NCBI RefSeq assembly: GCF_012849095.1
Contig: NZ_CP051680.1
Location: 6,940,001-7,004,000, forward strand
Source of the DNA: Cohnella herbarum
GTDB lineage: Bacteria > Bacillota > Bacilli > Paenibacillales > Paenibacillaceae
Length of the DNA: 64,000 nucleotides
Reading direction: 5' to 3'
Both the position numbers and the translations under genes were made by a program. Of this stretch, positions 1 through 64,000 are shown one piece after another. Below the pieces are notes generated by a model that ran no database searches, was not told where the DNA came from, and saw nothing but the letters and a program-made list of their open reading frames with translations. Numbering within the stretch: the first letter of the stretch is position 1; each line of letters opens with the position of its first letter.

Positions 1-954
1 CATTTCTACCGCTCGACTGCCGAGCGAGTTCTTGGCGCTATAAATCGTCGTAATCCCGAGGGAATTCACGTCAAGATCGTCGAATCCGGTCACGGAACAA
101 TCGCGCGGAACTTGAAGTCCCAATTGCTGAAGCGAATGGATCATGTCGCTGGCCATGTAATCGTTAATGCAAACGAAAGCCGTGGGAAGCTGATTTTTGG
201 CCTGGAGTATTTTGATTTGGTTCAACGCCGCTTCGCGTACCTTTTCCGGTCGCAAATCGAATAATTTGAGCAGGTCGGGGTGTTGGCGCGATTCGATGCC
301 GTTATCCACCAAAGCCGCGGAATAACCCTTCCATCTGTCATAGTAGCTTCTGATGATGGAAGTGTCGCCAACGAATTGCAGGGACGTGTGGCCGAGACCG
401 ATCAAATAATTCGTTAGCTGTCTTGTGCAATCGAAGTTGTTCATGAAAATCGAATCCGACGGAATCAACGGATCTTCATGGTCGACCAACACGAAAGGGA
501 GGCCGAGATTGCTAATTTCCAGCACGATTTGCGTGGGGATGAACCCGACGCATATGTAGCCGAGCAGGCCTTTCTGGTTAATGGCCGAAAATAAATGATC
601 GGACAGTTGCTCGGTCATGATGATCATATTTAATCCCGCTTTTTCGACGCTTTCCGTTATTCCTTCGAGAATTTTTCCCCAATACGGATTGTCCTTGGTC
701 TGATCCCTTAAGTTCGGAATGACCACCGCGATCACTTTCTTGGCGGGAGAGGCGCTCTGGATCGAGCGGTCCTTGGTTTTCGTCTTGTGAGATTTTGAGT
801 GTTGGGAAAAATAACCGAGCTTCGTGGCGGCTTCTATGATTTTGTCCCGGGTAACGGGGGTCACTCCGGATTTTCCCGCGAGCGCCCGCGAAACGGCGAA
901 CTTGGATAAGCCGACGGTATCGGCGATCTGTTGCAGCGTGACTTTGCTAGACAT
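1..954 (-). CDS. LacI-family transcriptional regulator (partial, C-terminus beyond window)
   Basis: This gene reads from an ATG at 954 leftwards and is still open at base 1, giving 318 visible codons. The start follows a purine-rich AGAGGAG-like site. Residues about 4-24 form the classic LacI helix-turn-helix (TLQQIADTVGLSKFAVSRAL). The rest fits the periplasmic-binding-protein-like sensor domain, including VTGFDDLDV near residue 286, a block typical of the family's C-terminal half. LacI-family proteins bind palindromic operators and release or bind DNA when a sugar ligand arrives. The gene is divergent from the sugar importer operon starting at 1373, so it is the likely local regulator. The intergenic region contains two copies each of two operator-like motifs. 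The last few percent of the protein is outside the window. Confidence 0.92.
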   Translation of the reverse strand, partial: MSSKVTLQQIADTVGLSKFAVSRALAGKSGVTPVTRDKIIEAATKLGYFSQHSKSHKTKTKDRSIQSASPAKKVIAVVIPNLRDQTKDNPYWGKILEGITESVEKAGLNMIIMTEQLSDHLFSAINQKGLLGYICVGFIPTQIVLEISNLGLPFVLVDHEDPLIPSDSIFMNNFDCTRQLTNYLIGLGHTSLQFVGDTSIIRSYYDRWKGYSAALVDNGIESRQHPDLLKLFDLRPEKVREAALNQIKILQAKNQLPTAFVCINDYMASDMIHSLQQLGLQVPRDCSVTGFDDLDVNSLGITTIYSAKNSLGSRAVEM

Positions 955-1009
955 CCTTTTCTCTCCTCTGAAACCAACGAACATGCGCTTCGATTGGCTA
1001 TTACACCTA

Positions 1010-1038
1010 ATCATATAAAATAAATAACAAAATAACAA
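1010..1038 (-). promoter_or_regulatory. Predicted promoter of the lacI-type gene
   Basis: On the minus strand a TTGTTA -35 (1033-1038) and a TATGAT -10 (1010-1015) are separated by 17 bases and lie upstream of the ATG at 954. The -35 falls inside the operator-like motif at 1029-1055, which would allow autoregulation. It is predicted from consensus only. Confidence 0.5.
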
Positions 1039-1239
1039 TGCGACATTTGTTATTTGTTGAACTCTATTGTTTTGTTAGATAACAAAATGGTGGTTTAAAT
1101 ATAGTTGCCCCTGTGTTTAATCCAGATTTACTCTTTGTTTCGCAGTGTTTATTTGGTTTTTGGTTTTACTTATCAAAATAACATATTGACATTTGTTTTG
1201 TGTATGTTATTCTTTTATTCAAGATGTTAGATAACAAAA
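1029..1239. promoter_or_regulatory. Duplicated operator-like motifs between divergent lacI and importer operon
   Basis: Motif A occurs at 1029-1055 and again at 1175-1201. It starts AAAATAACA, shares the block GACATTTGTT, and is roughly palindromic. Motif B, TGTTAGATAACAAAA, occurs identically at 1073-1087 and 1225-1239; its core TGTTA-GA-TAACA is an inverted repeat. The order A then B is kept in both copies. The left A covers the predicted lacI -35 and the right A covers the predicted importer -35, while the right B lies just downstream of the predicted -10. This is what paired operators for a LacI-type repressor would look like. That the divergent regulator binds them is inference. The stretch 955-1372 holds no gene. 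Confidence 0.5.
1186..1213 (+). promoter_or_regulatory. Predicted promoter of the 1373-13037 operon
   Basis: A perfect TTGACA -35 (1186-1191) is followed after 16 bases by TATTCT (1208-1213). It lies inside and just upstream of operator-like motifs. It would produce a leader of roughly 150 bases before the ATG at 1373. Confidence 0.6.
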
Positions 1240-1278
1240 AATGAAATTTATTTGATATTCATCTAGCATCTTGGATTT

Positions 1279-1293
1279 CTGCAAACGTTTGGT
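1279..1293. promoter_or_regulatory. Possible cre-like (CcpA) site
   Basis: TGCAAACGTTTGGT resembles the catabolite-responsive element with its central CG and AAACGTTT core, but it departs from consensus at several positions. It lies between the predicted promoter and the first gene, a position at which CcpA can block transcription. Support is weak. Confidence 0.25.
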
Positions 1294-1372
1294 GCATGGG
1301 GCGGATAATCAGAACTTAACGTTAGCGGGAAGGTAAAGCACTGCCATTCATACTTAATTGGGGGTACGGTCA

Positions 1373-2728
1373 ATGAAAGCTTTGAAAGCGTTTTTATCTC
1401 TAGGTTTGGTAATCGCTATAATTGTGGCAACGGCGGCATGTTCATCTGGAAATTCCTCCTCTGAGTCGAGCGCGGGCAGCGTCGGCGGAGGCGAGGTACA
1501 ACAGAGCGAGCAGAACAAAGAGAATGGTTCCGAGAAGGAAGTCACAATTAGGTACATGCGGTGGGCTTCCGGGGAAGAAGAGGTCAATTTCCGGGGCTGG
1601 TTGGACGAGTTCGAGAATGCCCATCCGAATATTAAAGTCGAGTCGGAATTTTTGCCTTACGAAACCTATAGTTCCAAGGTGAAAACCGATTTGATCTCGG
1701 GCAACGCGCCGGACGTCATCGCATTCTCTTCAAGCGAATGGTTCGCTTACATTTATTCGAACGTCTTCCTGGACCTCAATACGTTGCCGGGAGCGAAAGA
1801 AGCGTTCGGTCAGTTAACCGAGGATTCGGTTGCAGCGTTTAACGTGGAAGGCGCGCAATTGGGTGCTCCGATCGGGGTGGGCAGGAGAGTTCCTTTCATC
1901 AACAAGGATTTGTTCGACAAGGCAAACGTACCGCTTCCTTCCCAGACCGAGCCGATGACCGCGCTTCAATGGGTGGAGATGATGAAGAAGGTTCAAGCGG
2001 GACTTGAGGGCGATATGATGGCGGCCAATCTGTTTCCCGAGGAGTTATTGTACTCGTTGGCGCTGAGCGCCGGGTCGCCGGTGCTTTCGCAAGACGGCAA
2101 AAAGGTGCTAGTGAATACGCCGGACGGCGTAAAAGCGATTCAAGCGTTCAAGGACATCATGGCCAGCGGGGCGCAAGTGCCGATTCTCGATGTATGGAAA
2201 GGCGCTTACGGCAATCCGGACAGCGCGATATCGACCGGGAAAGTAGCGATCGGTTGGACGGGAACATGGAGCGTAAAAGCGCTGAAAGAGGCTAATATCA
2301 ACTATATGTCCATCCCGGCGCCGATCGTAGAGGGTGGGAAAGTGACTCAGGTCGGTTATCTGAACTCGCATGCCATCCCGTCTGCTTCGAAAAATCAAGA
2401 AGCCGCTTGGGAGCTTGTCAAGTGGATGATCTCCAAGGAAGGCCAGCTTTCGTTCGGCAAGTTCTCCGATCTTCCCGTTCACAAAGAAGCGCTGGACGAA
2501 ACGCAGAAAGCATTGGAAGCGGAAGATCCGAACGCCTTTGCCGGGTTTGCCGCGGCCAAGGCGAGCGTCGTTCCGACTCCGCCGTTTCCTTCGGACTTCG
2601 ATACGTTGAGGACGGGGCTGCAAAGCAAGCTCGTGTCGGGAAAAGTAACCGCGCAGCAATTTGCCGAGCAATTGGTACAAGAAGGCCAGCCAATGTTGGA
2701 TGTTTATCAAGCGAATATCGGTAAGTAA
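1373..2728 (+). CDS. ABC sugar importer, extracellular solute-binding lipoprotein
   Basis: This is a 451-residue family 1 solute-binding protein. It would capture an oligosaccharide outside the membrane and deliver it to the two permeases that follow. A signal peptide with a hydrophobic core ends in the lipobox TAAC, with the lipidated cysteine at residue 23, followed by a Ser/Gly/Glu-rich linker to about residue 50. The mature part shows the family pattern, for example a conserved region around TGTWSVKAL and a C-terminal AAWELVKWM helix. An in-frame TTG exists at 1358, but the ATG at 1373 is preferred because GGGGG lies just upstream and because it gives a normal signal peptide. It is the first gene of the LacI-controlled operon. 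The ligand cannot be read from sequence. Confidence 0.9.
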   Translation: MKALKAFLSLGLVIAIIVATAACSSGNSSSESSAGSVGGGEVQQSEQNKENGSEKEVTIRYMRWASGEEEVNFRGWLDEFENAHPNIKVESEFLPYETYSSKVKTDLISGNAPDVIAFSSSEWFAYIYSNVFLDLNTLPGAKEAFGQLTEDSVAAFNVEGAQLGAPIGVGRRVPFINKDLFDKANVPLPSQTEPMTALQWVEMMKKVQAGLEGDMMAANLFPEELLYSLALSAGSPVLSQDGKKVLVNTPDGVKAIQAFKDIMASGAQVPILDVWKGAYGNPDSAISTGKVAIGWTGTWSVKALKEANINYMSIPAPIVEGGKVTQVGYLNSHAIPSASKNQEAAWELVKWMISKEGQLSFGKFSDLPVHKEALDETQKALEAEDPNAFAGFAAAKASVVPTPPFPSDFDTLRTGLQSKLVSGKVTAQQFAEQLVQEGQPMLDVYQANIGK

Positions 2729-2745
2729 GCGGTATAAAGAAAACG

Positions 2746-2772
2746 GGATGCTTTTTCATTCGGAGAGCATCC
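2746..2772 (+). terminator. Intercistronic hairpin after solute-binding-protein gene
   Basis: GGATGCT (2746-2752) pairs with AGCATCC (2766-2772). There is no long U-run, so it is more likely a partial terminator or an mRNA-stabilising hairpin that keeps the binding protein more abundant than the permeases. Confidence 0.5.
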
Positions 2773-2805
2773 TGATTTTCGGCAAGCAGTTAGGAGGGAC
2801 GCGGC

Positions 2806-3735
2806 TTGGGATCAGGCACAAGAAAAATGGGGATTGAAAAAAAGGAAAAGATAACGGGTCTGCTGCTGGTCTCCCCGTGGATCGTGGGGTTCCTATTGTT
2901 CGGAATTTTTCCGATGGGAGTCTCCGGCTATCTGACGTTCGTCAAATGGGATTTTCTGAGGGAACCGCGATGGGTAGGACTGTCCAACTTCGAGGAAGTG
3001 TTTCGCAATCCGATTTTCTACACGGCGTTAAAGAATACGTTGATTATTACGTTCGGAAGCAGCTTGATCTATCTCGTGTTCGGAGTCATCATCGCCGCGA
3101 TGCTGGCTAAAGAATACCTAGGAGCGAACGTGTTCCGCGCCATTATCTTTCTTCCTTCCCTCGTGATCGGCACGGCATTGGCGATGATGATGCAACCGGT
3201 ATTCGGCAACGGGAAATACGGTTTATTGAATCAAGTTCTGAATTTACTAGGTTTACCTTACCAATCCTGGTTGACCGAGCCCGGCCAAGCCGTATGGGTC
3301 ATCGTCGCCATGAGCTTCTGGTTTCTGGGCAGCGGCGTCATCATTTATTTGGCCGGGATCAAAGGAATCGATCCGTCGTATTTCGAAGCGGCCATGATTG
3401 ACGGAGCTAACGGCGTTCAACAGTTCTACAAAGTCACTATACCGCTTCTTACACCGGTTTTGTTGTTCCAATCGATCATGGGAATTATCGGCGGCTTGCA
3501 AGTGTTCGATTTGGCGCTGACGTTGGCTTCCGAATTCAAGACAGGCGGAATGGGCAATGAAAACTCGTTGGCCACGCTCGTTTTCTACTTATATACGCTT
3601 GCTTTCCGCGACTACAACATGGGCTCTGCGGCCGTCGTCGGGTGGGTCATCTTTATCGTTAGCCTTCTGCTCAGTTTGGTCATCTTCAGACTATCCAAAA
3701 AGTTTCAGCTGTTCGGCGAGGAGGAAAGTAAATGA
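2806..3735 (+). CDS. ABC sugar importer permease (MalF/UgpA type)
   Basis: This is a 309-residue inner-membrane permease with about six hydrophobic segments and the cytoplasmic EAA loop EAAMIDGANG near residue 195, which docks the ATPase. The TTG at 2806 is chosen because AGGAGGG stands eight bases upstream; the alternative ATG at 2827 has no such site. It follows the solute-binding protein after a hairpin and overlaps the next permease by four bases. It belongs to the CUT1 transporters for di- and oligosaccharides. No ATPase gene is nearby, as is common when one shared MsmX-like ATPase serves many importers. Confidence 0.9.
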   Translation: MGSGTRKMGIEKKEKITGLLLVSPWIVGFLLFGIFPMGVSGYLTFVKWDFLREPRWVGLSNFEEVFRNPIFYTALKNTLIITFGSSLIYLVFGVIIAAMLAKEYLGANVFRAIIFLPSLVIGTALAMMMQPVFGNGKYGLLNQVLNLLGLPYQSWLTEPGQAVWVIVAMSFWFLGSGVIIYLAGIKGIDPSYFEAAMIDGANGVQQFYKVTIPLLTPVLLFQSIMGIIGGLQVFDLALTLASEFKTGGMGNENSLATLVFYLYTLAFRDYNMGSAAVVGWVIFIVSLLLSLVIFRLSKKFQLFGEEESK

Positions 3736-4565
3736 GACATAAATCGAGTCTTCTCGCGAGCAAATTATTCATTAATTCGTTCCTCGCTTTATTGTCGTTC
3801 GTCATTCTAGTCCCGTTCGTATACCTGGTTACTTCGTCTTTGAAGACCAATGCGCAATACTTCAAGATTCCGATCGAATGGATTCCGTCTCCTGCCCTGT
3901 GGAGCAACTATTACTATGTGTTCGTAGAGTTGAAGTTCTATATCTACATGTGGAACAGCACGTTCTTGGCGATTAGCTCGGTCATTCTAACCGTACTCAG
4001 CTCGTCGTTGATCGCATACGGTTTCGCGCGGTTCAAGTTTCCTTTCCGCAACGGCATGTTCATTCTCGTCATCGCGACGATGATGCTCCCGAGTCAAGTA
4101 ACGATGCTTCCGTTGTTCATTTACTTCAAATCAATCGGCTGGCTCGGCAGCTACAAACCGCTGCTCGTGCCGCAACTGTTCGGCTCCGCGTATTTGATCT
4201 TTCTGATCCGGCAGTTCTATATCACGCTTCCGCGGGAGATCGACGAGGCGGCCAAGATCGACGGATGCGGGTATTTGCGGATCTGGTGGAACGTGATTAT
4301 GCCGCAGGCGAAGCCGGTTCTCATCGTCTCGGCGCTGTTCGTCTTCCTCGGTTCTTGGAAAGACGTCTTCGGACCGCTTATTTACTTGAGCGATAGAAGC
4401 TCATACCCGCTTGCGGTAGGGCTGCTGTACTTTACTTCGCCGACCAGCAATGCTTACACGTTGATTCTAGTCGCGATCGTCATCGCCTTGATTCCGACGC
4501 TGATATTTTTTATTTTCGCTCAGAAGTATTTGAATAAGGGAGTCAATATCGCCAACTTAAAATAA
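3732..4565 (+). CDS. ABC sugar importer permease (MalG/UgpE type)
   Basis: This is the second permease, 277 residues, with about six membrane segments and the EAA loop EAAKIDGCGY near residue 172. Its start overlaps the stop of the previous gene as ATGA, and GAGGAGG lies just upstream, so the two subunits are translationally coupled. Together they form the heterodimeric channel. The C-terminus (QKYLNKGVNIANLK) is typical of MalG-type subunits, which usually end in a short basic tail. Confidence 0.9.
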   Translation: MRHKSSLLASKLFINSFLALLSFVILVPFVYLVTSSLKTNAQYFKIPIEWIPSPALWSNYYYVFVELKFYIYMWNSTFLAISSVILTVLSSSLIAYGFARFKFPFRNGMFILVIATMMLPSQVTMLPLFIYFKSIGWLGSYKPLLVPQLFGSAYLIFLIRQFYITLPREIDEAAKIDGCGYLRIWWNVIMPQAKPVLIVSALFVFLGSWKDVFGPLIYLSDRSSYPLAVGLLYFTSPTSNAYTLILVAIVIALIPTLIFFIFAQKYLNKGVNIANLK

Positions 4566-4583
4566 AAATCGGAGGATGATCGA

Positions 4584-7241
4584 ATGCCCAAAAAAACGAT
4601 TGGTTTAGCCGTCGGCTTGAGTTTATTGGCGGGAATATGGCCGACCGGAGGAGAAGCGGCGGCAACGACCCCGTCGCCTTACGCTTTCGACGGGAAAATG
4701 CCGCAGGATACGCTGAACCGTTACTTGTCCCGATCCGCGCAGATCATGGATATGTTCTGGTTCGATACCGATGCGGGCAAGAAGCAGGAATGGCTGCGGT
4801 TCGTTCAGAATACCGGCACCAAGCTGATCGGGCGGGCCGCGATGATCTGGACGAATTTCCAGGACGACGAGACGATGTTCTATCACGCGGGCCGAATGGC
4901 TGCAGCCGTACACGCCCAGGATCCGGAAGTGATCCTGCAGGCGGCCATCTTCGAGACGACGGCGCAAGCGGTGAATCAAATCCCGATTCCGGCTTGGGTG
5001 TTCGAGGAATTCGGGCTACAGCCGACGACCCGTAATTTCAGTTACGCGTCGATGCTCTATCAGGACGGGAGATATTCCGATTTCTGGGGAGCGGGACAGT
5101 CCGTTCCCGATATTACGAGCCTCGAAACGCAGATGTTCTTCTTCTACCGGGCGAAGAGATTCATCGATCTCGGCTACGAGTCGATTCATTACGGTCAGGT
5201 TAAGCTGATGGGTGAAGCGGATCCGTTTTATTTGAACTGGAACCGCCTGCTTAATCGCGTTCGCGCGTACGGAGAAGTTCATGCCAGGAGGCATAACGTT
5301 CTATTGGACGCCCACGTGAACGAAGTATACGACAACGCCAATCCGTTATGGTACACGGCCAAGGGGCAGTTCAGATATGAAACGCCTGGCGATACGGGCA
5401 ATTATTATAACGGAGACGCATCGAGATTGAACCGCGCCGACGGCGCCCAATCGGCCGACGGGCACTATATCGTGTACAAGCTGGAGAACGCGACCGGCTT
5501 CGAGATCCTCTCCGCGAATTGGGCGGGAGCAGGCGATCAGCCCGACGGTTTCGATCTGTACGCGTCCCCGGACGGTCGAATCTGGACGCCGGTCGGCAAG
5601 ACGATTCAAGAAATCCAGCGTACGGAAAATACATGGCCGAACTACAAAACAACGAACGGCAGTCCTCTTCCCGCAGGGACGAATTACGTGAAAATCAGCT
5701 GGAAGACGATGCCGTACATTTGGACTGTTCAGTTGTTGGACGTGAAGATCAATGCCGCCGGCGCCGCGCTTCATGACCCTTTGGAGCAGTCCGCCCCGGC
5801 TGTTAAGAAACTGGCTTTCGACTTCGTAGGGTTTCCGGCCCGGTTGAAGGGGATTCCGAATTTCCCGCAGGAAACGAAGCTCGAAGTCAACTACTTGGAC
5901 GGTCTGTACCAGAAAACGATCGGAGGATTAAATCCGCAAGGGTGGGTTACCCCTCGTTCTCCGTATCTCATCGAGTTGGACAATTACGGAGGAAGCAACG
6001 GTTCCCCGGGAATCGATTCGCCGTATTGGCCGTGGGGATACGACGAAATCGCCTGGTTCGCCCACCAGAACGACGACTATCGGCACTCGTGGTTGAAATA
6101 CGCTTACGACTGGTTTAGAACGAACGATTCTTATGGTCATTTGCAACTGCCTGCATACCGGACGTTGGGCAATTCGCCGGTTAATGGAAGCAATAATTAC
6201 AATGCGATCACGGCGAGCGCGGTTTTCCCGAATACGCTCGGGGACGAAGAGGCGATCAAAGCGATATGGGGCGACGCGCCTCAGAGCGGAGCGGTCGAGG
6301 ACGATTTGCGCGATTTGACGAAAATTTATAGGTTCAGTTCGCAATTGACCAAAGACGGAAGCAATCCCGGATCCTATGGCGGAGACGGCACAAGGCTGAC
6401 GAGAACGTCGAATACGAGCGAATACGTCATTTACAAAGCTCCTTATGCGACTGATCGTACGAGACTGACCGGCTTCGCGGTCGAAACCTGGTTTTCATCC
6501 GCGGCGCCCGTTGCCGACTTTAAATTCTATCTCTCTTCGGACGACGTCAACTATACGCTCTATACGCCTAAGAAAAAAACGGTCAACGGAAATATGAAGA
6601 AGATCACCTACATGGGCAGCAGGCTGCCGGTCGGCACAAGATACGTGAAAGTCGAGTTCAACAACGCTTCTTCTTCCGCGTCGAATTCGCAGATTGGAAA
6701 AGTCTCGACGTTCTATGCCGATTCGAGCGTGAATGCCGCGGGAAAAATAGACGATTTCGAAAGCTATGGGGGATCCGATCTAGTCCTTAACGCTGCTTAC
6801 GAGGTTAATCCCAACACGGATCCGGTAACGATCTCGTTGGATTCGACGAACAAGAACGAAGGCGATTTCGGAATGAAATACGAGTACAACGTCGGAGTCG
6901 TCACTTACGGGGGCATTGCGCTCTCTCTCGGAAACGCCGATTGGTCAGACTACGATGCCCTTCGTTTCTGGTTCGAACCCGACGGCTCCAATCGCAATTT
7001 GACGATTCAAATCCAAACGGCCAGCGGTGACTATTGGGACAAAGTGTTGGACTTGTCCGATCCGACGGCAAGGGTGATCGAAATTCCGTTCAGTGCTTTC
7101 GCGCGTCCGTCTTGGCATAACGGAACCGGTCCGATGAACTTGTCGTCCGTCTCGCAACTCTCGCTTTATGCGGGAGTCGGCGCCGGAAGTCCGGGATCGG
7201 GCACGTTATATTTCGATTCTATCGAACTAACCAAGAATTAG
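4584..7241 (+). CDS. Exported 885-aa protein of unrecognised family, TIM-barrel-like with inserted and C-terminal binding modules
   Basis: I do not recognise a named family. A signal peptide covers about residues 1-27. Residues 30-250 and 410-575 align collinearly with the 570-aa protein at 8166 and show a beta-alpha pattern suggestive of a TIM barrel: strands such as LIGRAAMIW, VILQAAIFETT, YESIHYGQVKL, HNVLLDAHVNEV and PYLIELDNYGG, each ending in acidic or polar residues. Between the two halves (about 253-405) lies a beta-rich module that the paralogue lacks. A related module follows the barrel (about 580-715), and both contain a YxVYK block and an SPDGRIWTP or SSDDVNYTLYTP block, like discoidin-type binding modules. 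Residues 718-885 start KIDDFESYGG and resemble CBM11/CIA30-like carbohydrate-binding domains. Secretion, modules and operon suggest an extracellular polysaccharide-active enzyme. Catalytic residues are not established. Confidence 0.75.
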   Translation: MPKKTIGLAVGLSLLAGIWPTGGEAAATTPSPYAFDGKMPQDTLNRYLSRSAQIMDMFWFDTDAGKKQEWLRFVQNTGTKLIGRAAMIWTNFQDDETMFYHAGRMAAAVHAQDPEVILQAAIFETTAQAVNQIPIPAWVFEEFGLQPTTRNFSYASMLYQDGRYSDFWGAGQSVPDITSLETQMFFFYRAKRFIDLGYESIHYGQVKLMGEADPFYLNWNRLLNRVRAYGEVHARRHNVLLDAHVNEVYDNANPLWYTAKGQFRYETPGDTGNYYNGDASRLNRADGAQSADGHYIVYKLENATGFEILSANWAGAGDQPDGFDLYASPDGRIWTPVGKTIQEIQRTENTWPNYKTTNGSPLPAGTNYVKISWKTMPYIWTVQLLDVKINAAGAALHDPLEQSAPAVKKLAFDFVGFPARLKGIPNFPQETKLEVNYLDGLYQKTIGGLNPQGWVTPRSPYLIELDNYGGSNGSPGIDSPYWPWGYDEIAWFAHQNDDYRHSWLKYAYDWFRTNDSYGHLQLPAYRTLGNSPVNGSNNYNAITASAVFPNTLGDEEAIKAIWGDAPQSGAVEDDLRDLTKIYRFSSQLTKDGSNPGSYGGDGTRLTRTSNTSEYVIYKAPYATDRTRLTGFAVETWFSSAAPVADFKFYLSSDDVNYTLYTPKKKTVNGNMKKITYMGSRLPVGTRYVKVEFNNASSSASNSQIGKVSTFYADSSVNAAGKIDDFESYGGSDLVLNAAYEVNPNTDPVTISLDSTNKNEGDFGMKYEYNVGVVTYGGIALSLGNADWSDYDALRFWFEPDGSNRNLTIQIQTASGDYWDKVLDLSDPTARVIEIPFSAFARPSWHNGTGPMNLSSVSQLSLYAGVGAGSPGSGTLYFDSIELTKN

Positions 7242-7258
7242 GAGAGAGGAGCGCTCGG

Positions 7259-8173
7259 ATGAGTATCGATTGCTTTAGATTGGAAGACAAGTTCGTTTGG
7301 GATTTCTGGTATGCCCGGCGTGGAGACGAGTATCATGCTTTTTATTTGCAGTATCCAAGAGAGGGCGACCCGGAGTTCATTCATTACCGTCAGTCGGTAG
7401 GGCATGCGGTATCGAAGGATTTGCTGCATTGGGAAGAAAGACCGACTGCGCTTCGGCCGCTGCCTGGAACTTGGAACGACATGGGAATCGCGACGGGTAG
7501 CGTCGTTTTCAAGGATGGGGCTTGGTATATGTTGTTCACCGGGAACTCGAATCGGGACGGAGGCGGGATTGGTCTTGCCCGCAGCGACGACTTGACGAAT
7601 TGGACCAAAGTCGGCGAAGCTCCGGTGTTCTCGAGACCTGCTCTCTATATCGCGAAGTGGAAAGGAAAAGACGTCCAGGCGTCCCCGCTTGCCGACCCGT
7701 ATGTTTATCCCGAGCCGATAGACGGTTTTTACCATATGGTCATTAACGCGCAGGAGGCCGATGCGCCTCAAGGCAGTCGGGGCTGCCAGCTCATGCTGCG
7801 ATCCCGGAATCTGACGGATTGGGAGGCGCACAAGATTGTCGCTTATCCGCGACAGTTCGAGAGAATGGAAACGTCCCAAATCTGGTATCGCGACGGCTTA
7901 TGGTATATGTACTTCGGGGGAGTAACCGGGGACGGGAAAATCGAGAACTGGATTTACGCTTCCGAACTCTTCGACGGGCCTTACGAAGTCCGTCCATGGT
8001 CGCATATCTCGCTGCCGGGCGACTGCTATTTCTATATCGCGAAAGTGGTGGAGGACGCTAACGGGGACGACGTTTTCCTTGCCAATAAAGCGATCGAATC
8101 CCTTCTCGGAGGCTACAAAATCGTTTACGGGGATGACGGCTCGATCGCGCTTGAGGAGGTAAACCGTGCGTAA
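7259..8173 (+). CDS. Five-bladed beta-propeller glycoside hydrolase-like protein (GH43/GH32 superfamily)
   Basis: This is a 304-residue protein without a signal peptide, so probably cytoplasmic. Repeated blade motifs are visible: FVWDFWYA near residue 12, YHAFYLQYP, SVGHAVSKDLLHWEE, GAWYMLFTG, LADPYVYPEP, GFYHMVINAQEAD and GLWYMYFGG. This pattern is shared by clans GH-F and GH-J, where three acidic residues in the propeller centre do catalysis. The Asp of VWDFW, the Asp of LADPYV and the Glu of QEAD are plausible candidates. A GGAGAGAGG site precedes the ATG, and the gene overlaps the next by eight bases. The substrate is unknown. It could process the sugar imported by the same operon. Confidence 0.75.
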   Translation: MSIDCFRLEDKFVWDFWYARRGDEYHAFYLQYPREGDPEFIHYRQSVGHAVSKDLLHWEERPTALRPLPGTWNDMGIATGSVVFKDGAWYMLFTGNSNRDGGGIGLARSDDLTNWTKVGEAPVFSRPALYIAKWKGKDVQASPLADPYVYPEPIDGFYHMVINAQEADAPQGSRGCQLMLRSRNLTDWEAHKIVAYPRQFERMETSQIWYRDGLWYMYFGGVTGDGKIENWIYASELFDGPYEVRPWSHISLPGDCYFYIAKVVEDANGDDVFLANKAIESLLGGYKIVYGDDGSIALEEVNRA

Positions 8174-9878
8174 ACGGATCATGGTCATCGTGGTGGTCGG
8201 CTTGCTAGCCGGGATTGTGGCGATGGCCGCGGATAAGTTCAAAGGCAACGGCAAGCAAGAAGTTTCCGGATATGCATTCGACGGCCATATGTCGCAAGAA
8301 ACGCTGAATCGTTACTTGTCCCGTTCCGTGAAGATTCTGAACTTGGCCTTCTTTAACGAGGATCCGGACAAGAAACGGGAGTGGCTGCGCTTTATCGCGA
8401 ATACGGGAGCCAAGCATATCGGACGGGCCGCGATAATCTGGACGGATTTTGAAGCCGACGAGTCGATGTTCACCGGAGCCGGGCAGATGGCCCAAGCCGT
8501 CCATGATCAGGATCCGGAAATCATCCTGCAGGCGGCCATCTTCGAGACGACGGCTCAATCGGTAAATCATATCCAGATTCCGGCCTGGGTGTTCGAAGAG
8601 TTCGGGCTGCAGCCGGAAGCCCGGAACTTCAGTTACGAGGCGATGCTGTATCCCGACGGAAGATATCTGGATAACTGGGGAGCGGGAAAATCGGTTCCGG
8701 ACATTACTCAGCAGGAGACGCAACTCTTTTTCTTCTACCGGGCCAAGAGATTCGTCGATCTCGGCTATGAATCGATTCATATGGGACAAGTGAGGCTGAT
8801 GGGGGAAAAAGACACCGGCTATGTCGAATGGAATCGGCTGCTGAAGCGAATTCGAGCCTATGCCGCGGAGCACGGCCGGCGCCATAACGTTCTGCTCGAC
8901 GCACATTTGAACGAAGCGTACGACGACGAGGGCTCGACTTCTTCGAATACGTCGGACAGGAAGCTGACTTTCGATTTTGTCGGTTATCCGGCACGCAACA
9001 AACCTCTCCCCCGGTTTCCCGGGGAAACGAAATTGGAGCTCGATTTTCTTGATTCCTTTTATCGTAAAACGATCGGAGGCCTGAATCCCCAAGGCTGGGT
9101 TTCCTCCCATACGCCTTATTTGATCGAATTGGATAATTACGGAGGAAACAACGGCAATCCGGGCAAGAGCGAGCCCTTCTGGCCTTGGGGGTATGACGAG
9201 ATCGCCTGGTTCGCCCATCAGAGCGACGACTATCGCCGTTCTTGGCTGACTTATGCCCACGACTGGATTCAGACGAACGATCCGAACGGCCATCTTCAAA
9301 TGGCAGCCTACAATACGCTTGGCAACGCGCCCGTCGGCTCCAACGATTACTACAACGCCATCCAACCGAGCGAGGCGTACCCGTCGTCATTCGGCGACGA
9401 GGAAACGATCAAGACCATCTGGGGACAATCCAAGGAATCCGGTACGATCGAGGACGAGCTGAAGGATCTGACCCGAACGTACCGACTGAGTAGTCGCATG
9501 ATCTATGATCCACGTCCTTCCTCTGCGTTCGGCGGAGACGAGAAGAGGCTCACGAACGAATCCGGTAAGAGCGAGTACGTGATCTACAAAGCTCCTTTTG
9601 CCTCTGGAAAGGGCGTATTGTCAGGCTTTAAGGTCGAAGTTTGGCTGACGGTAAACGATCCTTCCGTCGATCTGCAATTTTACGTTTCGGCGGACGACGA
9701 CATTTATGAGATCTACACTCCGGACAGAAAAGCCGCTGAGAGCGCGGACAATAAAACGATCTATACCGGCGGCTATTTTCCGAAGGGGACCAAGTATTTA
9801 AAAATCCGATTTTCGGATAATCCCGGGGCTGCGCAAATCGGCAAGGTTTCGCTGAAATATGAAAGTATCGATGAATAG
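8166..9878 (+). CDS. Exported 570-aa paralogue of the 885-aa protein, unrecognised family
   Basis: The protein starts at GTG 8166, five bases after AGGAGGT and inside the end of the previous gene. A hydrophobic N-terminus (residues 3-22) is a signal peptide or membrane anchor. Residues about 32-430 match the barrel-like domain of the 885-aa protein block by block: TLNRYLSRS, FETTAQ, AWVFEEFGLQP, RAKRF-DLGYESIH, FYRKTIGGLNPQGWV and WPWGYDEIAWFAHQ. The inserted module is replaced by a short Ser/Thr linker (GSTSSNTSD) at about residue 255. One discoidin-like module remains at the C-terminus (about 435-565), and the CBM11-like domain is absent. Two copies in one operon suggest division of labour on one polymer. 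The function is not known. Confidence 0.75.
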   Translation: MRKRIMVIVVVGLLAGIVAMAADKFKGNGKQEVSGYAFDGHMSQETLNRYLSRSVKILNLAFFNEDPDKKREWLRFIANTGAKHIGRAAIIWTDFEADESMFTGAGQMAQAVHDQDPEIILQAAIFETTAQSVNHIQIPAWVFEEFGLQPEARNFSYEAMLYPDGRYLDNWGAGKSVPDITQQETQLFFFYRAKRFVDLGYESIHMGQVRLMGEKDTGYVEWNRLLKRIRAYAAEHGRRHNVLLDAHLNEAYDDEGSTSSNTSDRKLTFDFVGYPARNKPLPRFPGETKLELDFLDSFYRKTIGGLNPQGWVSSHTPYLIELDNYGGNNGNPGKSEPFWPWGYDEIAWFAHQSDDYRRSWLTYAHDWIQTNDPNGHLQMAAYNTLGNAPVGSNDYYNAIQPSEAYPSSFGDEETIKTIWGQSKESGTIEDELKDLTRTYRLSSRMIYDPRPSSAFGGDEKRLTNESGKSEYVIYKAPFASGKGVLSGFKVEVWLTVNDPSVDLQFYVSADDDIYEIYTPDRKAAESADNKTIYTGGYFPKGTKYLKIRFSDNPGAAQIGKVSLKYESIDE

Positions 9879-9905
9879 CAACTATGAAAAGGATGAATCA
9901 CTTCG

Positions 9906-12900
9906 ATGAGGAACACCATCGTATTTTATGATCCGGCTTTCCCTTACGACGGACAACGTCCGAGCAACGAGGCAATAAACGAGCTACAGAGCAAATACAA
10001 CGTAATCGACGCCGACGGTTTGGCGGATGCTCTCCTAGCGGCGGATGTATTGATTCAGCTTCACGGGCCTTATTTTCCTAAACCGGCATGGGATTCCCTC
10101 GTTCGATTTCTCAAACAGGGCAAAGGGCTCGTTCATATCGGGGGGGCTCCGTTTCGAATCCCCGTCTATCGTCACCAAGGAGAATGGGTGGCGGAGGGGG
10201 CTCAAACGGCTTACCATCGGCAGCTTCGCATTCACGAGGTTCTGAATACGGACGCGGATCGGATCGAATCGTTGGAGGCTAATCCGGATATACCGTTGGC
10301 TGCGGGTTGTGAGTTGTTGCTCGCGATCGAGCCGATCTGCTCGTTCACGCTCCATATAACCCGGACGGAAGACCGTCCCGGCGAGTTGGGGTCGAGCGGT
10401 CCGATGGATGCCCACATCTATCCTTTGTTGTACGGCGTTTCGGGAGAAGGGAGGAAACTGTCCGCTCCGATTACGTTGATCGAGAATACGAAAGGGGAAT
10501 TCGCGGGCGGGCGGTGGTTGTTCGTCAATCAGCGAATCGGACCGGCTTTCTGGGACGAAGGCGGAATGTCGGCGCTTCGCGAATGGGGAGCGTATTGCGC
10601 GGAAGGCGTTACCGAAATGTGGTTAAAGCCGAATTATGCCTGTTACGAGCCTGGAGAGCAGCCTGTCTTGAGCTTGCATATGCAAGAGTTGGGGCCTGTT
10701 AAGCTTGATCGTGCCGCGAAAGATTGGCATCTTTCTATTGCCCTGTACGAAGAGGGAAGCGACGAGGCGCTTTGGGCAGACAAAGTAAGCTTGCAATCTT
10801 CCCGGGAGCTTAGGATCGAGAGGCTACCCGTTCCCGTTTCGGTCGCTCCGGGTTTCTATCGCGTCGTGTGCGAAGCCAAGTCCGATCACGGCGAGAGGCG
10901 CGTGCTGAAGCAAGGGTTTTGGGGACGCGACAACCGACTGTTGAGCGAAGGTGAGAGATTGACGGTTAATCGCGATTACTTCGTCAAAGCGGGCAAACCG
11001 ATGCCGATCGTCGGGATGACGTACATGACTTCCGACGTTGCGCGCAAGTTTCTGTTCCTGCCGAACGCCGGACTCTGGGATGCGGATATGGCGCATATGA
11101 GACGGGCCGGCATCAATCTTATTCGTACCGGAATATGGACGGCTTGGCGCCAGGTTATGTTCGTAGACGGCCATCCTTACGAGGAAGTACTTCGATCAGT
11201 CGACGCGTTTATTATGACGGCCAAGAAACACGGTTTGGAGGTCGTATTCACGTTCTTCTCCTTCACTCCGGAAATGTGGGAGGGTGTAAACCCGTATCTC
11301 GATCCGCGCAGCGTTGCCGCCCAGAAGCGGTTGATCTCCGCGATCGTTTCCCGTCATACCGGTTCGACTAACGTGCACTGGGATCTGATCAACGAACCGA
11401 CGATGTTCGATCCGAAGCGCTTGTTTTCCGGGCCTCGTACGGTTGGGGACGCTTACGAACAAGCGGCTTTCGCGGAATGGCTGCAAGCCCGCCATGGTAC
11501 TATTCAGGAATTGCAAAAGCGCTGGGATATGACCCCCGACGAACTTCCCGGTTTCTCGGCAGTATCGTTGCCGCAGCCCGAAGAGATCAGCTTCGATATT
11601 ATGGATAACGGATCGCCGAAGAGGAACGGGATTTGGTTGGATTATAGCTTGTTCACGATGGAGATGCACAACCGTTGGGCCAAGGAGTTAATCGCCACGA
11701 TCCGGTCGCATAACGGATCGCAGATGGTGACTGTCGGCCAGGACGAAGGGCTGGGCTCCCAGAGACCGTCGCCGTTCTTCTATGCGGAAGCGGTCGACTA
11801 TACGACGGTGCATTCGTGGTGGCTGATGGATCATCTGCTGTGGGATAGCCTGTTCTCCAAAACGGCGAACAAGCCGAATCTGGTTCAAGAGACGGGCATC
11901 ATGTACGTCGAAACGCCGAACGGGCGCGCGAAAAGGTCGGAGCTTGAGATCCGCAACATTCTGGAGAGAAAATACGCTTATGCTTTCGCGGCGGGCGGAG
12001 CCGGGGCGGTACAGTGGATATGGAACACGAATTATTACATGAACAACGTCAACGAATCCAATATCGGCGCTTTGCGCGCGGACGGCACGGAGAAGCCCGA
12101 AGCGGACGTATCTTATCGTTACGGCCTCTTTATGGGGGAGATCGGACATTTGTTTAAGGACAGGGAGCTTGAAGACGTCGTCGTCGTATTCCCTTATTCG
12201 AACGATTTCTCGAACCGAAAGCTGGCCTTCGACGCGACGACGAAGCTGACGAGGGTTCTAGCCTACGAGATGAAAGTTCCGTTCCGCGCGATCGGGGAAT
12301 ATCATTTGGAGTCTCTGGAGCAAGCGAAACCCAAGCTAATCATCGTGCCTAGCCCGCACAATTTCAGCAGGCAAGCGCTGGATAAGATCGTTCTGCATGT
12401 GAAGGAGAACGGAGGGACCGTACTATTCACCGGTCCGATCGGGCTGGACGAATATTGGCGGCCGGAGTCCCGTTACGAGGAGGAGCTAGGGGAATACGAG
12501 CTCGGCAACGTCATGCGGGAAGAAGCTATAGAGGTCGAGAGTCTCGTATTGCCGGTTTCTTTCGGAGCTAACCGCATTTCCGAGGTAAATAAGGAATTGC
12601 CAGGAGCCGGCAGTGGGGCCGGAGCGGAGGCGCGCGGTCGTAAAACGGAACATGCCGCGGTGCGAAAGACGGACATTGGAAAAGGAACGTTCATCCGGTG
12701 TCCATTGCCGATCGAATTGAACGAAAGGTCGGAAGCGATCGCCGCGGTGTATCGGCATGCCTTATCGGTTGCTGGTTATCGATCTTCTATGGAGTGGATC
12801 CGAGGCGGAGACCTTCCTGGAGTGTTCGGCTCCAAAGTCGCTTTCGGCGAGGGGGCGGTGTACATGTTCGTGTCCGAATACGGTTATGACGCTTCGATCG

Positions 12901-13037
12901 CAATCAGAGATTCCAAGACGGGCAAAGGGTATTCGTTCGAATTGGAAAGCGAGCGGACGATGCTGTTCGCCGCGGACGCCGAAGGGCGACTCCTCTCGGT
13001 GCTTGGAGGAAACGAAGTTCAAGTACAGGTGTTTTAA
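9906..13037 (+). CDS. Clan GH-A type glycoside hydrolase, GH42-like, 1043 aa
   Basis: This is a large protein with no signal peptide. Residues 1-110 look like a glutamine-amidotransferase-type fold (VLIQLHGPYF, GKGLVHIGGAP). About 240-350 is a beta-sandwich-like region. About 355-700 is a TIM barrel: NLIRTGIWTAWRQ, EVVFTFFSF, then DLINEPT with the likely acid/base Glu497, and LVQETGIMYVET with the likely nucleophile Glu662. Residues 750-830 form another amidotransferase-like domain (PKLIIVPSPHNFS), as in the trimerisation domain of GH42 beta-galactosidases. The last part is a beta-sandwich. In GH-A enzymes these two glutamates perform retaining hydrolysis. It is the last gene of the operon and probably acts on imported oligosaccharide in the cytoplasm. 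The exact family and sugar are uncertain. Confidence 0.8.
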   Translation: MRNTIVFYDPAFPYDGQRPSNEAINELQSKYNVIDADGLADALLAADVLIQLHGPYFPKPAWDSLVRFLKQGKGLVHIGGAPFRIPVYRHQGEWVAEGAQTAYHRQLRIHEVLNTDADRIESLEANPDIPLAAGCELLLAIEPICSFTLHITRTEDRPGELGSSGPMDAHIYPLLYGVSGEGRKLSAPITLIENTKGEFAGGRWLFVNQRIGPAFWDEGGMSALREWGAYCAEGVTEMWLKPNYACYEPGEQPVLSLHMQELGPVKLDRAAKDWHLSIALYEEGSDEALWADKVSLQSSRELRIERLPVPVSVAPGFYRVVCEAKSDHGERRVLKQGFWGRDNRLLSEGERLTVNRDYFVKAGKPMPIVGMTYMTSDVARKFLFLPNAGLWDADMAHMRRAGINLIRTGIWTAWRQVMFVDGHPYEEVLRSVDAFIMTAKKHGLEVVFTFFSFTPEMWEGVNPYLDPRSVAAQKRLISAIVSRHTGSTNVHWDLINEPTMFDPKRLFSGPRTVGDAYEQAAFAEWLQARHGTIQELQKRWDMTPDELPGFSAVSLPQPEEISFDIMDNGSPKRNGIWLDYSLFTMEMHNRWAKELIATIRSHNGSQMVTVGQDEGLGSQRPSPFFYAEAVDYTTVHSWWLMDHLLWDSLFSKTANKPNLVQETGIMYVETPNGRAKRSELEIRNILERKYAYAFAAGGAGAVQWIWNTNYYMNNVNESNIGALRADGTEKPEADVSYRYGLFMGEIGHLFKDRELEDVVVVFPYSNDFSNRKLAFDATTKLTRVLAYEMKVPFRAIGEYHLESLEQAKPKLIIVPSPHNFSRQALDKIVLHVKENGGTVLFTGPIGLDEYWRPESRYEEELGEYELGNVMREEAIEVESLVLPVSFGANRISEVNKELPGAGSGAGAEARGRKTEHAAVRKTDIGKGTFIRCPLPIELNERSEAIAAVYRHALSVAGYRSSMEWIRGGDLPGVFGSKVAFGEGAVYMFVSEYGYDASIAIRDSKTGKGYSFELESERTMLFAADAEGRLLSVLGGNEVQVQVF

Positions 13038-13070
13038 GCGGAGCAGGTCGTGTGAAACGCCATTCAATGC

Positions 13071-13102
13071 GGTCCTTAGCGCGATGCTAGGGATCGTATT
13101 TT
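13071..13102 (+). terminator. Terminator of the 1373-13037 operon
   Basis: GGTCCTTAGC (13071-13080) and GCTAGGGATC (13086-13095) form a ten-pair stem with two G-U pairs and a five-base loop, followed by GTATTTTT. Confidence 0.65.
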
Positions 13103-13215
13103 TAGTTCAATCTCGTAATTGGAAATCTATTGAATCGACTAATTCCAGCACGGTGGCTAGCGTAGACAGATATTCTAACAGCTGCCACAGCCGCTATTTA
13201 GTCAAAAACGAATGT

Positions 13216-13365
13216 TTTAAAATTCTAACGGAACTACATGCCTCTATTTATGCTCAAAAGCCATCTTTTCACTGGAAAACACTTAAATAAGAGCGCTGAC
13301 TTCCGTTAGATTTTGAAAAGTACCTATTTGAGCAGAATAGCGACTGGTGCTTCCGTTAGATTTCA
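13216..13365. repeat. Degenerate intergenic repeat with about 50-bp period
   Basis: TTCCGTTAGATTT occurs at 13301-13313 and again at 13351-13363, and its reverse complement core TCTAACGGAA occurs at 13224-13233. Flanking words such as CTATTT, GAGCAGAATAGCG and AATAAGAGCGCTGA also recur in altered form. This lies in the 13038-13593 gap, which otherwise holds only the terminator at its start and AT-rich DNA before the DinB-like gene. The gap has no convincing gene. The element looks like a copy of a dispersed intergenic repeat family and has distant similarity to the 41035-41353 tandem array. Confidence 0.5.
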
Positions 13366-13593
13366 AATGTTAGATTTAAATGGAAGTAGTGTAGTGTAGC
13401 TAAAATACTAAACGATTCTTAATGCGATTGCCCTGGGGTCGCTTCTGTATTGAACCTTTCATTTTAAAATTCCCAGAATGTTATCTGCCGTCTATATAGA
13501 AAGAGTTTTTACAAGGAGACTAAAGGGTTGGAACCTTATCTTATAGAATTCATTTAGAGTACTGAATAATAATCGAGTAGAAGGTGATACTCA

Positions 13594-14043
13594 TTGAAAA
13601 CCATTCGGAAGATGTACGATCATCTAATTTGGGCGAATCGGCGCATTCTCGAAACGTTGCAAAATGCGGAGACCGACAATCAACGGACGATTGATCTATT
13701 TTGTCATATTCTTAACGCGGAACGAGTATGGGTAACTAGATTAAGGGGAATGGACAGTTCGCAACTGCCCATCTGGTCGGAAGGAGATCTCGCAATCTGT
13801 GCACAACTGATTAAACAAAATGAAGAAAACTTCACAACGTTTCTCGCCGATACAGAAGAAATGGACCTAGATAAAATCATATCTTACGCGAATAGTGCAG
13901 GTAAACAATTCGAGAGTTCTATGAGAGATATTTTAACCCATGTCGCGCTCCATGGTCAGTATCATCGAGGACAGATCAACTCGCGACTTCGAGCGGATGG
14001 AATAGAGCCGGTAAGCGTAGATTATATTATATTTGCAAGATAG
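13594..14043 (+). CDS. DinB-family four-helix metal-binding protein
   Basis: This is a 149-residue protein matching the DinB/YfiT-like fold, a four-helix bundle that holds a divalent metal with three histidines. The expected ligands are visible: His38 in CHILNAERVW, and His120 and His124 in HGQYHRGQI. Members are often thiol-dependent transferases or stress-linked proteins, but most lack a known reaction. The TTG at 13594 is chosen because AAGGTG lies seven bases upstream; an ATG at 13612 is the alternative. The gene stands alone between two terminators and is unrelated to the sugar operons. Confidence 0.85.
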   Translation: MKTIRKMYDHLIWANRRILETLQNAETDNQRTIDLFCHILNAERVWVTRLRGMDSSQLPIWSEGDLAICAQLIKQNEENFTTFLADTEEMDLDKIISYANSAGKQFESSMRDILTHVALHGQYHRGQINSRLRADGIEPVSVDYIIFAR

Positions 14044-14071
14044 TTGTATCCATAGCATAACGAGGATCTGC

Positions 14072-14120
14072 AACAGCCCGCGGAACGGAACACGATTCGT
14101 GTTCCGTTTTGCGGGCTGTT
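14072..14120. terminator. Strong bidirectional terminator between convergent genes
   Basis: AACAGCCCGC (14072-14081) pairs with GCGGGCTGTT (14111-14120) outside a second nested stem around ACACGATTCGTGT. A T-rich tail follows on the plus strand and an A-rich one is absent on the other side, so it mainly serves the DinB gene. It lies only 24 bases from the end of the minus-strand gene at 14145. Its CACGATTCGTG core recurs in the hairpin at 41482-41524. Confidence 0.75.
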
Positions 14121-14144
14121 TGTATTCAACGATCCGTGCCTTGC

Positions 14145-15149
14145 TTATTTATTCCGATCAGGCAATTGAATCGGCAAATCCAGCCAAGCGACGCCGATAT
14201 CGCGGTGGAAGTGGTCGAATCCGGAGCCTTCCACGCCATCGTAATAGAGGGCTAGTTTATTCCCTTGACGGAATACGCTAGGCGCGCCGATGACGGATTT
14301 AGACCAGTTGCACATACTGCCGTCGAATACGAGAGCTTTGTTGTCGACGTCCCAATTCTGAATATCCTTAGTCCAATAAACCCACACGGCATCGGTATAT
14401 TCTTTGATTTCGTTTATCCCGACGTGATTGGTGAACAGAAACCACGTTTCGGTTTCTTCCTCGTAGAACACCGTGCTGTTCTCGATCTGCTCCTCGAGGG
14501 GGAATAAGGGCTCGGGATCAATGGTCCATTCTCCGTCCAGATCCTTGGTGCGCGCAATGCCTAAGGTGCGCTTGGTAATGTTGTCGGAGTCCAGTACGGA
14601 TGCGCTGAAAAACTGCAAATATTCGTCTCCGTCCTTCACGATCGCACCCGAGCTTGCGGTTGTGCTGTAATACGTGTTTTCTTTCATTCTGAAAGGCACG
14701 ATATCCTGTTTAATCCACGGCCCGTAAGGGGAGTCGGACTTTGCCTTCATCGTGACGTAAGGGAAATCCGGGATGTCGTACGGATGCTCGCGACGATAAT
14801 CCGAGCCGATATAGAACATATGCCAGACTCCGTCTTCGAGGTAAGTTACGCCATATACGGCGCAGCTGGAATCGTCTTCTCCTTCTTCGCCCAGGTTAAG
14901 AATGACTCCTTTTTTATCCCAATGAATGAGATCCTTGCTCGTGGCCAAATAATTTCTCCAGCCCGTCTTGTCATCGGAGGCATCGTAGTGCATGAAATAA
15001 GTGCCTTCGCTCTCGAAGACGAGGGGTTCCCTGATTCCGTATCCATCAAGCTCCTCGCCGCCTCTTCTGAGTACGATTCCTTGATCTGCCGCGGGGATCG
15101 TAAACTTCGCTTCCGGTCTTCCGTCTAAATATTTGTTGCCCAAATTCAT
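14145..15149 (-). CDS. Five-bladed beta-propeller glycosidase-like protein (GH43/GH130-like)
   Basis: This is a protein of about 334 residues without a signal peptide. Propeller blade motifs recur: GYGIREPLVFESEGTYFMHY, YLATSKDLIHWD, GVTYLEDGVWHMFYIGSD, SGAIVKDGDEYLQFFSAS, STVFYEEETETWFLF and GAPSVFRQGNKLALYYDG. These fit clan GH-F or GH130-like enzymes that hydrolyse or phosphorolyse short oligosaccharides. The start is uncertain: the frame opens at TTG 15212, but the ATG at 15149 (MNLGNKY) has GGAAGG close upstream and begins where the recognisable fold begins. It is divergent from the GntR gene at 15539, so both may share the FadR-type operator near 15500. The substrate is unknown. Confidence 0.75.
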   Translation of the reverse strand: MNLGNKYLDGRPEAKFTIPAADQGIVLRRGGEELDGYGIREPLVFESEGTYFMHYDASDDKTGWRNYLATSKDLIHWDKKGVILNLGEEGEDDSSCAVYGVTYLEDGVWHMFYIGSDYRREHPYDIPDFPYVTMKAKSDSPYGPWIKQDIVPFRMKENTYYSTTASSGAIVKDGDEYLQFFSASVLDSDNITKRTLGIARTKDLDGEWTIDPEPLFPLEEQIENSTVFYEEETETWFLFTNHVGINEIKEYTDAVWVYWTKDIQNWDVDNKALVFDGSMCNWSKSVIGAPSVFRQGNKLALYYDGVEGSGFDHFHRDIGVAWLDLPIQLPDRNK

Positions 15150-15460
15150 CACGCCTTCCATTTTGTAATAGTTCATAGCTATATAGGCCCTGCGATTAAT
15201 TGCTTTTAACAATAAGCTGAGGGAGGTAACATTCCTTGATCTAACGCGGTATCGTCAGCTTTTTTCCGGGTCTTCCATCCGAATTCTTATAGCCCGATCG
15301 ATCCCTCCTTTGCTCGTTTTGTAGAGAGTCACGGAAAGCTTGCGACGTAATGGGTCTCATGATAAAGGTTACTTTCGAAACTTTCAAGACCTTAAATTTA
15401 TCGGAATTTCGGAGGCGAAATGCATTTATATATGTTGGGAAAGCTCAAATTATTTTTTTG

Positions 15461-15489
15461 TTGACAGCGATTTCATTAGCATCTACAAT
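15461..15489 (+). promoter_or_regulatory. Strong predicted promoter of the GntR-type regulator gene
   Basis: TTGACA (15461-15466), a spacer of 17 bases and TACAAT (15484-15489) make a near-consensus sigma-A promoter 50 bases before the gene start. The rest of the gap 15150-15460 shows no gene; a short open frame at 15340-15555 is not convincing. Confidence 0.75.
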
Positions 15490-15495
15490 TCAATT

Positions 15496-15512
15496 AATTG
15501 GTCTGACAACTT
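15496..15512. promoter_or_regulatory. FadR-type GntR operator at the gntR start region
   Basis: AATTGGTCTGACAACTT matches the TGGTCNGACNA pattern bound by FadR-subfamily GntR regulators. It sits at the expected transcription start of the promoter at 15461-15489, where binding would block initiation. This implies autoregulation. Confidence 0.65.
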
Positions 15513-15538
15513 ACTAGTTATCGTCTGGAGAGATGAGC

Positions 15539-16243
15539 ATGCTGAAGTCGCTTAAGAGACAAAAGCTGCACGAGTCCATAACGGATGAAGTGCTTAAATT
15601 TATAGAGCAGAAGGGCTACAGCCAAGGCGATCGATTGCCTACGGAACGTTTTTTCTGCGAGCAGTTCCAAATCAGCCGCCCTTCATTCCGAGAAGCGATG
15701 AAGAAATTAGAGAGCTTTGGCGTGATCGAGATCAAGCCGGGCAGCGGAATGTACTTACGCGCCGAGAAAACGATATTGGCGGAAATGGGTAACTTCACGC
15801 TTAAGGTTTCCATGGAAATGAAGGCAATCATAGAAATGATAGATTTGCGCGAGATGATGGAGAAGCATGCGATCGAGCAAATCGTCAGCCATGGACAATC
15901 CTTCTACCTGGACAAGCTGGAAGAGATCGTCGACGAATACGATCGGAAGAGGAACAAAGGCGAAATTCCTCGCCAAGAGGATTATATGTTTCACCTAACG
16001 TTATACGAGGGCTCCGAAAATCGGTTGATGCTTACGCTGTTCCAATCGATTAAAGATATGGATTCGTTGTGGGCGGACCGCGTCATCGACAGCTTGGACA
16101 TGCATGTCTTCGGCAGGGAAACCGAGCCGTTGCATAGGCTCATTTACGAGGCAATGAGAAGCGGCGATGCGAAGAAGGCCACGAAGCTGATGAGCAAACA
16201 CTTCGAGATTATGCGCGACGACCTGAAGAAGTTTGGGGGTTAG
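15539..16243 (+). CDS. GntR-family transcriptional regulator, FadR subfamily
   Basis: This is a 234-residue regulator. Residues about 5-70 form the GntR winged helix (GDRLPTERFFCEQFQISRPS, then EAMKKLESFGVIEIKPGSG). Residues 85-230 are the all-helical FCD ligand domain, with acidic and histidine residues in FHLTLYEGSENR and a late histidine-rich helix (LMSKHFEIM) that in this subfamily often bind a metal and an organic acid or sugar acid. ATG 15539 is preferred over ATG 15533 because GGAG stands eight bases before it. Near-identical operator sequences before this gene (15496) and before the importer (16265) point to control of both. Confidence 0.9.
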   Translation: MLKSLKRQKLHESITDEVLKFIEQKGYSQGDRLPTERFFCEQFQISRPSFREAMKKLESFGVIEIKPGSGMYLRAEKTILAEMGNFTLKVSMEMKAIIEMIDLREMMEKHAIEQIVSHGQSFYLDKLEEIVDEYDRKRNKGEIPRQEDYMFHLTLYEGSENRLMLTLFQSIKDMDSLWADRVIDSLDMHVFGRETEPLHRLIYEAMRSGDAKKATKLMSKHFEIMRDDLKKFGG

Positions 16244-16264
16244 CTCCTCCATCCACTTAACCAA

Positions 16265-16279
16265 AGTGGTCAGACAACT
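16265..16279. promoter_or_regulatory. Second FadR-type GntR operator before the importer operon
   Basis: AGTGGTCAGACAACT repeats the GGTC-n-GACAAC word found at 15496-15512. It lies 22 bases after the gntR stop and about 110 bases before the solute-binding-protein gene, so the regulator probably controls the importer too. Confidence 0.6.
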
Positions 16280-16318
16280 ATCCAAATTTAGAAAATAATC
16301 GCAGTTGTTGAATCTTTT

Positions 16319-16375
16319 AAGGAGGTGAGCGAAATACCCGTAATTGGTTTAACCGATAATAATCAAAACTTCTAA
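16319..16375 (+). other. Perfect Shine-Dalgarno sequence without a normal start codon; possible leader peptide
   Basis: AAGGAGGTGA (16319-16328) is fully complementary to the end of 16S rRNA, yet the best-spaced codon is ATA (16334). A GTG inside the motif (16325) would open a 16-codon frame ending at TAA 16373, just before the ribosome binding site of the next gene. It could be a leader peptide, a ribosome standby site or a decayed gene start. Confidence 0.3.
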
Positions 16376-16388
16376 TGGGGGCTACCGT

Positions 16389-17747
16389 ATGTTGAAAAAA
16401 ATGGCACTGGGCATTCTTGCCGGAGTATTGCTTGTAACTAGCGCTTGTTCGTCTAGCGGGTCGAACGAAGGGAAATCGTCGGGTTCGAAGAACGAGAAGG
16501 TAGAAATCAGCTTTCTGGACGTCACTCCTTCCCCGGATCGGACAAAGTACTTCAATGAAATCATAGCCGCATTCGAAGAAGCGAATCCGGATATTAAAGT
16601 GAAGATGGAGACGGTTCCTTGGGATCAGGCCTTCAATAAGCTGACGATGCAAGGGGCAAGCAAGACGATGCCCGATGTCATGAACATGTACCCGGCTTGG
16701 CTGAATACATTCGTTCCCGCGGGTTATTTGGAACCGCTTACTGCCGACTATGATGCTTGGTCCGATAAGGAGAAATTAACGAGCTTCGTAAGCAATATCA
16801 CGATGGAAGAGCAACAACGCAAATTGTACAAGGAAATCTATTATATGCCCGATGCTTTGATGTCCGGCGCGTTATTCGTCCGCAAAGACTGGTTCGCGGA
16901 AGCGAATCTGCCGCTTCCGACTTCATGGGAGGAAATCTTCGCGGCTTCGGAGAAGTTGACCGATCCGGCCAAGAATCGCTATGGATGGGCTTTCCGCGGA
17001 GCGCGCGCTGGGTTCGACCAAGTGTTCGCCTACATTACGTCCGTAACGGGCGGAGAGACGTACGAGAAGGACGGTACATCCGTATTGTTCAGACCGGAAG
17101 CGCTTGAAGCGTTCGTTAAGTTTACGGATATCTACAAAAAAGGCTGGGCTCCGAAGGATTCCATCAACTGGGGTTACCAAGAGATGGTACAAGGCTTTAC
17201 TTCCGGAGTCACGGGCATGCTGAACCAAACGACCGAAGTTATCGGCGCTGCCAAAGCGACATTGCCGGACGAGGCATGGACGGTTATCCCTTGGCCGAAA
17301 GGTGCCGACGGCAAGAGATATATCGGCGCCGGAGCGAACTGGGGCTACAGCGTCTCGAAGGATTCCAAACATAAGGAAGCTTCTTGGAAGTTCATCGCGT
17401 TCCTGTCCACGCCGGAAAATAACTTGAAGTACTCGAATGCCATGACGATGATTCCAATCTTCAAGAACGAAGGCGGATCAGCCGTAGACGGACCGATGCA
17501 AGGCTTTATCGATACGTTGGACGATCCGGACAGCTACCTGGTCGCCAATCTCGGCAACTTCCCGGAGCTTGGCGAATTCCGCGAAGGCTTCATGGATGCA
17601 GAGGTACAGAAGTACTTACTCAACAATCAGACAGCCGAACAAACCTTGAAGAACTTGGGCGACTTCCTGACGAAAGCCCAACAGAAGTATATGAAGGAAA
17701 ACCCGGATGCAGGGGTGCCGCAAGTCACGAAGCCGGAAATGAAATAA
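16389..17747 (+). CDS. ABC sugar importer, extracellular solute-binding lipoprotein
   Basis: This is a 452-residue family 1 solute-binding protein. The signal peptide ends in lipobox TSAC with Cys20, followed by a Ser/Gly/Lys linker. The mature part has the expected DVTPSPDRTKYF-like first strand, a DWFAEANLPLPTSWEE hinge-region motif and the late SWKFIAFLSTPENNLKY helix. TGGGGGC precedes the ATG. It follows the GntR gene and a second GntR operator and begins an operon with two permeases and a PLP enzyme. An intercistronic hairpin follows its stop. The ligand is unknown; FCD-type regulation leaves open a sugar acid. Confidence 0.9.
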   Translation: MLKKMALGILAGVLLVTSACSSSGSNEGKSSGSKNEKVEISFLDVTPSPDRTKYFNEIIAAFEEANPDIKVKMETVPWDQAFNKLTMQGASKTMPDVMNMYPAWLNTFVPAGYLEPLTADYDAWSDKEKLTSFVSNITMEEQQRKLYKEIYYMPDALMSGALFVRKDWFAEANLPLPTSWEEIFAASEKLTDPAKNRYGWAFRGARAGFDQVFAYITSVTGGETYEKDGTSVLFRPEALEAFVKFTDIYKKGWAPKDSINWGYQEMVQGFTSGVTGMLNQTTEVIGAAKATLPDEAWTVIPWPKGADGKRYIGAGANWGYSVSKDSKHKEASWKFIAFLSTPENNLKYSNAMTMIPIFKNEGGSAVDGPMQGFIDTLDDPDSYLVANLGNFPELGEFREGFMDAEVQKYLLNNQTAEQTLKNLGDFLTKAQQKYMKENPDAGVPQVTKPEMK

Positions 17748-17762
17748 CAGCCGTGTAGGTGT

Positions 17763-17798
17763 CGAGTAGCCGGGCAAAGGGATTTTCCCGGCTACTCG
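17763..17798 (+). terminator. Intercistronic hairpin after solute-binding-protein gene
   Basis: CGAGTAGCCGGG (17763-17774) pairs perfectly with CCCGGCTACTCG (17787-17798). There is no U-run behind it, so it probably stabilises the upstream mRNA end or partly terminates. Confidence 0.65.
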
Positions 17799-17827
17799 CA
17801 TTCCTAACGGCAAGGAGGACCCCTCGA

Positions 17828-18712
17828 ATGAAACGGATTAAATCGAAAGAGCCGTATTTTATGTTGGCTCCAAGCTTTCTATTATTGTGTATTTTCTTAG
17901 TGTATCCTTTGTTGAGTTCTTTCTTGTATGCCTTCCAAAGCTATAAGCTGACCGCGCCTAACGATATTGCCTTTAACGGAATCAACAACTTTAAAGCCGT
18001 ATTCCAGGACAGCAATTTCGGCTTGATACTTAAGAACTCTTTCATTTGGGTCGTACTGACGGTCGCGGGACAATTTATCCTTGGTTTCATTCTGGCATTG
18101 GCGCTTCGTCGGCCTTTTCCGGGGAGAAACTTCTATCAGGCGATCGTATTTCTGCCATGGGCGATTTCTTCCTTCGTCGTCGGCTTGACCTTCCGCTGGC
18201 TATTGAATGCCGAGTATGGTCCGGTTAACGATTTGCTGCTCAAGTTAGGCATTATCGAGAATAAAATATACTTTTTGTCCGATCCGAAGCTGGCGTTGTA
18301 CACCGTTATTCTCACGATGACCTGGTACGGCATTCCTTTCTTCGCCATCATGCTGCTTGCGGCTATGCAATCCATACCGGAGGACCTTTACGAAGCCGCC
18401 GATATCGACGGAGCGGGCATCTGGTCTAAATTCTGGCATATTACGTTCAGCTACATTAAGCAAACTATCATTCTAACTTTACTATTGAGGACAATATGGG
18501 TATTTGCTTCGGCTGATCTTATTTATATTATGACGGCTGGCGGTCCGGCCAATTCTTCGAGCATTTTATCTTCCTACATGTTCATGAAAGCTTATTCCAC
18601 CTTGGATTATGGACAGGCATCCGCGATCGGTTTGTTCTTCATGGCGCTGCTGATCCTTTTCTGCTACTTGTTCATGAAGGCGACTAAATTCGAGAAGGCG
18701 GGTAATTTCTGA
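17828..18712 (+). CDS. ABC sugar importer permease (MalF/UgpA type)
   Basis: This is a 294-residue permease. The frame is open from 17759, but the extra 23 codons lie across the hairpin; ATG 17828 is preceded at nine bases by AAGGAGG and gives a normal short cytoplasmic N-terminus (MKRIKSKEPYFML). About six membrane segments and the EAA loop EAADIDGAGIWSKFW are visible. It ends with TGATG, overlapping the next start by one base. With the partner permease it forms the transport channel for the lipoprotein's ligand. Confidence 0.9.
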   Translation: MKRIKSKEPYFMLAPSFLLLCIFLVYPLLSSFLYAFQSYKLTAPNDIAFNGINNFKAVFQDSNFGLILKNSFIWVVLTVAGQFILGFILALALRRPFPGRNFYQAIVFLPWAISSFVVGLTFRWLLNAEYGPVNDLLLKLGIIENKIYFLSDPKLALYTVILTMTWYGIPFFAIMLLAAMQSIPEDLYEAADIDGAGIWSKFWHITFSYIKQTIILTLLLRTIWVFASADLIYIMTAGGPANSSSILSSYMFMKAYSTLDYGQASAIGLFFMALLILFCYLFMKATKFEKAGNF

Positions 18713-19548
18713 TGATTCGAAACCGACGCGCCTTTATTACGATTCTCCGTGTATGTATATTGATTTTTTACCTGCTCATGGTGCTGCTGCCGTTTTACTG
18801 GCTGTTCATTACGTCCGTTAAACCACGGATGGACATTCTAACGACGGACATTCAATACTGGCCCAAGAACTTCACGTTCGACAATTATAAAGTTTTATGG
18901 TCCTCCTCCAACTTCGATGTTTTCCTGAAGAATAGCGTCTTGGTTTCCATCGGAACGGGATTGTTCACGACCTGCTTCGCGATTCTCGGCGGTTATGCGA
19001 TGGCGCGTTATACGTTCAAAGCGAAAACGATGGCCGTGTACGGATTGCTGCTTACGCAAATGATCCCCGGAGTGCTGGTCATGATTCCGACCGCGATCTT
19101 ATTCAGCAAGGTCGGTCTCATGAATCATTTAGGCGGTCTGATTATCATTTATATCGTAGGAAATATTCCGTTCTGCCTGATTTTGATGCGCAGCTTCTTC
19201 GACCGGATTCCGGTCGATTTGGAGGAAGCGGCGTTGATCGACGGTTGCAGCAAGTTGGGGGCGCTCATCCGAATCGTACTGCCTATTATGCTCCCGGGCA
19301 TCGTGGCTACCTTCGTATTCGCATTCATCGGAGCCTGGAACGAATTGCTCTGCGCGATCATGTTTATTAGCAGCGACGAGTTTAAGACGATTCCCGTAGG
19401 TTTGTCGATGTTTGTGCAAAATTACGACGTCAACTGGGGAGTCATGACGGCCGGTGCCGTTATGGCGTTAGTTCCTTCCCTCATTATGTTCGCTATCGTA
19501 CAGCGTTTCGTCGTGGAAGGGTTATCGGATGGAGCCGTTAAAGGTTGA
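18712..19548 (+). CDS. ABC sugar importer permease (MalG/UgpE type)
   Basis: This 278-residue permease starts within the TGATG overlap. It has six predicted membrane segments, the EAA loop EAALIDGCSKLGALI and the C-terminal signature QRFVVEGLSDGAVKG typical of MalG-type CUT1 subunits (the G-A-V-K-G ending recurs in three permeases of this window). The PLP enzyme gene begins 46 bases after its stop. Confidence 0.9.
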   Translation: MIRNRRAFITILRVCILIFYLLMVLLPFYWLFITSVKPRMDILTTDIQYWPKNFTFDNYKVLWSSSNFDVFLKNSVLVSIGTGLFTTCFAILGGYAMARYTFKAKTMAVYGLLLTQMIPGVLVMIPTAILFSKVGLMNHLGGLIIIYIVGNIPFCLILMRSFFDRIPVDLEEAALIDGCSKLGALIRIVLPIMLPGIVATFVFAFIGAWNELLCAIMFISSDEFKTIPVGLSMFVQNYDVNWGVMTAGAVMALVPSLIMFAIVQRFVVEGLSDGAVKG

Positions 19549-19594
19549 TCATGTATTCGAAAAAGAGAAAGAGACAGAGGATGGCGAGGACAAG

Positions 19595-20785
19595 ATGAGC
19601 AAGCGGTTGGATAGAGACACCAAGGATTCAGGAATGCAAACCATGCTAACCCATTACGGAGATGAAACGTTTCTCGGCGCGGTAGTTCCTCCCGTATTCA
19701 TGAATACATTATTCGCGTTCGATACGTACGAAGATTTCCAGAAATCGCAATGGGAGGAAGAAGCGTTTTATTACTCGAGGGTGTCTAATCCCACCCAGAT
19801 CATCGCGGAGAAGAAGCTGGCGGCGTTGGAAAAGGGAGAGGCTGCGAGGCTGTTCGCATCCGGAATGGCGGCGATATCCTCCACGTTGCTCCACGTTCTG
19901 CGGCAAGGCGATCATGTCGTATGCGGCTATCCGATCTATAACGGCACTTACCAGATGCTTCAGAATTACTTGGGGAAATTCGGCATAACGGCCGACTTCG
20001 TCGATTTCAGAAAATTGGATCTAGTGCGCGAGGCGATTAAGCCGAATACGAAAATGATTTATTGCGAAGGCTTATCTACGTTTTTCATGGACGTATTCGA
20101 TATCCCGGCAGTCGTTCAAATGGCCAAAGAGCATGGGCTGATAACGGTCATGGATAATACTTGCGCAACGCCCGCTACGCTGCGTCCGATCGAATGGGGA
20201 ATCGACGTCGTCATCCATTCCGCTTCCAAATATTTGTGCGGGCATAGCGACGTGACGGCGGGGGTCGTCATTTCATCGAAGAAGTTCATCGACGGGATCT
20301 CCCAAGCCGAAGGGGTATTGATTGGGGGCACGTTAGCTCCTCTGGAAGCTTGGCTTTTGACTCGCGGTTTGAAGACGTTCGGAATTCGGATGAAGCAGCA
20401 TGCCGAGTCGGCGAGACGACTCGCGGCGATGTTAAACAGCCATCCCCAAGTGATGAGGGTAAATTTACCCTTGCTGGAGAAACACGAGCAGTTTGAACTC
20501 GCGTCCCGGCAATTCAGCGATATTACCGGACTGTTCAGCTTTGAATTGCATGGCGGCGCCGCCGCGGTAGCGCGAATGATGAATAAACTGCAGCTCTTCC
20601 AAATCGGCGTAAGCTGGGGAGGTTTCGAAAGCTTGGTCTATTCCCCGGGCTTGGGAATACCTCCGGATCAGCAATCGCGAACCGAGCATGAAACGAGATT
20701 GGAGCGTACGATCAGAATATCCGTCGGGCTCGAGGACGTTAACGATTTGGCGGAAGATTTGTTTAGCGCCCTGAACGATCTATGA
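19595..20785 (+). CDS. Cys/Met-metabolism PLP-dependent enzyme (cystathionine gamma-synthase/lyase family)
   Basis: This is a 396-residue protein, the usual size for the family. Hallmarks are YSRVSNPT (Tyr60-Thr67), SGMAAI at about 90, DNTCATP with Asp187 that holds the pyridine nitrogen, HSASKYLCGHSD with the cofactor lysine Lys212, and a late ISVGLED. Family members carry out gamma- or beta-elimination or replacement on sulfur amino acids. The frame is open from 19529 inside the previous gene, but ATG 19595 gives the family length and has GAGGA just upstream. Its place at the end of a sugar-importer operon is unusual. A perfect palindromic terminator follows. The exact reaction cannot be set from sequence. 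Confidence 0.85.
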   Translation: MSKRLDRDTKDSGMQTMLTHYGDETFLGAVVPPVFMNTLFAFDTYEDFQKSQWEEEAFYYSRVSNPTQIIAEKKLAALEKGEAARLFASGMAAISSTLLHVLRQGDHVVCGYPIYNGTYQMLQNYLGKFGITADFVDFRKLDLVREAIKPNTKMIYCEGLSTFFMDVFDIPAVVQMAKEHGLITVMDNTCATPATLRPIEWGIDVVIHSASKYLCGHSDVTAGVVISSKKFIDGISQAEGVLIGGTLAPLEAWLLTRGLKTFGIRMKQHAESARRLAAMLNSHPQVMRVNLPLLEKHEQFELASRQFSDITGLFSFELHGGAAAVARMMNKLQLFQIGVSWGGFESLVYSPGLGIPPDQQSRTEHETRLERTIRISVGLEDVNDLAEDLFSALNDL

Positions 20786-20829
20786 AGTAACAAACAAGTC
20801 GCGAGGACCGGAATGTTCAGATATAGACG

Positions 20830-20867
20830 GACGACCTATACACCTAATATTAGGTGTATAGGTCGTC
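20830..20867 (+). terminator. Perfect 38-base palindromic terminator
   Basis: A perfect inverted repeat spans 20830-20867. Its left half is GACGACCTATACACCTAAT and the right half is its exact complement, followed by TTTTGTTT. It closes the GntR-controlled operon. The following DNA to 21061 has no gene. Confidence 0.85.
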
Positions 20868-20968
20868 TTTTGTTTCGTGACTTAAGGCTGTTTCGAAAAA
20901 CTACAAGGTTCCTATTCTTGGTCTAACAAGGCTTTTATTACGCATTGCCCTGATTCGGACGATAAGCT

Positions 20969-20983
20969 TATACTTGTTGTGCA
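20969..20983 (+). promoter_or_regulatory. Shared promoter-like motif before the kinase gene
   Basis: TATACTTGTTGTGCA contains a good -10 (TATACT, 20969-20974), with TTGCCC at 20945-20950 as a weak -35. The same 15 bases with one change recur at 24194-24208 before the solute-binding-protein gene of this locus, which suggests common control, for example by the locus response regulator. Confidence 0.4.
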
Positions 20984-21061
20984 ACTAACACAATAAGATC
21001 AATTTCGGCAAAATTCGACCCTGACTTTACGTAGAAGGTCGCAACCCAAGGGGGGACTGGA

Positions 21062-22891
21062 ATGCGGATATGGAATACCCGAACGTTTCAATCTAAGCTG
21101 CTTATCGTATTATGCGTGCTCTGTATTCTTCCAACGATATCTCTGGGTTGGCTTGCGTATCAGAAATCGGTTGATTCCCTAGAACGCAAAGTCATTGAGG
21201 ATCTCAAGGTGATCATCGGCCAATTCGATAACACGCTTGCAACGCAAGTGGAGGGACTGGATCGGTTCAGCACGCTGCCTTACGCAACGGAGGAGCTCAT
21301 TGATATTGCCTCGTCTCCAAGCGCGCCGACCGAGCAATGGGATTTGGCGGAACTGAACAAGCAACAACGTCTGATCGAATTGATTTCCTCTTATCCTTCC
21401 GTCAATACGATGATAGAAGCCATGCTGTTCTATGGCGTTAACGGCAGCATTTATGGATATCGGGTTAGCGGAATTAAATCGATTGATAAGTCTAATAGTC
21501 CTTCCGAAGAACAATGGTTTAAGGATGCGGTCAAAAAGAACGGAGCCTTGGTGATATCCGGTCTTCGCAACGAAACTCAATTCAATGACCGACCGTTCAG
21601 GACAATCACGATCGCTAGAATGCTGGTGGATCGGAAGTATGCTCCCGCAGCCGTCATTGCCGTGGACGTTAAGCCCGATTTTATTGCAAAGAAAGTCCAA
21701 TCGCTCGGTTTTCAGAACGTTCATGTGACAGTCGCGGGACCTTACGGAGAGGTGTATACGACGAATTCCGCCATTTCCAAAGAACTTCTCGCCAAGAACG
21801 CCGGTCTGAATCGTGACGGGATGAGGCCGATGTCCGTTACGATCGATACGAAAATAGATGGAGAGAGGGAAAAATGGAGCGGCGTCAAAAAATACAACGA
21901 CTATACGGGATGGACAACCTATCTGCTCATCGATCATAAAGAGCTGCTGAAGGAGAGCGCCGTCATTAAGGATTATTCTATTTTTGTTGTCGTCTTAATC
22001 TGCGTGGCCACCGCGTTATTATCCTGGTTGCTAGCTCGAGGACTGTCCAAGCCAATCAGAGGTCTTATTCGATCGATGCAGGCGGTGGAAAAAGGACTTT
22101 TTGTACTTACGGAGACCCCTGCTGACACTCGGAAAGACGAATTCGGCCAATTGCTTCTCCGATATAACCGAATGGTAATACGTTTGGAGGATATGGTCAA
22201 TTCGATTAGCCAATCGGAACGTTTAAAAAGAGAAGCCGAGCTGAACGCTCTTAGAGCCAGAATAAATCCGCACTTCCTTCATAATACGATCAATTCCATT
22301 AGAATGCTTGCCATTCTCCAAGATTCGGATCAAATTGCCGATCTTCTCCGCGCGTTCAGCCAGTTGTTGAATTCCAATATGCGGCTGGATCAGGAGTTGA
22401 TAACGATTCGCGAAGAGATTGTATTCTTGAAAGATTACTTGCAACTGATGGAGCTGCGCTATACGGAAAAATTCTCGGTCGAATGGCGCATCCAAGACGA
22501 GACACGGAATGCCTTGATTCCTGCGATGATCTTGCAACCGATCTTGGAGAACGCGATTTTCCATGGTGCTGCCGGAATTAACGATCGGGTTCATGTAATC
22601 ATCTCAGCGGAGGTATCCTTAGATGGAAGCCAACTGCAATTAAGCGTCTCGGATGACGGGATCGGAATGGATGCGGAGAAAGTCGCAAAAATATACGCGG
22701 AGAAACACGGTACGGACAATCGGAATATCGGAATCGGAAACGTCCGGGATCGCATCAGATTTCGGTTTGGCCAACAATACGGATTGTCGGTCGACAGTCA
22801 GGTCGGTGAGGGAGTCACGATCAAACTTCTTATGCCGCTAATCGAAAAAGGAGATGACAAACATGTGGAAGATGATGGTCGTAGAGGATGA
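21062..22891 (+). CDS. YesM-type two-component sensor histidine kinase
   Basis: This is a 609-residue membrane kinase. Membrane segment 1 is at about residues 10-30, an extracellular sensing domain runs to about 300, segment 2 is at 302-324 (FVVVLICVATALLSWLLARG), and a HAMP linker follows. The His_kinase block INPHFLHNTINS has the phospho-acceptor His404, and the N box is LQPILENAIFHG. Glycine boxes DDGIGMD and GIGIGNVRDR complete the ATPase domain. The start has AGGGGGG upstream. It overlaps the response regulator gene by 29 bases. Such kinases sense extracellular sugars or cell-wall fragments and control the adjacent importer. Confidence 0.93.
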   Translation: MRIWNTRTFQSKLLIVLCVLCILPTISLGWLAYQKSVDSLERKVIEDLKVIIGQFDNTLATQVEGLDRFSTLPYATEELIDIASSPSAPTEQWDLAELNKQQRLIELISSYPSVNTMIEAMLFYGVNGSIYGYRVSGIKSIDKSNSPSEEQWFKDAVKKNGALVISGLRNETQFNDRPFRTITIARMLVDRKYAPAAVIAVDVKPDFIAKKVQSLGFQNVHVTVAGPYGEVYTTNSAISKELLAKNAGLNRDGMRPMSVTIDTKIDGEREKWSGVKKYNDYTGWTTYLLIDHKELLKESAVIKDYSIFVVVLICVATALLSWLLARGLSKPIRGLIRSMQAVEKGLFVLTETPADTRKDEFGQLLLRYNRMVIRLEDMVNSISQSERLKREAELNALRARINPHFLHNTINSIRMLAILQDSDQIADLLRAFSQLLNSNMRLDQELITIREEIVFLKDYLQLMELRYTEKFSVEWRIQDETRNALIPAMILQPILENAIFHGAAGINDRVHVIISAEVSLDGSQLQLSVSDDGIGMDAEKVAKIYAEKHGTDNRNIGIGNVRDRIRFRFGQQYGLSVDSQVGEGVTIKLLMPLIEKGDDKHVEDDGRRG

Positions 22892-24056
22892 GTCTATCGT
22901 CCGAATCGGAATGCGCCACATGATAGATTGGGAGTCATACGGCGTAAAATGGGAGCTTGAGGCTTCGAATGGGGCGGAAGCGCTTAGTCTGCTTGAAGAC
23001 CGGACCGTCGATATCGTCATGACGGATATCCGGATGCCGGTCATGGACGGGATCGAGCTTATCAAAAAGTTGAAGACGCTTTACCCGGATATTCGCATCA
23101 TTCTCGTCAGCAGCTATAACGACTTTGCTTACGTGCAGGAAGCCTTGCGACTTGGCGTCGTAGATTATTTGCATAAGCCGACGATGACCAAGCAGGAAAT
23201 CGTATCCTCTATGCAGCGCGTGATCGACAAGCTTGAGCAGACTGAACGGGGGATGGAAAACAAGCAGCAGGATCCTAAGTCGAATCTTCAATCTTTACTG
23301 ACGACGATAACCAACGATAGGGAAATAGAATCCGAAAGAGAGGATGACGAGGAATCGATCTTAAGAGCCTCTCTGTTCCGCGAGGGCTATTGGATCGCGG
23401 TTATTCGTCTTGAACCGTCGGATTCGTCAGCGGAGCTTGCCGGTAAGGTTGGGAAATCGTTGTTTCCTTCCGTCCAATCGCTAATCGAGGGATATGCCGC
23501 CAAAGCCGAGGGAAGCATCCTGATCGGCAGAGAGGATTCGGAGATCATATGGTTATTGCCGTCTAAAGCCATAGAAGATTCGGGCAAGATGGAGGATATG
23601 TTAAGCGATATTCGTCGAATGGTCATGAATTTGCTTCATGTGTCAATCATTTGCGGTTCAAGCGGCATCCACCAGCAGCACCAGCGCATCAGAATGGCGT
23701 ATAACGAAGCCATAACCAAAATGTCGGAGCGTAGTTTAGGAATACATCAAACGATACGCCTTGCGAAAGAATACGTCGATCTCCATTTTCGCCAAGAAAT
23801 CTCGTTGTCGGATTGCGCGCGGCACGTTCATGTCAGCAGCGGATATCTCAGCCGGCTTTTTACCAAAGAGCTAGGCATGAATTTCAGCGACTACGTAACC
23901 CGCAAGAAGCTTGATCAAGCGAGATATTTGTTAAGCCATACCGCGATGAGGATTCAAAGCATTTCGGAGGAAGTCGGCTATTCGAACGCTCATTACTTCA
24001 GCAAACAGTTCAAAGAGTATACCGGGATGACCCCGAGCGAGTTTCGAAGAGTCTAA
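22863..24056 (+). CDS. YesN-type response regulator with AraC DNA-binding domain
   Basis: This is a 397-residue regulator. The receiver domain (1-125) has acidic Glu8/Asp9, phospho-acceptor Asp55 in VMTDIRMP and Lys near HKPTMT. A middle region of about 150 residues is poorly conserved. The C-terminal AraC HTH pair (about 290-395) contains ARHVHVSSGYLSRLFTKELG and VGYSNAHYFSKQFKEYTGMT. ATG 22863 is chosen over 22854 because AAGGAG ends nine bases before it and directly abuts the other. It is partner to the overlapping kinase and is expected to activate the importer operon at 24243. Confidence 0.92.
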   Translation: MWKMMVVEDESIVRIGMRHMIDWESYGVKWELEASNGAEALSLLEDRTVDIVMTDIRMPVMDGIELIKKLKTLYPDIRIILVSSYNDFAYVQEALRLGVVDYLHKPTMTKQEIVSSMQRVIDKLEQTERGMENKQQDPKSNLQSLLTTITNDREIESEREDDEESILRASLFREGYWIAVIRLEPSDSSAELAGKVGKSLFPSVQSLIEGYAAKAEGSILIGREDSEIIWLLPSKAIEDSGKMEDMLSDIRRMVMNLLHVSIICGSSGIHQQHQRIRMAYNEAITKMSERSLGIHQTIRLAKEYVDLHFRQEISLSDCARHVHVSSGYLSRLFTKELGMNFSDYVTRKKLDQARYLLSHTAMRIQSISEEVGYSNAHYFSKQFKEYTGMTPSEFRRV

Positions 24057-24193
24057 CTGTGACTATGAAAAAGTACAAATCGTATACGAATTGTACAATT
24101 CGTCTGCATGTAGGACGTTCGAGACGCAAATCCGGTTAAAATCGTGTTAATAATATCAATTTCGGGTCATACCAAGCTTGGCACGCACGATTA

Positions 24194-24208
24194 TATACTT
24201 GTTATGCA
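24194..24208 (+). promoter_or_regulatory. Shared promoter-like motif before the solute-binding-protein gene
   Basis: TATACTTGTTATGCA is the second copy of the motif at 20969-20983. It lies 35 bases before the GTG start of the importer operon; TATACT could act as the -10, but no good -35 is seen, as expected for an activator-dependent promoter. Confidence 0.4.
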
Positions 24209-24242
24209 GACAATAATTGAGTGACAAGGGGATGGCATACAA

Positions 24243-25535
24243 GTGACAAGATTCAAAACAATGAAAGCGCTATTAGTCCTGACTCTAGTAGCATTAGCTG
24301 TTACGGCATGCGGAGGAAATAATGCGAAAGATTCGGGCAACGTCAAAGGAAGCGCCGGGGCAAGCGCATCGGCATCCGGGCAATCCGAGAAGGAATCGGT
24401 CACTCTCAAATTATCGACTTGGAACCCGGTCAGTAAGCAAGCCATCGAAAAATTCGAACAAGCTTATCCTTATATCACCATCGAGCACGATCAAATCGCG
24501 GATCAATACAGGGAGATCATCCGTACCCGAATCGTATCCAAGGCGGACATGGACATCGTCTGGATGTTCCCGAACCAAATGAGAGAATATGTCGGGCAAG
24601 ACGTCTTGATGGATCTCACCAACGAACCTTGGTTGAGCAATTATTTGGATTCCGCCGTACAACTGGGTACGGTCGACGGCAAGACATACGGCATGTCCTA
24701 CAATTATTATGCCGTTGTTTTCTTCTATAACAAGGATATCTTCAAGAAACTTAATCTGAACGTGCCGACGACGTGGGAACAACTCCTCGAAGTCAGCGCG
24801 AAAATCAAAGAAAGCGGTACGGCTCCTTTCATTACGGGAGGCAAGGATGCTTGGGCTACCCAATTCCTGTCCAGCAGCAACTACGGATACTATCAAAACA
24901 AAGATCCTCAAACATTCGATAAGCTTGCGAGCGGAGAGAAAAAGTGGACGGATCCCGAATTCGCTAACTTCTTCGACCCGATTATCGAGCTGACGAACAA
25001 AGATTATTTCCTCGAAAATTCGGTTGGGCTGGGTAATGACCAAGTCGTACAAGTATTCAAGGAAGGCAAAGCCGCCATGTATCCGATGGGCACGTGGTCG
25101 CTGGATTCGTTCACCGCCGATTCCCAGAAATTCGAAGTCGGCGCGTTCTCCATCCCGTTGAACAAAGGCTCGGAACCGCACGTAGTCAACCTCGTATCGG
25201 ATAACATTTTTACCGGAATTTCATGGAGCAAGCATCCGGAAGAAGTCAAGCTGTTCTTGTCCTTCATTTCTGATCCGGAAATCGCCAAGATCTGGTCGGA
25301 GGAGACGAAAGCGGCAGTTACCGTCAAGGGAGGCACATCGCCGAGCTATCATCCGATTTCCGCCGAGCTGACTCAAACGATCGATTCCAATATCACTTCG
25401 ATATTCCCGAGTTTAACTCCATCTATCGAGCCTACTTATTTCCCGATTCTGCAGAAGATCTTGCTTAAGAAAAACGGTTCGCCGTCCGAGCTTCTAAGCG
25501 AGATGCAGAAGGCGCAGGAGAAAGACTATAAGTAA
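24243..25535 (+). CDS. ABC sugar importer, extracellular solute-binding lipoprotein
   Basis: This is a 430-residue family 1 binding protein starting at GTG 24243, the start in range of the AAGGGG site; ATG 24261 is too far from it. The signal peptide ends in lipobox VTAC (Cys23), followed by a Gly/Ser/Ala-rich linker. Mature motifs include STWNPVSKQAIEKFEQAYP, NKDIFKKLNLNVPTTWEQLL and YPMGTWSLDSF, all usual for sugar binders. It begins the operon that ends with a GH29 enzyme, so a fucose-containing oligosaccharide is a reasonable guess for the ligand. Confidence 0.9.
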   Translation: MTRFKTMKALLVLTLVALAVTACGGNNAKDSGNVKGSAGASASASGQSEKESVTLKLSTWNPVSKQAIEKFEQAYPYITIEHDQIADQYREIIRTRIVSKADMDIVWMFPNQMREYVGQDVLMDLTNEPWLSNYLDSAVQLGTVDGKTYGMSYNYYAVVFFYNKDIFKKLNLNVPTTWEQLLEVSAKIKESGTAPFITGGKDAWATQFLSSSNYGYYQNKDPQTFDKLASGEKKWTDPEFANFFDPIIELTNKDYFLENSVGLGNDQVVQVFKEGKAAMYPMGTWSLDSFTADSQKFEVGAFSIPLNKGSEPHVVNLVSDNIFTGISWSKHPEEVKLFLSFISDPEIAKIWSEETKAAVTVKGGTSPSYHPISAELTQTIDSNITSIFPSLTPSIEPTYFPILQKILLKKNGSPSELLSEMQKAQEKDYK

Positions 25536-25544
25536 TGTGGGTAT

Positions 25545-25563
25545 GACCCGGTGAAGCCGGGTC
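25545..25563 (+). terminator. Intercistronic hairpin after solute-binding-protein gene
   Basis: GACCCGG (25545-25551) pairs with CCGGGTC (25557-25563) around TGAAG, followed by TTTCCTTTCTT. It resembles a leaky terminator that lowers permease transcription. Confidence 0.65.
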
Positions 25564-25599
25564 TTTCCTTTCTTATCAGATTCGAAGGTGGGACAACGA

Positions 25600-26481
25600 A
25601 TGAAAATCATAAATTTAAGAACGTACCTTCTGTTTCTCGCACCGGCTTTTATTTTGTTCTTGTTGTTCTACGCGGCACCAATATTTAGCGGATTTTATTA
25701 TGGATTTACCGACTGGCGCGGATTTTCGTTTTCTGCCAATTGGGTCGGATTGGATAACTTCGTAAATGTGTTCAAGGATCCTCTGTTCACGACTGCGTTG
25801 CGTAATATCTTTATTCTATCGGTCATCGTTCTGCTCGTGCAGCATGTTCTGGCCATATTGTTTGCCGTCGTTCTTGATCAGAAACTAAAGGGCGTCTCTT
25901 GGATGCGCGCCGTTATTTTTTATCCGGCAATCCTGAATACGGTCGTTATCGGCTATGTTTGGAGCTATATGTATTCCCCGTTCGTAGGGTTTCTCCCGAA
26001 AATGTTCGATCGGCTGGGCCTAGATGGCCTGGCTGCCATTGATTGGCTGGGACGTCCGGATATAGCGATCTTCTCTATTGCATTCGTCATTATATGGCAG
26101 TATATCGGTTACTCCATGATGATCTATATGGCAGGCTTGCAGAGCATTCCGCAGGATATCTACGAATCGGCGAGTATTGATGGCGCGGGAGCGCGGCAGA
26201 AGTTTTTCCGCATTACGCTGCCTTTATTGATGCCGGCGATTACGGTTAATACCGTTCTATCCGTTATCGGAAATTTGAAACAATTCGAACACATCTGGGT
26301 AATGACGCAGGGCGGTCCGGCCAATTCAACGCAAGTATTCGGATCGTTGATCTATCAATTCGCGTTTAAGACCTCCCAACCGGGTTATGGAACGGCTATG
26401 GCAATGGTCCTATCGGTCTTCATTCTGGTCGTCACTTTTACGCAAATTCGACTTCTGAGCAGATGGGAGGTCAAATATTGA
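25600..26481 (+). CDS. ABC sugar importer permease (MalF/UgpA type)
   Basis: This is a 293-residue permease with about six membrane segments and the EAA loop ESASIDGAGARQKFF. The frame opens at GTG 25588, but that codon lies inside the AAGGTGG ribosome binding site; ATG 25600 is eight bases after it and is chosen. The stop overlaps the next start as TTGA. It works with the next permease to import the ligand of the lipoprotein at 24243. Confidence 0.9.
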   Translation: MKIINLRTYLLFLAPAFILFLLFYAAPIFSGFYYGFTDWRGFSFSANWVGLDNFVNVFKDPLFTTALRNIFILSVIVLLVQHVLAILFAVVLDQKLKGVSWMRAVIFYPAILNTVVIGYVWSYMYSPFVGFLPKMFDRLGLDGLAAIDWLGRPDIAIFSIAFVIIWQYIGYSMMIYMAGLQSIPQDIYESASIDGAGARQKFFRITLPLLMPAITVNTVLSVIGNLKQFEHIWVMTQGGPANSTQVFGSLIYQFAFKTSQPGYGTAMAMVLSVFILVVTFTQIRLLSRWEVKY

Positions 26482-27311
26482 GCGCCACGGCTATGATTCG
26501 TGCTAAGAAAATATCGTCGTATGGGCTGGCTTTATGCGCAATGGTTGTCATTTTGATCCCATTGTTCGTACTGGCTACCGTATCTTTGCAAGATCCTGCT
26601 GCCGGCCCGAACCCTCTGAGGCTCCCGGACAGCTTTCATTGGAGCAATTACTCCGATGCGATTGAGAAAGGACGTCTGCTGCTCTATTTTCGCAACAGTA
26701 TGACCGTCCTGGTGTTAACGACATCGATTACGTTGCTAGCAAGTGTTCTTGCGGGTTATGCATTGCGACATGGGAAACCGTGGAAAGGGGATTTGATTTT
26801 TACTTTTTTCCTAATGGGGCTTATCCTTCCCGGATTCGCGGGTACCATCCAATCGTTCCTCTTATTGCGGGAGCTTTCATTGCTGAATACGCACATTGGA
26901 TTATCCATCGTACAAACCTCGGGCGGAATGGCATTGCCGATCTTTTTGTATTTGCAATTTTTTAAAACCCTGCCGCTGGAAATCGAGGAAGCGGCGGTCA
27001 TCGACGGTTGTTCGCCGATCAAATTGTTCTGGAAAATCGTTTTTCCGCTTACGTTACCGGTCACATCGACTTGCGTCATTATTATCGCGCTCAACTCGTG
27101 GAATGACTTTTTTAGCCCGCTTGTCTATTTGCCTTCGCCGGATATGCGGACCTTACCTACGGGACTTATGGCTTTCCGCATGCAATATTCGACGCAATGG
27201 CAGCAACTGTTCGCCGCCGCGGTGTTGATCGCCGCTCCGTTCACGCTGCTATATGTATTCATACAACGCTACATCATCAAAGGATTGGTCGGAGGCGCCG
27301 TGAAGGGGTAA
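26478..27311 (+). CDS. ABC sugar importer permease (MalG/UgpE type)
   Basis: This is a 277-residue permease. TTG 26478 is chosen: it overlaps the upstream stop as TTGA and stands seven bases after GGGAGG. The in-frame ATG 26463 lies before that site and ATG 26493 is later. It has six membrane segments, the EAA loop EAAVIDGCSPIKLFW and the ending KGLVGGAVKG. The fucosidase gene begins 51 bases downstream. Confidence 0.88.
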   Translation: MSATAMIRAKKISSYGLALCAMVVILIPLFVLATVSLQDPAAGPNPLRLPDSFHWSNYSDAIEKGRLLLYFRNSMTVLVLTTSITLLASVLAGYALRHGKPWKGDLIFTFFLMGLILPGFAGTIQSFLLLRELSLLNTHIGLSIVQTSGGMALPIFLYLQFFKTLPLEIEEAAVIDGCSPIKLFWKIVFPLTLPVTSTCVIIIALNSWNDFFSPLVYLPSPDMRTLPTGLMAFRMQYSTQWQQLFAAAVLIAAPFTLLYVFIQRYIIKGLVGGAVKG

Positions 27312-27362
27312 CGGATTAATCCGACTGTAAGGCATACGAACGAAGAGGAAGGTGAGCTTGAA

Positions 27363-28850
27363 TTGACTGCTTCAGCCCGCGACATGCAAAGGCATAAGGA
27401 AGAAATCAAGGAGACGATTCGAAGAGGCCCCTTCTCGGATGACTGGGATTCATTGGGGGGATACGAGATCCCCGATTGGTACGGGGAAGGGAAGTTCGGC
27501 ATTTTCATTCATTGGGGCGTTTATTCGGTGCCTGCGTTCGAGAACGAGTGGTATCCGAGAAATATGTACCGGAAAGATTCCAAGGCCTATCATCATCATT
27601 TGAAAACTTACGGTTCATTGGACGAATTCGGATATAAAGATTTTATCCCGCAATTTCAGGCGCCGTCGTTCGATGCCGAAGAGTGGGCCGCTTTGTTCAA
27701 GCGGGCGGGAGCCAACTTTGTCGTGCCCGTTGCCGAACATCATGACGGCTTCGCGATGTACGATTGTCCCTTCACGGACTGGAACTCCTGCAAGATGGGA
27801 CCGAAAAGAGACGTCATCGGGGAATTGTCCGAGGCTGTCCGCCGACGCTTTATGACCTTCGGCGTATCTTCGCACCGCGCGGAAAATTGGTGGTTTTACA
27901 ACGGGGGGCGGGATATTTCTTCCGATATAGAGGATTCGGACTATGTCGGTTTATACGGTCCCGCGCAGAGAAGTCTCGGCAGGATCGACACGCCTGCGCC
28001 ATTGTTTCAACCAAGTCAGTCTTTCTTGGACGATTGGCTAGTCAGAACCTGTCATCTTATCGATCGATACGGCCCGCAATTGGTGTACTTCGACTGGTGG
28101 ATCGAACAGCCGGCATTTCAGCCGTACCTGCGCCGACTGGCCGCTTATTACTATAATCGCGCGGCGGAATGGGATCTGGGCGTTGTTATTAACTATAAAT
28201 TCAATGCGTTCAAAGAAGGAACGGCCGTCTACGACATGGAGCGAGGTCTGTTAGAACAAATTCAACCGAGAGTATGGCAGACTTGTACTTCCGTAAGCGA
28301 GACGGCCTGGTGCCACATCGAGGGGCATGTCTACAAGTCGCCTGAGAGAATCATCGGAGATCTGGTGGATGTGGTTAGCAAGAACGGAGTTCTACTGCTT
28401 AATGTCGGACCCAAAGCCGATGGAACGATTCCGGAGGAAGAACGGTCCATTCTATTGTCGATCGGAGATTGGCTGGGACGCAACGGCGAGGCTATATATG
28501 GCACCCGGCCATGGACGGTATTTGGCGAAGGGCCGACCAAAATCGTGAGCGGAACGTTTAACGATACGAAGCGCAGCTCCTTTACCTACGAAGACATTCG
28601 GTTTACTACGAGGGGAACGACGCTTTACGTGATCGTTCTGGGGAGGCCGGAAAACGGGCGGATAGAAATACGTTCGTTAGCCGAGAACAGCCACCTCTAC
28701 CCGGGGCGCATCGCATCGGTGATCTTATTGGGATGCGAACAGAAGATTCAATGGCGGCGCGAGGCGGGAGGTCTTATCCTTACGCTTCCGGAAGAAGAAG
28801 CGAATATCTTCGGGCTTTCCTTCCGAATTACCGGCGAGGAGGATCAATAA
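27363..28850 (+). CDS. Alpha-L-fucosidase, GH29
   Basis: This is a 495-residue enzyme without a signal peptide. GH29 motifs include GKFGIFIHWGVYSVPAFENEW (a block at about residues 43-63), HHDGFAMYD at 126-134, SSHRAENWWFY, and VYFDWW with the likely nucleophile Asp244. NGVLLLNVGPKADG precedes a C-terminal beta-sandwich. GH29 enzymes remove alpha-L-fucose by a retaining mechanism. The start TTG 27363 follows AAGGTGAG. As the last gene of the kinase/regulator/importer locus, it probably trims imported fucosylated oligosaccharides in the cytoplasm. A terminator follows. The acid/base residue, which varies between GH29 subfamilies, was not identified. Confidence 0.88.
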   Translation: MTASARDMQRHKEEIKETIRRGPFSDDWDSLGGYEIPDWYGEGKFGIFIHWGVYSVPAFENEWYPRNMYRKDSKAYHHHLKTYGSLDEFGYKDFIPQFQAPSFDAEEWAALFKRAGANFVVPVAEHHDGFAMYDCPFTDWNSCKMGPKRDVIGELSEAVRRRFMTFGVSSHRAENWWFYNGGRDISSDIEDSDYVGLYGPAQRSLGRIDTPAPLFQPSQSFLDDWLVRTCHLIDRYGPQLVYFDWWIEQPAFQPYLRRLAAYYYNRAAEWDLGVVINYKFNAFKEGTAVYDMERGLLEQIQPRVWQTCTSVSETAWCHIEGHVYKSPERIIGDLVDVVSKNGVLLLNVGPKADGTIPEEERSILLSIGDWLGRNGEAIYGTRPWTVFGEGPTKIVSGTFNDTKRSSFTYEDIRFTTRGTTLYVIVLGRPENGRIEIRSLAENSHLYPGRIASVILLGCEQKIQWRREAGGLILTLPEEEANIFGLSFRITGEEDQ

Positions 28851-28977
28851 AGGAAACAGCGCTTGTCCGGGAGTATAGGGGACCGTATCCATCCAATAAA
28901 ATCGGACATCGATTCTATGAAATTCGAACTATTCTTTCTATTCCGGATTGTTTAATATTATATAATTAAGTCGAATG

Positions 28978-29002
28978 CGGCCTGACCTCCATTGTCAGGC
29001 CG
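28978..29002 (+). terminator. Terminator after the fucosidase operon
   Basis: CGGCCTGAC (28978-28986) pairs with GTCAGGCCG (28994-29002), followed by TTTAT. It separates two kinase/importer loci. A TATAAT at 28961-28966 just before it has no matching -35 and is probably chance AT-rich sequence. Confidence 0.75.
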
Positions 29003-29032
29003 TTTATCATATTAAAGGCGGGCGTTGGACTT

Positions 29033-30787
29033 ATGAAATGGACATCAAGACGGCTATTCCCGTTCTTTTTCCGCAAAGTCAGAAGTCGATTTTTGGCCGC
29101 AATGATCCTATTGTCCGTCCCCCCTCTGTTCCTCCTCGGTTATATTTCCTTTAACATCGCCAAAGATACCCTTACGAACAACAATACTCAGACGAATATC
29201 GACCACTTGGAGACGTCAAGCGAAGTGGCCGACCTCCTATTCCGCAACATCGTGAACCTGAACCGTTCGATCGTTCTGAACGATGACATTCGCAACGACC
29301 TGCGGGACAGCGAGATCAATTCGAGCGCGCAGCAAAGCGAGATGAACGCAACGACCAGCAATCGGCTGCAGAGGGTCATCAACAGCGACTCTTACGACTC
29401 GCGTTACGTCGACTCGCTATGCGTGCTTGACCTCTACTATCAAACCTATTGTCTGAGAAAATCCGATGACGCGGGCATCTATGAGACGCCAACGAAGAAA
29501 CAAGACATCGAAGCAACGGATTGGTACGAACAAGCCGTCGCCGCTAAAGGCAGAGTGGTGTTTTTCAGCTATAACGTGCTCGGCGACAAGTCTAATATTT
29601 TCTCGACGGTCAAGCTATTCCGCGACTCCGGGGATCCGAAAGGCAAACCGCTCGGCCTATTGATCGTTAATCTATCGAAGTCCATGTTCGGCAGCGTATT
29701 CAGCGGAAGCAATAATAACGGCACGTTCATGGCGGTCGATTCCTCGCAAGGCGCGCTGAAAGTGGTCTACCCGGAGGAGAACGTCATCGATATGCCGCAA
29801 ACGGCGGATAGTTTGTCCGCTACGTTGAACCAGTTGCGCGATCAAGGTTACTTGGTCAGTGAATATCGTAATCAGACGACGGGATGGACGTTATTGCATC
29901 TTATCCAGAAGAAGGAACTGCTGAAGCAGTCCAACCGGATCGGCACCGCGACGACTTTGATCGCTTCTTTGATTGCGCTCGTGGCGTTGCTGCTGTCGGT
30001 TATCATCTCGGGTACGATCACGAAACCCCTTATTCAGATCAAGAAAATGATGGTCGATTGGAATAAAGGAGCAAGGGAATTCGACGGCAAATTTTCGGAG
30101 GACGAGGTAGGTACGATCGGCGAGACGTTCAAGCGAATCACTTCGGAGAACGAGGAGCTGGCCAAGAGGCTCATCCACTCGGAATTGAAGGAGAGGGAAG
30201 CCGAGCTGCGTGCGCTGCAGGCGCAAATCAAGCCCCATTTTCTATATAACACGTTGGACTCGATCTATTGGATGGCCCGATTACAGAAAAATAAGGAGGC
30301 CGCCCAGATGGCGCTCTCTTTATCCGAGAGTTTCAAGCTCAGCCTGAATAAGGGCAAAGAGACGATCCCCGTCTATAAGGAGCTGCAGCATATCGAGCAT
30401 TACATGACGATTCAAAACATTCGGTACAACAATCGGTTCGCTTATCATGCGAACGTAGACGAATCGATCTTGAGTACCGAAATTCTGAAGCTGATCGTCC
30501 AACCTCTCGTGGAGAACGCGATCTATCACGGGCTCGAGCCTAAGCTTGGGGAAGGGAAGATCGAAGTGTCGGGGACCAAAGAGGGAGACTACCTCGTATT
30601 CATCATCGAAGACGATGGGGTTGGCATCGAGGATATGTCGGTTACCCGCCAAGGATACGGGCTTACCAACGTGAAGGAACGGATAGAGCTTTACTACGGG
30701 GCGACCAGCATCTTCCGAATCACAAGCGAAGAAGGCGTGGGCACCAAGGTGGAAATCAGATTCAAACCTTATCCCGAGGAGGCGTAA
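29033..30787 (+). CDS. YesM-type two-component sensor histidine kinase
   Basis: This is a 584-residue kinase. Membrane segment 1 is at about 20-40, an extracellular sensing region reaches about 300, and segment 2 (TTLIASLIALVALLLSVIIS) leads into HAMP. The phospho-acceptor is His402 in IKPHFLYNTLDS, the N box is VQPLVENAIYHG, and the glycine boxes are EDDGVGIED and GYGLTNVKER. The ribosome binding site is weak (AAAGGCGGG). The response regulator starts three bases after its stop. It has no enzyme gene in its own operon, so its stimulus may be shared with nearby loci. Confidence 0.93.
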   Translation: MKWTSRRLFPFFFRKVRSRFLAAMILLSVPPLFLLGYISFNIAKDTLTNNNTQTNIDHLETSSEVADLLFRNIVNLNRSIVLNDDIRNDLRDSEINSSAQQSEMNATTSNRLQRVINSDSYDSRYVDSLCVLDLYYQTYCLRKSDDAGIYETPTKKQDIEATDWYEQAVAAKGRVVFFSYNVLGDKSNIFSTVKLFRDSGDPKGKPLGLLIVNLSKSMFGSVFSGSNNNGTFMAVDSSQGALKVVYPEENVIDMPQTADSLSATLNQLRDQGYLVSEYRNQTTGWTLLHLIQKKELLKQSNRIGTATTLIASLIALVALLLSVIISGTITKPLIQIKKMMVDWNKGAREFDGKFSEDEVGTIGETFKRITSENEELAKRLIHSELKEREAELRALQAQIKPHFLYNTLDSIYWMARLQKNKEAAQMALSLSESFKLSLNKGKETIPVYKELQHIEHYMTIQNIRYNNRFAYHANVDESILSTEILKLIVQPLVENAIYHGLEPKLGEGKIEVSGTKEGDYLVFIIEDDGVGIEDMSVTRQGYGLTNVKERIELYYGATSIFRITSEEGVGTKVEIRFKPYPEEA

Positions 30788-30790
30788 GCC

Positions 30791-31585
30791 ATGCTTAAAG
30801 CCGTCGTATTTGACGATGAATACATCGTAATCGAAGCACTGCGGACGCTTATAGATTGGACGGGCTTAGAGGTCGAACTGGTCGGGACGGCGGGCGATGG
30901 CATTACCGCGCTAGAGGTGTTCAGACAACAGAGGCCCGACATCGTGCTGACCGATATCCGGATGCCGGGGATGGATGGTCTTCAGCTCATTCAGGAGATT
31001 ATGCGCGAAGCCGAGGATACCTGCTGTATCGTATTCAGCGGTTTCAATGAATTCGAATACGTGAAGCAAGCGATTCAGCTTGGCGTTATTGATTATCTAG
31101 AGAAGCCGATTACGGATGAGAGCGTGGAGCGCTCCTTGCACAAGGCGGTGAGCCGAATCGCCAGTCAACGCGAGACGATGGAAATCCGCAGAAAGTGGGA
31201 GGAGAGTCAGCGGGAATTACAGGAGAAGGCGTTGTTGGACGGTCAAGCGCTAGACGATGGCCATACGCCGAAGAGCTCCGCGGTCGAGCGGGCCCGTTCT
31301 TATATCGTGCTGCACGTGAACCGGGACTTGTCGCTGCAGGAGGTGGCCGATCACGTGGGGATGAACGCCGCTTACCTGAGCGTGCTGTTCAAGGAGGAGA
31401 CGGGCGAAACGTATATCAAATTCCTGACCCGTTACCGGATGGAGCTAGCCAAGATGCTGCTTCGCAAAGGCTTGAAGGTTAATGAAGTGAGCGAGCGGGT
31501 CGGCTATCATACGTATCGGCATTTCTCGGAAGTATTCAAGAAATTCACGGGTACCACCCCCGGACAATTTCGGGATCTGACCTAA
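30791..31585 (+). CDS. YesN-type response regulator, short form, AraC DNA-binding domain
   Basis: This is a 264-residue regulator, much shorter than the other three in this window (397, 453 and 554). The receiver domain has Asp8/Asp9, phospho-acceptor Asp55 in VLTDIRMP and Lys in LEKPIT. A short linker leads straight to the AraC HTH pair (about 165-262), including ADHVGMNAAYLSVLFKEETG and VGYHTYRHFSEVFKKFTGTT. The middle module of the longer homologues is missing without loss of frame, so this is a compact variant rather than a broken gene. It is expected to activate the importer at 31719. Confidence 0.92.
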   Translation: MLKAVVFDDEYIVIEALRTLIDWTGLEVELVGTAGDGITALEVFRQQRPDIVLTDIRMPGMDGLQLIQEIMREAEDTCCIVFSGFNEFEYVKQAIQLGVIDYLEKPITDESVERSLHKAVSRIASQRETMEIRRKWEESQRELQEKALLDGQALDDGHTPKSSAVERARSYIVLHVNRDLSLQEVADHVGMNAAYLSVLFKEETGETYIKFLTRYRMELAKMLLRKGLKVNEVSERVGYHTYRHFSEVFKKFTGTTPGQFRDLT

Positions 31586-31641
31586 AAAAATCGGACGCCG
31601 AACAATGAAATGACCCACTGATCGGTGCCCAGAGCGGGATT

Positions 31642-31647
31642 TATAAT
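31642..31647 (+). promoter_or_regulatory. Possible -10 of the importer operon
   Basis: TATAAT lies 72 bases before the solute-binding-protein start, between the response regulator stop and that gene. The matching -35 position reads TGATCG, far from consensus, which suits a promoter needing the response regulator. Confidence 0.4.
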
Positions 31648-31718
31648 AAGGGTATGGGAACCCGGGCCCTGTTTCTACATGATTTGCCTATCGATAATCA
31701 CTCAGGGGGAAACCGTAC

Positions 31719-33119
31719 ATGAGAAAGCCGAGTTTAGGAAAATCGAAAAAAGTCGTCTCCGTCCTATCCTGCGTATTGTTGATTGCAGGCTTGCTAGCAG
31801 GTTGCGGCGGTTCGAACGACAAGGACAATGCTTCCTCCTCCGCAAAAGCATCTCCGTCGGATAGCTCATCATCGTCCGCTAGCGCGTCGCCGGCGGAGAG
31901 CGAATCCAGCAAACCGCAAGAAAAGGTCACGATCTCATTGCTCGTCGATAATTCGCAAGACGCGGTTAGCGTAGCCAAGGCTTTGGTAGATGCATTCCAA
32001 GCGAAGAACCCGAACATAACGATCGAGACGGAAACTCGTCCGGCCGGCAGCGAAGGCGACAACTTCGTGAAGACCCGTCTATCGACCGGCGATATGAACG
32101 ACGTTTTTTTCTACAACGCCGGCTCGCTTATGCAAGCGCTTAATCCGGAACAGAATATTTTAGATGTCTCGAGTGAACCTTGGCAAGCCGATGTCATCGA
32201 CTCCTTCAAGCAAACGGTTACATTTAACGGCAAACAATATGGCGCGCCGACTAATGCGACAATGGGCGGCGGTTGGTTCTACAACAAGAAAATCTACGCT
32301 GATCTCGGGCTTACCGTACCTAAGACTTGGGCTGAATTAATGGCAAACAATAAGAAAATCAAGGACTCAGGCCTTACGGCGATTATCGGAACCTACAAGG
32401 AATCATGGACCTCGCAGTTGATCATGCTAGCCGATTACTATAACGTGCAAGCCGAAGCTCCTAACTTCGCGGCCGATTATACGGCGAATAAAGCGAAGTA
32501 TGCGACAACGCCGGCGGCTTTAAGAAGCTTCGAGAAGCTTGAAGAGACGGTAGGCTACATGAACAAGGATTACTTGGCCGCAACCTTGGATTCGGGTATT
32601 AAGATGCTGGCCGAAGGCAAGGGAGCGCATTATCCAATGCTCACCTTCATTATCCCGACCATCGCGCAGAACAATCCCGAAAGCATTAACGATATCGGAT
32701 TCTTCGCCCAGCCAGGCGATAATGCGGATAAGAACGGAATCACGGTATGGATGTCGCCCGCGGCTTATATTTACAAGAACTCGCAGCATATCGATGAAGC
32801 CAAGCAATTCTTAGCCTTCATTGCCTCCCCCGAAGGGATGGCAGTGGTCGGCACGGTGTCCCAACCGACCGGCCCTTACGTCGTTAAAGGCGCTACGATG
32901 CCGGACGACGTCCCGCAAGTCGTCAAAGACATGCTTCCTTACTTCGATTCCGGCAAGACGGCTCCGGCGCTGGAATACATTTCTCCGATCAAGGGACCGA
33001 GCCTTGAGCAGATCACGGTCGAGGTCGGCACGGGCAAACGGAAAGCAACGGACGCCGCGAGCTTATACGACAAAGACGTAGAGAAGCAAGCGAAACAGTT
33101 GGGACTCGCAGGCTGGTAA
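31719..33119 (+). CDS. ABC sugar importer, extracellular solute-binding lipoprotein
   Basis: This is a 466-residue family 1 binding protein. A long signal peptide ends in lipobox LAGC with Cys29, and an unusually long Ser/Ala/Asp/Lys-rich linker runs to about residue 68. The mature part shows family motifs VAKALVDAFQAKNPNITIE, YADLGLTVPKTWAELM and EAKQFLAFIASPEGM. CAGGGGG precedes the ATG. The gene follows its response regulator after 133 bases, with its own probable promoter. A perfect 11-pair hairpin follows the stop. The ligand is unknown. Confidence 0.9.
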   Translation: MRKPSLGKSKKVVSVLSCVLLIAGLLAGCGGSNDKDNASSSAKASPSDSSSSSASASPAESESSKPQEKVTISLLVDNSQDAVSVAKALVDAFQAKNPNITIETETRPAGSEGDNFVKTRLSTGDMNDVFFYNAGSLMQALNPEQNILDVSSEPWQADVIDSFKQTVTFNGKQYGAPTNATMGGGWFYNKKIYADLGLTVPKTWAELMANNKKIKDSGLTAIIGTYKESWTSQLIMLADYYNVQAEAPNFAADYTANKAKYATTPAALRSFEKLEETVGYMNKDYLAATLDSGIKMLAEGKGAHYPMLTFIIPTIAQNNPESINDIGFFAQPGDNADKNGITVWMSPAAYIYKNSQHIDEAKQFLAFIASPEGMAVVGTVSQPTGPYVVKGATMPDDVPQVVKDMLPYFDSGKTAPALEYISPIKGPSLEQITVEVGTGKRKATDAASLYDKDVEKQAKQLGLAGW

Positions 33120-33128
33120 AAGCAAAGT

Positions 33129-33161
33129 CGTCACAAGGACGTCTTGACGCTCCTTGTGACG
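33129..33161 (+). terminator. Intercistronic hairpin after solute-binding-protein gene
   Basis: CGTCACAAGGA (33129-33139) pairs perfectly with TCCTTGTGACG (33151-33161). No U-run follows, so partial termination or mRNA protection is more likely than full termination. Confidence 0.6.
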
Positions 33162-33256
33162 CTCGTAGGGTTGGGGGCTGTGAGAACGAGCCCCTATCCC
33201 CCATCGACTTCGATCTCTGCATACTTATGTAAACAATGCTTGCAAGGGGGATCGCT

Positions 33257-34123
33257 ATGACCAAGGTTTGGAAAAGAACCTATACTTACTACTTCCTGCT
33301 GCCTGCGGCGATCATCTACCTGATCATTTTTATATTGCCGACGTTCATGTCCTTCTTCTTCAGCATGACCCGTTGGACGCTACAGGATTGGTCTTATATC
33401 GGATTCGACAACTTCAAGACGTTCTTCCAAGAGTCGTCGCTCAATATCGGTTTCCAGAACACGTTCGTCTACGCGGCCGTTACCTGCGCCTTTAAGGTCG
33501 TATTCGGGCTGCTTCTGGGCGTCTTCCTCACTTCGAAAATAAGGACTAAAAACTATCTCAGATCCGTCGTGTTCTTCCCCACCTTGGTAAGCACGATCGC
33601 CGTCGGTATCGCTTTCAGCACGCTTATGCATCCGACGGAAGGCTTGATCAACACGACGCTGGCTTTCTTCGGAATATCCGGTCCGGATTGGTTGGGCGAT
33701 ACGCGGATAGCGCTGCTATCGGTCGCGTTCGTGGATATCTGGAAAGGCATAGGTTTCGCCACGGTCATCTACATCGCGGGCATCATGTCCATTCCCGAGG
33801 AATATTACGAGGCCTTGCAGATCGACGGGGGCAATTCGTGGCACAAGTTCTGGAACATCATCCTTCCGCTTAGCCGATCGGCAACGAATTCGGTCATCAT
33901 TCTGGCGTTCATCGGCGGCTTGCGCAGCTTCGACATTTTATGGCCGATGACCCGAGGGGGACCCGGCTTTGCGACGGACGTCATTGCCTCCATCATCTAT
34001 AAACAGTATCAAGCCGGATTCTATGGTTTGGCCACGGCGGGCAACGTCATCCTGTTCCTATTCGTGTCCGTGCTCGCCTTCCCGCTGTCGCACTACCTGA
34101 ACCGAAGAGAGGTGAACCTATGA
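33257..34123 (+). CDS. ABC sugar importer permease (MalF/UgpA type)
   Basis: This is a 288-residue permease. The frame opens at 33236, but ATG 33257 is chosen because AAGGGGG ends just upstream and the N-terminus (MTKVWKRTYTYYF) then looks normal. It has about six membrane segments. The EAA loop reads EALQIDGGNSWHKFW, a slight variant of the usual EAA start. The stop overlaps the next gene as ATGA. It forms the channel with the following permease. Confidence 0.9.
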   Translation: MTKVWKRTYTYYFLLPAAIIYLIIFILPTFMSFFFSMTRWTLQDWSYIGFDNFKTFFQESSLNIGFQNTFVYAAVTCAFKVVFGLLLGVFLTSKIRTKNYLRSVVFFPTLVSTIAVGIAFSTLMHPTEGLINTTLAFFGISGPDWLGDTRIALLSVAFVDIWKGIGFATVIYIAGIMSIPEEYYEALQIDGGNSWHKFWNIILPLSRSATNSVIILAFIGGLRSFDILWPMTRGGPGFATDVIASIIYKQYQAGFYGLATAGNVILFLFVSVLAFPLSHYLNRREVNL

Positions 34124-34950
34124 TTCGCAATCTTCGCCGGTTCAGCCTGGAATTCGGAGCGGTTCTGGCTTCGATCGTTATTTTCTGGGTTCCGCTCTAT
34201 TTCGTATTCGTGAATGCCATGAAAGATGCGAGAGGCGCATCCTTGCGCAGCATGGCGTGGCCGACTTCGAACCATCTGTGGAGCAACGTCAAGGAAGTCA
34301 TCCAGTCGCGAGACTACATGCTGGTACGCGCCTTCGTCAACAGTACGACACTGACTCTCTTGTCTATCGCATTACTGCTGATCGTGTGCGCGATGGCGGG
34401 TTTCGTCATGCAAAGACGCTCAGACAGGGCGACGCCTTGGATTAGCTTTTTCGTGCTTGCGGGGCTGATCATCCCCCCTGCTATCGTCCCTACGATCTGG
34501 GTGCTGGACAAGCTGCATCTATTCAAAACGATGCTAGGACTCATATTGGTAGAGGTTGCCTTAGCGTTCCCATTCGGCGTATTGCTGTATCGCGGCTTCA
34601 TGGGAGCGATTCCCCGGGAGATCGACGAAGCGGCCGTCGTCGATGGCTGCGGTGGGCCCCGGTTGTTTTTCCGGATTATTTTCCCGTTGCTGAAGCCGGT
34701 GAACGCGACGATCATCGTGACCTCTTCGGTAGCGATTTTCAACGATTTCACCAACCCGCTCTACTTCTTCCCGGGCTCCAAGAACGCGACGGTGCAGCTC
34801 ACGCTCTACAACTACATGAGTCAATTCGTCTCGCAATTCAACTTGCTTTACACGAACATTCTGCTCATCACCCTTCCTCCGCTCGTGCTGTTCATTTTCT
34901 TCAACAAGAAGATCGTGGCCGGGATAACGGCGGGAGCCGTAAAAGGGTAA
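34120..34950 (+). CDS. ABC sugar importer permease (MalG/UgpE type)
   Basis: This is a 276-residue permease starting in an ATGA overlap, with AGAGAGG upstream. It has six membrane segments, the EAA loop EAAVVDGCGGPRLFF and the ending KIVAGITAGAVKG. It is the last gene of the locus and a strong terminator follows. No enzyme is encoded in this operon, but the GH43 and GH78 genes lie directly downstream. Confidence 0.9.
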   Translation: MIRNLRRFSLEFGAVLASIVIFWVPLYFVFVNAMKDARGASLRSMAWPTSNHLWSNVKEVIQSRDYMLVRAFVNSTTLTLLSIALLLIVCAMAGFVMQRRSDRATPWISFFVLAGLIIPPAIVPTIWVLDKLHLFKTMLGLILVEVALAFPFGVLLYRGFMGAIPREIDEAAVVDGCGGPRLFFRIIFPLLKPVNATIIVTSSVAIFNDFTNPLYFFPGSKNATVQLTLYNYMSQFVSQFNLLYTNILLITLPPLVLFIFFNKKIVAGITAGAVKG

Positions 34951-34959
34951 GGATCCGTT

Positions 34960-35005
34960 CCCGCGCCCCCAAGGATGGATTGGTCTTTTTTGGGGGGATC
35001 GCGGG
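34960..35005 (+). terminator. Terminator after importer operon
   Basis: CCCGCG and CCCCCAA (34960-34972) pair with TTGGGGG (34990-34996) and CGCGGG (35000-35005), with a small bulge, followed by TTTATTTTT. Confidence 0.75.
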
Positions 35006-35099
35006 TTTATTTTTGTTATCTAGATAGACGGCATTAAAGGTTCTCTATAAATGAATGCAAAATCAGTCATAAAGATTGCAACTGATTTTGAATTAAGCT

Positions 35100-35300
35100 G
35101 CTCAGCAACTTAGAGTAAACCTGGCAATCCTGGCAATCCTCTACACCTAAGTGTAAAACCTACAACTAGATCAGGTGAATATTTCGATCGCTGATGAAAT
35201 CAATCAATCTAAGTGTACGTTTTACATTTAGAAGGTGGAAACGAGGAATTTGGACGAAACTAAATGGACTTTTTACAATTAAATGTGGTGCGAGAATCGA
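35100..35300. repeat. Gene-free region with small repeats and a hairpin
   Basis: The gap 35006-35403 has no gene. TGGCAATCC is directly repeated at 35122-35139. CTAAGTGTA (35209-35217) and TACATTTAG (35223-35231) form a hairpin, and related words occur near 35145 and 35260. The pattern is like decayed copies of a dispersed intergenic repeat. The promoter of the GH43 gene must lie here, but no clear -35/-10 pair was found. Confidence 0.35.
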
Positions 35301-35403
35301 GTAAGTATTTCAAATAAGCATAGATAGGTGACAGATAACAAGGGTTGTTGTTAAAGGCTTTGATTGTTGTAAGGAACGATCTCGAGAAAATAGGAGGAAT
35401 GAA

Positions 35404-37887
35404 ATGATGTCGGGAAAAATAAAAAAGACGGTCACCTTGGCGTGTTTGCTATTTGCTCTACTATTTCCCTATTCGGGGGCTTTTGCTTATACCAACTATA
35501 TGACGCTCCCCAATGAATTTGCTAACGATGGCATAGGAGACCCTTTCGTATTGAAATACAATGGCACGTTCTATCTATATAGCAGTACGGGACAAGGCGA
35601 CACCGGCTTTAAATGCTGGAGTTCGACCGATGCCGTCAATTGGACTTATGCGGGATTATGCTCTACCGAGGCGATCACGAACGATGGTTATGCTCCTGAA
35701 GTGGTTTACTGGAACGGTACCTTCTATATGTATACTTCTCCGAGGGGTCAAGGCCATTACGTTCTTACCAGCAGTAGCCCGACGGGGCCGTTTACCGTTG
35801 TTACCGGCAATTTGGGTCACAGCATCGACGGTCACGTGTTCATCGACGATAATGGCAGTTGGACTTTCTACAGCGCGGGCGGCGACGGTATTCACGCGGC
35901 TCCGATGAGCAGTCCCACGTCGATCGGAACCGATGCGGTTCTTGGAGGCACGCAAATGGGCGGACAGTGGACGGAAGGCGCGACGGTCATTAAGAGAAAC
36001 GGGACTTACCATCTCACCGCTACCGGAAATCATGTCCTCAGTCCCGGATATCGGGTAAATGCGTTCTCGAATACGACGGGACCTCGCCAATCTTTCACCC
36101 CGAGCAACAATAATCCGATTCTTCTGAACAGCGAAGGATCCAACGTGGGATTAGGGCACAACAGTATTTTTATCGGACCCGATCTGGATACCTATTATGC
36201 CGTCTATCACAATTTAACGAGCGTCTCTCCGGGGGGATTGCCGATACGTAAACTTAATCTTGACGCAATCGGATGGAACGGCGACAAGATGGCCATGTAC
36301 GGGCCTACGAATTGGTCGATGCCGAATCCTTCCTTGCCGAACTTCGAGGATAGATTCCAAAGAACGACGGTAGGGTCGGGGTACTCCAATCTGAATGGAG
36401 GAACATGGGGGATCGCGAACAATTTCATGTACCAGAGCGCCAAGGGCAGTACGGCATTCTATATCAACTATGAAAATACGTTCACGACGGCAAGCGATTA
36501 TACCGCGGAGTATAATCTTAAGGAAGTTTCGAAGGGAACGATAGAGCCCAAAATCGGGGTCGTATACGGATACGTAGATGCGAGCAACTACGGCGTTGCC
36601 ATATTAAACGGTAATGCTAATCGGCTCGAGACCACATTGCTAGTCAACGGTTCATGGGACACGCAAGTGAATACGCCACTGCCGGCGGGCTTCGACATTA
36701 CCAAGTTGCATACGATTCGCATCGAAAAGTCCGGAACGACTTACAAGTATTTCGTGGATAAGATGCTGTTGGAAACGAAAATAAGCAACCGATTGGGAGC
36801 CGGCAAGGTGGGGTATTTGACCTGCGATGCCGAAGGTAATTTCGGTTATATAGCCGTCAGCAACAAAGTGAACGGAAGCGGCATATTCGATTTGTACAAG
36901 CCTATCCCGGGTACGATCCAGGCGGTTCATTACAATTCGGGCGGCGAAGGCGTAGGTTACCACGATATATCGGGCGGCAACGCGGGCGGCAAATATATTA
37001 GAAACGACAACGTCGATATCAGGGACAATCCCGAGGGCGGACATAATGTCGGCTGGAATAGTACCGGGGAATGGTATAAGTACAATGTAAGCGTTAAAGC
37101 AAACGGTACGTACGATTTAGGGCTAAGATATGCAACGACCTATACCGGAACTCAAGTGAGGGTATGGATAGATTCAACCGATATAACAGGCGTGGTTACC
37201 CTTCCGAATACGGGCGGTTGGGATAACTGGAGAACCCATACGATCAAAGGATTAAATTTGCCGTCCGGAAACCATACCCTGAAAGTCGAAACCGTGACGG
37301 GCGAATACGATTTCTATACTTTGCAATTCAATGCGGCGGATAACTCTTCTTTCAGTAAAACGGACAACTTCGCTACCGCCTTCAGCGGCGATTGGAACTG
37401 GAGCGGCGGGAACTGGGCAATCGAAAGCGGAGAAGCAAGCATCAATAATATCGGCAAACGGACGTTTGGAAGCACGGGATGGTCCGATTACACCGTCGAG
37501 ACCGATATTAAAGGGATCGATGCTTTGAACAGCGGGATCATGGTTCGGGTACAAAATCCGGCCCAAGGCGGTGCCGGCAACGACCCCGGCCTCGGAACGG
37601 ATTTCTACCAAGGCTATTTCGCCGGCATTTCGCCTACTCAAGTTACGCTCGGCAAACAGAATTACGGCTGGACGACGTTGGCCACCGCTCCCGGAACGTT
37701 TAATCTCAACGCTTGGTATCATATGAAAGTCGTTGTCAGTGGAAACAACATCAAAGTGTACGTCGGGGATATGACGAATCCCAAAATCGATTATACCGAC
37801 AACGGCAATCCTTTCATCACCGGAAAGGTAGGCATCAGGTCGCATTACGCCCATACTCACTTCGATAACTTCAGCGTGACCCATTAG
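35404..37887 (+). CDS. Secreted GH43-type glycoside hydrolase with two laminin-G-like modules and a CBM6
   Basis: This is an 827-residue exported protein. The signal peptide ends near residue 28 (AFA). Residues 31-310 form a GH43 beta-propeller: GIGDPFVL with the likely general base Asp46, APEVVYWNGTFYMYTS, SIDGHVFIDDNG as the third acidic site and WTEGATVI with the likely acid Glu. About 315-495 is a laminin-G or DUF1080-like beta-sandwich (FEDRFQRTT start). About 500-645 is a CBM6 (TIQAVHYNSGGEGVGYHDI, NVGWNSTGEWYKYNV). About 650-827 is a second laminin-G-like module. GH43 acts on arabinans or xylans. AGGAGG lies six bases before the first of two adjacent ATGs. It is followed after 28 bases by the rhamnosidase gene. 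Confidence 0.88.
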   Translation: MMSGKIKKTVTLACLLFALLFPYSGAFAYTNYMTLPNEFANDGIGDPFVLKYNGTFYLYSSTGQGDTGFKCWSSTDAVNWTYAGLCSTEAITNDGYAPEVVYWNGTFYMYTSPRGQGHYVLTSSSPTGPFTVVTGNLGHSIDGHVFIDDNGSWTFYSAGGDGIHAAPMSSPTSIGTDAVLGGTQMGGQWTEGATVIKRNGTYHLTATGNHVLSPGYRVNAFSNTTGPRQSFTPSNNNPILLNSEGSNVGLGHNSIFIGPDLDTYYAVYHNLTSVSPGGLPIRKLNLDAIGWNGDKMAMYGPTNWSMPNPSLPNFEDRFQRTTVGSGYSNLNGGTWGIANNFMYQSAKGSTAFYINYENTFTTASDYTAEYNLKEVSKGTIEPKIGVVYGYVDASNYGVAILNGNANRLETTLLVNGSWDTQVNTPLPAGFDITKLHTIRIEKSGTTYKYFVDKMLLETKISNRLGAGKVGYLTCDAEGNFGYIAVSNKVNGSGIFDLYKPIPGTIQAVHYNSGGEGVGYHDISGGNAGGKYIRNDNVDIRDNPEGGHNVGWNSTGEWYKYNVSVKANGTYDLGLRYATTYTGTQVRVWIDSTDITGVVTLPNTGGWDNWRTHTIKGLNLPSGNHTLKVETVTGEYDFYTLQFNAADNSSFSKTDNFATAFSGDWNWSGGNWAIESGEASINNIGKRTFGSTGWSDYTVETDIKGIDALNSGIMVRVQNPAQGGAGNDPGLGTDFYQGYFAGISPTQVTLGKQNYGWTTLATAPGTFNLNAWYHMKVVVSGNNIKVYVGDMTNPKIDYTDNGNPFITGKVGIRSHYAHTHFDNFSVTH

Positions 37888-37915
37888 AACTCCCGGCATT
37901 AGGAGGAACATCATC

Positions 37916-40858
37916 ATGTCGATAATCGCAAAGAGCACGCCATGGAAAGGCAATTGGATTTGGGGAGGTTCCGAACAAAGCCCGCGCAACGAATGGCGTT
38001 GGTTCAGAAGTTCGTTCGTCTGTCCGCGCGATCTGGAAATTTCGGCAAAAGCCGTATTATGGATTACCGCGGACTCCCGTTACGAGCTTTACGTTAATGG
38101 AACGAGAGTCGGGAGGGGACCCGTTCGGTATTATTCTACGGATATCTTCTACGACGGCCATGAAATCGGATATCTTCTGCGGCGCGGCGAAGTCAACACG
38201 ATCGCGGTGCAAGCGATGCACTTCGGCGTCTCTAACTTCGCCTATTTGAGGGGACGGGGCGGATTGCTCGCCCAATTAGACGCGATCTCGGGAGACCAAG
38301 AGATCACGCTTGCCAAGACGGGGGCCGACTGGAAGACGTTCGTTCATGCCGGGCAAGATCCGGCAATCTCGCGCATGTCCTGTCAGACTGCGTTCGCGGA
38401 ACGTATCGACGGCAGACAACTTGCGGAAGATTGGACGTCTACCGATTATTCGGATGCCGATTGGCAGCAGGCGACGGTCATTGGACCGGTAGGGATGGAG
38501 CCATGGGTGAGGCTCCATCCGAGGGACATTCCGTATTTGACGGAGGAGCCCGTTCTGCCCACGCGCGTCATCTCATTAAACAGAGTTGTCCCTTATCGGT
38601 TGACGGCTTTTATCGACGCATACCATTTAATGAAGACTCCCGGCGAAGAGAATGCCAATCAGATCCGATTCTGCGGCGCTTTCGCTACGGTGCTTCGGTT
38701 GCGAGAAGAAGCGGAAGTCAAGGTCGTGCTCCACGTCGGCGGTCTCGGTATCGTTCGGTTAGGAGAGAGGCTTTACACCGAAGAGCAATTGGAAGGGGAG
38801 CCGCCGCTTGCTCATATTCGCGCCCAATTGCCCGCGGGCGATCATTTATTGCTATACACGGTGTACGGTCCCGAACACGGTCATAGTAACCGGGTGGGAG
38901 TAGACGCGGATCAAGAAATCGAGTGGATCTCTCCTCTCGAGGCGGAGGTTGGCTATGGCGAGCCGATGTCTCCGTTCGTCCGCATCGGACCCTCCTTTAC
39001 GTACACATGCATTGATTACGTCGACCAATATGAATTATTTTCTTCTTGGGAAACCGAGAAGATCCGATTCGCCGATCGAATAAGCTCTCTATCGAGCATC
39101 GACGACCTGCGGGAATCGGGATATCCGTTAGAGTCTGTTCCGCATGGCTTAGCTAACGGGGAAGATTCGTTCATGCCGCAGTTCGCCAAACGCGAATCCG
39201 AAGCGTATTCCGTTCCCGCCAATCTTCAACGTATCGCCGTCGCTTCCACGGACCCTGGCGTTGTGCCCTTGTTCGACGATGGAGACACCGAATTTATGCT
39301 CGACTTCGGCAAGGAGTGGAGCGGGTTCTTGGAATTCGAACTGGAGGCCGAGGCGGGAGTTACGGTCGATTGGTACGGCATCGAATATCGGAAGGATACG
39401 TACGTTCAGCATACGTTCGGGTTGGACAATACGCTGCGTTACGTGACGCGCGAAGGGATTCAACGTTATGCGTCGCCTGTCCGCAGAGGGTTGCGATATT
39501 TGATCGTAACGGTCCGTGGCGCCAACAAACCGGTGCTCGTCCGCGATGTTCGGCTCGTTCAAAGCAACTATCCGGCTCCCGAAATCGGTGTTTTCCAGTG
39601 CTCGGACGATAGGCTGGGCCGGGTTTGGGACCTATCCAAGCATACGACGAAGCTTTGCATGGAAGACACTTTCGTCGATTGTCCCGCTTACGAGCAGACA
39701 TTCTGGGTGGGTGACAGTCGCAACGAAGCGCTCGTCAATTACTATACGTTCGGCGGGACGGACATCGTGGAACGATGCCTTCGGCTTGTTCCGGGTTCCG
39801 AATTTCAGACGCCGTTATACGGAGACCAGGTGCCTAGCGCATGGACGAGCGTCATTCCGAACTGGACGTTCTTCTGGATCGTCGCTTGCCGGGAGTACGC
39901 CGAGCATACGGGAAACCGATCATTCGCGGCGGAAATGCTCCCTCCGATCTTATCGACGTTGCGTCAGTATTTGACGCTGCTTAATTCCGACGACCTGCTG
40001 GATATGAAGGGATGGAACCTGCTCGACTGGGCGCCGATCGATCAACCGGACGACGGAATCGTAACGCACCAGAACGTCATGTTGAAGAAGGCGCTGGAAG
40101 AGGCGGTCGCCATTGCCGAATTCGCGGGAACGCCCGAACGGGGCAAGGAATGCGCGGAGTTCGCCGTCAGAATGAAATCGGCGATCAATCGGCATCTCTG
40201 GAGCGACGAACGCAAAGCCTATCTCGATTGCATTCATCCGGGAGGGCGTCGCTCGTCCGTATTCAGCATGCAGACGCAAGTGATGGCGCTGCTGGCAGAC
40301 GTTGCTGAGGGGGAGCGATATGCGACGCTGAATGCTTACTTGACGGCTACGCCGGAAGGGTTCGTTCCGATCGGAAGCCCGTTCATGTCCTTCTTCTATT
40401 ACGAAACGCTGATGAAAAACGGCAACGTGCAATGGATGCTCGACGACATCCGCGATAACTACGGGTTTATGCTCGATAACGATGCGACGACATGCTGGGA
40501 GATGTACGGGCACACGACGATGAATCGCGCGAACGAGAATGATTTGACCCGCAGCCATTGCCACGCCTGGTCTGCCGCGCCAGGCTATTTTCTCGGCGCA
40601 TACGTGTTAGGCGTGCGGCCAGCCGCTCCGGGGTGGGCTAAGGTCGTTATCGAACCGTCGAACGGAGATTTACGTTGGGCCAAGGGAACCGTGCCCCTGC
40701 CGTTAAGCGGGTGTATCGATGTCGCTTGGGAGGCCGAGAAGGGGGAAATCTCCTCGCTCGTCGTGACGGCTCCCGAACATACGGAGCTCGATATTCGTGT
40801 TCCGGCGGCTTGTACCGTCAACATTAGACGGGTGAAGCAGCTCCCGGAAAGTGGCTGA
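37916..40858 (+). CDS. Alpha-L-rhamnosidase, GH78
   Basis: This is a 980-residue cytoplasmic-looking enzyme with no signal peptide. The N-terminal lectin-like domain contains WITADSRYELYVNGTRVGRG at about 47-66. Further beta domains precede an (alpha/alpha)6 barrel beginning near residue 570. Catalytic-site blocks are FVDCPAYEQTFWVGDSRNEA, with Asp600 in the usual GH78 position, and ATTCWEMY with Glu862 as the likely general acid or base. A C-terminal beta-sandwich ends the protein. GH78 releases alpha-L-rhamnose by inversion, for example from pectic rhamnogalacturonan. TTAGGAGGAA precedes the ATG. Co-transcription with the secreted GH43 is likely. Confidence 0.87.
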   Translation: MSIIAKSTPWKGNWIWGGSEQSPRNEWRWFRSSFVCPRDLEISAKAVLWITADSRYELYVNGTRVGRGPVRYYSTDIFYDGHEIGYLLRRGEVNTIAVQAMHFGVSNFAYLRGRGGLLAQLDAISGDQEITLAKTGADWKTFVHAGQDPAISRMSCQTAFAERIDGRQLAEDWTSTDYSDADWQQATVIGPVGMEPWVRLHPRDIPYLTEEPVLPTRVISLNRVVPYRLTAFIDAYHLMKTPGEENANQIRFCGAFATVLRLREEAEVKVVLHVGGLGIVRLGERLYTEEQLEGEPPLAHIRAQLPAGDHLLLYTVYGPEHGHSNRVGVDADQEIEWISPLEAEVGYGEPMSPFVRIGPSFTYTCIDYVDQYELFSSWETEKIRFADRISSLSSIDDLRESGYPLESVPHGLANGEDSFMPQFAKRESEAYSVPANLQRIAVASTDPGVVPLFDDGDTEFMLDFGKEWSGFLEFELEAEAGVTVDWYGIEYRKDTYVQHTFGLDNTLRYVTREGIQRYASPVRRGLRYLIVTVRGANKPVLVRDVRLVQSNYPAPEIGVFQCSDDRLGRVWDLSKHTTKLCMEDTFVDCPAYEQTFWVGDSRNEALVNYYTFGGTDIVERCLRLVPGSEFQTPLYGDQVPSAWTSVIPNWTFFWIVACREYAEHTGNRSFAAEMLPPILSTLRQYLTLLNSDDLLDMKGWNLLDWAPIDQPDDGIVTHQNVMLKKALEEAVAIAEFAGTPERGKECAEFAVRMKSAINRHLWSDERKAYLDCIHPGGRRSSVFSMQTQVMALLADVAEGERYATLNAYLTATPEGFVPIGSPFMSFFYYETLMKNGNVQWMLDDIRDNYGFMLDNDATTCWEMYGHTTMNRANENDLTRSHCHAWSAAPGYFLGAYVLGVRPAAPGWAKVVIEPSNGDLRWAKGTVPLPLSGCIDVAWEAEKGEISSLVVTAPEHTELDIRVPAACTVNIRRVKQLPESG

Positions 40859-41034
40859 AATATCGACCCGGAAACCGGCGAGGGAGTTCCCTTGCGAGAA
40901 CAAGCCGTCGACTACATTGGACTTGATCTAGACGGATGAAGACTTCAAGTACCTCAAGAAGTATGCGACTGTTTGAAGGAAGTAACTTATTTGAACCGAT
41001 CAAGGGTTATCGCTTATGAAACCGAAACAAATCC

Positions 41035-41353
41035 ACCGCTATTTGGCTTGCGAGCGGGATTCTGGAGAAATAAGGGTGCTGAGCACCGCTATTTGGATCC
41101 GTGAGCGGGATTCTAGAGAAATAAGGGTGCTGAGCACCGCTATTTGGCTCCGCGAGCGGGTTTCTAGAGAAATAAGGGTGCTGAGCACCGCTATTTGGCT
41201 CCGTGAGCGGGTTTCTAGAGAAATAAGGGTGCTGAGCACCGTTATTTGGCTCCACGAGCGGGATTCTGGAGAAATAAGGGTGCTGAGCACCGCTATTTGG
41301 CTCCGCGAGCAGGTTTCTAGAGAAATAAGGGTGCTGAGCACCGCTATTTGGCT
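41035..41353. repeat. Tandem repeat array, 51-bp unit, six copies plus a partial
   Basis: Units begin with ACCGYTATTTGG at 41035, 41085, 41136, 41187, 41238, 41289 and 41340 (partial). The first period is 50 bases, the rest 51. Each unit contains GGTGCTGAGCACC, an inverted repeat that extends imperfectly to AAATA and TATTT on either side. Because 51 is a multiple of three, open frames run through the array on both strands, but they have no ribosome binding site or recognisable product. Bases 40859-41034 hold nothing identifiable. Confidence 0.9.
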
Positions 41354-41481
41354 CTTTCCCAACCTTCGAGGATAACTCATCCTTAAACCGTTTAGTTAAC
41401 GGGTTTGCCCTGTGAACCAACCGCTCCACCCTTGACATATTCACCCTTATTCGTCCATAATAAGGGAAATACCGGGGGGGG

Positions 41482-41524
41482 CACCCCGCAAAGCAGGACA
41501 CGATTCGTGTTGCTTTGTGGGGTG
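41482..41524 (+). terminator. Hairpin with U-rich tail upstream of the Uma2 gene
   Basis: CACCCCGCAAAGCA (41482-41495) pairs with TGCTTTGTGGGGTG (41511-41524) around an inner ACACGATTCGTGT palindrome, followed by TTTGTTTTC. It lies directly before the Uma2 ribosome binding site, so it could end transcription from upstream or act as a leader attenuator. The inner core is shared with the terminator at 14072-14120. Confidence 0.6.
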
Positions 41525-41551
41525 TTTGTTTTCGAAGGGGAGGCACGGAGC

Positions 41552-42112
41552 ATGAACGACAGTAAGGACGGGAAAGCGCCTAAAATTAAGAAGACGCACG
41601 GAACCTATTTCATAGAAGAGAGATATGAAATTATCGGAGGAGTGAGATACGATTTCCTTTCCTCTCCGAAATACGTTCACCAGAACGTGCTTGGGAGGCT
41701 CCATGTGGCATTTCATTCAACTTGTGCGCAAGACGGAATCATCCTGATGGCTCCGATGGACGTCCATTTCGATGAGGAAAATATTTTACAGCCGGACATT
41801 CTGTATATCCGCACGGAGAACAAGGAAATTATTCGAGACGGATACGTATACGGAGTACCCGACCTGGTCGTGGAAATTCTGTCGGACAGTACGGCGCGCA
41901 ATGACAAAACGATCAAGAAGGCAACGTACGAAAGGTTCGGAGTCCAGGAATATTGGCTAATCGAGCCCGTCTACCGGCTCGTGGATCAATTCGCGCTCGT
42001 CGAAGGCGAATATCGGCTCCTTGCGACCTGGACGGAGGAGGACAGGCTTGTTTCTTCTTCCGTTCCTTGCCTCTCTATCGAGCTATCTGCCGTTTTCGAG
42101 AAGGATGATTAA
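41552..42112 (+). CDS. Uma2 family (DUF820) PD-(D/E)XK nuclease-like protein
   Basis: This is a 186-residue protein. Its motifs are those of the Uma2/DUF820 group: LQPDILYI, PDLVVEILSDSTARNDKTIKKATYER (the block with Asp, Glu and Lys of the nuclease-like site at about 108-130) and GVQEYWLIEP. The family has the restriction-endonuclease fold and is common in cyanobacteria and Paenibacillaceae, but its role is unclear. The frame opens at 41405, but that stretch crosses a hairpin; ATG 41552, eight bases after GGGGAGG, is chosen. It stands alone between a hairpin and a terminator and is unrelated to the sugar loci. Confidence 0.85.
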   Translation: MNDSKDGKAPKIKKTHGTYFIEERYEIIGGVRYDFLSSPKYVHQNVLGRLHVAFHSTCAQDGIILMAPMDVHFDEENILQPDILYIRTENKEIIRDGYVYGVPDLVVEILSDSTARNDKTIKKATYERFGVQEYWLIEPVYRLVDQFALVEGEYRLLATWTEEDRLVSSSVPCLSIELSAVFEKDD

Positions 42113-42154
42113 ACGCAAATTGATAGCGTACTGCCATATGCAACGAAATAAAAG

Positions 42155-42186
42155 CCCAACCCCCGGCCAAGAGCCGGGCGGTTGGG
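42155..42186 (+). terminator. Terminator after the Uma2 gene
   Basis: CCCAAC plus CCCCGGC (42155-42167) pair with GCCGGG (42173-42178) and GTTGGG (42181-42186) across a small bulge, followed by TTTTCGTTT. Confidence 0.75.
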
Positions 42187-42269
42187 TTTTCGTTTCCATC
42201 CTCCGCTAAAAAAAATCCACCTCATTCAATAGAAATCTCATCTTCCCATTCCGCCTTTTCCCGTTATAG

Positions 42270-42285
42270 TAGTGTAGAGACACTA
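42270..42285. promoter_or_regulatory. Small inverted repeat before the kinase gene
   Basis: TAGTGT (42270-42275) and ACACTA (42280-42285) form an inverted repeat overlapping a possible TATAGT -10 (42265-42270). It could be an operator or a short leader hairpin. Confidence 0.3.
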
Positions 42286-42329
42286 TATCCTTATGATCCA
42301 GTCAATCCGGAAAACGAAGGGATGCGAGC

Positions 42330-44069
42330 ATCACGAACGCGGTTCTGAAGCCACTGAAGAACGTCACCTTTAAGAATAGAATCATCCTTATCTTTCTGAT
42401 CAGCAGCTTGACTCCTTTTATTTGTCTTGGGTTCATCTCCTTCTTCACCATTGATTCCATCATCGGCAATAAGGTGGAAAACGCGCTTCAGAGCAATGTG
42501 AAGCAGGACTTGATGACACTGGAGAACACGCTCAACAACCTGAACCATGTGTCGCAACAGTTGGCCTACGGCGGGGGAATGAACAAGCTATTCGAACAGT
42601 TGGACGGGGAAAAGGAGCCCTATGAGCGGCTGCGTCTGATGAATGAAATTCGAAGCGAGCTGAACAACATTTCTTTTTCCAACCCGAACGTAGGATTGCT
42701 GATGTATTACGATGCCGATAATCGCTCCTACAATTTCGAGAATTTCAGCGTGCGGGGAACCTTCTCGCCGGACAAGCTGCCAGTCATGGGGGAATATCCG
42801 GAAATCACCTATTACGGCCCCCACAAAAGCTATAACGGTTCGATTAATCAGTTCGTGTTCAGCATCATGCGCAAAGTGAATTTATTGGACCAGGACGTCT
42901 ATTTATACATAGAGACCGGCCGGAATGCGCTCCAGTCGTTGTTCGCCCCCCAGAATCGGAAAGAAGGTACGCGCCGGTTGTTACTGTTGGATAACTCGGG
43001 ACGGATCGCTTTCAGCGAAGTACCTCAAGTCTTTTCCGAAAATCGAATGTTCCCCGAGCTGGATGAGAATGTAAGGTCGGGATATTCAGGACGGTATTTC
43101 TGGAATAAGGAAGTGAGCAACCAAGGCTGGAGTCTCGTCTCCGTCGTCCCGGAGCAAGAATTGAATCGGGAGCGGAACCAGTGGTTAATGCAGATCATGG
43201 GCATTTTCCTCATTTTCCTCGTTGTCGCCATGTTCTTCGCTTGGGTGTTATGGAAAATGGTCTACCGCCCTCTGGATCATTTTCATAAGGAAATCAAGTC
43301 GCTGATCCACTCGAACGCCAAGGAGCATACGGAGCTGACCCATATTCCGGAGTTTGATTATTTGCTCTATCAGACCCGCAGCATGAAGGGTAAAATCTGG
43401 GCTCTATATGAAGAGATCGAGCAGAAGGAGAAGCGGAGAGCCGATCTGGAGGTTGAGAAGCTGCTGTATCAAATCAATCCCCATTTCCTCATGAATACGT
43501 TGGATACGGTCCATTGGCTGGCGCTTATGAACGGGCAAGAGGAGATAGACAAGCTGGTACTCAGCCTGAACAGGTTGCTCTATTACAATCTCGGGAAAAT
43601 GGGAGAAGCCTCGACCATCGGCGACGAGATCGAAGCTTTGAAGGAATATTTGCAATTACAGCAGATCCGGTACGATTTCCGGTTCGACGTGGACATTGAC
43701 GTGGACGAGAAAAGCCTTGCGCTCCGGAGCCCGCGGTTTCTACTGCAGCCCTTGGTGGAAAACGCGCTCTATCACGGGGTAAGCGATGAAGGGTATATCT
43801 ACGTCGGCGTGGAGTTCCAGGAGGACGGATTGCAGATTACGATCCAGGACAACGGAGCGGGAATGTCGCAAGCAACGATAGACAGGCTGCTGCACGAGGA
43901 TACGAAGGAAAGTCATAAGGTAGGGATGGGTATCGGCATGATCTATGTAAAAAGGATACTGCAAGCGAATTACGGAGATGCGGCAAAATTGCAAATCAGA
44001 AGCGAGATCGGCAAAGGAACGGTCGTTTCCTTGCGCTTGCCGAGTTTAGGCGGTGAACGAACGCCATGA
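42330..44069 (+). CDS. YesM-type two-component sensor histidine kinase with non-canonical or damaged start
   Basis: The kinase frame is intact. The first membrane segment is IILIFLISSLTPFICLGFIS, with an extracellular region to about residue 285. A second membrane segment near 290-310 is followed by HAMP. INPHFLMNTLDT carries the phospho-acceptor His385, the N box is LQPLVENALYHG, and the glycine boxes are DNGAGMS and GIGMIYVKRI. The problem is the start: after an in-frame TGA at 42294 there is no ATG, GTG or TTG until TTG 42408, which lies in the middle of membrane segment 1 and has no ribosome binding site. The start given is ATC 42330, eight bases after AAGGG; CTG 42345 is another choice. 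ATG 42322 is in the wrong frame and would need a one-base insertion. The stop overlaps the response regulator as ATGA. Confidence 0.85.
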   Translation: MTNAVLKPLKNVTFKNRIILIFLISSLTPFICLGFISFFTIDSIIGNKVENALQSNVKQDLMTLENTLNNLNHVSQQLAYGGGMNKLFEQLDGEKEPYERLRLMNEIRSELNNISFSNPNVGLLMYYDADNRSYNFENFSVRGTFSPDKLPVMGEYPEITYYGPHKSYNGSINQFVFSIMRKVNLLDQDVYLYIETGRNALQSLFAPQNRKEGTRRLLLLDNSGRIAFSEVPQVFSENRMFPELDENVRSGYSGRYFWNKEVSNQGWSLVSVVPEQELNRERNQWLMQIMGIFLIFLVVAMFFAWVLWKMVYRPLDHFHKEIKSLIHSNAKEHTELTHIPEFDYLLYQTRSMKGKIWALYEEIEQKEKRRADLEVEKLLYQINPHFLMNTLDTVHWLALMNGQEEIDKLVLSLNRLLYYNLGKMGEASTIGDEIEALKEYLQLQQIRYDFRFDVDIDVDEKSLALRSPRFLLQPLVENALYHGVSDEGYIYVGVEFQEDGLQITIQDNGAGMSQATIDRLLHEDTKESHKVGMGIGMIYVKRILQANYGDAAKLQIRSEIGKGTVVSLRLPSLGGERTP

Positions 44070-45427
44070 TCCGCGTGCTCGTCGTAGACGATGACAAGTT
44101 GGTCCGCAAAGGACTCGTATCCTCCATGCCCTGGAACGCATTCGGCATGGAGGTCGTAGGGGAAGCGAATAACGGAGACAATGCGCTGAAGTTCATGGAA
44201 TCGAACAAAGTGGATCTCTTGATGACGGATTTGGCGATGCCGGTCATGTCCGGCATCGAGCTCATGAGAATCGTAAGGGGCAAATATCCCGACGTTCAAA
44301 TCGTCGTATTGACGTTGCATCAGGATTTCGAGTACGTACAGGAAGCTTTAAGATTGGGAGCGATCGATTATATCGCCAAGATTCAGCTCGAAAGAGAACA
44401 GTTCGAGGAAGTATTGGGCAGAATCATCGCGCTGATGGAGCAAAAGGATGGCTTAAAAGGCGCGGGAGTCGCTCATGATAATTGGGAGACAACCGACGGA
44501 TTGTTCGTATGTTATTCGCTTCATCCGAACAATGAAGCCTCCCGCGCGGAGCAAGGGTTACCCGACCAAGCCATGGAAGCGGAAACGGGGATTTGGTATT
44601 GGGCGGATAGCGGGCCGGCTGACTTCCCGTTAAACCCGAATTACGCGTTGGTTCGATTTCGCGGGCTCAAGGAAATGGATCGCAAGAGCGTTATGCAGAT
44701 GATTAAAGCCTATCGGAAAATCGATCTGTTCTACGATTATCATCCTTCACAGCCTTGCCTAGAGAGGAATGCGGAAGATATCTCGCAGCAGGACAATACG
44801 GAAAGCAGCTTAGCGATTGATCGGATCAAAGAACAATGGGGATCGGCGGATTGGATTTATGAGATTTCCGTCTTCGATCGGCTGCTCCGGGAGTTGCAAG
44901 CTTTACGATTGCCGCCGATTCGGATGGCCCGGATTTTCTATTCCTTATCCGACGAGTGGAACAGGCTGTATGAGCCGATTTTACCCGAACCAATCTTAAT
45001 CGAGGATTTCTTCCCAAGCTGGTATCGGTTCGAAGAATGGTTGACGAAAGTAAGGGACGGGATCAGGCAAGCGAATACGAAGCCGTTGTTCTCCGAGGAG
45101 ATTCAATATAGCATCGTGAAAGCGATGAATTTGGCCAAGCAACGAATAAGCGAACCGATCTCCGCCGCGGATATCGCCCTTATGGTCAATATGAGCGGCA
45201 GCTATTTCAGCCAATGCTTCAAGCAGTACGTGGGCCAAACCTACACGGATTATGTCAGGGACATCCGAATGGAGAGAGCGAAGGAGTATCTGAAGAGTAC
45301 GACGAAGACCATTCAATGGATCGCGGAGCAGATCGGTTATAACGACGAGAAGTACTTCAGCCGATTATTTCGCGAGCATGTGGGACTTCTGCCTAGCGAA
45401 TACAGGAATACCGCGGGACAAAAATAA
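44066..45427 (+). CDS. YesN-type response regulator with AraC DNA-binding domain
   Basis: This is a 453-residue regulator translationally coupled to the kinase by ATGA. The receiver domain has Asp8-Asp10 and phospho-acceptor Asp55 in LMTDLAMP. The conserved lysine appears as AKIQLE rather than the usual KP. A middle region of roughly 200 residues follows. The AraC HTH pair occupies about 345-448, with ALMVNMSGSYFSQCFKQYVG and IGYNDEKYFSRLFREHVG. A 16-pair terminator follows. It should control the importer and amylase operon beginning at 45592. Confidence 0.92.
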   Translation: MIRVLVVDDDKLVRKGLVSSMPWNAFGMEVVGEANNGDNALKFMESNKVDLLMTDLAMPVMSGIELMRIVRGKYPDVQIVVLTLHQDFEYVQEALRLGAIDYIAKIQLEREQFEEVLGRIIALMEQKDGLKGAGVAHDNWETTDGLFVCYSLHPNNEASRAEQGLPDQAMEAETGIWYWADSGPADFPLNPNYALVRFRGLKEMDRKSVMQMIKAYRKIDLFYDYHPSQPCLERNAEDISQQDNTESSLAIDRIKEQWGSADWIYEISVFDRLLRELQALRLPPIRMARIFYSLSDEWNRLYEPILPEPILIEDFFPSWYRFEEWLTKVRDGIRQANTKPLFSEEIQYSIVKAMNLAKQRISEPISAADIALMVNMSGSYFSQCFKQYVGQTYTDYVRDIRMERAKEYLKSTTKTIQWIAEQIGYNDEKYFSRLFREHVGLLPSEYRNTAGQK

Positions 45428-45434
45428 GAGGTAG

Positions 45435-45476
45435 ATAGGCATACGAAAATAGGATAGACGATTTTCGTATGCCTAT
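45435..45476 (+). terminator. Terminator after kinase/response regulator pair
   Basis: ATAGGCATACGAAAAT (45435-45450) pairs perfectly with ATTTTCGTATGCCTAT (45461-45476), followed by TTTATTTTA. It separates the regulatory genes from the importer operon, so that operon needs its own promoter. Confidence 0.85.
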
Positions 45477-45591
45477 TTTATTTTACGATGAATCGTCTAC
45501 CTTCATTCAAGAGGGCTCTCTAACTCGCAAAGATCATGCCGCTGTTATATTGAAAGGGTAACGAAGATACGCACTTATGAGGGGGAGCACA

Positions 45592-47322
45592 ATGAAAAGG
45601 TCGGCTTTGTTGATTCTGGCAGCGATACTCGTTGCGGTTAGCTTGACCGCATGCGCGGGGAAGAACGGAAATAGCGGAAATAACGCGCAAAGCAGCAGTA
45701 GCAGCCCAAGCAACGAAAGTTCTGCTCAAAGCAGCTCGGAAAATAGCGCAACACCGGAGGAAGTCATCGATCCCTTCGCGAAATTCGCGGAACCTACCGA
45801 AATTTCCATAGGACGGTCGATAGATCCGAACTATAAGTTCGAGGGCAGCGACACGTCGGAGGACAACATATATACCCGTTGGTTGAAGGACAAATTCAAC
45901 ATCGTCGTGAAGCATTCGTGGGAAGCGGCCGCCGGTACGGACTATCAGCAGAAGGTCAGCTTGGCCATTTCCAGCAACGATTTGCCGGATGCGATGGTCG
46001 TCAATGAAACGCAGCTCAGACAAATGGTCAAAGCGGGGCAATTGGCGGATCTGAACGAAGTGTACGAGAAGTATGCAAGTCCGGAATTGAAGGCGGTTTA
46101 CGATACGAATCCGGGGTTGCTGGACAGCGTGACTTTCGACGGCAAATTGTACGCCCTTCCGGAAACGACGCTGCCGTCCGCGGCGTTGACTTGGATCCGC
46201 AAAGATTGGCTGGACCAGTTAGGCCTGCAACCGCCGAAGTCGTTGCAGGATCTGGAAACCATCGCGAAAGCTTTTATCGATAACAAAATGGGCGGAGAAA
46301 AAACGATCGGAATCGTAGGCACTCAACAGGGAGGTACTTTGTATTCCACCTTCTTGAACTCCACGGACCATTGGTATAACTTCTCTCCGTTGTTCTTCTC
46401 GAATAACGCTTACCCCGGCATCTGGGTGAAGGATCAAGACGGTAATGCCGCTTATGGATCAATCCTGCCTGAAACGAAGACGGCTCTTGCCATGATGAGA
46501 GACTGGTACGCCAAAGGCATTCTGGACAAAGAGCTCGGAGTTCGGAAAAGCACGGGCGAAGTCGTTGCGAGCGGACAATCGGGTATTTTCTTCGGACCAT
46601 GGTGGTCTGCCTACAACAACATCCCGGATAATATCAAGAACGATCCGAAGGCCAACTGGAGACCTTATGCCGCGCCGCTTGACGCAGCGGGGAAATTCAA
46701 TTCCAACCAGGCGACCGGAAGCTCCTTCGTCGTCGTAAGCAAGAAGGCTAAACATCCCGAAGCGGTGATCAAGATGACGACGCTTCACAAATGGGGCAAG
46801 GACGAGGATTACAAAAAATTGACCGAAGGCAAGCAAATCGGTTCCAACGAGACTCCTTTGTTCCTCATTCTGGGCGCGGGCGACCAACTGGAGTACGCCG
46901 TAAATTCCCTGCGCAAATATTTAGCCGGAGAGATCAAGCTGGACGATGTCGACATTATCAATTACGGATGGGCCCATGAAATGGCGTCCCACGCCTTGAA
47001 AGTCAAAAAAGAACCGATGGACGACTACGATATCCAATATTTCGATCAAACGACGGACGCCGGGTTCTTCACTCATATCTATGCGCATCTGAACGGCGGC
47101 TCGACGTTCGTCGATGCGGATATCAATTGGGTACGAAGCATTGCCACCGCACAGACGAAAACGATGGAAACGAGATGGACCAACCTGAAAAAGCTGGAAG
47201 ACGAAACCTTCTTCAAGATCATTATGGGTACCGCGGAATTGGATTCTTTCGATACGTTCGTGAAGGAATGGAAGGACCAAGGCGGAGACAAAATCACGGA
47301 AGAAGTTAATGCTTTGAAATAA
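45592..47322 (+). CDS. ABC importer solute-binding lipoprotein, large LipO/LplA-like type
   Basis: This is a 576-residue binding protein, larger than the CUT1 binders at the left of the window and typical of the LplA-like group in Paenibacillaceae. The signal peptide ends in lipobox LTAC (Cys21), with a Ser/Asn/Gln-rich linker to about residue 60. Motifs include DLPDAMVVNETQLRQMVKAG, LPSAALTWIRKDWLDQLGLQ and a C-terminal FDTFVKEWKDQGGDKITEEV. ATG 45592 is chosen over ATG 45577 because GGGGGAG lies between them. An intercistronic hairpin follows. Its operon ends with a membrane-anchored GH13 enzyme, so alpha-glucans are a possible source of the ligand. Confidence 0.9.
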   Translation: MKRSALLILAAILVAVSLTACAGKNGNSGNNAQSSSSSPSNESSAQSSSENSATPEEVIDPFAKFAEPTEISIGRSIDPNYKFEGSDTSEDNIYTRWLKDKFNIVVKHSWEAAAGTDYQQKVSLAISSNDLPDAMVVNETQLRQMVKAGQLADLNEVYEKYASPELKAVYDTNPGLLDSVTFDGKLYALPETTLPSAALTWIRKDWLDQLGLQPPKSLQDLETIAKAFIDNKMGGEKTIGIVGTQQGGTLYSTFLNSTDHWYNFSPLFFSNNAYPGIWVKDQDGNAAYGSILPETKTALAMMRDWYAKGILDKELGVRKSTGEVVASGQSGIFFGPWWSAYNNIPDNIKNDPKANWRPYAAPLDAAGKFNSNQATGSSFVVVSKKAKHPEAVIKMTTLHKWGKDEDYKKLTEGKQIGSNETPLFLILGAGDQLEYAVNSLRKYLAGEIKLDDVDIINYGWAHEMASHALKVKKEPMDDYDIQYFDQTTDAGFFTHIYAHLNGGSTFVDADINWVRSIATAQTKTMETRWTNLKKLEDETFFKIIMGTAELDSFDTFVKEWKDQGGDKITEEVNALK

Positions 47323-47329
47323 GCTAACG

Positions 47330-47362
47330 GATCAAGGCGGGTACTTGCTACTCGTCTTGATC
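47330..47362 (+). terminator. Intercistronic hairpin after solute-binding-protein gene
   Basis: GATCAAGGCGGGTA (47330-47343) pairs with TACTCGTCTTGATC (47349-47362) in a 14-pair stem with two G-U pairs, followed by TTCTAAAT. Confidence 0.65.
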
Positions 47363-47386
47363 TTCTAAATAAGGGGAAATGGAAGA

Positions 47387-48277
47387 ATGCTCAACAAAAG
47401 CTTTGCCAAACATTATTGCTTGATGCTTCTGCCCGGGCTGATCTGGTTGTTCTTCTTCAACCTATTCCCCATGTACGGAATACTGACGGCGTTTAAGGAT
47501 TTTAATCCCGGAATAGGAATCTTGAAGTCTCCTTGGATCGGATGGGAAAACTTTCAGTACATGTTCGAGTTGAACGACAGCAAAATCATTTTCCGAAATA
47601 CGGTCGCGATCGCGTTCGCGAAGATGGTAGGCAATCTGATCGTCCCTCTCGTGTTCGCTCTCATGCTGAACGAAGTCAAAAACAGAATGTTTTCCAGAAC
47701 GGTCCAGACAGCCGTATACCTTCCCCATTTCTTGTCATGGGTCATCGTAGCGGGGATGATGTTGGACATCTTTTCTTATTCCGGTCCCGTGAATCAAGTG
47801 TTGTCGGGGATGGGCTTCGAACGGATTTTGTTTTTCGCGGATGCGCAAATGTTCCCGTTCCTAGTGGTCGGTAGCGATATATGGAAGGAATTCGGCTTTA
47901 ACGCGATCATCTTCTTCGCGGCTCTAACGTCCATTAATCCCGAAATGTACGAGGCAGCGGCCATTGACGGAGCTTCCCAATGGAAACGGCTGACGAGAAT
48001 TACTATTCCGAGCATTATGCCGGTGACCGTGCTTCTTGCGACTTTAAGCTTGGGCAATATTCTGAACGCGGGCTTCGATCAAATCTTCAACTTATATAGT
48101 CCGATGGTGTATTCGACCGGCGACATCATCGATACTTGGGTGTACAGGGCTGGGCTCATCGATATGCAGTATGGGCTGGCTACGGCGGTGGGACTGTTAA
48201 AATCGGTTGTCGGACTGTGCTTGATTACGGTTTCGTACAGCTTGGCTTACCGGTTTGCGAATTACAGAATCTTTTAG
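47387..48277 (+). CDS. ABC importer permease (LplB type)
   Basis: This is a 296-residue permease of the LplB-like branch, with the typical opening HYCLMLLPGLIWLFFFNLFP and GILTAFKDFNPG. It has about six membrane segments and the EAA loop EAAAIDGASQWKRLT. It follows the binding-protein gene after the hairpin, with GGAAGA before the ATG. LplB permeases pair with LplC and are served by a distant ATPase. Confidence 0.9.
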   Translation: MLNKSFAKHYCLMLLPGLIWLFFFNLFPMYGILTAFKDFNPGIGILKSPWIGWENFQYMFELNDSKIIFRNTVAIAFAKMVGNLIVPLVFALMLNEVKNRMFSRTVQTAVYLPHFLSWVIVAGMMLDIFSYSGPVNQVLSGMGFERILFFADAQMFPFLVVGSDIWKEFGFNAIIFFAALTSINPEMYEAAAIDGASQWKRLTRITIPSIMPVTVLLATLSLGNILNAGFDQIFNLYSPMVYSTGDIIDTWVYRAGLIDMQYGLATAVGLLKSVVGLCLITVSYSLAYRFANYRIF

Positions 48278-48293
48278 ATAAGGATGAAGATTT

Positions 48294-49178
48294 ATGATTT
48301 CCGAACGTTCCGCCTTTACTAGACTGTTTAACGGTATAAATCTCATTCTGCTCGTGGCGATCATGCTCTTATGCCTGTTGCCGGTGTGGTATACGTTGTC
48401 TATTTCCTTAAGCGATAAGGCTGCGGCGTCGGCAGGACAAGTGTTCTTGTGGCCCAAAGGTTTAACGTTTGGCTCCTATAATAAGATCATCCACGATGAC
48501 CAGTTTTTCACGTCGTTCTTTATTTCCGTACAACGAGTCGTGTATGGAGCCGGAATATCCTTTATCGTGGTTCTGTTAATGGCCTATCCGCTCTCGAAAA
48601 CGTCTAAAGAATTCAAGCCTAGAAACGTGATTATGTGGACGCTTGTTTTCGCTATGTTATTCAATGGCGGACTCGTCCCCTGGTATTTAACCATGAAGTC
48701 TCTCGGCTTGATCAACAGTATTTGGGGATTAGTGCTCGGCGGCGGACTGCCCGTATTCAACGTTATCCTCGTGATGAACTATTTTCGCAATATGCCAAAA
48801 GAGCTGGAAGAATCCGCGCTCATGGACGGCGCCGGTCCTTGGCGGATTTTATTTTCCATCTGTTTGCCTTTGGCCATGCCGGTAATGGCTACCATTCTGG
48901 TGTTTACGATCGTTTACCATTGGAACGAGTTTTTCCAGGCGCTTGTGTTAATGAATAAATCCGAAAAATATCCGTTGCAATCCTACATCCGCCAGGTCGC
49001 CGTTATTATCGATCCGACCAAAATGGACGAAGAAACGGTCAAAAACATGTCCGGCTTATCGAATCAAACTTTAAATGCGGCCAAGATTTTCATTTCCATG
49101 CTTCCTCTATTGATCGTTTATCCGTTTCTTCAGAAGTATTTCGTCAAAGGGATTACATTGGGTTCCGTAAAAGGATAG
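48294..49178 (+). CDS. ABC importer permease (LplC type)
   Basis: This is a 294-residue permease with YTLSISLSDKAAASAG and LWPKGLTFGSYNKI, both characteristic of LplC-like subunits. It has six membrane segments, the EAA loop ESALMDGAGPWRILF and the ending KYFVKGITLGSVKG. AAGGATGA lies before the ATG. The amylase gene begins 26 bases after its stop, so it is probably co-transcribed. Confidence 0.9.
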   Translation: MISERSAFTRLFNGINLILLVAIMLLCLLPVWYTLSISLSDKAAASAGQVFLWPKGLTFGSYNKIIHDDQFFTSFFISVQRVVYGAGISFIVVLLMAYPLSKTSKEFKPRNVIMWTLVFAMLFNGGLVPWYLTMKSLGLINSIWGLVLGGGLPVFNVILVMNYFRNMPKELEESALMDGAGPWRILFSICLPLAMPVMATILVFTIVYHWNEFFQALVLMNKSEKYPLQSYIRQVAVIIDPTKMDEETVKNMSGLSNQTLNAAKIFISMLPLLIVYPFLQKYFVKGITLGSVKG

Positions 49179-49204
49179 TCATGAATAAGGACGGTGAATC
49201 GGCG

Positions 49205-50662
49205 ATGAAGCGGCTCAATCGATTGTTCGCGCTCCCCTTGGTAGGGGGCATGTTATGTCTGAGCGCTTGCAGTGCGGAACGGGAAACGGCCACTATGGAT
49301 AAACCTGCGACCGCGGAGAAACAACAACTTCTGCGGCCTCCGGCTCCGGAATGGTCGGATAAAGCGGTTATGTACGAGGTGAACGTCCGTCAATATACGA
49401 AGGAAGGCACGTTCAAAGCTTTCGAAGCTCATCTGCCGCGTCTGCGGGAGATGGGAGTAGACATCCTGTGGTTTATGCCTATTCACTCCATATCGGCCAA
49501 GAACCGGAACGGGACGCTCGGCTCCTATTACGCAGTCGACGATTATAAGGCGGTGAATCCGGAGTTCGGTACGGCGGACGACTTCAAAGCTTTGGTGGGC
49601 AAAGCTCACGAAATGGGCTTCAAAGTCGTCTTGGATTGGGTAGCCAACCACACGGGTTGGGATAACGCTTGGACTGCGAACCCGGACTGGTATACGACGG
49701 ACGAAGCGGGGAATATCGTGCAGCCGCCCGGAACCAACTGGACGGACGTCGCGGATCTGAACTACGAGAATCCGGAAATGAAGGCCGCCATGCTGGATGC
49801 CATGAAGTATTGGGTGATGGAATTCGATGTCGACGGATACCGGGCCGATTATGCCGGAGGAGTGCCGACGTCCTTCTGGGAAACGGCGCGCGAGGAACTA
49901 GAGAAGATCAAGCCGGTCTATATGTTGGCGGAAGACGATCAGCAGATCCGTCTGCTGAGCCGCGCGTTCAATTCCAATTACGGCTGGGCATTGTACAATC
50001 TGATGAATCAGACCGCCAAAGGCTTAAGCGGCGCCGAGCAAATAAAGAAATATGCGGAGCGATTGGAGAAACAATACCCTGCCGGCACTTATCCGCTGAA
50101 CTTTACTTCCAATCACGATGAGAACTCATGGATCGGCACGGAATATGAGAGGCTAGGGGACGCGGTAAAGACGATGGCCGCTCTCGGCTTCGTTCTGCCG
50201 GGCATGCCGTTGATTTACTCGGGACAGGAAGCCGGACTGAGCAAGCGTCTATCATTTTTCGACAAGGATGAGATTCCGTGGAGCGACCTGTCGATGCAGA
50301 AGTTCTATCAAGAGCTCATTCGCTTGAAGCACGATAACCCCGCGCTTTGGAACGGGAAATCGGGCGGGGTGTATCAAGGGTTGGAGACGGTCTCGGGCGT
50401 AGAAGCGGGAGCGACCGAGACAGCGGACGTGACCGAGACAGTGGCAAAAGCCGCTAAACCTATACTCGCTTTCGAAAGAACGAAGGGCGGCAACACCGTC
50501 GTTGTTATCATGAATTTATCCTCCGAAGCCGTGAAAGCCGCGACCGTATCCGGCATATCCGCGGGAATCTACCGATCATTCCCTTCGCAAACGGCCGTGG
50601 ATATTCAAGCGACGCTTCAGATCGAGTTAGAACCTTGGGAATACTTAATATACGCGAAGTAG
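49205..50662 (+). CDS. Alpha-amylase family (GH13) lipoprotein
   Basis: This is a 485-residue enzyme anchored to the membrane: the signal peptide ends in lipobox LSAC with Cys22. GH13 regions are visible in order: DWVANHT (144-150), GYRAD with nucleophile Asp215, LAEDD with acid/base Glu243, and NHDEN with Asp305. A C-terminal beta domain follows. It has the core of alpha-glucan hydrolases or transferases. ATG 49205 is chosen over 49181 because AAGGACGGTGA lies about nine bases upstream and because the lipoprotein signal then starts correctly. Sitting at the end of an importer operon, it would release alpha-glucan fragments at the cell surface next to the binding protein. The exact specificity is unknown. 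Confidence 0.9.
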   Translation: MKRLNRLFALPLVGGMLCLSACSAERETATMDKPATAEKQQLLRPPAPEWSDKAVMYEVNVRQYTKEGTFKAFEAHLPRLREMGVDILWFMPIHSISAKNRNGTLGSYYAVDDYKAVNPEFGTADDFKALVGKAHEMGFKVVLDWVANHTGWDNAWTANPDWYTTDEAGNIVQPPGTNWTDVADLNYENPEMKAAMLDAMKYWVMEFDVDGYRADYAGGVPTSFWETAREELEKIKPVYMLAEDDQQIRLLSRAFNSNYGWALYNLMNQTAKGLSGAEQIKKYAERLEKQYPAGTYPLNFTSNHDENSWIGTEYERLGDAVKTMAALGFVLPGMPLIYSGQEAGLSKRLSFFDKDEIPWSDLSMQKFYQELIRLKHDNPALWNGKSGGVYQGLETVSGVEAGATETADVTETVAKAAKPILAFERTKGGNTVVVIMNLSSEAVKAATVSGISAGIYRSFPSQTAVDIQATLQIELEPWEYLIYAK

Positions 50663-50803
50663 AGAGACCCCCCGTGGACGGTAGGGTGATTAAACTTTTT
50701 TGCTTGATTGTAGGAAATCTGGCTCCTGAGCAAAGTACACATAGCGAAAATCAAAATAACCGCTAAATGATAAAATCTCGTCTTGCGCCCTCCGTTGGGC
50801 AGA

Positions 50804-50821
50804 GTCACCCGGCAGGGTGAC
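50804..50821 (+). terminator. Terminator after the GH13 operon
   Basis: GTCACCC (50804-50810) pairs with GGGTGAC (50815-50821) around GGCA, followed by eight Ts. Bases 50663-50803 hold nothing identifiable. It lies between convergent genes. Confidence 0.8.
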
Positions 50822-50859
50822 TTTTTTTCGTCATTCAGAATTTATATGTTTTCGCATAT

Positions 50860-51855
50860 TCATTTCTGAATGACCTCCGACATAAACGTTCCTTCGCCAT
50901 CCGAGGACGGCGATAGCCGTTTATGCTTGTGCGACGGTTTCACGACGACTTTAGTTTTCCCCAACCGATTCGCGCCTATAACCCCCGCAATAATGAGCGC
51001 CGATCCGACGAGATGATAGACCGTGACTTCTTCTCCAAGGAATACCGCACCCGCCGCGATCGAGACGATGGTCGACAGATTGGAGAATACGCTCATTTTC
51101 GAAGCTTCCATCTTGGATAAGATGTAGTTGGACGTCAGCGCCGTAACCAGAGAAGAGATCGCGCCCAGATAAAGGATCGACAGAATAAAGCTGCCGTTGG
51201 CAAGAGGCGACAAAAGCCGGTCAAGAGTTCCGGCGCTCGCATGTTTAGTCAACGAAACGATCAGAAATACGACGAATCCGATACCCAACATCAAGTAAGT
51301 GATTTCCGCCGGGCTAAACTCCTTCGTAAGCGAACGGGCCATCACGCTGTATCCGGCAAAAGCCGCGCACGTTAAGATCAATAGGATGATTCCCGTTAGG
51401 TTCGACCAATCGATACCGCTCCCCTTCATGACGAAGATGAAAATTACGCCGAACACCGACAGGAAGATGGACATTTTCTGCAAGAGGGTCGTCGTTTCCT
51501 TCAAAAAAAGAGAGGCGAATATCATCGTCACGACGGGCGTGAACGCGTACAAAATACCCCCTTCGGCAGAGGTGGCATGCTGCAGTCCGAAAGCTTGCAG
51601 CGTAAAAAAGCCGAGCGGATACATCGTTGCCAACAGCAGCACTTTATAAAGCGGCTTGCCGCGGTACTTAAGCTTGACCCAGCCGAATGCCACTGGGATC
51701 GACATGATCCCGAAGGAAACGGCAAATCGATAAGTTAGCGTATCAAGCGGGTGGGCGTATTCGAGTGCTATTTTAGTTAACAAGAACGAAAATCCAATAA
51801 TGGCTGCATTTAACAAGGAGAACAGATAGGCTAATTTCAGGCCTTTATTTTTCAT
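50860..51855 (-). CDS. EamA-family (DMT superfamily) transporter
   Basis: This is a 331-residue protein with about ten hydrophobic segments in two EamA repeats (roughly 8-140 and 160-300). Features are GFSFLLTKIALEYAHPL at the first helix, YAFTPVVTMIFASLFLKE at the end of repeat 1 and GAVFLGEEVTVYHLVGSALI near the end of repeat 2, as in drug/metabolite exporters. A basic tail (KPSHKHKRL) follows. It is divergent from a MocR regulator, a frequent pairing in which the regulator controls the transporter. The substrate is unknown; amino-acid or vitamin-related compounds are plausible for MocR partners. Confidence 0.88.
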   Translation of the reverse strand: MKNKGLKLAYLFSLLNAAIIGFSFLLTKIALEYAHPLDTLTYRFAVSFGIMSIPVAFGWVKLKYRGKPLYKVLLLATMYPLGFFTLQAFGLQHATSAEGGILYAFTPVVTMIFASLFLKETTTLLQKMSIFLSVFGVIFIFVMKGSGIDWSNLTGIILLILTCAAFAGYSVMARSLTKEFSPAEITYLMLGIGFVVFLIVSLTKHASAGTLDRLLSPLANGSFILSILYLGAISSLVTALTSNYILSKMEASKMSVFSNLSTIVSIAAGAVFLGEEVTVYHLVGSALIIAGVIGANRLGKTKVVVKPSHKHKRLSPSSDGEGTFMSEVIQK

Positions 51856-51960
51856 GGTGTCATCGACCTCTCTTGGACAGTCGGGAGCGTGTTCGCGAAC
51901 GTCTCATCCGTTATCTTAAAACTAAAGCAATTTGCGGGTCGAAACCATAGCGATTTGATT

Positions 51961-51980
51961 CAACTGTACCGATACAGTTG
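51961..51980. promoter_or_regulatory. Operator-like inverted repeat between eamA-like and mocR-like genes
   Basis: CAACTGTA (51961-51968) and TACAGTTG (51973-51980) form a perfect inverted repeat around CCGA. It overlaps the -35 position of the MocR promoter and lies about 105 bases from the divergent transporter start, so it fits a MocR binding site controlling both. Confidence 0.55.
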
Positions 51981-52001
51981 GCGGACTTGATAAGGTATAA
52001 T
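51973..52001 (+). promoter_or_regulatory. Predicted promoter of the MocR regulator
   Basis: A perfect TATAAT -10 (51996-52001) has a poor -35 (TACAGT, 51973-51978) at 17 bases, inside the inverted repeat. The start of transcription would be about 20 bases before the ATG at 52030. Confidence 0.5.
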
Positions 52002-52029
52002 GTGTGTAGTTCGAACAGGGGGAGACGCG

Positions 52030-53376
52030 ATGAAGAAGGCCGACTCGATCTTATCGGATATGGAGCTTAAACTCAGGAACGGACTATACGTTCCCGGTCA
52101 GAAGCTGCCTTCCGTTCGCAGCGCCGCGGAGTTGTACGGTTGCAGCATCAGCACGATCATTCGCGCTTACGCGGAATTGGAAAAGAGGCATGCGATTTAT
52201 TCCATCCCGCAAAGCGGTTATTATGTAGTCGGCAAACCGGAAGATTCGCGCCACGAGGAGGACGAGGGGGTCGATTTCACTTCGGCGTCGCCGGACGTGA
52301 ACTTGTTTCCTTATTTGGATTTCCAGCATTGCTTGAACAAAGCGATCGACACTTACAAATACCAGTTGTTTACCTATGGCGATCCGCAAGGTTTGCGAAC
52401 GTTACGCCAAACGCTTGTTTCCCACTTGGCCGGCGATCAAGTATTCGCTAAAGCGGAGCAGATCATCGTCACTTCGGGAGCGCAGCAAGCGTTGGAGATC
52501 GTGTCGCGAATGCCCTTCCCGAACGGAAAATCGGTCATCCTGGTCGAACAGCCGAGCTACGATATTTATTTGCGTTATCTGGAGGCGGAGGGCATACCGG
52601 TTCGCGGAATCGCCCGTACGGCCAAGGGGATCGATTTGCGGGAATTGGAGGAGCGGTTCCGTAGCGGCGGGATTAAATTTTTCTACACGATGTCGAGATA
52701 CCACAATCCATTGGGCACATCCTTAAGCAAGGAGGAGCGGACAACGATTGCCCGATTGGCCGGGAAATACGACGTGTACGTCGTGGAAGATGATTACATG
52801 GCGGATTTGGGCGAAGAGAGGGGATTCGAACCGATATACGCTTACGATCGAAGCTCGCATGTCGTTTATTTGAAAAGCTTCTCGAAGATCATTTTCCCGG
52901 GGTTGAGATTGGGGGCGGCCGTTCTGCCCGGAGGATTGATGCAGACTTTCCAAGGTTTCAAGAGAAGCAACGACGCCTCCCTTCTGTCCCAGGCGGCGCT
53001 CGACGTCTATATTAAGAACGGGATGTACGAGCGGCATAAATACAAAATATACAGTCAATACGCCGAGCGGATTCGCGCGTTAACCGATGCGGTTCAGCGT
53101 TACAACGGGGAAGGTTTGATCGAAACTTCGGGTGTCGAATCCGGTGTTTACATGCAGTTTAAGCTACCGCAAACGGTTAATCTGGAGCGATTGATCAAAC
53201 GGCTTGCGAAGAGAAACGTCAACGTCGTATCGGGAAAAGGATTCTACTTGTCCGATTACTTGGATAGGGAGAAGTTTATTCGGATCAGCATTTCGCGGGC
53301 ACGGCCCGAGCTAATCGATGACGGAGTTAAGGCGATCATCGAAGAAGTGAAGCGTGGGATGAAGGTTCAAGCTTAA
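52030..53376 (+). CDS. MocR-type regulator: GntR helix-turn-helix fused to aminotransferase fold
   Basis: This is a 448-residue regulator. Residues 1-70 are a GntR winged helix (GQKLPSVRSAAELYGCSIST). Residues about 85-445 are a class I aminotransferase-like domain with HNPLGTSLS near 225, VEDDYMADL, and SFSKIIFPGLRLG with the cofactor lysine Lys286. MocR proteins bind PLP and sense PLP or an amino compound while controlling adjacent genes. The frame is open from 52000, but ATG 52030 follows GGGGGAG at six bases. The divergent EamA transporter and the shared inverted repeat at 51961-51980 support local regulation. Confidence 0.9.
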   Translation: MKKADSILSDMELKLRNGLYVPGQKLPSVRSAAELYGCSISTIIRAYAELEKRHAIYSIPQSGYYVVGKPEDSRHEEDEGVDFTSASPDVNLFPYLDFQHCLNKAIDTYKYQLFTYGDPQGLRTLRQTLVSHLAGDQVFAKAEQIIVTSGAQQALEIVSRMPFPNGKSVILVEQPSYDIYLRYLEAEGIPVRGIARTAKGIDLRELEERFRSGGIKFFYTMSRYHNPLGTSLSKEERTTIARLAGKYDVYVVEDDYMADLGEERGFEPIYAYDRSSHVVYLKSFSKIIFPGLRLGAAVLPGGLMQTFQGFKRSNDASLLSQAALDVYIKNGMYERHKYKIYSQYAERIRALTDAVQRYNGEGLIETSGVESGVYMQFKLPQTVNLERLIKRLAKRNVNVVSGKGFYLSDYLDREKFIRISISRARPELIDDGVKAIIEEVKRGMKVQA

Positions 53377-53503
53377 ACGGCTCTCGAAGTAGAGAATCGG
53401 TCGCTTCCGTAATCCGATGGCCCCATGGTAACATGAAAAGAGAAAATCTGAGAGGAATTGGTTGAGTAGATTCTCTCGTTACGAATGAAGGAGTCTTGGC
53501 CGA

Positions 53504-54712
53504 ATGGACGACGACCGAACGATATTTAACCGGAGCTTCGATAGTTTGACGACTCTTGCCGACGCGATCAGCGAGGCGTTGCGTTGCCCGGTCACGATTG
53601 AAGATGCCCATCACAGGCTGATCGCCTACAGTACGCACGATCCGCAAACCGATCCGGTAAGGATCGCGACGATTATCGGTCGGCGGGTTCCCGAGAAGGT
53701 CATACGGGAACTATGGCAGAACGGCATTATGGGAGCCTTGAACGGAAGCGATGACCCGGTTCGCGTGCCGGCGATAGACGGAATCGGTTTCGGAGACCGA
53801 ATAGCGATAGCGATTCGCAGGAAAAGCGAAGTATTAGGCTACATTTGGGTGCTGGAGACGGGGAGGCGGCTTGATCCGAACGACATGGCGCAGTTGAAGA
53901 AAGCCGCCGAAGCCGTGAAAGCCAACATATTAGAGCTTGAGATGAAGAGCAGGAAAACGGAAAAAGAATATCAGGAGTTTTTCTGGCAACTGCTAACGGG
54001 GCATTACTTATCGGGCGAGATGATTCAAGCGAAGGCAGATAAGCTGGGGGTTACTCTTCCTCTCGGTTATTACGTAATCGTGTTTGAATTCGAGTCAGAG
54101 ATCACGGAAGAAACGCATAGGCAAATCCGTTATCACATTCACACCAATCCTCAAGACAAAGTCGCGCTTCATATCATCAACGGCAAACAGTTGATTTTGT
54201 TATCGGGGCAGGCTGACGAGGCTTCCATCCGTCAGATATGGAATCGATTGAGCTCGTCTGCCGTTAACGCCGGGGTAAGTCTGTCTTCCGGCCAATACGC
54301 GGAAGTGGAGAAGCGATATCAGGAAGCATTGCTAGTACTGCGGATCAAGAAGCATTATCCCGAAGAAATGAATGCGACCTATCGCTACGAAGATCTGGGT
54401 TTCTATCAATTCATGCCGAGAATGGCGGAAGAACGGCGGGAACATGATCACGAGAATGCTCGAATCCGCAGACTGAAAGCCTATGATCGGGAGCATCATT
54501 CCGATTTGATTCGAACGTTGGACGTCTTCCTAACTACCGATAGCAATGCGAAGAAGACGGCGGAAATCCTTCATATACATACGAATACGTTGACGTATCG
54601 GCTCAAGCGCATCGAGGAAATCGGAGAGCTCGATTTGGACGATATGAACCAGAAGGTATCGCTATATTTAGAGTTGCGGCTGGCGAGGTTCACCGGTCAA
54701 CCGCTTCGTTAA
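53504..54712 (+). CDS. PucR/CdaR-type helix-turn-helix regulator
   Basis: This is a 402-residue regulator. Residues 1-140 are a GAF-like sensor region (EALRCPVTIEDAHHRLIAYS). About 165-290 is the CdaR GGDEF-like middle domain (LGYYVIVFEFESEITEE). The C-terminal PucR HTH lies at about 340-395 (NAKKTAEILHIHTNTLTYRL, then KRIEEIGELDLDD). In other bacteria this family controls purine, sugar-diacid or amino-acid use. AAGGAG lies ten bases before the ATG. It is in line with the deacetylase-like and acyltransferase-like genes downstream, which have their own promoter, so it may regulate them. Confidence 0.88.
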   Translation: MDDDRTIFNRSFDSLTTLADAISEALRCPVTIEDAHHRLIAYSTHDPQTDPVRIATIIGRRVPEKVIRELWQNGIMGALNGSDDPVRVPAIDGIGFGDRIAIAIRRKSEVLGYIWVLETGRRLDPNDMAQLKKAAEAVKANILELEMKSRKTEKEYQEFFWQLLTGHYLSGEMIQAKADKLGVTLPLGYYVIVFEFESEITEETHRQIRYHIHTNPQDKVALHIINGKQLILLSGQADEASIRQIWNRLSSSAVNAGVSLSSGQYAEVEKRYQEALLVLRIKKHYPEEMNATYRYEDLGFYQFMPRMAEERREHDHENARIRRLKAYDREHHSDLIRTLDVFLTTDSNAKKTAEILHIHTNTLTYRLKRIEEIGELDLDDMNQKVSLYLELRLARFTGQPLR

Positions 54713-54761
54713 AAGGGCAATGGAAAGTCAATAAGAGTATGGCGAAGTATGGAACGGTTAA

Positions 54762-54790
54762 TTGGTGGGCATATGCGAAGGGGATATAAT
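54762..54790 (+). promoter_or_regulatory. Predicted promoter of the deacetylase/acyltransferase pair
   Basis: TTGGTG (54762-54767) and a perfect TATAAT (54785-54790) are spaced by 17 bases, 38 bases before the ATG at 54828. Confidence 0.55.
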
Positions 54791-54827
54791 GGGAACTATT
54801 CGATGACGTCTAGAGGGGGATTGCCGC

Positions 54828-56189
54828 ATGGGGAAGATCAAAGTGTTGTTCTGGTTCGACGTCGAAGACTTCATTAATCCGGAGTCGGAGGAAGCGTTGC
54901 TAGGCTTAATGGACCTGTTCGATCAACGCGGTATCGTCGGCATTTTCAAGCTTGTCGGGGAGAAAATAAGAGTTCTCGAGCGGAACGGCCGCGAAGACAT
55001 TCTCGTTAAGCTAAGACGTCATGAGATCGGATACCATACGGACTGGCATAGCATCCCCCCTGTAGTTACGGTATATCTCGAGCCGTTGGGGTTCCGCGAA
55101 GGCGCGGAGGAATTCACGCGGCGGGAGGAGGGCGGTATCGGCGATCTGGCGCGGATTACGGGTCAACCCGTCCGCTGTTATGGTCAACCGGGTCAAGCGT
55201 GGGCGCCTCAGACGTTTCCCGCCCTGAATCGTTGGGGCGTATCCGCGTACTTGGACGGCCACGATCAAGTGACGATGGAGGGCAGACCGTTCTGGTACGG
55301 CGGGCTGCTTAACTTGGACTCGTTGACGGGCTTAATGAGCTTGCCCTTGAAGGACGGCGCGTTGCCTGAAGCCATGCAAGAATTCGACCGGCTGTGCGAG
55401 TTGCAGAAGGACGAAGCGGTTGGCTTCATCAGTATCTTCTACCATCCGACCGAGTTCGTGTTCGCCGAGTTCTGGGACGCGGTGAACTTCTCCAACGGCC
55501 GAAACCCCTCTCCGGAGGATTGGGTCAAGCCGCCTTTTCGACCGGAGGGTCATATGCGGATGTACTTGGATCGGGTCGGGGAGTTCATCGACTATACCTT
55601 GTCCAAGCCTAACGTGTCGTACGCGAGTACGGATGAGATTGTACGGATGGAACGCAGCGTTTCCCGGGTTCTGAGCGGGGACGAGGTAAAATCGTTCGCG
55701 CTCAGAACGGGGAATGAGCTGATCTACTTGACGGAGGGTCCGATGTGCTTATCCGCCTCCGAGCTGTTCTGGGTATTCCGTCAATACGCTCTCGGATTGG
55801 AACCCGTACCGGAAATCGTCTATGGCCCGGAACGGGATTATCCCGGAGATCCGGCTAGGGAGGTCCGGGTAAGAGACGTGTTCGAATCGCTCCGCGAGCC
55901 TATGCCGGAAGTTTGCGGCTTTAAGCAGTTGCCCGATTATTTCCAAGTCGCGGACGTGAAGATGGACCCCGTTACGATGACTTGTACGCTTGCGGCGATT
56001 ATTCGCGAAGGCTTAACCGAGGAAGATCGGATCTTCCCGCTGAACGGAACGCTGGCAGCGACGAAGCATGCCATGAACGAGGGGGACTGGGCGGAATATT
56101 GGCCTATCTTCCCCGAAGGGTTGCAGGTACCGAATATCGTTGCGATGTCGAGATTGCAGACGTGGACGATCAAACCGGCATTATTCTAA
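54828..56189 (+). CDS. Polysaccharide-deacetylase-like (NodB-fold) protein
   Basis: This is a 453-residue protein with no signal peptide. The N-terminal half resembles the CE4/NodB fold: FWFDVEDF places Asp11 and Asp14 where the catalytic and metal aspartates lie, and HTDWH (His70-His74) fits the H-[ST]-x-x-H zinc motif. YGQPGQAWAPQTFPALNRWG at about 118-137 corresponds to motif 3. A downstream HPTEFVF may supply another histidine. Most CE4 enzymes are exported and about 200-300 residues, so this longer cytoplasmic form may act on a soluble sugar or amide. The C-terminal 150 residues are unassigned. It is followed after 18 bases by an acyltransferase-like gene, suggesting linked deacylation and acylation. 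Confidence 0.7.
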   Translation: MGKIKVLFWFDVEDFINPESEEALLGLMDLFDQRGIVGIFKLVGEKIRVLERNGREDILVKLRRHEIGYHTDWHSIPPVVTVYLEPLGFREGAEEFTRREEGGIGDLARITGQPVRCYGQPGQAWAPQTFPALNRWGVSAYLDGHDQVTMEGRPFWYGGLLNLDSLTGLMSLPLKDGALPEAMQEFDRLCELQKDEAVGFISIFYHPTEFVFAEFWDAVNFSNGRNPSPEDWVKPPFRPEGHMRMYLDRVGEFIDYTLSKPNVSYASTDEIVRMERSVSRVLSGDEVKSFALRTGNELIYLTEGPMCLSASELFWVFRQYALGLEPVPEIVYGPERDYPGDPAREVRVRDVFESLREPMPEVCGFKQLPDYFQVADVKMDPVTMTCTLAAIIREGLTEEDRIFPLNGTLAATKHAMNEGDWAEYWPIFPEGLQVPNIVAMSRLQTWTIKPALF

Positions 56190-56207
56190 TGAAATGAGTG
56201 AATCGCT

Positions 56208-57368
56208 TTGGACAATATGGACTTTCTGACGGAATCGAAAATTGCGGAGTTTAACCGGCTTCTACGCTTGCCTCAGCCGGCATTAGACGTCTTGTATGAA
56301 GCCGCGGCGATCGTTCGCGAGCATTCGGGGCTGCGCGAGCTGCTACGGCAGAGCGGCTTAAGCAGGATCCCGGTTGCGGATGCCGATAACGATATGGGGG
56401 CTTTGGCTGCAACCGTCGCGGAATACCCGAAGTTCTTGGAGGATCATGCCGCGTACCTGCGAACCGAAATGGGGGACCGAGCGGGGATGTTCGCCGTCAT
56501 CCTGGTGCTCGGCTTGTTGGATCGGACAATCGCTTATTACGGCTCGAAGCGAATTCCGGAAGAGGTGCTGATCGAGACTTTAAAAGATTTGACGATCTGG
56601 ATGAAGCATCATTATGCTCATAACGGCACCTGGGGACTTGCCGAATTAAGCTGGTTGCTTAACCATGCGACCGGGCAACTGTTTCGGCTTGGGCGGTTGC
56701 AGTTCGCGCATAAAGCGTTTAATCATGCGGTCGTTGTCCTGCGTAACGCGAATAGCGGAGAGGTCGTCATTCTCTCCGAGCCGGGCGTCAATTACCGCCG
56801 GGACGGGCGGGTAGACGGCACGAACGGGAAATACGAATCGGAACAAGGCTGGCAGGCCCGGTACGATCAATCGGATGATCGCTTTATCGTCGGCAACCCG
56901 ATTCGATCTTCCGGCTTTGCGTCGGAAGAGACGATACGGCTTTCCGCGTCCGATTGGGTCGTCGTGCTGCGGCGCGGCGATCCCGTATTGGAGGTTCACA
57001 TTCCGGAGGATGGTCCGATGCGGCCGGAACAATGCAGAGAGTCCTTCGATAATGCCACTCGGTTCTATCGCGAGCAATTTCCGGAGAAACCGTACCGGGC
57101 ATTCGTCTGCACGTCCTGGCTTCTAGATCCTCAGCTCGCGGACCTTGTCCCCGCCCCCGCGAACATTACGTCATTCCAGAAGACGTTCTCGCTGTTTCCC
57201 GTATTGTCGGACGAGCGAGAAACTTACCGGAGAGTGTTCGGGACGGACGATCTGGACCCGGTTACGGCTAGTCGGGATACGGGCTTAAGACGGGCGATCG
57301 TCGAATACGCGGAAGCGGGTCATCTTCTTCACGGCGGCGCAGGGTTATTGCTAGCGGATGCGATCTAA
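56208..57368 (+). CDS. GNAT-like acyltransferase-domain protein
   Basis: This is a protein of about 386 residues. The N-terminal part is helical. The C-terminal part (about 210-385) contains SWLLDPQLADLVPAPANITS followed by FQKTFSLFP, which I recognise from proteins annotated as acyltransferases with a two-part GNAT-like fold (NAT_N and GNAT-like C-terminal domains). No catalytic residues are certain. The start is unclear: TTG 56208 opens the frame but has a poor ribosome binding site, and ATG 56217 is an alternative. It sits directly after the deacetylase-like gene. Its stop is only two bases before the remnant of a solute-binding-protein gene, which suggests that a rearrangement placed it here. 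Confidence 0.65.
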   Translation: MDNMDFLTESKIAEFNRLLRLPQPALDVLYEAAAIVREHSGLRELLRQSGLSRIPVADADNDMGALAATVAEYPKFLEDHAAYLRTEMGDRAGMFAVILVLGLLDRTIAYYGSKRIPEEVLIETLKDLTIWMKHHYAHNGTWGLAELSWLLNHATGQLFRLGRLQFAHKAFNHAVVVLRNANSGEVVILSEPGVNYRRDGRVDGTNGKYESEQGWQARYDQSDDRFIVGNPIRSSGFASEETIRLSASDWVVVLRRGDPVLEVHIPEDGPMRPEQCRESFDNATRFYREQFPEKPYRAFVCTSWLLDPQLADLVPAPANITSFQKTFSLFPVLSDERETYRRVFGTDDLDPVTASRDTGLRRAIVEYAEAGHLLHGGAGLLLADAI

Positions 57369-57370
57369 GA

Positions 57371-57505
57371 CCTGAGCATCCGAAATTCGCTGGATATAAA
57401 CAGCCGATGAGCAATTGGGATAAGTATGCGACGGGGCTGAACGCGCTTGGGCTACAGGATGTATTGAAGGTATACGAACAGGCTTCCGACCGCTCGCAGC
57501 AATAG
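57371..57505 (+). pseudogene. C-terminal remnant of an LplA-like solute-binding-protein gene
   Basis: The frame 57371-57505 ends MSNWDKYATGLNALGLQDVL followed by KVYEQASDRSQQ and a stop. The intact binding protein at 61210-62757 ends MSEWDAYVKGVNDLGLSDVL followed by KVYEQAFARSRQ and a stop. The match in sequence, position relative to the stop and length shows that this is the tail of a homologous gene whose first roughly 90 percent is gone. Similarity starts near PKFAGYKQP, right after the acyltransferase-like gene's stop. There is no start codon with a ribosome binding site. It lies next to the kinase/regulator pair of locus J. Confidence 0.85.
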
Positions 57506-57512
57506 TTCCCCG

Positions 57513-59177
57513 CTAGCGTCCCTGTTGCAAGTCCCTGTAGTCTTGAGGGGCGATATTCATCAGTTTCTTGAAAAAACGGGAGAAGGCGATCCCGGATTGA
57601 TAACCGACTTCTATGGCGATTTCATGGATTTTCATATCGCTATGCGAGATCAGATGCTTCGCTTTCTCCAAGCGGGCTTCCGTTATATAATCCGAGATGC
57701 CTTTGCCCGTTATTTGCTTGTACAGCCTGGACAAATAGGTTGGATTCAGATGAACGTGCTCTCCTAATCTCGTAAGCGATAAATCCTGATTCAGATTGTC
57801 GAGGATATATTGATCGACATCTTCGACTAAACGATCCGAATGATCTTTCTGGTCGATTGACGCATGCTCGAAGAGGGATAAGGCAAGGTTGCGGTAATAG
57901 TCCGCGTAGCGCTCCCATTCGAGATCCGGGTTCATCCGGAGCAGGAGATCAAGACTAATTTTCTCGGTCCTGTCCGATAGAAGCTGTCTGCGATTCATAA
58001 AACCGATGAACAAATGGGATAAATAGTGTAACGTCTCCAAACGTAACCCGATGTGATCGCCGGCTTCTCTGACGGTGACTACGAGATCCTCGAAAAGTTC
58101 TATGAATTCCGAACTCTTGCCGCTCGCCAGCAGACCCGGGAGGGCGGAATACCGCGCCAGCTTTAGATAGACGCTGGATTCCACGGGGCTCATCGCCAAG
58201 GTTCGTTGCTTCGTATGATGATTGATCAGCTCTTCGTCCGTAGTCAGCAGCTCTTGATTCAATCCGATCCCGCTCTGCATGAGAAATTCTAACCGGTGCA
58301 GCTTTTCCCCGATGTGTTCCCAAGAGGTAGCCGAGCCGCCGAGCACAACGGAAAGCCGCAGCTTAAGCAACTCGCGGCAAGTGTTCTGGATCGTCTCCAA
58401 CGTTCCATAGAAAAACCGGAACGATTTGCTCGTTTCTTTGCGGTCGTCCAGCTCGTCCATTGGTTGCCAAATTCCGACGATGTGCGACGAATCCAGGTTA
58501 AGCGTAACCATTCGTACCTTGGGCGATAAGTATTCATTCATAATATTCCGTACGGAATAGAGGAGCAGCGCCCGATCCGACCAGGTCATCGATTGCTTCC
58601 ACCTGTCGATCCGCGCGACGACGAGATAGACGGGGGTGGCAGGGTGCAGGTCGATCTCCAGCGCGCGAAATTGCTCGCATCGATCGTTCGATCCGATCGG
58701 TTTGCCTTGAAGAAGCTCGAGCAGAAATTCCCGTTGCAACGAAGGAAGGGCCACGCGGAATTGAGTTTGGGCTTTCGCGATCAACACCCGCGAGTTGCGT
58801 TCCTCGAGAACTTCGCCCGCGGCTTTGTATACGGCTTCGAGAATGCGGGCATCTCCTTCCGTCTTCATAATGAAGTCGGATCCGCCAAGAATAATGGCCT
58901 CTCTGGCGAAGTTGAAGTCATGATAACTCGTTAAGAAGATCACTTTGCACTGCGGTTGCCGTTGCTTCACTTCCTTCAATAACTCCAATCCCGAAATTTC
59001 GGGCATCTTGATATCGGTCACGATGATATCGATCTGATGATCCCGCATAACGGAGAAGGCCCCCGGCACGGAATACGCCTTGTAAACCTCCATAGGCATT
59101 CGTTGTTCCTCGCAGAACAATTCGTACAAACCGTCCGCGATGATCGGCATATCGTCAACGATCAACAGCTTCAGCAT
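57513..59177 (-). CDS. YesN-type response regulator with AraC DNA-binding domain, long form
   Basis: This is a 554-residue regulator, the longest of the four here. The receiver domain has Asp8/Asp9 and phospho-acceptor Asp55 in IVTDIKMP. The usual KP motif is replaced by MKTEGDARIL. A middle region of about 300 residues follows. The C-terminal AraC HTH pair occupies about 455-550: GEHVHLNPTYLSRLYKQITG and VGYQSGIAFSRFFKKLMN. GGGAGGG lies upstream of the ATG at 59177. It overlaps the kinase gene by 23 bases. It is divergent from the importer at 61210, which it probably controls. Confidence 0.92.
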   Translation of the reverse strand: MLKLLIVDDMPIIADGLYELFCEEQRMPMEVYKAYSVPGAFSVMRDHQIDIIVTDIKMPEISGLELLKEVKQRQPQCKVIFLTSYHDFNFAREAIILGGSDFIMKTEGDARILEAVYKAAGEVLEERNSRVLIAKAQTQFRVALPSLQREFLLELLQGKPIGSNDRCEQFRALEIDLHPATPVYLVVARIDRWKQSMTWSDRALLLYSVRNIMNEYLSPKVRMVTLNLDSSHIVGIWQPMDELDDRKETSKSFRFFYGTLETIQNTCRELLKLRLSVVLGGSATSWEHIGEKLHRLEFLMQSGIGLNQELLTTDEELINHHTKQRTLAMSPVESSVYLKLARYSALPGLLASGKSSEFIELFEDLVVTVREAGDHIGLRLETLHYLSHLFIGFMNRRQLLSDRTEKISLDLLLRMNPDLEWERYADYYRNLALSLFEHASIDQKDHSDRLVEDVDQYILDNLNQDLSLTRLGEHVHLNPTYLSRLYKQITGKGISDYITEARLEKAKHLISHSDMKIHEIAIEVGYQSGIAFSRFFKKLMNIAPQDYRDLQQGR

Positions 59178-60942
59178 CCGGCGTCCCTCCCTTTCTTACG
59201 ATGACAATCTGTATTTTCAGCCCGCCCATCACGCTTCGAGATAGAACAAGCCCGGATTCATCTCCGAACTTAAGACGAAGACGTCGATGCACGTTGATCA
59301 TTCCCGTACTTTCCTCCGTTTGTTTGTCCGCTTCGGAGAGCTTCGCGACAAGCGTCTCCAATTGCGAATCGTCCAGTTGCTTGCCGTTGTCCTCCACGTC
59401 GATGCGAACGTACTGCCCGTCCGCATGGAAGGAGACGGATAGTTCGCCTCGGGCTAACTGCTTCTCGAACACGTGATTGAAGCAATTTTCGAGCAGAGGC
59501 TGCAGGATTAAGCGGGGAACCATCACTTGTTTGATCTCTTCGGGCAGGGGTTCGAACTTTACGAATACCCTTTGGTCAAAGCAAACCGATTGAATGTCGA
59601 CGTAAGTCTGCGCATGAAGAACGTCGTCTTCCAGTTTGATTTCGTCCGAGGCGTCTCTCGTGACGAATTGGAAGTAACGTCCGAGATATTCGGTGAACCG
59701 CGAGGCTTTATCCGCATTCCCGGAACGAACGAGGCGATGCAACACGAAAAAGTTATTGTAGAGAAAATGAGGATTGATCTGAGATTGAAGCCGCTTCAAC
59801 TCGGAACGTTGATTGAGCAGCTTCTGTTCGTAGACGACGTTCACCATGTTATCGAGCGTTTCCGTCATATTATTGAAGCGACGGTATAAGTAGCCGAATT
59901 CGTCTTCGTTCCTATGGGCTAGGGAGAATCGCAATTGTCCGATTTCGACCCTTCGGAAGGCGTGGATCAACATTCTTAACGGTTTGTGAATCAGCTTGTA
60001 CAGCCCGAGCGAGAACAGGATAATGATCAGAATCGATATGAGGGAGAAGGAGTAGAAATACTTCTTGTATATGCTTAACGAATCGTAGATTTCCGACTCC
60101 GGCGCGTATGCGGCAAGCAGGACGTTAGAGCCGGCCCAAGGTTCGTAGACAATGAAATAGGACTCGCCCCGAATGTTCTCCGTGACGACGCGGGGGCCGT
60201 AACCTCGAGATTCGTTAACGGCATTCGCGAGCAGGCGGCGTTTGATTTCGCTGCCGGCGGAGTCTTGTTTATTCGCGGAAATTTCCCACGTGTTCCGCAT
60301 ATCGAACAACAGCGCTCCTCCGCGGTCGAAGCTCATGATTTTCGAAATATAGTCCGCAACGGTCGCTTCCGAGATTTGCACGGCAAGAATGAGCATTCCT
60401 TCTTTGTCCCCGGGGGACGTAATGAAGGGAGCATTCATGTATAAGCGATCGTTCCATAAGATAAACGGTTTTGCTTGCGTCTTCAGAGCTTCGAAAGATT
60501 CGGCTTGGAAGGAGCTGTTGCCTCCGATTTTCGCCACCGTCGTGTTCATTAAAGGAAGATAGGCGATCGAATCCGAAACGAAGCGCGTCGAGTATTGAAT
60601 TCTGTTGAGATAGGGGCCGACTTTACTTAAGAATGCCGCTTTCTCTAAATAGGAAATATCGGGCTTTATGACCTCCACATGCTCGATTGCAATATCAAGC
60701 GCGCTCATATTGAGCATTTGCTGGATTCTCTGAACTTCACCATCGAGGATATTGCTGTAGGATTGCAGGGAGCTGGTCAGCGCCCGTTCGATTTCCTTGC
60801 GATTGTTGTCGGCACCGATATTCGTAATGACGTAATTGAATACGTACAACGGCGTAACGAGGATAAACAAGCTTGCGATAAGCTTCGTCAGAATCGATCT
60901 GTCCGCTATTAACTTCGGGAGGCGTCTCCATAGCTGCGGCAC
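59155..60942 (-). CDS. YesM-type two-component sensor histidine kinase
   Basis: This is a 595-residue kinase starting at GTG 60942, seven bases after AAAGGGGGAT. Membrane segment 1 is at about 20-40 (LIASLFILVTPLYVFNYVIT), the sensing domain runs to about 280, and segment 2 is at 285-305 (FSLISILIIILFSLGLYKLI). HAMP follows. The phospho-acceptor is His392 in INPHFLYNNFFV, the N box is LQPLLENCFNHV, and the ATPase motif is VEDNGKQLDD. The last glycine box (ESTGMINVHRRLRLKFG) is weaker than in the other three kinases. It is co-transcribed with the response regulator and divergent from the importer. Confidence 0.92.
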   Translation of the reverse strand: MPQLWRRLPKLIADRSILTKLIASLFILVTPLYVFNYVITNIGADNNRKEIERALTSSLQSYSNILDGEVQRIQQMLNMSALDIAIEHVEVIKPDISYLEKAAFLSKVGPYLNRIQYSTRFVSDSIAYLPLMNTTVAKIGGNSSFQAESFEALKTQAKPFILWNDRLYMNAPFITSPGDKEGMLILAVQISEATVADYISKIMSFDRGGALLFDMRNTWEISANKQDSAGSEIKRRLLANAVNESRGYGPRVVTENIRGESYFIVYEPWAGSNVLLAAYAPESEIYDSLSIYKKYFYSFSLISILIIILFSLGLYKLIHKPLRMLIHAFRRVEIGQLRFSLAHRNEDEFGYLYRRFNNMTETLDNMVNVVYEQKLLNQRSELKRLQSQINPHFLYNNFFVLHRLVRSGNADKASRFTEYLGRYFQFVTRDASDEIKLEDDVLHAQTYVDIQSVCFDQRVFVKFEPLPEEIKQVMVPRLILQPLLENCFNHVFEKQLARGELSVSFHADGQYVRIDVEDNGKQLDDSQLETLVAKLSEADKQTEESTGMINVHRRLRLKFGDESGLVLSRSVMGGLKIQIVIVRKGGTPDAEAVDR

Positions 60943-61209
60943 TCTTATCCCCCTTTAGGCGATCTCGCGAATTCCTTCCTATATTATACCGAATGAACGG
61001 CTGCTTGAGGGCTTAACAATCGTCAACATCGCTTAACGAATCTCTACCTGATTCCCGGTAAGAGCATTCAAACCTACGTTCGAGCGGATGGGAAAATAGT
61101 TAACGAAGATCGGATAAAGTTAGATTTGGTTTATTTCGGGAATGAGAGGCGTGCATTATCATGAAATAGCAAGCTAGTTCGACGAGTCGATTCGAAGGGG
61201 AGCTAAAAT
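60943..61209. other. Divergent intergenic region of the kinase and importer genes
   Basis: This 267-base gap separates two divergent starts. It contains the kinase ribosome binding site and AT-rich stretches, including TATATTATACC near 60980 and TTAGATTTGGTTTATTT near 61120. No convincing -35/-10 pair facing the importer was found, which suits an activator-dependent promoter. No gene is visible. Confidence 0.4.
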
Positions 61210-62757
61210 ATGAAAAGAAGATCGTGGACGACGATTGCATTGATCCTCGCGATGGCATTGATCGCGGCTTGCTCGTCGGGAAACAACAAGGAAACTTCCG
61301 GCAGTCCGAAGGCTAGCGCGGCTGCCAGTACGGCTAAAGCATCGGAGAGCGCTGGCGAAGCTTCCGAGCAGCCGCCGACGAAACTGACCATGATGGTACA
61401 AAGCCATCCTTCGTGGCCAGTGAACAAAGATTGGCTCGTCTATCGGGAGCTTGGCGCGCTAGCGAACGTTCAATTGGACGTGAGCGGATATCAAGGGGAC
61501 TGGTGGGAGGCCATCCCGCTCGTTATCGCATCCGGAGACCTTCCGGATCTCATGTGGATGTCGGGCCCGGACATTATCCATCAGTACGGCAGCGAAGGCG
61601 CCCTGGTTAATTTGCTTGATCATATGGATAAGATGCCGAACCTTGAAGCGTGGATAACCGATCATCGGGAAATTACCAACGCGTTGTTGTCGACGGACGG
61701 CAAGCTGTTCATGAACCCCGCGCAAGGCGCATATGGCGACTGGGATGGCTTGTGGTTATATCGCGAGGATATCTTTAAGAAAAATAACCTCGAGGTACCG
61801 AAAACTTACGATGAATTGTTCGAAGTATTGTTGAAGCTGAAGGAAATTTACCCGGATAGCTATCCTCTCTTCCTGCCGGACTGGGGCGCTATGAACCAGA
61901 TCGCGCTCAGCTTCGGAACGGAAAATTCGTTCTATTACAACGAAGAGACGAAGTCTTGGCAATACGGTCCGACCGAGGACAATTACAGGCAAGCGCTGCA
62001 GTTTGTCGTCGATGCTTACGAAGCGAAGCTCATTCCGGTCGAATTCGGCAGCTTGGACAGCAACAAGCGCAATGAAATGATCACGACCGACCAATCGTTC
62101 ATCGTGTTCGGTTATATAGGCCATATCGATACGTACAACAACCTGGCAAGAGCGGCGAATCCGGATTTCAAAATAGCCCAGTTTACGCCTCCGGGCGGAG
62201 CGGGTCATCCAGGCTATCATGGCAGCCAATTTATGTTCCAGGAAGGTCTTACGGTTACGACCCCGTCCAAAAACAAGGACGCGGCGTTCAAGTTCATCGA
62301 TTCCATGTTTACCGAGAAAGGCAAAGAGATCGCCAGCTGGGGGAAAGAAGGAATTACGTTCGAGAAAGCCGAGGGCGGGAACAAGTACTTGCCTATCGTG
62401 AAAGACGCGGCTACTCGATCGGTTAGTTTCGGTCTTCGCACGGCCGGCGTTAACGCGTGGTTCGACAACGAGGCGAATATCGCGCTCATGAACGAAGAGA
62501 CGAAGGCCTCCTATCTGGAAGCCGGCAAGCATATTAAACCTGCCGGGAAGACGGTCATTTTCACGAAGGAAGAAAGAGATTCGATCGCCCTTAAGCAAGA
62601 AGCGATCGGCAAATACGTCTCCGAGAACGTGAGCAAGTTCATTATCGGGCAGCGTTCGATGAGCGAGTGGGATGCCTACGTGAAAGGCGTTAACGATCTA
62701 GGCTTGAGCGACGTGTTGAAAGTATACGAGCAGGCGTTTGCCCGTTCGCGGCAATAG
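61210..62757 (+). CDS. ABC importer solute-binding lipoprotein, LplA-like
   Basis: This is a 515-residue binding protein. The signal peptide ends in lipobox IAAC (Cys21), with a Ser/Ala/Lys/Glu-rich linker to about residue 55. Motifs include GDLPDLMWMSGPDIIHQYG, GLWLYREDIFKKNNLEVPKT and the C-terminal MSEWDAYVKGVNDLGLSDVL, which the remnant at 57371-57505 repeats almost exactly. GGGGAGC lies before the ATG. It is divergent from the kinase pair, unlike the other three kinase-linked importers, whose kinase genes are upstream and in line. No strong hairpin separates it from the next gene. Confidence 0.9.
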   Translation: MKRRSWTTIALILAMALIAACSSGNNKETSGSPKASAAASTAKASESAGEASEQPPTKLTMMVQSHPSWPVNKDWLVYRELGALANVQLDVSGYQGDWWEAIPLVIASGDLPDLMWMSGPDIIHQYGSEGALVNLLDHMDKMPNLEAWITDHREITNALLSTDGKLFMNPAQGAYGDWDGLWLYREDIFKKNNLEVPKTYDELFEVLLKLKEIYPDSYPLFLPDWGAMNQIALSFGTENSFYYNEETKSWQYGPTEDNYRQALQFVVDAYEAKLIPVEFGSLDSNKRNEMITTDQSFIVFGYIGHIDTYNNLARAANPDFKIAQFTPPGGAGHPGYHGSQFMFQEGLTVTTPSKNKDAAFKFIDSMFTEKGKEIASWGKEGITFEKAEGGNKYLPIVKDAATRSVSFGLRTAGVNAWFDNEANIALMNEETKASYLEAGKHIKPAGKTVIFTKEERDSIALKQEAIGKYVSENVSKFIIGQRSMSEWDAYVKGVNDLGLSDVLKVYEQAFARSRQ

Positions 62758-62776
62758 GAAAGGAAGGCTGCCGACG

Positions 62777-63700
62777 ATGAACGCAACTTACCGAAAACCA
62801 TTTTTGAAGAGGATGAACGATAGCAAATATTTATTGTTGCTATTCTTACCTACCGCCTTATACTATCTAATCTTCGAATATGGCCCGATGTTCGGCATCG
62901 TGGTGGCCTTCAAAGATTACAACACTTTCGCTGGGGTTTGGGCTAGCGACTGGGTAGGACTTAAGTATTTCAGGATTTTCCTATTCGAGAATCCCGATTT
63001 CCTTAAGCTGCTGCGGAATACGTTCCTGATCGGCGTTTATTCGCTCGTATGGGGTTTCCCGGCGCCGATCGTGCTGGCGTTGTTCCTGAACGAATTGCGC
63101 AGCAACATCTTCAAGCGCGTGGTCCAGACGGTAAGCTATTTGCCGCACTTTATTTCCAATGTCATCATCGTCAGCATGATCGTCATGTTCCTATCGCCGG
63201 ACGGCGGATTGATTAACAAGCTCATCGGTTTGTTCGGGGAAGAGCCGATTTATTTTCTGTCCAAGTCGGAGATGTTTCGAACGATCTTCGTTTCATCGGG
63301 CATATGGCAAGGGGTAGGATGGGGAACGATCATTTATTTGGCCGCGCTTACGTCCGTCGATCCTCATCTGTACGAAGCGGCGGAACTCGACGGGGCCGGG
63401 CGCTGGAAGAAAATGATCCACGTCTCGCTTCCCGGCATCGTTCCGATCATTATCATTTTGCTTATCCTCAATATCGGCGGGTTGCTCGGGACGGGGTTCG
63501 AGAAGGTGTTCTTGCTCTACAATCCGATGCTTTACGAGACGGCCGACATTTTCTCCACCTATACGTACAGAGTCGGATTGCTGCAAGGCAATTTCAGCTA
63601 CGCGACGGCAATCGGAGTATTTAACGGCGTCGTCGGTTTCGTTCTGATCGTCCTAACGAATTATATCGCGCGCAAAACGCGGGAAACCAGCTTGTGGTAG
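62777..63700 (+). CDS. ABC importer permease (LplB type)
   Basis: This is a 307-residue permease. The frame opens at 62738 inside the previous gene, but ATG 62777 has GGAAAGGAAGG upstream and is chosen; ATG 62813 is a later alternative. The opening YLLLLFLPTALYYLIFEYGP and VVAFKDYN mark the LplB group. It has about six membrane segments and the EAA loop EAAELDGAGRWKKMI. The partner permease begins ten bases after its stop. Confidence 0.9.
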   Translation: MNATYRKPFLKRMNDSKYLLLLFLPTALYYLIFEYGPMFGIVVAFKDYNTFAGVWASDWVGLKYFRIFLFENPDFLKLLRNTFLIGVYSLVWGFPAPIVLALFLNELRSNIFKRVVQTVSYLPHFISNVIIVSMIVMFLSPDGGLINKLIGLFGEEPIYFLSKSEMFRTIFVSSGIWQGVGWGTIIYLAALTSVDPHLYEAAELDGAGRWKKMIHVSLPGIVPIIIILLILNIGGLLGTGFEKVFLLYNPMLYETADIFSTYTYRVGLLQGNFSYATAIGVFNGVVGFVLIVLTNYIARKTRETSLW

Positions 63701-63710
63701 GAGGGAAAAC

Positions 63711-64000
63711 ATGAGAACGAAAGTCGGCGTGTTCGATGTCGTCAACGTAATGATCATGATCGGACTTATAGTCGTTACCCTCTACCCGTTCTGGTATATG
63801 ATCAGCGTCTCGCTTAGCGACGAGCTTGCCGTAATGCAAGGGAAAGTCTCCCTATGGCCGGTCGATTTCACTTTCGGTTGGTACGAGCAAGTATTTAACG
63901 ATCCTAGAATCACGATCGGATACCGGAATACGATCTTCTACACGACGTTAGGTACGGCTATCGCGTTAATGGTTACTTCGATGGGAGCCTTCGCGCTGTC
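63711..64000 (+). CDS. ABC importer permease (LplC type), partial
   Basis: ATG 63711 follows GGAGGG. The 96 visible codons show a first membrane segment (VMIMIGLIVVTLYPFWYMIS) and then SVSLSDELAVMQGKVSLWPV, the LplC signature. The gene runs off the right edge of the window before the EAA loop. Confidence 0.88.
   Translation, partial: MRTKVGVFDVVNVMIMIGLIVVTLYPFWYMISVSLSDELAVMQGKVSLWPVDFTFGWYEQVFNDPRITIGYRNTIFYTTLGTAIALMVTSMGAFAL

What the first reader, a model, noticed from the sequence alone, without database searches (positions are those of the whole stretch)
4584..9878. Pair of exported paralogues that look like an undescribed glycosidase family
The 885-aa and 570-aa proteins share a long domain with alternating strands and helices whose strand ends carry acidic or polar residues (AIFETT, DAHVNEV, LIELDNYGG). 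Both are exported, sit in a sugar-importer operon with two other hydrolase-like genes, and carry binding-like modules. I recognise no family for the shared domain. A new TIM-barrel glycoside hydrolase family is the best explanation; a polysaccharide-binding or lyase role is also possible.
Basis: partly seen in the sequence, partly recalled or inferred. Interest (0 to 1): 0.75.

Follow-up and report, generated by a model that had tools for sequence, protein, structure and literature searches.

The report
Unnamed barrel-fold sugar-cutting enzyme family
Two exported sister proteins in a bacterium's sugar-uptake gene cluster belong to a large, still unnamed protein family whose predicted shape is the barrel of classic sugar-cutting enzymes, so they are probably a new kind of carbohydrate-digesting enzyme awaiting a first activity test.

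The parts
1..954 (-). LacI-family regulator gene, divergent from the operon; runs off the window start
   Evidence: ORF start at 954, no stop within the window; LacI and Peripla_BP Pfam matches on this piece and on the four corresponding genes in L037-L040
1073..1084 (.). operator-like palindrome TGTTAGATAACA, copy 1
   Evidence: core GTTAGATAAC twice in each of the 5 orthologous intergenic regions; the exact 12-mer occurs only twice in the 8.5-Mb genome, both here
1225..1236 (.). operator-like palindrome TGTTAGATAACA, copy 2
1358..2728 (+). solute-binding protein of ABC sugar importer
   Evidence: SBP_bac_1 E 1.3e-35
2806..3735 (+). ABC importer permease
   Evidence: BPD_transp_1
3732..4565 (+). 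ABC importer permease
   Evidence: BPD_transp_1
4584..7241 (+). 885-aa paralogue (long copy), export inferred
4656..5330 (+). barrel, strands 1-5 (residues 25-249)
   Evidence: family HMM positions 14-235
5331..5801 (+). discoidin-like module inserted in the strand 5-6 loop (residues 250-406)
   Evidence: breaks the HMM at 235|239; similar to the protein's own C-terminal module (E 1e-8) and to the insert of P0010 (E 4e-32)
5802..6272 (+). barrel, strands 6-8 (residues 407-563)
   Evidence: HMM 239-394
6459..6677 (+). C-terminal F5/8 type C (discoidin) module, matched part (residues 626-698)
   Evidence: Pfam
6735..7229 (+). CBM11 module (residues 718-882)
   Evidence: Pfam E 1.3e-14
7259..8173 (+). 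304-aa GH32/GH43-like protein without hydrophobic N-terminus (cytoplasmic, inferred)
   Evidence: Pfam; PDB relatives include sucrose-6-phosphate hydrolase and beta-1,2-mannobiose phosphorylase; at E<=1e-20 found in exactly the 5 of 295 genomes that have the pair
8166..9878 (+). 570-aa paralogue (short copy), export inferred
8241..9425 (+). uninterrupted barrel (residues 26-420)
   Evidence: family HMM 12-394; AlphaFold model of the whole protein
9477..9860 (+). C-terminal discoidin-like module of the short copy (about residues 438-565)
   Evidence: 44% identical to the 885-aa C-terminal module; no Pfam match of its own
8544..8546 (+). Glu127, after strand 3, invariant
   Evidence: 121 of 121
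8898..8906 (+). Asp245-Ala-His247, strand 5
   Evidence: Asp 120/121, His 121/121
9126..9134 (+). Glu321-Leu-Asp323, end of strand 7; Glu and Asp invariant
   Evidence: 121 of 121 each
9906..13037 (+). 1043-aa GH42/GH5-like hydrolase
   Evidence: Pfam; 58% identical relative in L072 lies between GH125 and GH38 genes

Best explanation
The two proteins are secreted glycoside hydrolases of a so far unnamed TIM-barrel family. They bind an extracellular glycan through discoidin/CBM11 modules and cut it in a pocket at the C-terminal face of the barrel; the likeliest catalytic acids are Glu127, Glu321/Asp323 and possibly Asp245 (570-aa numbering), with His205, Gln208, His247 and Trp92 lining the site. 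The oligosaccharides are imported by the adjacent ABC system and finished in the cytosol by the 304-aa and 1043-aa enzymes; an imported sugar relieves a LacI repressor at two local operators. Shown: ORFs, homology, conservation, operon conservation, confident barrel model. Inferred: catalysis, catalytic residues, export, order of events, action of the regulator. A mannose-containing glycan is my best substrate guess (about 0.35).
Against: No activity, ligand or solved relative. Conserved polar residues are not enriched at strand C-ends over N-ends by simple count (7 versus 6 of 24). No acid at the end of strand 4. The mannose reading is weak: GH38 genes are common (5-15 per genome); no GH38 or GH125 is found by tblastn in the window or in the four orthologous loci L037-L040, and only 1 of the 16 other Paenibacillaceae barrel loci (L041-L056) has a GH38 and none a GH125 in the 16-18 kb fetched. 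The Foldseek list also holds a methionine synthase barrel.
Confidence: 0.68

Rival explanations
1. The barrel is a remote, unrecognised branch of an existing CAZy family (for example one without a Pfam model), so it is an ordinary member with an old mechanism.
For: Foldseek and VIA give many glycosidases at similar scores, including GH168, GH114 and GH13 entries. CAZy/dbCAN models were not available here.
Against: None of 99 members matches a Pfam glycosidase family at E 0.1; neither profile finds a credible PDB chain (one chance match at E 0.43; none); in the rows listed the names given by sources are hypothetical or uncharacterized protein, except where they name a fused or C-terminal domain.
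Confidence: 0.15
2. The barrel has become a carbohydrate-binding or sensing protein without catalysis, presenting sugars to the importer.
For: Many attached binding modules; no acid at the end of strand 4; no activity known.
Against: Glu110, Glu297, Asp299, His230 and other polar residues are invariant in 121 of 121 members, and five neighbouring copies beside degradative enzymes in a planctomycete fit an enzyme better.
Confidence: 0.1
3. It is a carbohydrate-active enzyme of another reaction type (polysaccharide lyase, transglycosylase, phosphorylase, esterase or deacetylase) on the same barrel.
For: The Foldseek list includes branching enzymes, amylosucrase, trehalose synthase and a cobalamin-dependent methionine synthase barrel; VIA lists the PgaB C-terminal domain.
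Against: Nearest folds are dominated by hydrolases, and acid residues at strand ends with conserved Trp are typical of glycosidases (established knowledge, not tested here).
Confidence: 0.07

Closest known systems
TIM-barrel glycoside hydrolases at large (GH13, GH27, GH31, GH39, GH66, GH114, GH156, GH168; some family numbers recalled, not in the entry titles)
   Different: 4-16% sequence identity in the rows listed, no sequence-profile match, no single family stands out, strand-end residues differ from clan GH-A and GH13 (their residues recalled).
Clan GH-A (GH5, GH39, GH42 and others)
   Same: Glu at the end of strand 7.
   Different: Clan GH-A has Asn-Glu at strand 4 (recalled knowledge); here strand 4 ends in His-Phe-Gly-Gln.
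Cytoplasmic N-glycan-core loci (GH38 with GH5_18, or GH38 with GH125, in C. acnes; PMC6160142, passages)
   Same: Relatives of the window's 1043-aa enzyme lie between GH125 and GH38.
   Different: The window operon itself has neither GH38 nor GH125; its presumed extracellular enzymes are the new family.
X25-type barrel proteins (P0121-P0240)
   Same: Same barrel: all 240 proteins listed match the family core HMM; 36-39% identical to the 570-aa protein in L041-L055; 1,112 homologues of one of them.
   Different: No discoidin/CBM11 modules; 39 of the 120 rows listed carry a precomputed pullulanase X25 domain (PF22058) at the C-terminus.

Membership tests
TIM-barrel glycosidase superfold | eight-stranded (beta/alpha) barrel | tested here: met
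   core model pLDDT 95.9, eight strands in order (the limits of strand 8 are my reading); PDB matches
TIM-barrel glycosidase superfold | acidic pair in a pocket at the C-terminal face of the barrel | tested here: inconclusive
   invariant Glu110, Glu297, Asp299 near strand C-ends, but no coordinates to measure distances and no C-end enrichment overall
TIM-barrel glycosidase superfold | hydrolysis of a glycosidic bond | not testable with these tools
   needs a bench assay
Clan GH-A | acid/base Glu (after Asn) at the end of strand 4 | tested here: not met
   His188 and Gln191 at strand 4, each 120/121; strand numbering from the model
Clan GH-A | Glu at the end of strand 7 | tested here: met
   Glu297, 121/121; its role as nucleophile is inferred
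GH13 | Pfam alpha-amylase profile match | tested here: not met
   no such match among 99 members at E 0.1
GH13 | Asp at strand 4, Glu at strand 5, Asp at strand 7 (recalled) | tested here: not met
   strand 4 His, strand 5 Asp-Ala-His, strand 7 Glu-x-Asp
GH168 | sequence-family membership | tested here: inconclusive
   Foldseek TM (query) 0.40-0.43 to chains titled endo-1,3-fucanase/Fun168; no sequence match to PDB chains; GH168 profile itself not tested
Any named Pfam or NCBIfam family for the barrel | score above curated cut-off | tested here: not met
   (window proteins); Pfam, 99 members: four single-member matches at E 0.0095-0.073 to unrelated families; NCBIfam was run on the two window proteins only
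CAZy family (any) | dbCAN/CAZy assignment | not testable with these tools
   library not held

The most novel reading that the evidence does not exclude
A large glycosidase family with its own catalytic arrangement (acids after strand 3 and at strand 7, possibly with the strand-5 Asp-His, no acid at strand 4), in which one branch places a discoidin-type binding module in the loop beside the active site and then duplicates into an insert-bearing and an insert-free enzyme working as a pair.
Probability: 0.3. Interest if true: 0.72.

Novelty: new variant of a known kind. Interest (0 to 1): 0.55.

Why it matters
Over a thousand database proteins (alone returned 1,112), with named sources in Paenibacillaceae, Lachnospiraceae and relatives, Planctomycetota, Armatimonadota, Hydrogenedentes, Sumerlaeota and Bacteroidota, share a barrel that the annotation libraries searched here do not name. 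A first activity would let these loci be annotated and might reveal a route for degrading a glycan not now attributed to these organisms. The window operon is a compact test system: regulator, importer, two presumed secreted enzymes and two presumed cytoplasmic partners.

Tried and rejected
Mannan/N-glycan substrate from alpha-mannosidase genes beside the barrel genes themselves: GH38 is common (5-15 copies per genome) and by tblastn only 1 of 20 fetched Paenibacillaceae barrel loci (L046 among L037-L056) holds one, and none a GH125; the planctomycete cluster has a GH38 and its genome no GH125. GH130: 19 of 20 genomes have it, but the only one found in a barrel locus is in the planctomycete cluster. 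So the hint rests on the relatives of the 1043-aa enzyme and is kept as weak.

Position test for an active-site face: conserved polar residues were not enriched at strand C-ends over N-ends (7 versus 6 of 24). The N-end ones are all charged (Arg39, Lys66, Asp99, Glu185, Arg222, Asp246), which I read as a structural salt-bridge layer; that is an inference.

Distribution: own-phylum survey 1 of 398 genomes, our own, at E<=1e-30; Planctomycetota survey 3 of 199, one of them the seed genome. In one search, 61 of 295 family genomes matched, 42 of them only through the C-terminal module; 19 carry the barrel. These surveys scored at most 3-9 candidates per genome, so copies may be missed. The family looks patchy. 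The single-protein genome-contig scan found only 2 loci. Not every one of the 690 and 1,112 hits need carry the barrel; the 240 listed ones do.

The library lacks most subscription journals. Passages of PMC6160142 were read; all other papers were seen only as listings or opening lines of abstracts.

Full report
What is there. Reading frames 4584-7241 (885 aa) and 8166-9878 (570 aa) are intact and follow a solute-binding protein and two permeases. Between them lies a 304-aa ORF matching Glyco_hydro_32N (E 2.6e-19) and Glyco_hydro_43 (8.6e-10); after them a 1043-aa ORF with GH42 (3e-9) and GH5 (1e-6) matches. A LacI-type gene (1-954, minus strand, cut by the window start) is divergent. The two proteins begin with hydrophobic stretches (KD 1.89 and 3.12), the 304-aa protein does not, and the 1043-aa protein has its most hydrophobic early stretch only at residue 38; export and cytoplasmic location are inferred from this.

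Family status. The 885-aa protein matches CBM_11 and F5/8 type C only; the 570-aa protein matches nothing in Pfam, and neither matches NCBIfam. Searches of PDB sequences give nothing or chance matches. Protein searches returned 690 homologues for the 570-aa protein and 1,112 for a 523-aa relative from Paenibacillus nasutitermitis; only the best 120 of each were listed, the sets may overlap, and all 240 listed proteins match the barrel HMM. Where listed rows bear a source's name it is hypothetical or uncharacterized protein, apart from names that refer to a fused or C-terminal domain (one sialidase fusion; several pullulanase X25). Of 99 aligned members none has a plausible Pfam family; four single-member matches at E 0.0095-0.073 are to unrelated families.

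Conservation. In the 121-row alignment (rows chosen by me from the 240 listed proteins; long multidomain ones and most of the second set left out) these are 121/121: Trp75, Glu110, Arg136, Glu167, Glu185, Asp199, Arg222, His230, Asp246, Glu297, Asp299, Trp317, Trp324, Glu392; His188, Gln191 and Asp228 are 120/121. In the 570-aa protein these include Trp92, Glu127, His205, Gln208, Asp245, His247, Glu321, Asp323. The strand-4 end has His and Gln, unlike clan GH-A. A simple count shows no excess of conserved polar residues at strand C-ends (7) over N-ends (6), and no coordinates were available, so the pocket is inferred.

Architecture and history. The family profile breaks in the 885-aa protein at positions 235|239, between strands 5 and 6, where a 157-aa module is inserted. 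This module is related to the protein's own C-terminal discoidin module (31% identity, E 1e-8) and to the insert in P0010 (36%, E 4e-32); Pfam sees F5/8C in P0010's insert (E 1.3e-4, below its cut-off). In a tree of 54 rows the long and short copies form one clade (100/97), and this with P0010/P0014, which carry the insert, another (100/100). Duplication within this lineage and loss of the insert from the short copy is the simplest reading; at the same site several short copies have Asn/Ser-rich linkers of varying length. The G240 long copy falls among the short ones (97/98) and is 98% and 95% identical to its own short copy in residues 41-80 and 81-120, against 60% and 78% to the window's long copy, which looks like gene conversion.

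Operon. SBP, two permeases, long copy, 304-aa gene, short copy and 1043-aa gene keep order and strand in the window and in L037-L040, with a divergent LacI gene in all five. Among 295 family genomes the pair is in 5 (G000, G129, G164, G240, G260) and the 304-aa gene, at E<=1e-20, in exactly those 5. In G240 a sulfatase gene (L038 14298-15620) follows directly. The core GTTAGATAAC occurs twice in each LacI-SBP intergenic region; the exact 12-mer TGTTAGATAACA occurs only twice in the 8.5-Mb genome, both here (with up to one mismatch the pattern is no commoner than its control, 24 versus 27). This fits a repressor dedicated to this operon; binding is inferred.

Substrate clues. Relatives of the 1043-aa enzyme occur in 177 of 295 family genomes (at most 2 candidates per genome were scored and the place list is cut). 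In the 19 Paenibacillaceae genomes among the 20 given to I counted 21 listed non-orthologous places. Ten have a GH125 alpha-mannosidase gene within 1 kb on the same strand (G077, G121, G129, G137, G173, G175, G182, G188, G208, G260), and eight of these (not G137, G175) also a GH38 gene within 1 kb on the other side (coordinates; the GH38 list is cut, so eight is a lower bound). Pfam confirms both neighbours in the four loci scanned (L072, L073, L074, L076) and tblastn in a fifth (L075). The window enzyme is 58% identical to the L072 one. The second copy in the window's own genome (6264644-6267742) has no GH38 listed near it; a GH125 match split over two frames lies about 7 kb away. In C. acnes a GH38/GH5_18 locus is proposed to trim N-glycan cores, its GH5_18 beta-mannosidase confirmed (PMC6160142, passages). 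In a planctomycete (G423) five copies of the barrel lie within about 10 kb around a GH130 gene, with GH38, sulfatase, SGNH and symporter genes next to them and a GlcNAc 2-epimerase-family gene further on. Against this, no GH38 or GH125 lies in the window or the four orthologous loci, and one GH38 in the 16 other Paenibacillaceae barrel loci. Together this suggests a mannose-containing, perhaps sulfated, glycan at low confidence.

Mechanism. Most likely the two secreted enzymes cut an extracellular glycan, the importer takes up the pieces, and the two cytoplasmic enzymes finish them. Glu127 with Glu321 or Asp323, on opposite sides of the barrel by strand number, are my favoured catalytic acids (about 0.4), Asp245-His247 the alternative. 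Retaining or inverting cannot be told.

Novelty. A new family of a known kind by the libraries at hand; CAZy itself was not searchable. Literature searches showed no description of it, within an open-licence library.

Noticed in passing
P0099 and P0120 (proteins): Two homologues show a permuted order: family positions 51/52-395 first, then 15-50 or 18-49 at the C-terminus. Either a natural circular permutation of the barrel or an artefact of gene arrays on short contigs.
   Followed up: partly
L038 5327-7975 versus 9333-11063: Residues 41-120 of the long copy are 95-98% identical to the short copy next door: apparent gene conversion between the paralogues.
   Followed up: partly
L038 14298-15620: A 440-aa sulfatase gene directly follows the operon in G240 on the same strand; a sulfatase also flanks the planctomycete cluster.
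   Followed up: no
P0015, P0016, P0019, P0092, P0103: About 460-580 residues precede the barrel without any Pfam match, so probably another unnamed domain.
   Followed up: no
L064 10092-19986: Five diverged copies of the barrel side by side in one planctomycete, interrupted by a GH130 gene.
   Followed up: partly
window 14145-15212, minus strand: A 355-aa gene after the operon, on the other strand, with GH32N above cut-off and GH130 below.
   Followed up: no
L072-L076: Recurrent GH125 - 1043-aa-type enzyme - GH38 order in Paenibacillaceae; the middle enzyme has only weak GH42/GH5 matches and may be a beta-mannosidase-like partner.
   Followed up: partly
G000:C1:6274654-6275837: The GH125 match of the window's own genome is split over two reading frames, so the gene may be broken or misread.
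   Followed up: no
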